Source: an uncultured Lentisphaeria bacterium (GTDB lineage: Bacteria; Verrucomicrobiota; Lentisphaeria; JABSQK01; CAJWLW01). Taken from it: a stretch of 13,210 bases of DNA. Made by a program: the position numbers and the translations under genes. Each line of letters opens with the position of its first letter. Position 1 is the stretch's first letter. A model generated the notes under the pieces. The model ran no database searches and was not told the DNA's origin. It worked only from the letters and a program-made list of their open reading frames with translations. The stretch lies in NCBI GenBank assembly GCA_913042885.1, contig CAJWLW010000106.1, positions 1 to 13,210 of the forward strand, read 5' to 3'. Of this stretch, positions 1-13,210 are shown piece after piece.

Positions 1-259
1 CGTTGCTGTCGATGTAGACGAAATGGTCGGAGGCATCGCCGCCAATCATATACAGAGGCGTTGTCGCCAGCGTCGCGCGATCGAAGGTGTAGGCGCGCAA
101 CGGTATCTCATCGTGCTGATTCGATAGGACGAGCAGCAGCTTTTTCTCGTTACGCAGTTTGCGCTCTAACGCCTGCCTGGGATTGCTGGCGTCGAGCCAT
201 ACCCCCATCAGGAGCAGCAGTGCTATGATAACCGAAAATTGAACCGTCCGAGTATGCAA
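1..259 (-). CDS. N-terminal part of an unidentified signal-anchored protein (runs off left edge)
   Basis: Only the first ~86 codons are in the window. The frame is open from an in-frame TGA at 275-277 to position 1. The likely start is the TTG at 257-259, giving a short basic N-terminus (HTRTVQ) and then a hydrophobic stretch (FSVIIALLLLMGVW), as in a signal anchor or uncleaved signal peptide. An ATG at 206-208 is the alternative but would cut off most of this segment. The rest (NPRQALERKLRNEKKLLL..., ...TTPLYMIGGDASDHFVYIDSN) looks soluble and presumably periplasmic. I do not recognise the family. The reading frame is supported by the diverged copy at 2424-2582, which shares it without gaps and shows many synonymous differences. 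No clear Shine-Dalgarno precedes the TTG. It follows the glycosyltransferase gene on the same strand, so the two may work together in envelope glycan assembly; that is inference. Confidence 0.7.
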   Translation of the reverse strand, partial: MHTRTVQFSVIIALLLLMGVWLDASNPRQALERKLRNEKKLLLVLSNQHDEIPLRAYTFDRATLATTPLYMIGGDASDHFVYIDSN

Positions 260-390
260 GAATGTATTCAGTTGTCAGAAGTTAAAATGCGGAAGATAAG
301 ACAATCTACCACGAACTGGGGATGCAGCGAACCCGGGAGAGAGATCTATACGAAACCGGCTGCAATCGTACTTTCAATGCTCCTGGAATC
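125..390. repeat. Diverged direct repeat, copy 1
   Basis: This copy covers the first ~45 codons of the left-edge gene and ~130 bp upstream of it. It matches 2448-2708 in the same orientation. The clearest shared blocks are a run from ATGCAAGAATGTATTC onwards at 254 (2578 in copy 2) and an exact 17-base block, ACAATCTACCACGAACT, at 301-317 (2619-2635). The coding part aligns without gaps; a net 5-base length difference lies between the start codon and the 17-base block. Overall identity by eye is near 65-70 per cent, so the duplication is old. Confidence 0.75.
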
Positions 391-473
391 GGTTTCTGCA
401 CTGCGATCTGTCGACCGTGCTATCGGTGGAGAAGTTGGTGGAGTACAGCTCGAGCAGAGAGTGGGGGCAAGAC

Positions 474-2417
474 CTAATGGAAGGCGTAGACTGCACCGTA
501 GCTGTTCCCATAAATAAGGCGGAATTGCTCGGGACGATCGCGGATCCATGTCTTCTCGATTGCTTCGCTGGCGTTGTTCACTACTATCCAGTCCACGTTG
601 CCTGAGATGAGACCGCGCAGCCAGATCTCTACGGACGGATTGCTACGGTAAACGCTCTCGATCTGCGGCAGTGTCCATGGCGCTGGAATCCTCCGGCGCG
701 GGTACTCATGCACCGGCAAAACTTCCGGGCTGTTCACTGACTGGTACACGACCGTATTCTGCAGGTGGCCGCCCCGCAACGTGTAGTTGTAAAACAGGCC
801 GACGTGGGCAATCCTCTTGCCCCCACCGGAATTTTTGTCGACAAACGCCCATATCGCACCGCGGTCGCCGTAAACCTTGTGAAAAACCAGGTTGCGGTTC
901 TCAAGATATACCCGATCAAGCAACGGGATCTGCCAGACGATGAGAAACAATAGTCCAGCAGCGATCGGAATAATTATGCCGTATACCGTCCGCTCAAACT
1001 TTCGACACACCCAATACACACCGGACACGACGGCCAATATGATGACTGACCCTACGAGTACGATCCGGTTGTCCAAGCGCGGAACAAACAGGATCAGGGG
1101 CACGATGTACGCGACCCAACCAAATCGCTGCAGGCGCTGCAGCAGGTACATCAGCCCGATCAAACTAGCCGCGTACGCAGGCAGCAGATGGCGAACCTGC
1201 TCGCCGTGGTAGTACGGGGGCACCAGGATTGCATACAAGCAAATGGCGACCCACGGGGCTGCAATTACATACAGCAACAGCTTCGATTCCCGGTATGCAA
1301 AGGCCACAGAGACCAGCACGGGAAACGGCAACAAGACCGCCAGCGTCGGCACCGATGCACCGGCCCACCCCAGATTATGCCGCATCAGTCCAGCGAAGGC
1401 TGCAACGATGGACTCACGGGCATACTCGTAGAGCCCGGGAAACACGGTAAATCCAGCGATCGACACTTGACCCGGATAGACCGGGTTGCCGGTAAGAAAC
1501 AGGTTCTGCCAGTAGTTGTATCCGGCGATCACTATGAGAAATGCACCGCCGCACCAGATCCAAGGTCCACGCAGTTTGTCGCGGAAACGTGGCAGCAACA
1601 ACGGCAGCGCGACGAACAGAAACAGCAGGGCGAACGATTTCGTACCAATCAAAAGTCCACCGGCAAGCAGCGCCAGCAAGGTGTCACGCCGCTCCTGGGT
1701 GTAGAAATAATAGAGAGCCGCCATGAAGGTGGATGTCATCATCAAGTCGACAAAACACAAGCTCGCCTGCGCCATGACCGGCCCCAGCAGACAAAAGGAA
1801 GCGGCACCGGCAACAGCAATCTGGCGCCGCCACCGGGCATGGCACATCAGCAAATAAACGGACAAAGCGCCGATAAGCACAAAAGGCAGCTGCGCGAATT
1901 TCAGCAGGTATTCGCGCTCGCCATGCATCAACATGAAGTACGGCATGACGCCGGCCTTGGGGTAGTACGTCATCCCCAGGTCGGTAAAAAAAAGAAGCGG
2001 CAGTGACAGGTTCTGTTGTTCGTACAAATGGCGTGCGAAGGGCAGATGATAGAGCAAGGCGTCTGAGTTTAACGGCGGCAGAAAGCTCTGGAGATACAGC
2101 GTCACGGCATAGACGCAGACCACGGCCGCGCAGAGAATCGCAGGTACCGGCGGTAACGCACTCACACGCGGCCAACGCATGCGATCCGGTCGTGTACACG
2201 CCACCGTCGCAATGAGAATAATCAACAACACAACTGTGATCAGGCCTGGTCGTAAGATCGAGAGAGCGCCGAGTACGGTAACTGTCGCAACCATGATGGC
2301 GTAGAACAGGATCAGCGCGTCGAGAGCGAGCCGGGGCCACGTCGTTTCAGAACGGAGCCGTCGCGCCAGCAGAAGGGAGCATGCAGCGAGAATCAGATGC
2401 CAGGTAAGAGCAAACAT
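474..2417 (-). CDS. Polytopic GT-C fold glycosyltransferase (PMT_2/GT39-like), 647 aa
   Basis: The protein is mostly hydrophobic, with roughly 11-13 predicted membrane spans from residue 1 to about 500 and a soluble C-terminal domain of about 130 residues. The first extracytoplasmic loop holds the sequence SDALLYHLPFARHLYEQQ (about 118-135). Its Asp119 and Tyr123-His124 fit the catalytic acidic loop of GT-C transferases, which take a sugar from a polyprenyl-phosphate donor on the periplasmic side of the inner membrane. The family assignment rests on topology plus this motif; donor and acceptor cannot be read from sequence. The ATG at 2415-2417 lies 6 nt beyond the stop of a truncated upstream ORF and has no obvious Shine-Dalgarno, so translation may be coupled to that ORF. 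The TAG stop is at 474-476. The left-edge gene lies downstream on the same strand, across a ~215-bp gap that carries the repeat. Confidence 0.8.
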   Translation of the reverse strand: MFALTWHLILAACSLLLARRLRSETTWPRLALDALILFYAIMVATVTVLGALSILRPGLITVVLLIILIATVACTRPDRMRWPRVSALPPVPAILCAAVVCVYAVTLYLQSFLPPLNSDALLYHLPFARHLYEQQNLSLPLLFFTDLGMTYYPKAGVMPYFMLMHGEREYLLKFAQLPFVLIGALSVYLLMCHARWRRQIAVAGAASFCLLGPVMAQASLCFVDLMMTSTFMAALYYFYTQERRDTLLALLAGGLLIGTKSFALLFLFVALPLLLPRFRDKLRGPWIWCGGAFLIVIAGYNYWQNLFLTGNPVYPGQVSIAGFTVFPGLYEYARESIVAAFAGLMRHNLGWAGASVPTLAVLLPFPVLVSVAFAYRESKLLLYVIAAPWVAICLYAILVPPYYHGEQVRHLLPAYAASLIGLMYLLQRLQRFGWVAYIVPLILFVPRLDNRIVLVGSVIILAVVSGVYWVCRKFERTVYGIIIPIAAGLLFLIVWQIPLLDRVYLENRNLVFHKVYGDRGAIWAFVDKNSGGGKRIAHVGLFYNYTLRGGHLQNTVVYQSVNSPEVLPVHEYPRRRIPAPWTLPQIESVYRSNPSVEIWLRGLISGNVDWIVVNNASEAIEKTWIRDRPEQFRLIYGNSYGAVYAFH

Positions 2418-2423
2418 AAGGAA

Positions 2424-2582
2424 TCAACTGGGCAGGCGCATGAACGCAAGCGCCAGCACAAGATTTTTCTCAATGCATAGGTTGTATTCGAGCGCGTGCC
2501 TGGGATTGACACCGCCGAGTGATGAACCGCTCAGGGTCAGCAGTGCCGGAATGGTCGGGAATTGAAAGGTTCGGCCATGCAA
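2424..2582 (-). pseudogene. Truncated paralogue of the left-edge gene (52 codons), leader ORF to the glycosyltransferase
   Basis: Read from the TTG at 2580-2582, this frame encodes LHGRTFQFPTIPALL..., then VNPRHALEYNLCIEKNLVLAL, and stops at TGA 2424-2426. The first 45 codons align without gaps to the first 45 codons of the gene at 1-259. By eye about 25 of 45 residues are identical, and about 11 of those matches use different codons, which suggests selection on the protein after duplication. After codon 45 similarity ends (AFMRLPS, stop), placing a breakpoint near 2448. The stop lies 6 nt upstream of the glycosyltransferase ATG. It may be a dead gene remnant, or a remnant kept as a translated leader. 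It cannot be a full protein: the conserved soluble part is missing. Confidence 0.6.
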
Positions 2583-2708
2583 GAATGTATTCCGTTGTCA
2601 TCAGGTGCGAAAGAGAAAACAATCTACCACGAACTAAGGATGCGGCGAATCCAGAAGAGACATCTGAACGATACTGGCGACAGGCATACGTTTAATGCTG
2701 GCAGAATA
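2448..2708. repeat. Diverged direct repeat, copy 2
   Basis: This is the counterpart of 125-390. It spans the truncated gene start and ~125 bp upstream. The gap 2583-2903 between the minus-strand unit and hppA is explained by this repeat, then by a plus-strand promoter candidate at 2749-2778 and the hppA leader. I see no further gene in that gap. Confidence 0.75.
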
Positions 2709-2748
2709 CCGACGACCACAAACTGTTGACAAATTGTTACTGCTTTCA

Positions 2749-2778
2749 TTGCATCCATAGAAGCTCACGTCATATTAT
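2749..2778 (+). promoter_or_regulatory. Candidate sigma70 promoter for hppA
   Basis: TTGCAT (2749-2754) and TATTAT (2773-2778) are separated by 18 bases. Transcription would start near 2785 and give a leader of roughly 120 nt before the ATG at 2904. A consensus TTGACA at 2726-2731 lies further upstream but has no good -10 box at 17 bases. The prediction is by eye only. Confidence 0.45.
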
Positions 2779-2903
2779 GCGTTTCGAGTTTTTTGAACCA
2801 CTTTTACAAGCACAAGCGCACTCGATTCCACCCAGATTTACCGGTCCGCTTATTTCCATCCGAAACTTCCCACAAGACCACAAATCAAGGGATTCAACAA
2901 CCC

Positions 2904-5309
<2,406 letters not shown>

Positions 5310-5325
5310 GCAGGGGCGGGCCGGT

Positions 5326-5967
5326 TTGAGCGAATTCAGTACGGTTGAGGCACATGTGCTTCGCAAGACGCCCTACTCAGAAAGCAGTCTGATCATCGCC
5401 ACGCTGTCGGACAATGGCCAGCAGCATTTCATCCTGCGCGGCGCGCTGCAGACCGGCAAACGCCGCTTCCCCGCCGTCGACCTCTTCCGTCTGATCCGTG
5501 TGGTCTATCGCCCGGCCGCCCGGAGCGACCTGCACACCGTTCGCGAAGCGGAGTGCCTCGATCCTTACAGCCACATCCCGCGCAACGCCGCACACTATCA
5601 GGCGGCCGGCTGGCTCAGCCGGCTGGTACTCGACAACAGCGGCCTGGAAGATCCTATGCCAAAGCTGCATGCGGCACTCGCCACGGCCTTTCGTCGCTTG
5701 AACACGGCCACACCTGTTGCCTGCCTGCCGGTCGTGCTGGGCACCACCTTTATCCTGCTGCAGGAATCCGGCAATCTCCCCAGCTTCGACGACCAACCGG
5801 CGATCCGCCGGCAAGTCGAGCAGATGCGCGAATGCGCCGTCAATCCGGCGGTCGCCTATCCAAGCTACGATGCCGCGGTCTGGAGACAGCTCCGGGACTG
5901 GATGGAAATGTTCCTGCTGCAGCACAATTTCAAAGTGCCGCGCCACTTCGACCGTATCGAACTATGA
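5326..5967 (+). CDS. recO: DNA repair protein RecO, 213 aa
   Basis: RecO works with RecR (and RecF) to load RecA on SSB-coated single-stranded DNA. The N-terminal OB-fold follows the family pattern: [20 protein letters not shown], a conserved gly/arg segment ([19 protein letters not shown]), then the helical middle with EAECLDPY...[15 protein letters not shown]. There is no CxxC zinc motif, as in the gammaproteobacterial form. At 213 aa it is somewhat shorter than E. coli RecO (about 240). The only upstream-compatible start is TTG at 5326-5328, 16 nt after the hppA stop, behind the weak G-rich stretch AGGGGCGGG. It is probably co-transcribed with hppA. That is an unusual neighbour, since recO commonly sits with era or pdxJ. 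RecO sequences diverge strongly, so the call rests on the N-terminal pattern, length and fold order. Confidence 0.78.
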
Positions 5968-6022
5968 TGCTTAACCGTCGTCATCTACGGTAGACCCGCT
6001 AAAATGCTGGGGTACCGCAACC

Positions 6023-6050
6023 TTGAATTTGTCGGAATTGATTCTACCGT
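6023..6050 (+). promoter_or_regulatory. Candidate promoter of tRNA-Pro
   Basis: TTGAAT (6023-6028), a 16-base spacer, and TACCGT (6045-6050) precede the tRNA by 22 bases. The -10 box lies in TCTACCGTAAGA (6043-6054). That segment is an imperfect inverted copy of TCTACGGTAGA at 5984-5994, itself a near-palindrome. The match is modest. Confidence 0.4.
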
Positions 6051-6072
6051 AAGACCTGCGTTTTCACCTCTT

Positions 6073-6152
<80 letters not shown>

Positions 6153-6206
6153 TTTCCTTCCGTCCTGTCATTTATTGCTGCTGGACCTTACAGGTGGATT
6201 CTTTAT

Positions 6207-7889
6207 ATGAGTACCGAAACTGAATCTGTCGATTTCATTCGCGCCATGGTTGCCGAGGATCTGAGCACCAGCAAATGGGACGGCCGCGTCGTTACGCGAT
6301 TTCCTCCGGAGCCAAACGGCTACCTGCACATCGGCCACGCCAAGAGTATCTGCCTCAACTTCGGTGTTGCCGCCGAGTTCGGCGGCTCCTGCAACCTGCG
6401 ATTTGACGACACCAACCCCGTCAAGGAAGAGACTGAGTACGTTGAGGCCATCAAGGAAGACGTCCGCTGGCTTGGCTGGGATTGGGCCGATCGCGAATAC
6501 TACGCCTCCGACTATTTCGATCAACTCCACGACTGGGCCGTACAACTGATCAAAAACGGCAAGGCCTTCGTCTGCGATTTGACCGCAGACGAACATCGCG
6601 AATTCCGCGGCACCCTGACCACACCTGGCAAGAACAGCCCGCACCGTGATCGCTCGACAGAAGAAAACCTGGACCTTTTCGAGCGCATGCGTGCCGGCGA
6701 ATTTCCCGACGGCAGCAGGGTACTGCGTGCCAAAGTCGATATGGCCGCGCCGAATCTCAACCTCCGTGACCCTGTGATGTATCGCATCCTGCATGCCGCG
6801 CATCACCGCACGGGTGATAAGTGGTGCATCTATCCGATGTACGATTTCACACACGGCCAGAGCGATTCGACCGAGAAGGTGACGCATTCGTTGTGCACGC
6901 TCGAGTTCGAGGATCATCGGCCGCTGTACAACTGGTATCTCGAAGCACTGGGCATCTACCACCCGGAACAGACTGAGTTCGCCAGGCTCAATCTGACACA
7001 CACCGTACTGAGCAAACGCCGTCTGATCCAGCTCGTAACCGGAAACCACGTCAATGGCTGGGACGACCCGCGCATGCCGACAATCTGCGGTCTGCGCCGA
7101 CGCGGCTACACGCCGGAGTCCGTGCGCACCTTCTGTGAACGCATCGGCGTTACCAAACGCGAAAACGTCATAGAAATGGGGCTGCTCGAGTACTGCCTGC
7201 GCGAAGATCTCAACAAGCGTGCAGCGCGACGCATGGCAGTGCTGCATCCCTTAAAATTGGTGATCGACAACTACCCCGAGGACCTCGTCGAAGAGATGGA
7301 GGCAGTCAACAATCCCGAGGATGCCGATGCCGGCAAACGCCAGGTCCCGTTCTCACGTGAGCTCTACATCGAGCAGGACGATTTCCGCGAAGATCCGCCG
7401 CGCAAATATTTCCGGCTGTCACCCGGTCGCGAGGTGCGGTTGCGCTATGGCTACTTCGTCACCTGCACCGATTTTGTCAAAAACGACGCCGGCGAAGTCA
7501 TCGAGGTGCATTGCACGTATGACCCGGAAACCCGTGGCGGTAACGCCCCGGACGGGCGCAAGGTCAAGTCGACTATTCACTGGGTGTCAGCTCGACATGC
7601 GGTAAAGGCGGAAGTACGCCTGTACAACGAGCTTTTCACCGAGTCCGACCCCGACAACGTCACCAACGAAACTGACACTTACCTGGACAACCTCAATCCC
7701 AAGTCGCTCGAGGTATTGACCGACTGCTGCGCCGAGCCCTGCTTAGCGTCGGCAAGCGTTGGTGACAAAGTGCAGTTCGAACGCACAGGTTATTTCTGCG
7801 TCGACCCCGACAGTACCTCCGAGCGCCCTGTCTTCAACCGCACCGTAGGACTGCGTGACACCTGGAAGAATATCCAGAAGCGCGGCTGA
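6207..7889 (+). CDS. glnS: Glutaminyl-tRNA synthetase, 560 aa
   Basis: This cytoplasmic class I aminoacyl-tRNA synthetase charges tRNA-Gln with glutamine. The HIGH signature lies in [15 protein letters not shown] (HIGH at 41-44). FDDTNP (66-71) is the acceptor/ATP-site segment. The KMSKS counterpart is VLSKRRL (267-273), as in E. coli GlnRS (VMSKRKL). The C-terminal half is the paired beta-barrel anticodon domain with [16 protein letters not shown] and [16 protein letters not shown]. Length equals the usual ~555 aa, so the gene is complete. The ATG at 6207 follows AGGTGG (6191-6196) at a usual distance. The tRNA-Pro gene lies just upstream. No T-rich terminator hairpin is visible after the TGA. 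Presence of GlnRS means tRNA-Gln charging here does not need the Glu-tRNA amidotransferase route. Confidence 0.98.
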
Positions 7890-8064
7890 GACACGTCAGC
7901 AATACATCCCCCGGAAGCGGCAGCAGGCCGCAATCGCGTTGACACACGGGAATACGGTGGCGGTCTGGTTCTCTTACGCGACGGCACAGTGAGCACTCGA
8001 CGAACGGGTCGCAAGGCGTTCGGCGAAGAGAAAACTGGGCGAACACTTCCGAAGCATGATTTTT

Positions 8065-8081
8065 CCCGGCGCATGGCCGGG
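8065..8081. repeat. Short perfect inverted repeat between convergent genes
   Basis: CCCGGC (8065-8070), loop GCATG, GCCGGG (8076-8081). It lies in the 199-bp gap between glnS and the phosphopantoate ligase gene, just past the end of the latter. On the minus strand the stem is followed by an A run, not a T run, so it is not a standard intrinsic terminator. It may still mark a transcript 3' end. I see no convincing gene in the gap. Confidence 0.35.
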
Positions 8082-8088
8082 GTATCAT

Positions 8089-8823
8089 TCACCCGCCGCC
8101 GCGCATGCAATCTGCGGCAGCTGCCAGGACACTGGCGTTGTCAAAGTGGCTGAGGATCACCGCCGCATCACGTGGCGCCTCCGGTATCGACTGCAAAGTT
8201 TCCAACAGCACCGGCATCGCCCGCACGAGGTTGTCGACAATCGTAACCGACGCTGTCCGCGCTGTCCGTGACAGCGGATTGAGATCCACCGTCACAACAT
8301 CCTTGCCCATCTTGCGCAGAGCCTCACAGCGATCACCATCTTCCAGCGGCACGAACACCACGTCCGCCTTCAGAATGCCTTCCGGATGCACAAAGCGACG
8401 GTTCGAATCGATGTGATCCAGCGTCGCGTCCGTCTGCGGCAGCAGTACATCGGAAGCCCCGTGCCTCTGAAGATGTTCACAGATGGCCTGCTCACGGTCC
8501 TTGGAACTGTGAAAGATGTTCACTTCCAGCGGTGCCCCGACCAAATCTCCGAGGGCGACCAACTCACTCGGCACCAGTGCTGCGGCATTGCCGTTGACCG
8601 AAATAACCGGGTGCCCGGCAGACTGCAACATCGCTGCCGCGGCCGCAATTGCAGACTCTGCAAAGTCGTGTGTGCGCTCCCCGATCAGATAGTCGAAAGC
8701 CTCGCCACGACCGTGCGCAATGAGGCCGTGGATCGATGTCACACCGGCTTCGACGCCGGCGACGATACGGTCGCGCAGCATCAGCGAAAGGTGACGCGGA
8801 TGTGTTTCCGGGACATCACTCAT
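8089..8823 (-). CDS. 4-phosphopantoate--beta-alanine ligase (archaeal-type phosphopantothenate synthetase), 244 aa
   Basis: The enzyme joins 4-phosphopantoate and beta-alanine with ATP to give 4'-phosphopantothenate, a CoA precursor. The family (COG1701/PF02006) is best known from archaea and is unrelated in sequence to bacterial PanC. The conserved blocks are all present: HPRHLSLMLRDRIVAGVEAG (8-27), GLIAHGRGEAFDYLIGE (33-49), PVISVNGNAAAL (72-83), EVNIFHSSKDREQAI (100-114), ADVVFVPLEDGDRCEAL (153-169), VTVDLNPLSRTA (177-188) and TIVDN (194-198). Length is close to the archaeal norm of ~250-260. Its ATG (8821-8823) overlaps the TGA of the upstream pantoate kinase in an ATGA, so translation is coupled. 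With the kinase it forms the two-step archaeal route from pantoate to phosphopantothenate. The TGA stop is at 8089-8091. Identification is by family blocks recalled from memory and is strong. Confidence 0.93.
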   Translation of the reverse strand: MSDVPETHPRHLSLMLRDRIVAGVEAGVTSIHGLIAHGRGEAFDYLIGERTHDFAESAIAAAAAMLQSAGHPVISVNGNAAALVPSELVALGDLVGAPLEVNIFHSSKDREQAICEHLQRHGASDVLLPQTDATLDHIDSNRRFVHPEGILKADVVFVPLEDGDRCEALRKMGKDVVTVDLNPLSRTARTASVTIVDNLVRAMPVLLETLQSIPEAPRDAAVILSHFDNASVLAAAADCMRGGG

Positions 8824-9656
8824 GGCAGCAGACGTCCGCGTTGCCTGGTTAGTCGTGTCTCGATGGCACCGGTGAAGTCGGTGGTGCTGAAAACAGCATT
8901 GCCCAGCATGATCATCGAGGCGCTGCCGCCGCCATCTTCGACTTCCGCGATCGATGCCTGCACGCGTTCATCGCTCAACAGACCGCTGTCCACGGCAAAC
9001 CTCTTCGACAGTCGTATACACGCATCGAAATCTACCGAGGTTTGTTCCAGCAGTCCCTCGATCTTATCGAGCACGGTATCCGCCGCCTGATTGATCCGTC
9101 TTTTCTGCTCAGCGCTGCGCAATACTTCGGCAGTGCGGATGGGGCCGAAGTATCGGTAGTAGATCGGCTGTTCCGCCACCGGCAGCGAAACGGCGGAGAG
9201 GGGGTTGCCGACACGCAGTTTGGCGAGACAACCGCCGTGGAACTGGGCGCAAACGTCGCCGAGGCCGGTGAGATTTTCCACTTCGGCAATGTGCGCGGAC
9301 ATAGCAAGCGCCTCCTCGGCGAGCGCCAAATCAAGCAGTTCGTTCACCGCATAGGCGGTTGCCAGGGCCGATGCCCCGCTCAGACCAAAGCCCGTGCTCA
9401 ACGGCAGCGGCGTCGAGATATCGACCGCCAGCGACGCCGGCGTCAACATCTGAACGACCTGCACTACGGTAGGGAACTCGATCGATTCGCCATTAAAAAC
9501 GACCGCTGTCGACGCTGCCGGACAAACGGTGACGGTGGCACCCTCGGCCACCGTGAAACCCATGCCGAGCGAGTGCATGCGGGCAGGATCATCGTGTTCG
9601 ACGATCTTGAAGACGCATGAAATGTTGCCGGGTGCAAATGCACGTGCTGAATCCAT
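8820..9656 (-). CDS. Pantoate kinase (archaeal-type GHMP kinase), 278 aa
   Basis: The enzyme phosphorylates pantoate to 4-phosphopantoate with ATP; it belongs to the GHMP kinase superfamily (COG1829). Visible landmarks are the N-terminal FAPGNISCVFKI (7-18), the ATP-binding motif PLPLSTGFGLSGASALAT (83-100), EVENLTGLGDVCAQFHGG (125-142) and the C-terminal GGGSASMIMLGNAVF (242-256). The last two are specific to pantoate kinases rather than homoserine or mevalonate kinases. Length agrees with the archaeal enzymes. The ATG at 9654-9656 is preceded by AAGGAA (complement at 9663-9668) at good spacing, and a strong promoter candidate lies at 9698-9726. It is the first gene of the pair with the phosphopantoate ligase, whose start it overlaps by 4 nt. 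Archaeal pantoate kinases are not feedback-inhibited by CoA, so flux control would lie elsewhere. Whether this copy behaves alike is unknown. Confidence 0.9.
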   Translation of the reverse strand: MDSARAFAPGNISCVFKIVEHDDPARMHSLGMGFTVAEGATVTVCPAASTAVVFNGESIEFPTVVQVVQMLTPASLAVDISTPLPLSTGFGLSGASALATAYAVNELLDLALAEEALAMSAHIAEVENLTGLGDVCAQFHGGCLAKLRVGNPLSAVSLPVAEQPIYYRYFGPIRTAEVLRSAEQKRRINQAADTVLDKIEGLLEQTSVDFDACIRLSKRFAVDSGLLSDERVQASIAEVEDGGGSASMIMLGNAVFSTTDFTGAIETRLTRQRGRLLP

Positions 9657-9697
9657 GAACCATTCCTTGAACGACAGTCTGTGTGTTTCCGGGGATT

Positions 9698-9726
9698 ATT
9701 ATGCCCTCCGGCGGCATTGCCTGCAA
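9698..9726 (-). promoter_or_regulatory. Candidate sigma70 promoter of the pantoate kinase operon
   Basis: On the minus strand TTGCAG (complement 9721-9726) and CATAAT (complement 9698-9703) are separated by exactly 17 bases, with transcription expected near 9690 and a leader of about 35 nt. This is the best-looking promoter in the window. It suggests the operon is expressed apart from the RraA-like gene upstream. Confidence 0.55.
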
Positions 9727-9996
9727 CCGCTCCGGTCGGGAAAGAGAGTCTCAGGCCAAGCCGCCACAGCTCATTCAGCCAGGCCTCGGCCAAGGTCCGA
9801 TTTGCTGTCGCCAGTCGAGCAAGTCGTCAGAGAACGCCACACCGTCCCGAGCATGGCCGTCCGAACAGTTTCCGAATTGGACGAACTCGGGGACTGATAT
9901 GTTGTAGGCCGGCCCCGGCGTGCAGCCACGGATATTACGCTCAACGCGATCGGGAGGCATTCTGACCGCGAAAAATGACCAGCGCGGAGGCTCGTC
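9727..9996. other. Gap without a confident gene, between the RraA-like gene and the operon promoter
   Basis: The only frame of note is a 61-codon minus-strand ORF at 9775-9960, starting MPPDRVERNIRG and ending in LLDWRQQIGPWPRPG. It has no Shine-Dalgarno and no recognisable domain. An out-of-frame stretch further on (AEAWLNELWRLGLRLSF) runs from about 9793 towards the operon. Together they could be a decayed gene, but I cannot support that. No T-tailed terminator was seen after the RraA-like gene. Confidence 0.3.
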
Positions 9997-10698
9997 TTAC
10001 TGCTTGAAGCCGTACCGCTCCAGGACCTTCGTCATTTCTTCGCGGCATATGGTGCTGTCGACATCAGTGCGGCGCCATATCGCGTGTACCGCCTGTTCAA
10101 AGCCGCGCATGTCCGGCGCCTTGTCGATCAGCGGCTCCGCTATTTGCTCTGAAATTCGTATCACGCCTTCGCTGTCGGCGTGGATAATGTCGCCGGGATT
10201 GATCGTGATGCCGCCTACTGTTACAGGAACATCCACCTCTGGAAACCGCATGACTTCGTGATGCGCGATCGTGCCGAGGCCGTACACCGCAAACGGCACC
10301 GCCTTACAACCGGGGATGTCCCGGCAATAGCTCTCGCATACAGCCCCGAGGCATCCGGCAGCGTGCAGCATCTTGGCCATACCGTCGCCCAGGACGCACT
10401 CGTGGTCGGGCCGTGAGCCAACAGTCTCGACGACCCAGATCAGCGGCAGGTCCATCTTGCGCATGCGATCGACCTGTTCGAAGTAGTTCTCCATCTCCGG
10501 CTTGCCGCCGGGCGTGCTGCTGTCCATCTTTGCGGTGACCGCAATCCCAGCGATCGGTGCGATCTCCGGTGTCAAGGAATTGATTGCCCCGCTCATGTAC
10601 CACTCAGCGGGTGGGGTCGAGTCAAGGTAGCCCCTCGTATTGGCCAGCAAAGCAGTATCGAATTCGCACAGTGATTCAAATGTCTGGCGCGTGATCAA
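9997..10698 (-). CDS. RraA-like family protein (class II aldolase/decarboxylase superfamily), 233 aa
   Basis: The family (PF03737) includes 4-hydroxy-4-methyl-2-oxoglutarate aldolases, oxaloacetate decarboxylases and the RNase E inhibitor RraA. The core is visible: GDGMAKMLHAAGCLGAVCES (104-123) then Arg126-Asp127, and the C-terminal GGITINPGDIIHADSEGVIRI (162-182), matching the usual GDxxxADxxGVxxxP end of the fold. The DG that normally precedes the Arg-Asp pair is replaced by ES. The acidic residue normally three positions after the Asp is Gly130, so metal binding or substrate may differ. Of the canonical catalytic set the Arg-Asp pair remains. The start is TTG (10696-10698), fixed by a strong GGAGGA Shine-Dalgarno and the absence of a nearby ATG. 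It is divergent from the cupin gene, and 340 bp separate it from the pantoate kinase gene on the same strand. The substrate is unknown. Confidence 0.85.
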   Translation of the reverse strand: MITRQTFESLCEFDTALLANTRGYLDSTPPAEWYMSGAINSLTPEIAPIAGIAVTAKMDSSTPGGKPEMENYFEQVDRMRKMDLPLIWVVETVGSRPDHECVLGDGMAKMLHAAGCLGAVCESYCRDIPGCKAVPFAVYGLGTIAHHEVMRFPEVDVPVTVGGITINPGDIIHADSEGVIRISEQIAEPLIDKAPDMRGFEQAVHAIWRRTDVDSTICREEMTKVLERYGFKQ

Positions 10699-10702
10699 GA
10701 CT

Positions 10703-10708
10703 TCCTCC
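10703..10708 (-). promoter_or_regulatory. Strong ribosome binding site fixing a TTG start
   Basis: On the minus strand GGAGGA lies four bases before TTG ATC ACG. No ATG or GTG in the same frame is better placed, so this site decides the start of the RraA-like gene. Confidence 0.75.
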
Positions 10709-10822
10709 GGTTCGAATGATTACTAAACTAAAGAAATTGAGCAGACACAGTAACAGCATCAGTGGAATTGTCGAGCGATTGTTCATTGCCGATTCCATTT
10801 GTCTCATGCAACGGCAGCTCTG

Positions 10823-10850
10823 TTGCACTTTGCATGGCTGCAACTATCTT
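10823..10850 (+). promoter_or_regulatory. Candidate sigma70 promoter of the cupin lipoprotein gene
   Basis: TTGCAC (10823-10828), a 16-base spacer, and TATCTT (10845-10850). Transcription would start near 10857, about 30 nt before the ATG at 10886. It lies in the 187-bp divergent intergenic region. Confidence 0.45.
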
Positions 10851-10885
10851 GACCCGAGCTTCACCAACACCTCTGCGAGACAGAC

Positions 10886-11350
10886 ATGAACAGCCCCAGA
10901 GTCCACCTCTTCCTGATCCTCACATTCGTTGTCGGCATCATGAGTGGTTGTCGGTCCACGCCGAAGCGTTCGTGGGTCGAGCCCATCCACCTGGACAACT
11001 GGCCGAGAGAACTTCGCGAGCATCCGATGCCACCCGACGAGAACATGCACAAGATCGATCTGGGCGGCACGGAAAATGCCTCGCACCATCTCGTGCGAGT
11101 CCGTGATCGTGAGCCATATCACCTGCACGCCGAACACGATCTGACAGTCTTCGTGCTGTCCGGTCACGGCGATATCATCATCGACGGCACGACCCGGGCC
11201 TGCACGATCGGCAACGTCCTGTTCATCCCGCGCGGCGTCCCGCATGCTTTCGTCAACAAGAGCGACAAGGTCGCTGTCGCATACGCCGTCTTCACCCCAG
11301 CCATGCGGGTCAAAGATTTCGTCAAGGTCCCGGCGGTAACCGGCAAGTAG
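10886..11350 (+). CDS. Cupin-domain lipoprotein, 154 aa
   Basis: The N-terminus is a lipoprotein signal: a short polar start, a hydrophobic run (VHLFLILTFVVGIMSGC) and lipobox IMSG-Cys22. The residue after the cysteine is Arg, not Asp, so sorting to the outer membrane is expected by the E. coli rule. The mature part is a single cupin. Motif 1 is YHLHAEHDLTVFVLSGHG, with His79, His81 and a nearby Glu83. Motif 2, GNVLFIPRGVPHAFVN (109-124), matches the G-x5-P-x-G-x2-H-x3-N pattern exactly, with His120 as the fourth metal ligand. A metal-binding or small-molecule-binding role outside the cytoplasm is likely; the ligand or reaction cannot be inferred. Single cupins are usually cytoplasmic, so the lipid anchor is a distinguishing trait. 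The gene is divergent from the RraA-like gene and upstream of the 404-aa gene. Confidence 0.85.
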   Translation: MNSPRVHLFLILTFVVGIMSGCRSTPKRSWVEPIHLDNWPRELREHPMPPDENMHKIDLGGTENASHHLVRVRDREPYHLHAEHDLTVFVLSGHGDIIIDGTTRACTIGNVLFIPRGVPHAFVNKSDKVAVAYAVFTPAMRVKDFVKVPAVTGK

Positions 11351-11399
11351 GAGTGCGCGTGAGCGGCGTGCAGCCTATTGCAAACTGACTGCTTGAGTC

Positions 11400-11430
11400 T
11401 TGACAGGGGCAAACTGCGGACGCATCATAA
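11400..11430 (+). promoter_or_regulatory. Possible promoter before the 404-aa gene
   Basis: A consensus TTGACA (11400-11405) is followed by TCATAA (11425-11430), but with a long 19-base spacer; shifting to ATCATA gives 18. If real, it means the in-frame TTG at 11400 is a -35 box and not a start codon, which supports the ATG at 11469. Confidence 0.35.
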
Positions 11431-11468
11431 CGGTACGCATCAATCCCACCACTACCACCCGGTCCATC

Positions 11469-12683
11469 ATGCCCATTGAATTCAGATTTGAAGGCTGTTC
11501 ACTGTCGGAAGCGAGCTGGAATCAAGTGATCGATGACGTGCTGGCCCAGGAAGGAATCGAGCCGTACAGCGATCCCCACTTCAGCGGATACGGCGACGGC
11601 GTGGCAGCAAAGATCTGGAGCCCGGGGTCAACACGCGGCGTAAGTATTTTGCGCGGTGCTGACGATACTGTCGACCTGCGTTTCATCGCCCTGGCCAGCC
11701 GGCGGGACTGGCAGACCGGGTTCGCCCTTGCACGCGAGGCACTGGCGCGCGGCAGCGGGTGCCTGGTGCATGAGAACGGCGAGCAATACACCGTCGCTAA
11801 TCTGACCGCAGAGCAGGCAATTGAAGACTCAATTACGGATTTCGTCGAGACGGTCATCAGGGTAACCGCCCTACTCGAATCCGAGGGCACCGATGAAATG
11901 CCATTGCCGTTCGACTATTTCACCCTCGGCTGCAAGACGGGGGATTTCGCCGGCTGCACCTACGAGAACATGCCGGTATTCGAAGAACGCCTGGCAATGC
12001 GCGTCGGCAAATACGCCAGCGCCTATCATGCCGATGTGCTGATGGTGGAGGAGCGTATCCGTGTTGCCAGCTGGACACTGCTGCCGACGATTATCGGCAA
12101 GGTCGATTACGTGGTGGTCGACTACAAGGACAAACTGACGCTGCCCTGCGACCGTCTACTGGAGATTCTCGAGGACCGCGCCGAACGCCTCGGCAGCGCC
12201 ACGTACCTGCCGGAGCTCGATATCGATCGGGATTTCAATATCCTGATGCAGCTCGAGAATGCCCAGATTCCGATGGAGGACATGGTGCCGACCACCAATG
12301 TCCTGGAGGAGCTGGGCAACGATGCATCGGAGACGCTGGTCGAGACGATAGCAGCCATTGTTTACCTACTCATCGCGCAGCAGGACCTGGGTGACATGCG
12401 CCAGTCGATGATGCAGGATGGCTTTGACGAGGTGCAGGCGGACACGCTGATTGCGGCGGTGCGATTGGCACTCGAAGCGATATTCGAAAAAAACCAGAGC
12501 CCGGACCGGATACATCAGACACTGCTGGACGCCGACCTGCCGCCGGACACCGCCAGAGCGATTGTCGCGGGCGTGAGGCAGGCCCTGCAGGACATGCAGC
12601 AGAAACAGGCGGGCACAGGCAAGGGTTGTCTGGGGATGCTACTGCTGCCGATCGCGAGTGCGATTTTATGGCTGCTGTGGTAG
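11469..12683 (+). CDS. Unrecognised protein with duplicated helical motif and C-terminal membrane anchor, 404 aa
   Basis: I do not recognise this family. Residues 1-110 form an alpha/beta-looking region. Residues 115-300 are acidic and mixed, with VDYVVVDYKDKLTLPCDRLL near 212-231. Residues 310-338 and 348-376 are two copies of one helical unit: MRQSMMQDGFDEVQADTLIA... and IHQTLLDADLPPDTARAIVA..., aligned without gaps and sharing the core Q-S/T-(x)-(x)-A-(x)-L/I-I/V-A-x-V-R-x-A-L. After a Gly/Lys linker the last 19 residues (CLGMLLLPIASAILWLLW) are a hydrophobic segment ending the protein, as in C-tail-anchored proteins; most of the chain would face the cytoplasm. No signal peptide is present. 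I preferred the ATG at 11469 over an in-frame TTG at 11400, which would add 23 residues unlike the rest and coincides with a possible -35 box. No good Shine-Dalgarno precedes either. It may share transcripts with the cupin gene upstream. Confidence 0.75.
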   Translation: MPIEFRFEGCSLSEASWNQVIDDVLAQEGIEPYSDPHFSGYGDGVAAKIWSPGSTRGVSILRGADDTVDLRFIALASRRDWQTGFALAREALARGSGCLVHENGEQYTVANLTAEQAIEDSITDFVETVIRVTALLESEGTDEMPLPFDYFTLGCKTGDFAGCTYENMPVFEERLAMRVGKYASAYHADVLMVEERIRVASWTLLPTIIGKVDYVVVDYKDKLTLPCDRLLEILEDRAERLGSATYLPELDIDRDFNILMQLENAQIPMEDMVPTTNVLEELGNDASETLVETIAAIVYLLIAQQDLGDMRQSMMQDGFDEVQADTLIAAVRLALEAIFEKNQSPDRIHQTLLDADLPPDTARAIVAGVRQALQDMQQKQAGTGKGCLGMLLLPIASAILWLLW

Positions 12684-12942
12684 ACGAGACCGTAGCAGTT
12701 CCGGGCGTAGAGGTGCGTTCAGCCTCTGCGAGGGACAGCATCTACGCGCTCCCAGCCCGCTGCGGGACTGTGGGCCCAGACTTTGCGGGCCACACCTGGC
12801 CCGGCGTCACGTTGCTGTTCGATGCGCCGGCGGGATACCCCAGCCTGCTGTAGCCAACCGGTCAGATCCCGGGCAGCGCCCGATGTGACGTCAAGAAGGC
12901 AGGTAAGGCAAGCGGAAGTCAATCCCGTCCGTTATCGTATCT
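12684..12942. other. Convergent intergenic region with two GC-rich hairpins
   Basis: Between the stops of the 404-aa gene (plus) and nadE (minus) there are two stem-loops. One is CGTAGAGG (12706-12713) with CCTCTGCG (12723-12730), one G-T pair. The other is CGGGCC (12786-12791) with GGCCCG (12798-12803), loop ACACCT. Neither has a T run, so they are only possible bidirectional transcript ends. A 67-codon minus-strand frame at 12719-12922 starts with TTG about 20 nt after nadE. It has no recognisable domain and I do not call it a gene. Confidence 0.3.
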
Positions 12943-13210
12943 TCAGATATCGTCGCGCCAGAGATCGTCGACCGCATCGGACGGCATCCGCCAGTCGCCA
13001 CGAGGCGACAGGGAGATGGTACCAACTTTCGGGCCATCCGGAATGCAGCTGCGTTTGAACTGCTGCGAGAAGAAACGCTTGACGAATACATCGAGCCAGC
13101 GCTTGATCTCTTTCTCGGTGTATTTGCCGTCGAAAGCATGCTCCGCCAGAAAGCAAATTTTTCGCGGGCGCGCACCGTACTTGACCGTATGATAGAGAAA
13201 AAAGTCATGC
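12943..13210 (-). CDS. nadE: C-terminal 88 residues of glutamine-dependent NAD+ synthetase (runs off right edge)
   Basis: The frame is open from the window edge to TGA at 12943-12945. It reads [20 protein letters not shown] at the edge and ends with [20 protein letters not shown], then [21 protein letters not shown]. The QFKRS, PxGPKV and [12 protein letters not shown] blocks are the C-terminal signature of the synthetase domain in the large, glutamine-dependent NAD+ synthetases, which amidate nicotinic acid adenine dinucleotide in the last step of NAD+ synthesis. The N-terminal glutaminase (nitrilase-like) domain, the ATP PP-loop and the start all lie outside the window, so the glutamine dependence is inferred from the C-terminal sequence type alone. 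The gene faces the 404-aa gene convergently. Confidence 0.9.

Follow-up and report, generated by a model that had tools for sequence, protein, structure and literature searches.

Has a bacterium exchanged its own way of making 4'-phosphopantothenate for the archaeal one? The question is raised by two overlapping genes in a stretch of 13,210 nucleotides (hereafter the window) from an uncultured Lentisphaeria bacterium. According to PMC6650551, PanC and a pantothenate kinase form this compound from pantoate and beta-alanine in bacteria, and the same product is reached by a pantoate kinase (PoK) and a phosphopantothenate synthetase (PPS) in a route named for Thermococcus kodakarensis and Methanospirillum hungatei. 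That paper treats the chemistry of PoK and PPS as established for the archaeal enzymes and terms both unique to archaea. A sequence-only reading had claimed that the window carries just such a pair, and our analysis leads us to conclude that the two genes very probably provide a functional, archaeal-type half of CoA synthesis in place of the bacterial half. In this conclusion we infer what the enzymes do, which way the genes were transferred and what the rest of the window's own genome is like.

In this scheme, PoK would convert pantoate and ATP to 4-phosphopantoate, PPS would join 4-phosphopantoate to beta-alanine with ATP to give 4'-phosphopantothenate, and the cell's own CoaBC would convert this product into phosphopantetheine, from which CoA is made. 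The route would not pass through free pantothenate, and PanC and pantothenate kinase would be dispensable. We know of no enzyme activity for any bacterial member of the pair.

The gene pair and its conserved residues

The open reading frames lie at exactly the positions claimed, 8089-9656, and overlap in an ATGA. The features of the pair are as follows.

8820-9656, minus strand: PoK homologue (pantoate kinase, GHMP family), the first gene of the pair; 278 aa, ATG start
8089-8823, minus strand: PPS homologue (phosphopantothenate synthetase, 4-phosphopantoate--beta-alanine ligase); 244 aa, ATG start
8820-8823, minus strand: ATGA overlap, the PPS start codon with the PoK stop codon; four bases common to both open reading frames
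9369-9392, minus strand: GFGLSGAS, PoK residues 89-96, the GHMP glycine-rich ATP loop
9255-9284, minus strand: PoK block EVENLTGLGD (E125 to D134), aligned with Thermococcus E134 and D143
8689-8715, minus strand: PPS block HGRGEAFDY, residues 37-45, from the conservation filter
8587-8601, minus strand: PPS block SVNGN, residues 75-79, from the conservation filter
8266-8286, minus strand: PPS block DLNPLSR, residues 180-186, from the conservation filter

The PPS protein scores above threshold against both Pfam PF02006 (223.6 bits, cut-off 26.4) and NCBIfam NF041123 (303.6 bits, cut-off 300), and its closest solved structure by sequence is the PPS 3wdk (E 3.9e-66). The PoK protein matches Pfam PF00288 (41.6 bits, cut-off 22.3), and its two top NCBIfam models are both pantoate kinases, NF040725 (panto_kin_Meth) and NF041122 (panto_kin_Thplsm), followed by a homoserine kinase at 33 bits. 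As its scores of 148.3 and 77.3 bits lie under the curated equivalog cut-offs of these two models (380 and 500 bits), it is not filed under either, and it is only about 25% identical to the Thermococcus PoK. By sequence, its closest solved structure is nevertheless the pantoate kinase 6jbc (5e-15), and in a predicted model built from an 80-row alignment (pLDDT 96; an earlier model from 16 sequences with pLDDT 62 was discarded) both the GHMP kinase domain and the overall fold match this enzyme. The two families, the conserved residues and the 6jbc fold are those of the archaeal route in T. kodakarensis and M. hungatei. Compared with the copy in the closest related metagenome-assembled genome (MAG), dN/dS is about 0.05/0.28, which indicates that PoK is under purifying selection.

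The sequence-only reading had also described the family blocks as intact, and the alignments bear this out. Residues G89, F90, G91 and S93 of the ATP loop are the same in the Thermococcus PoK, in all nine archaeal rows and in all 42 bacterial-group rows of the PoK alignment. PoK residues S29, S93, E125, D134 and T175, which presumably have catalytic roles, correspond to Thermococcus positions 28, 104, 134, 143 and 186; all five are kept in 9/9 archaeal rows, and S93, E125, D134 and T175 in 42/42 bacterial-group rows (S29 in 41/42). For PPS, we applied a filter that a residue passes if no fewer than 97% of the 34 bacterial-group rows and no fewer than 97% of the 20 archaeal-group rows have it; 52 positions that pass are shared with Thermococcus. 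These include all five residues of SVNGN, six of DLNPLSR (D180, L181, N182, P183, S185 and R186; L184 fails) and seven of HGRGEAFDY (G38, R39, G40, E41, A42, D44 and Y45; H37 and F43 fail), the last seven being also identical in three rows of a second Lentisphaeria PPS lineage discussed below. Promoter and terminator scans of window positions 7850-10050 gave a signal no higher than in shuffled sequence.

A different order of steps can be imagined, in which PPS is a true pantothenate synthetase acting on free pantoate, and a GHMP or other kinase then phosphorylates the pantothenate, so that unrelated enzymes follow the bacterial sequence of reactions. The Pfam and NCBIfam names retain "phosphopantothenate/pantothenate synthetase", and PPS adjoins a CoaX-like kinase in two other genomes of the class. 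We consider this quite improbable, as the bacterial clade keeps the residues common to the PPS of Thermococcus and the other archaeal-group rows, and the partner kinase in the window is nearest to a solved pantoate kinase and stands in the archaeal gene order.

Distribution of the pair and genome inventories

Scanning 84,980 species genomes with a PoK alignment confirmed 117 loci, and the analysis kept 80 of them. By title, 58 of these are from Poribacteria, six from Gammaproteobacteria (one titled Thiotrichales), three from genomes labelled Gemmatimonadota, two from Latescibacterota and one each from Handelsmanbacteria and Lentisphaeria, with six from Woesearchaeota and three from methanogen-related archaea; most of the source genomes are MAGs. 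PPS follows PoK on the same strand in 29/80 kept loci, archaeal as well as bacterial. The two genes mostly abut or overlap, and this arrangement occurs in loci of Poribacteria, Gammaproteobacteria, Woesearchaeota and methanogens. In the other 51 loci there is no PPS within the analysed stretch after PoK, and 45 of these 51 have at least 3 kb downstream. Poribacteria account for most of them, with PPS downstream of PoK in 8/58 loci and absent from the analysed stretch in 50/58 (for example, L022). Since PPS was found elsewhere in the genome in all seven such Poribacteria searched whole (G005, G007, G008, G009, G012, G013 and G026), the two genes have become separated in these genomes. Within the collections searched, phages, plasmids and viruses were rejected as carriers: PoK had no match in the phage collection, PPS had none in the plasmid collection, and 0/35 pattern matches among viral contigs were confirmed.

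The sequence-only reading left open whether the pair had replaced PanC and CoaA or runs beside them, and proposed a search for panC, coaA, coaX, panB and coaBC. We carried this out on 28 whole genomes (24 bacterial, 4 archaeal) picked from the 80 kept loci; for nine of the genomes, the bacterial record that contains the locus has a title naming it a chromosome. PPS is present in all 28, two copies being cut short in drafts (G001, G028), a result partly expected because the genomes were chosen for carrying PoK. PanC was found in 0/28, CoaX in 0/28 and CoaA above the cut-off in 0/28. The bacterial enzymes PanC and pantothenate kinase (CoaA, CoaX), which are unrelated to PoK and PPS and act in the reverse order, are not found in these genomes at those cut-offs. 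Three weak partial CoaA matches were rejected: Pfam assigns two of them to PRK and gives no family for the third, and models of other kinases outscore the CoaA model for each of them. PanB is present in 25/28 genomes and a CoaBC domain in 27/28 (29/30 with G030 and G031 added), the exception being G010, a MAG labelled Gemmatimonas. Among 14 control genomes per search, PPS matched four archaea, PanC nine bacteria and CoaX seven genomes; CoaA passed its cut-off in only 4/14, and as a search for the type II kinase (CoaW) matched none of the controls, the kinase absences refer to CoaA and CoaX only.

Three Gammaproteobacteria (G011, G017 and G024, with loci L053, L061 and L071) encode PoK and PPS and have no PanB, PanC, CoaX or CoaA above the cut-off; the title of the record that contains the G017 locus calls it a chromosome. 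Our guess is that these bacteria may take up pantoate from outside; their lack of PanB, like that of CoaBC in G010, speaks against the main reading.

The alternation of PPS and PanC was also examined across whole groups. Among 84 Poribacteria genomes, PPS occurs in 63, PanC in 14, both in one (G277) and neither in eight (Fisher p 4e-9, a value that overstates independence as the genomes are related). In the class to which the closest MAG belongs, 197 genomes include three with PPS, 180 with PanC, none with both and 14 with neither, and phylum-wide PPS is found in 3/387, the same three genomes. PPS and PanC are thus mutually exclusive in both groups apart from G277. In that genome PanC sits on contig C499 (L176), whose tetranucleotide signature is unlike the rest: it correlates at r 0.41-0.53 with three other contigs, the PPS contig included, which among themselves reach 0.91-0.95 (three short contigs were left out of the comparison). 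The PanC contig of G277 is probably MAG contamination. One 5.9-kb contig of the same genome is also set apart by signature.

These counts bear on the view that PanC and a pantothenate kinase are kept and that the pair is an extra or conditional path. It draws on the coexistence of PPS and PanC in G277 and on the fact that the inventories come from kin genomes rather than from the window's own. We regard it as quite improbable, given the absence of PanC, CoaX and above-cut-off CoaA from all 28 genomes (nine with chromosome-level records), the exclusion in two separate groups and the foreign appearance of the G277 contig. Replacement is accordingly the favoured reading, and in bacteria bearing PoK and PPS the archaeal version of this central part of metabolism has probably taken over from the bacterial one. 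This differs from the archaeal route in that it is found in bacteria, where it excludes PanC. If the route operates as proposed, these cells have no PanC step that yields free pantothenate and no PanK step that consumes it, and we predict that they neither release nor use it by the usual route; the sequence-only reading likewise held that they might be unable to salvage it. A missing panC need then not mean auxotrophy, and inferences about CoA supply and the exchange of vitamin B5 from the genomes of sponge symbionts and marine bacteria change accordingly.

Genomic setting and origin of the pair

The sequence-only reading had placed the pair amid proteobacterial genes, and this part of it does not hold. 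Window positions 8323-13210 are 88-91% identical in DNA, in three pieces, to a contig (L001) of the MAG "Lentisphaeria bacterium isolate ETNP2_MAG_64" (G001), a draft of unknown completeness. In tetranucleotide signature, the window resembles all 21 compared contigs of this MAG (r 0.88-0.95). The contig identity and the signature rule out a proteobacterial setting, and the sequence comparisons point to a Lentisphaeria-like one. Signature values against other loci were 0.91 for the gammaproteobacterial locus L053, which falls inside the range of the kin MAG, 0.85 for another Gammaproteobacterium and 0.74 or lower for Poribacteria; Gammaproteobacteria do carry the pair too, as noted above. Both PanB and CoaBC are present in the kin MAG, on other contigs than the pair. 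Its CoaBC shares 50-51% identity with the homologues in two further members of its class; against the archaeal CoaBC compared, identity is 29-34% over most of the length (37% over one 247-aa piece). The PPS gene on L001 is incomplete, being interrupted by a run of 10 N at 7726-7735 and then cut off by the contig end, and its frame looks broken in the draft; full-length sibling PPS proteins exist.

Most sources being MAGs, one might suppose that archaeal DNA, be it the contig or just the pair, ended up in bacterial genomes through faulty assembly or binning. This is very improbable. The pair adjoins genes for GlnRS, RecO and an H+-pyrophosphatase, its G+C of 0.60 is near the window's 0.585, the signature of the window is like that of the compared kin contigs, and the genes also occur in chromosome-level bacterial records. 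Moreover, outside close kin, bacterial homologues are 55-71% (PoK) and 61-75% (PPS) identical to the window's proteins, against 40-49% and 53-60% for titled archaeal ones. It is hardly credible that the kinase belongs to a different GHMP type (like homoserine or mevalonate kinase) and stands beside PPS by chance, for although it falls under the NCBI cut-offs for pantoate kinase, a solved PoK is its best match by both sequence and fold, mevalonate kinase, IspE and homoserine kinase follow at a clear distance, and the order of PoK and PPS is kept in the 29 archaeal and bacterial loci described above.

Among the archaeal loci compared, those of Woesearchaeota have the highest identity to the window (PoK 40-49%, PPS 54-60%), and they share with the methanogen loci and the window the gene order of PoK followed by PPS. 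In the Woesearchaeota locus L068, panB and coaBC lie directly upstream of PoK and PPS, which have the same overlapping order as in the window, and panB, coaBC and PPS are also close together in genome G025. The window pair is unlike this cluster in that it stands without panB or coaBC.

Trees of both proteins with archaeal and bacterial homologues, also proposed by the sequence-only reading, agree with this picture to different degrees. A careful PPS tree of 57 rows (with 19 of 31 P rows, and without the long row L063) unites the 34 bacterial-group rows in a single clade with support of 100/100, nested in a larger group with Woesearchaeota at 100/99; 6/20 archaeal-group and 3/34 bacterial-group rows were assigned by sequence likeness. 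A quick PPS tree of 70 rows gave the bacterial clade a support of 100. In the PoK tree of 51 rows, made of 45 of the 81 rows from the loci and the window plus six P rows (P0003, P0004, P0036, P0095 and P0113 were assigned to groups by sequence likeness), the 42 bacterial-group rows come together at 91/83, which is not strong, with Woesearchaeota next. These trees fit the suggested transfer from archaea, more firmly for PPS than for PoK, and on the archaeal side they point to Woesearchaeota rather than to Thermococcus. As the archaeal rows were a narrow sample of Thermococcales, Methanosarcinales/Methanocellales and Woesearchaeota, the donor is uncertain.

Most simply, these data can be read as a single transfer in which bacteria received the pair from a Woesearchaeota-like archaeon and then spread it among themselves, though the transfer may have run the other way. 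Under the simplest reading the two genes would have entered bacteria jointly, probably once, and then moved between bacterial phyla, displacing panC and coaX/coaA. Later spread among bacteria is favoured because few genomes in the class of the kin MAG carry the pair. Such a history would show clearly how a vitamin pathway at the core of metabolism can be exchanged across domains as an overlapping gene pair. Database names such as "pantoate kinase" are already attached to Poribacteria proteins, and among open-licence PMC papers we found no title or abstract start reporting the pair in bacteria. The families and the route are already known; as far as our literature searches reach, neither the clade of bacterial members nor their substitution for PanC has been described.

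Some other features of the window can be recorded here. A 427-aa protein encoded at 11400-12683 on the plus strand has no Pfam or NCBIfam match at 0.001 and is 85% identical in the kin MAG, while a 647-aa protein encoded at 474-2417 on the minus strand is apparently a multi-pass membrane protein by sequence and has no family match above the cut-off. An Rfam scan of the window gave one tRNA and nothing besides, a tRNA-Pro (CGG) at 6073-6150 on the plus strand, between recO and glnS.

A second PPS lineage beside a CoaX-like gene

G030 and G031, which are the remaining genomes of the class with a PPS, encode a divergent form that is 45-46% identical to the window's, and the genome search found PanC in neither of them. 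No significant match to the window's PoK was detected in the 14 and 19 kb around these PPS genes. Instead, PPS is followed on the same strand by a gene of the CoaX-like (type III pantothenate kinase) family, at 1306-2804 in L144 and 723-2223 in L143 for the two genes together, with only 8 and 7 bases between them, respectively. The CoaX-like proteins of L144 and L143 score 60.6 and 61.6 bits against PF03309 (cut-off 24.7) and 86.4 and 88.7 bits against TIGR00671 (cut-off 58.2). The CoaX-like protein may phosphorylate pantoate, which would make it a non-GHMP pantoate kinase; alternatively, the PPS of these genomes may act as a pantothenate synthetase whose product the CoaX-like protein phosphorylates.

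A broader scenario, which we put forward tentatively and regard as somewhat doubtful in its entirety, combines the two lineages. Several phyla, including most of the Poribacteria searched, would make CoA only by the archaeal order and never via free pantothenate, after one Woesearchaeota-like transfer that moved between bacterial phyla, and the second lineage of the class would have gained its PPS independently and paired it with a CoaX-like kinase turned pantoate kinase. In the 57-row tree, the PPS of G030 and G031 branches outside the bacterial clade on a long branch, and a single origin for the window's PPS and this second Lentisphaeria lineage is disfavoured, though not rejected (AU p 0.061).
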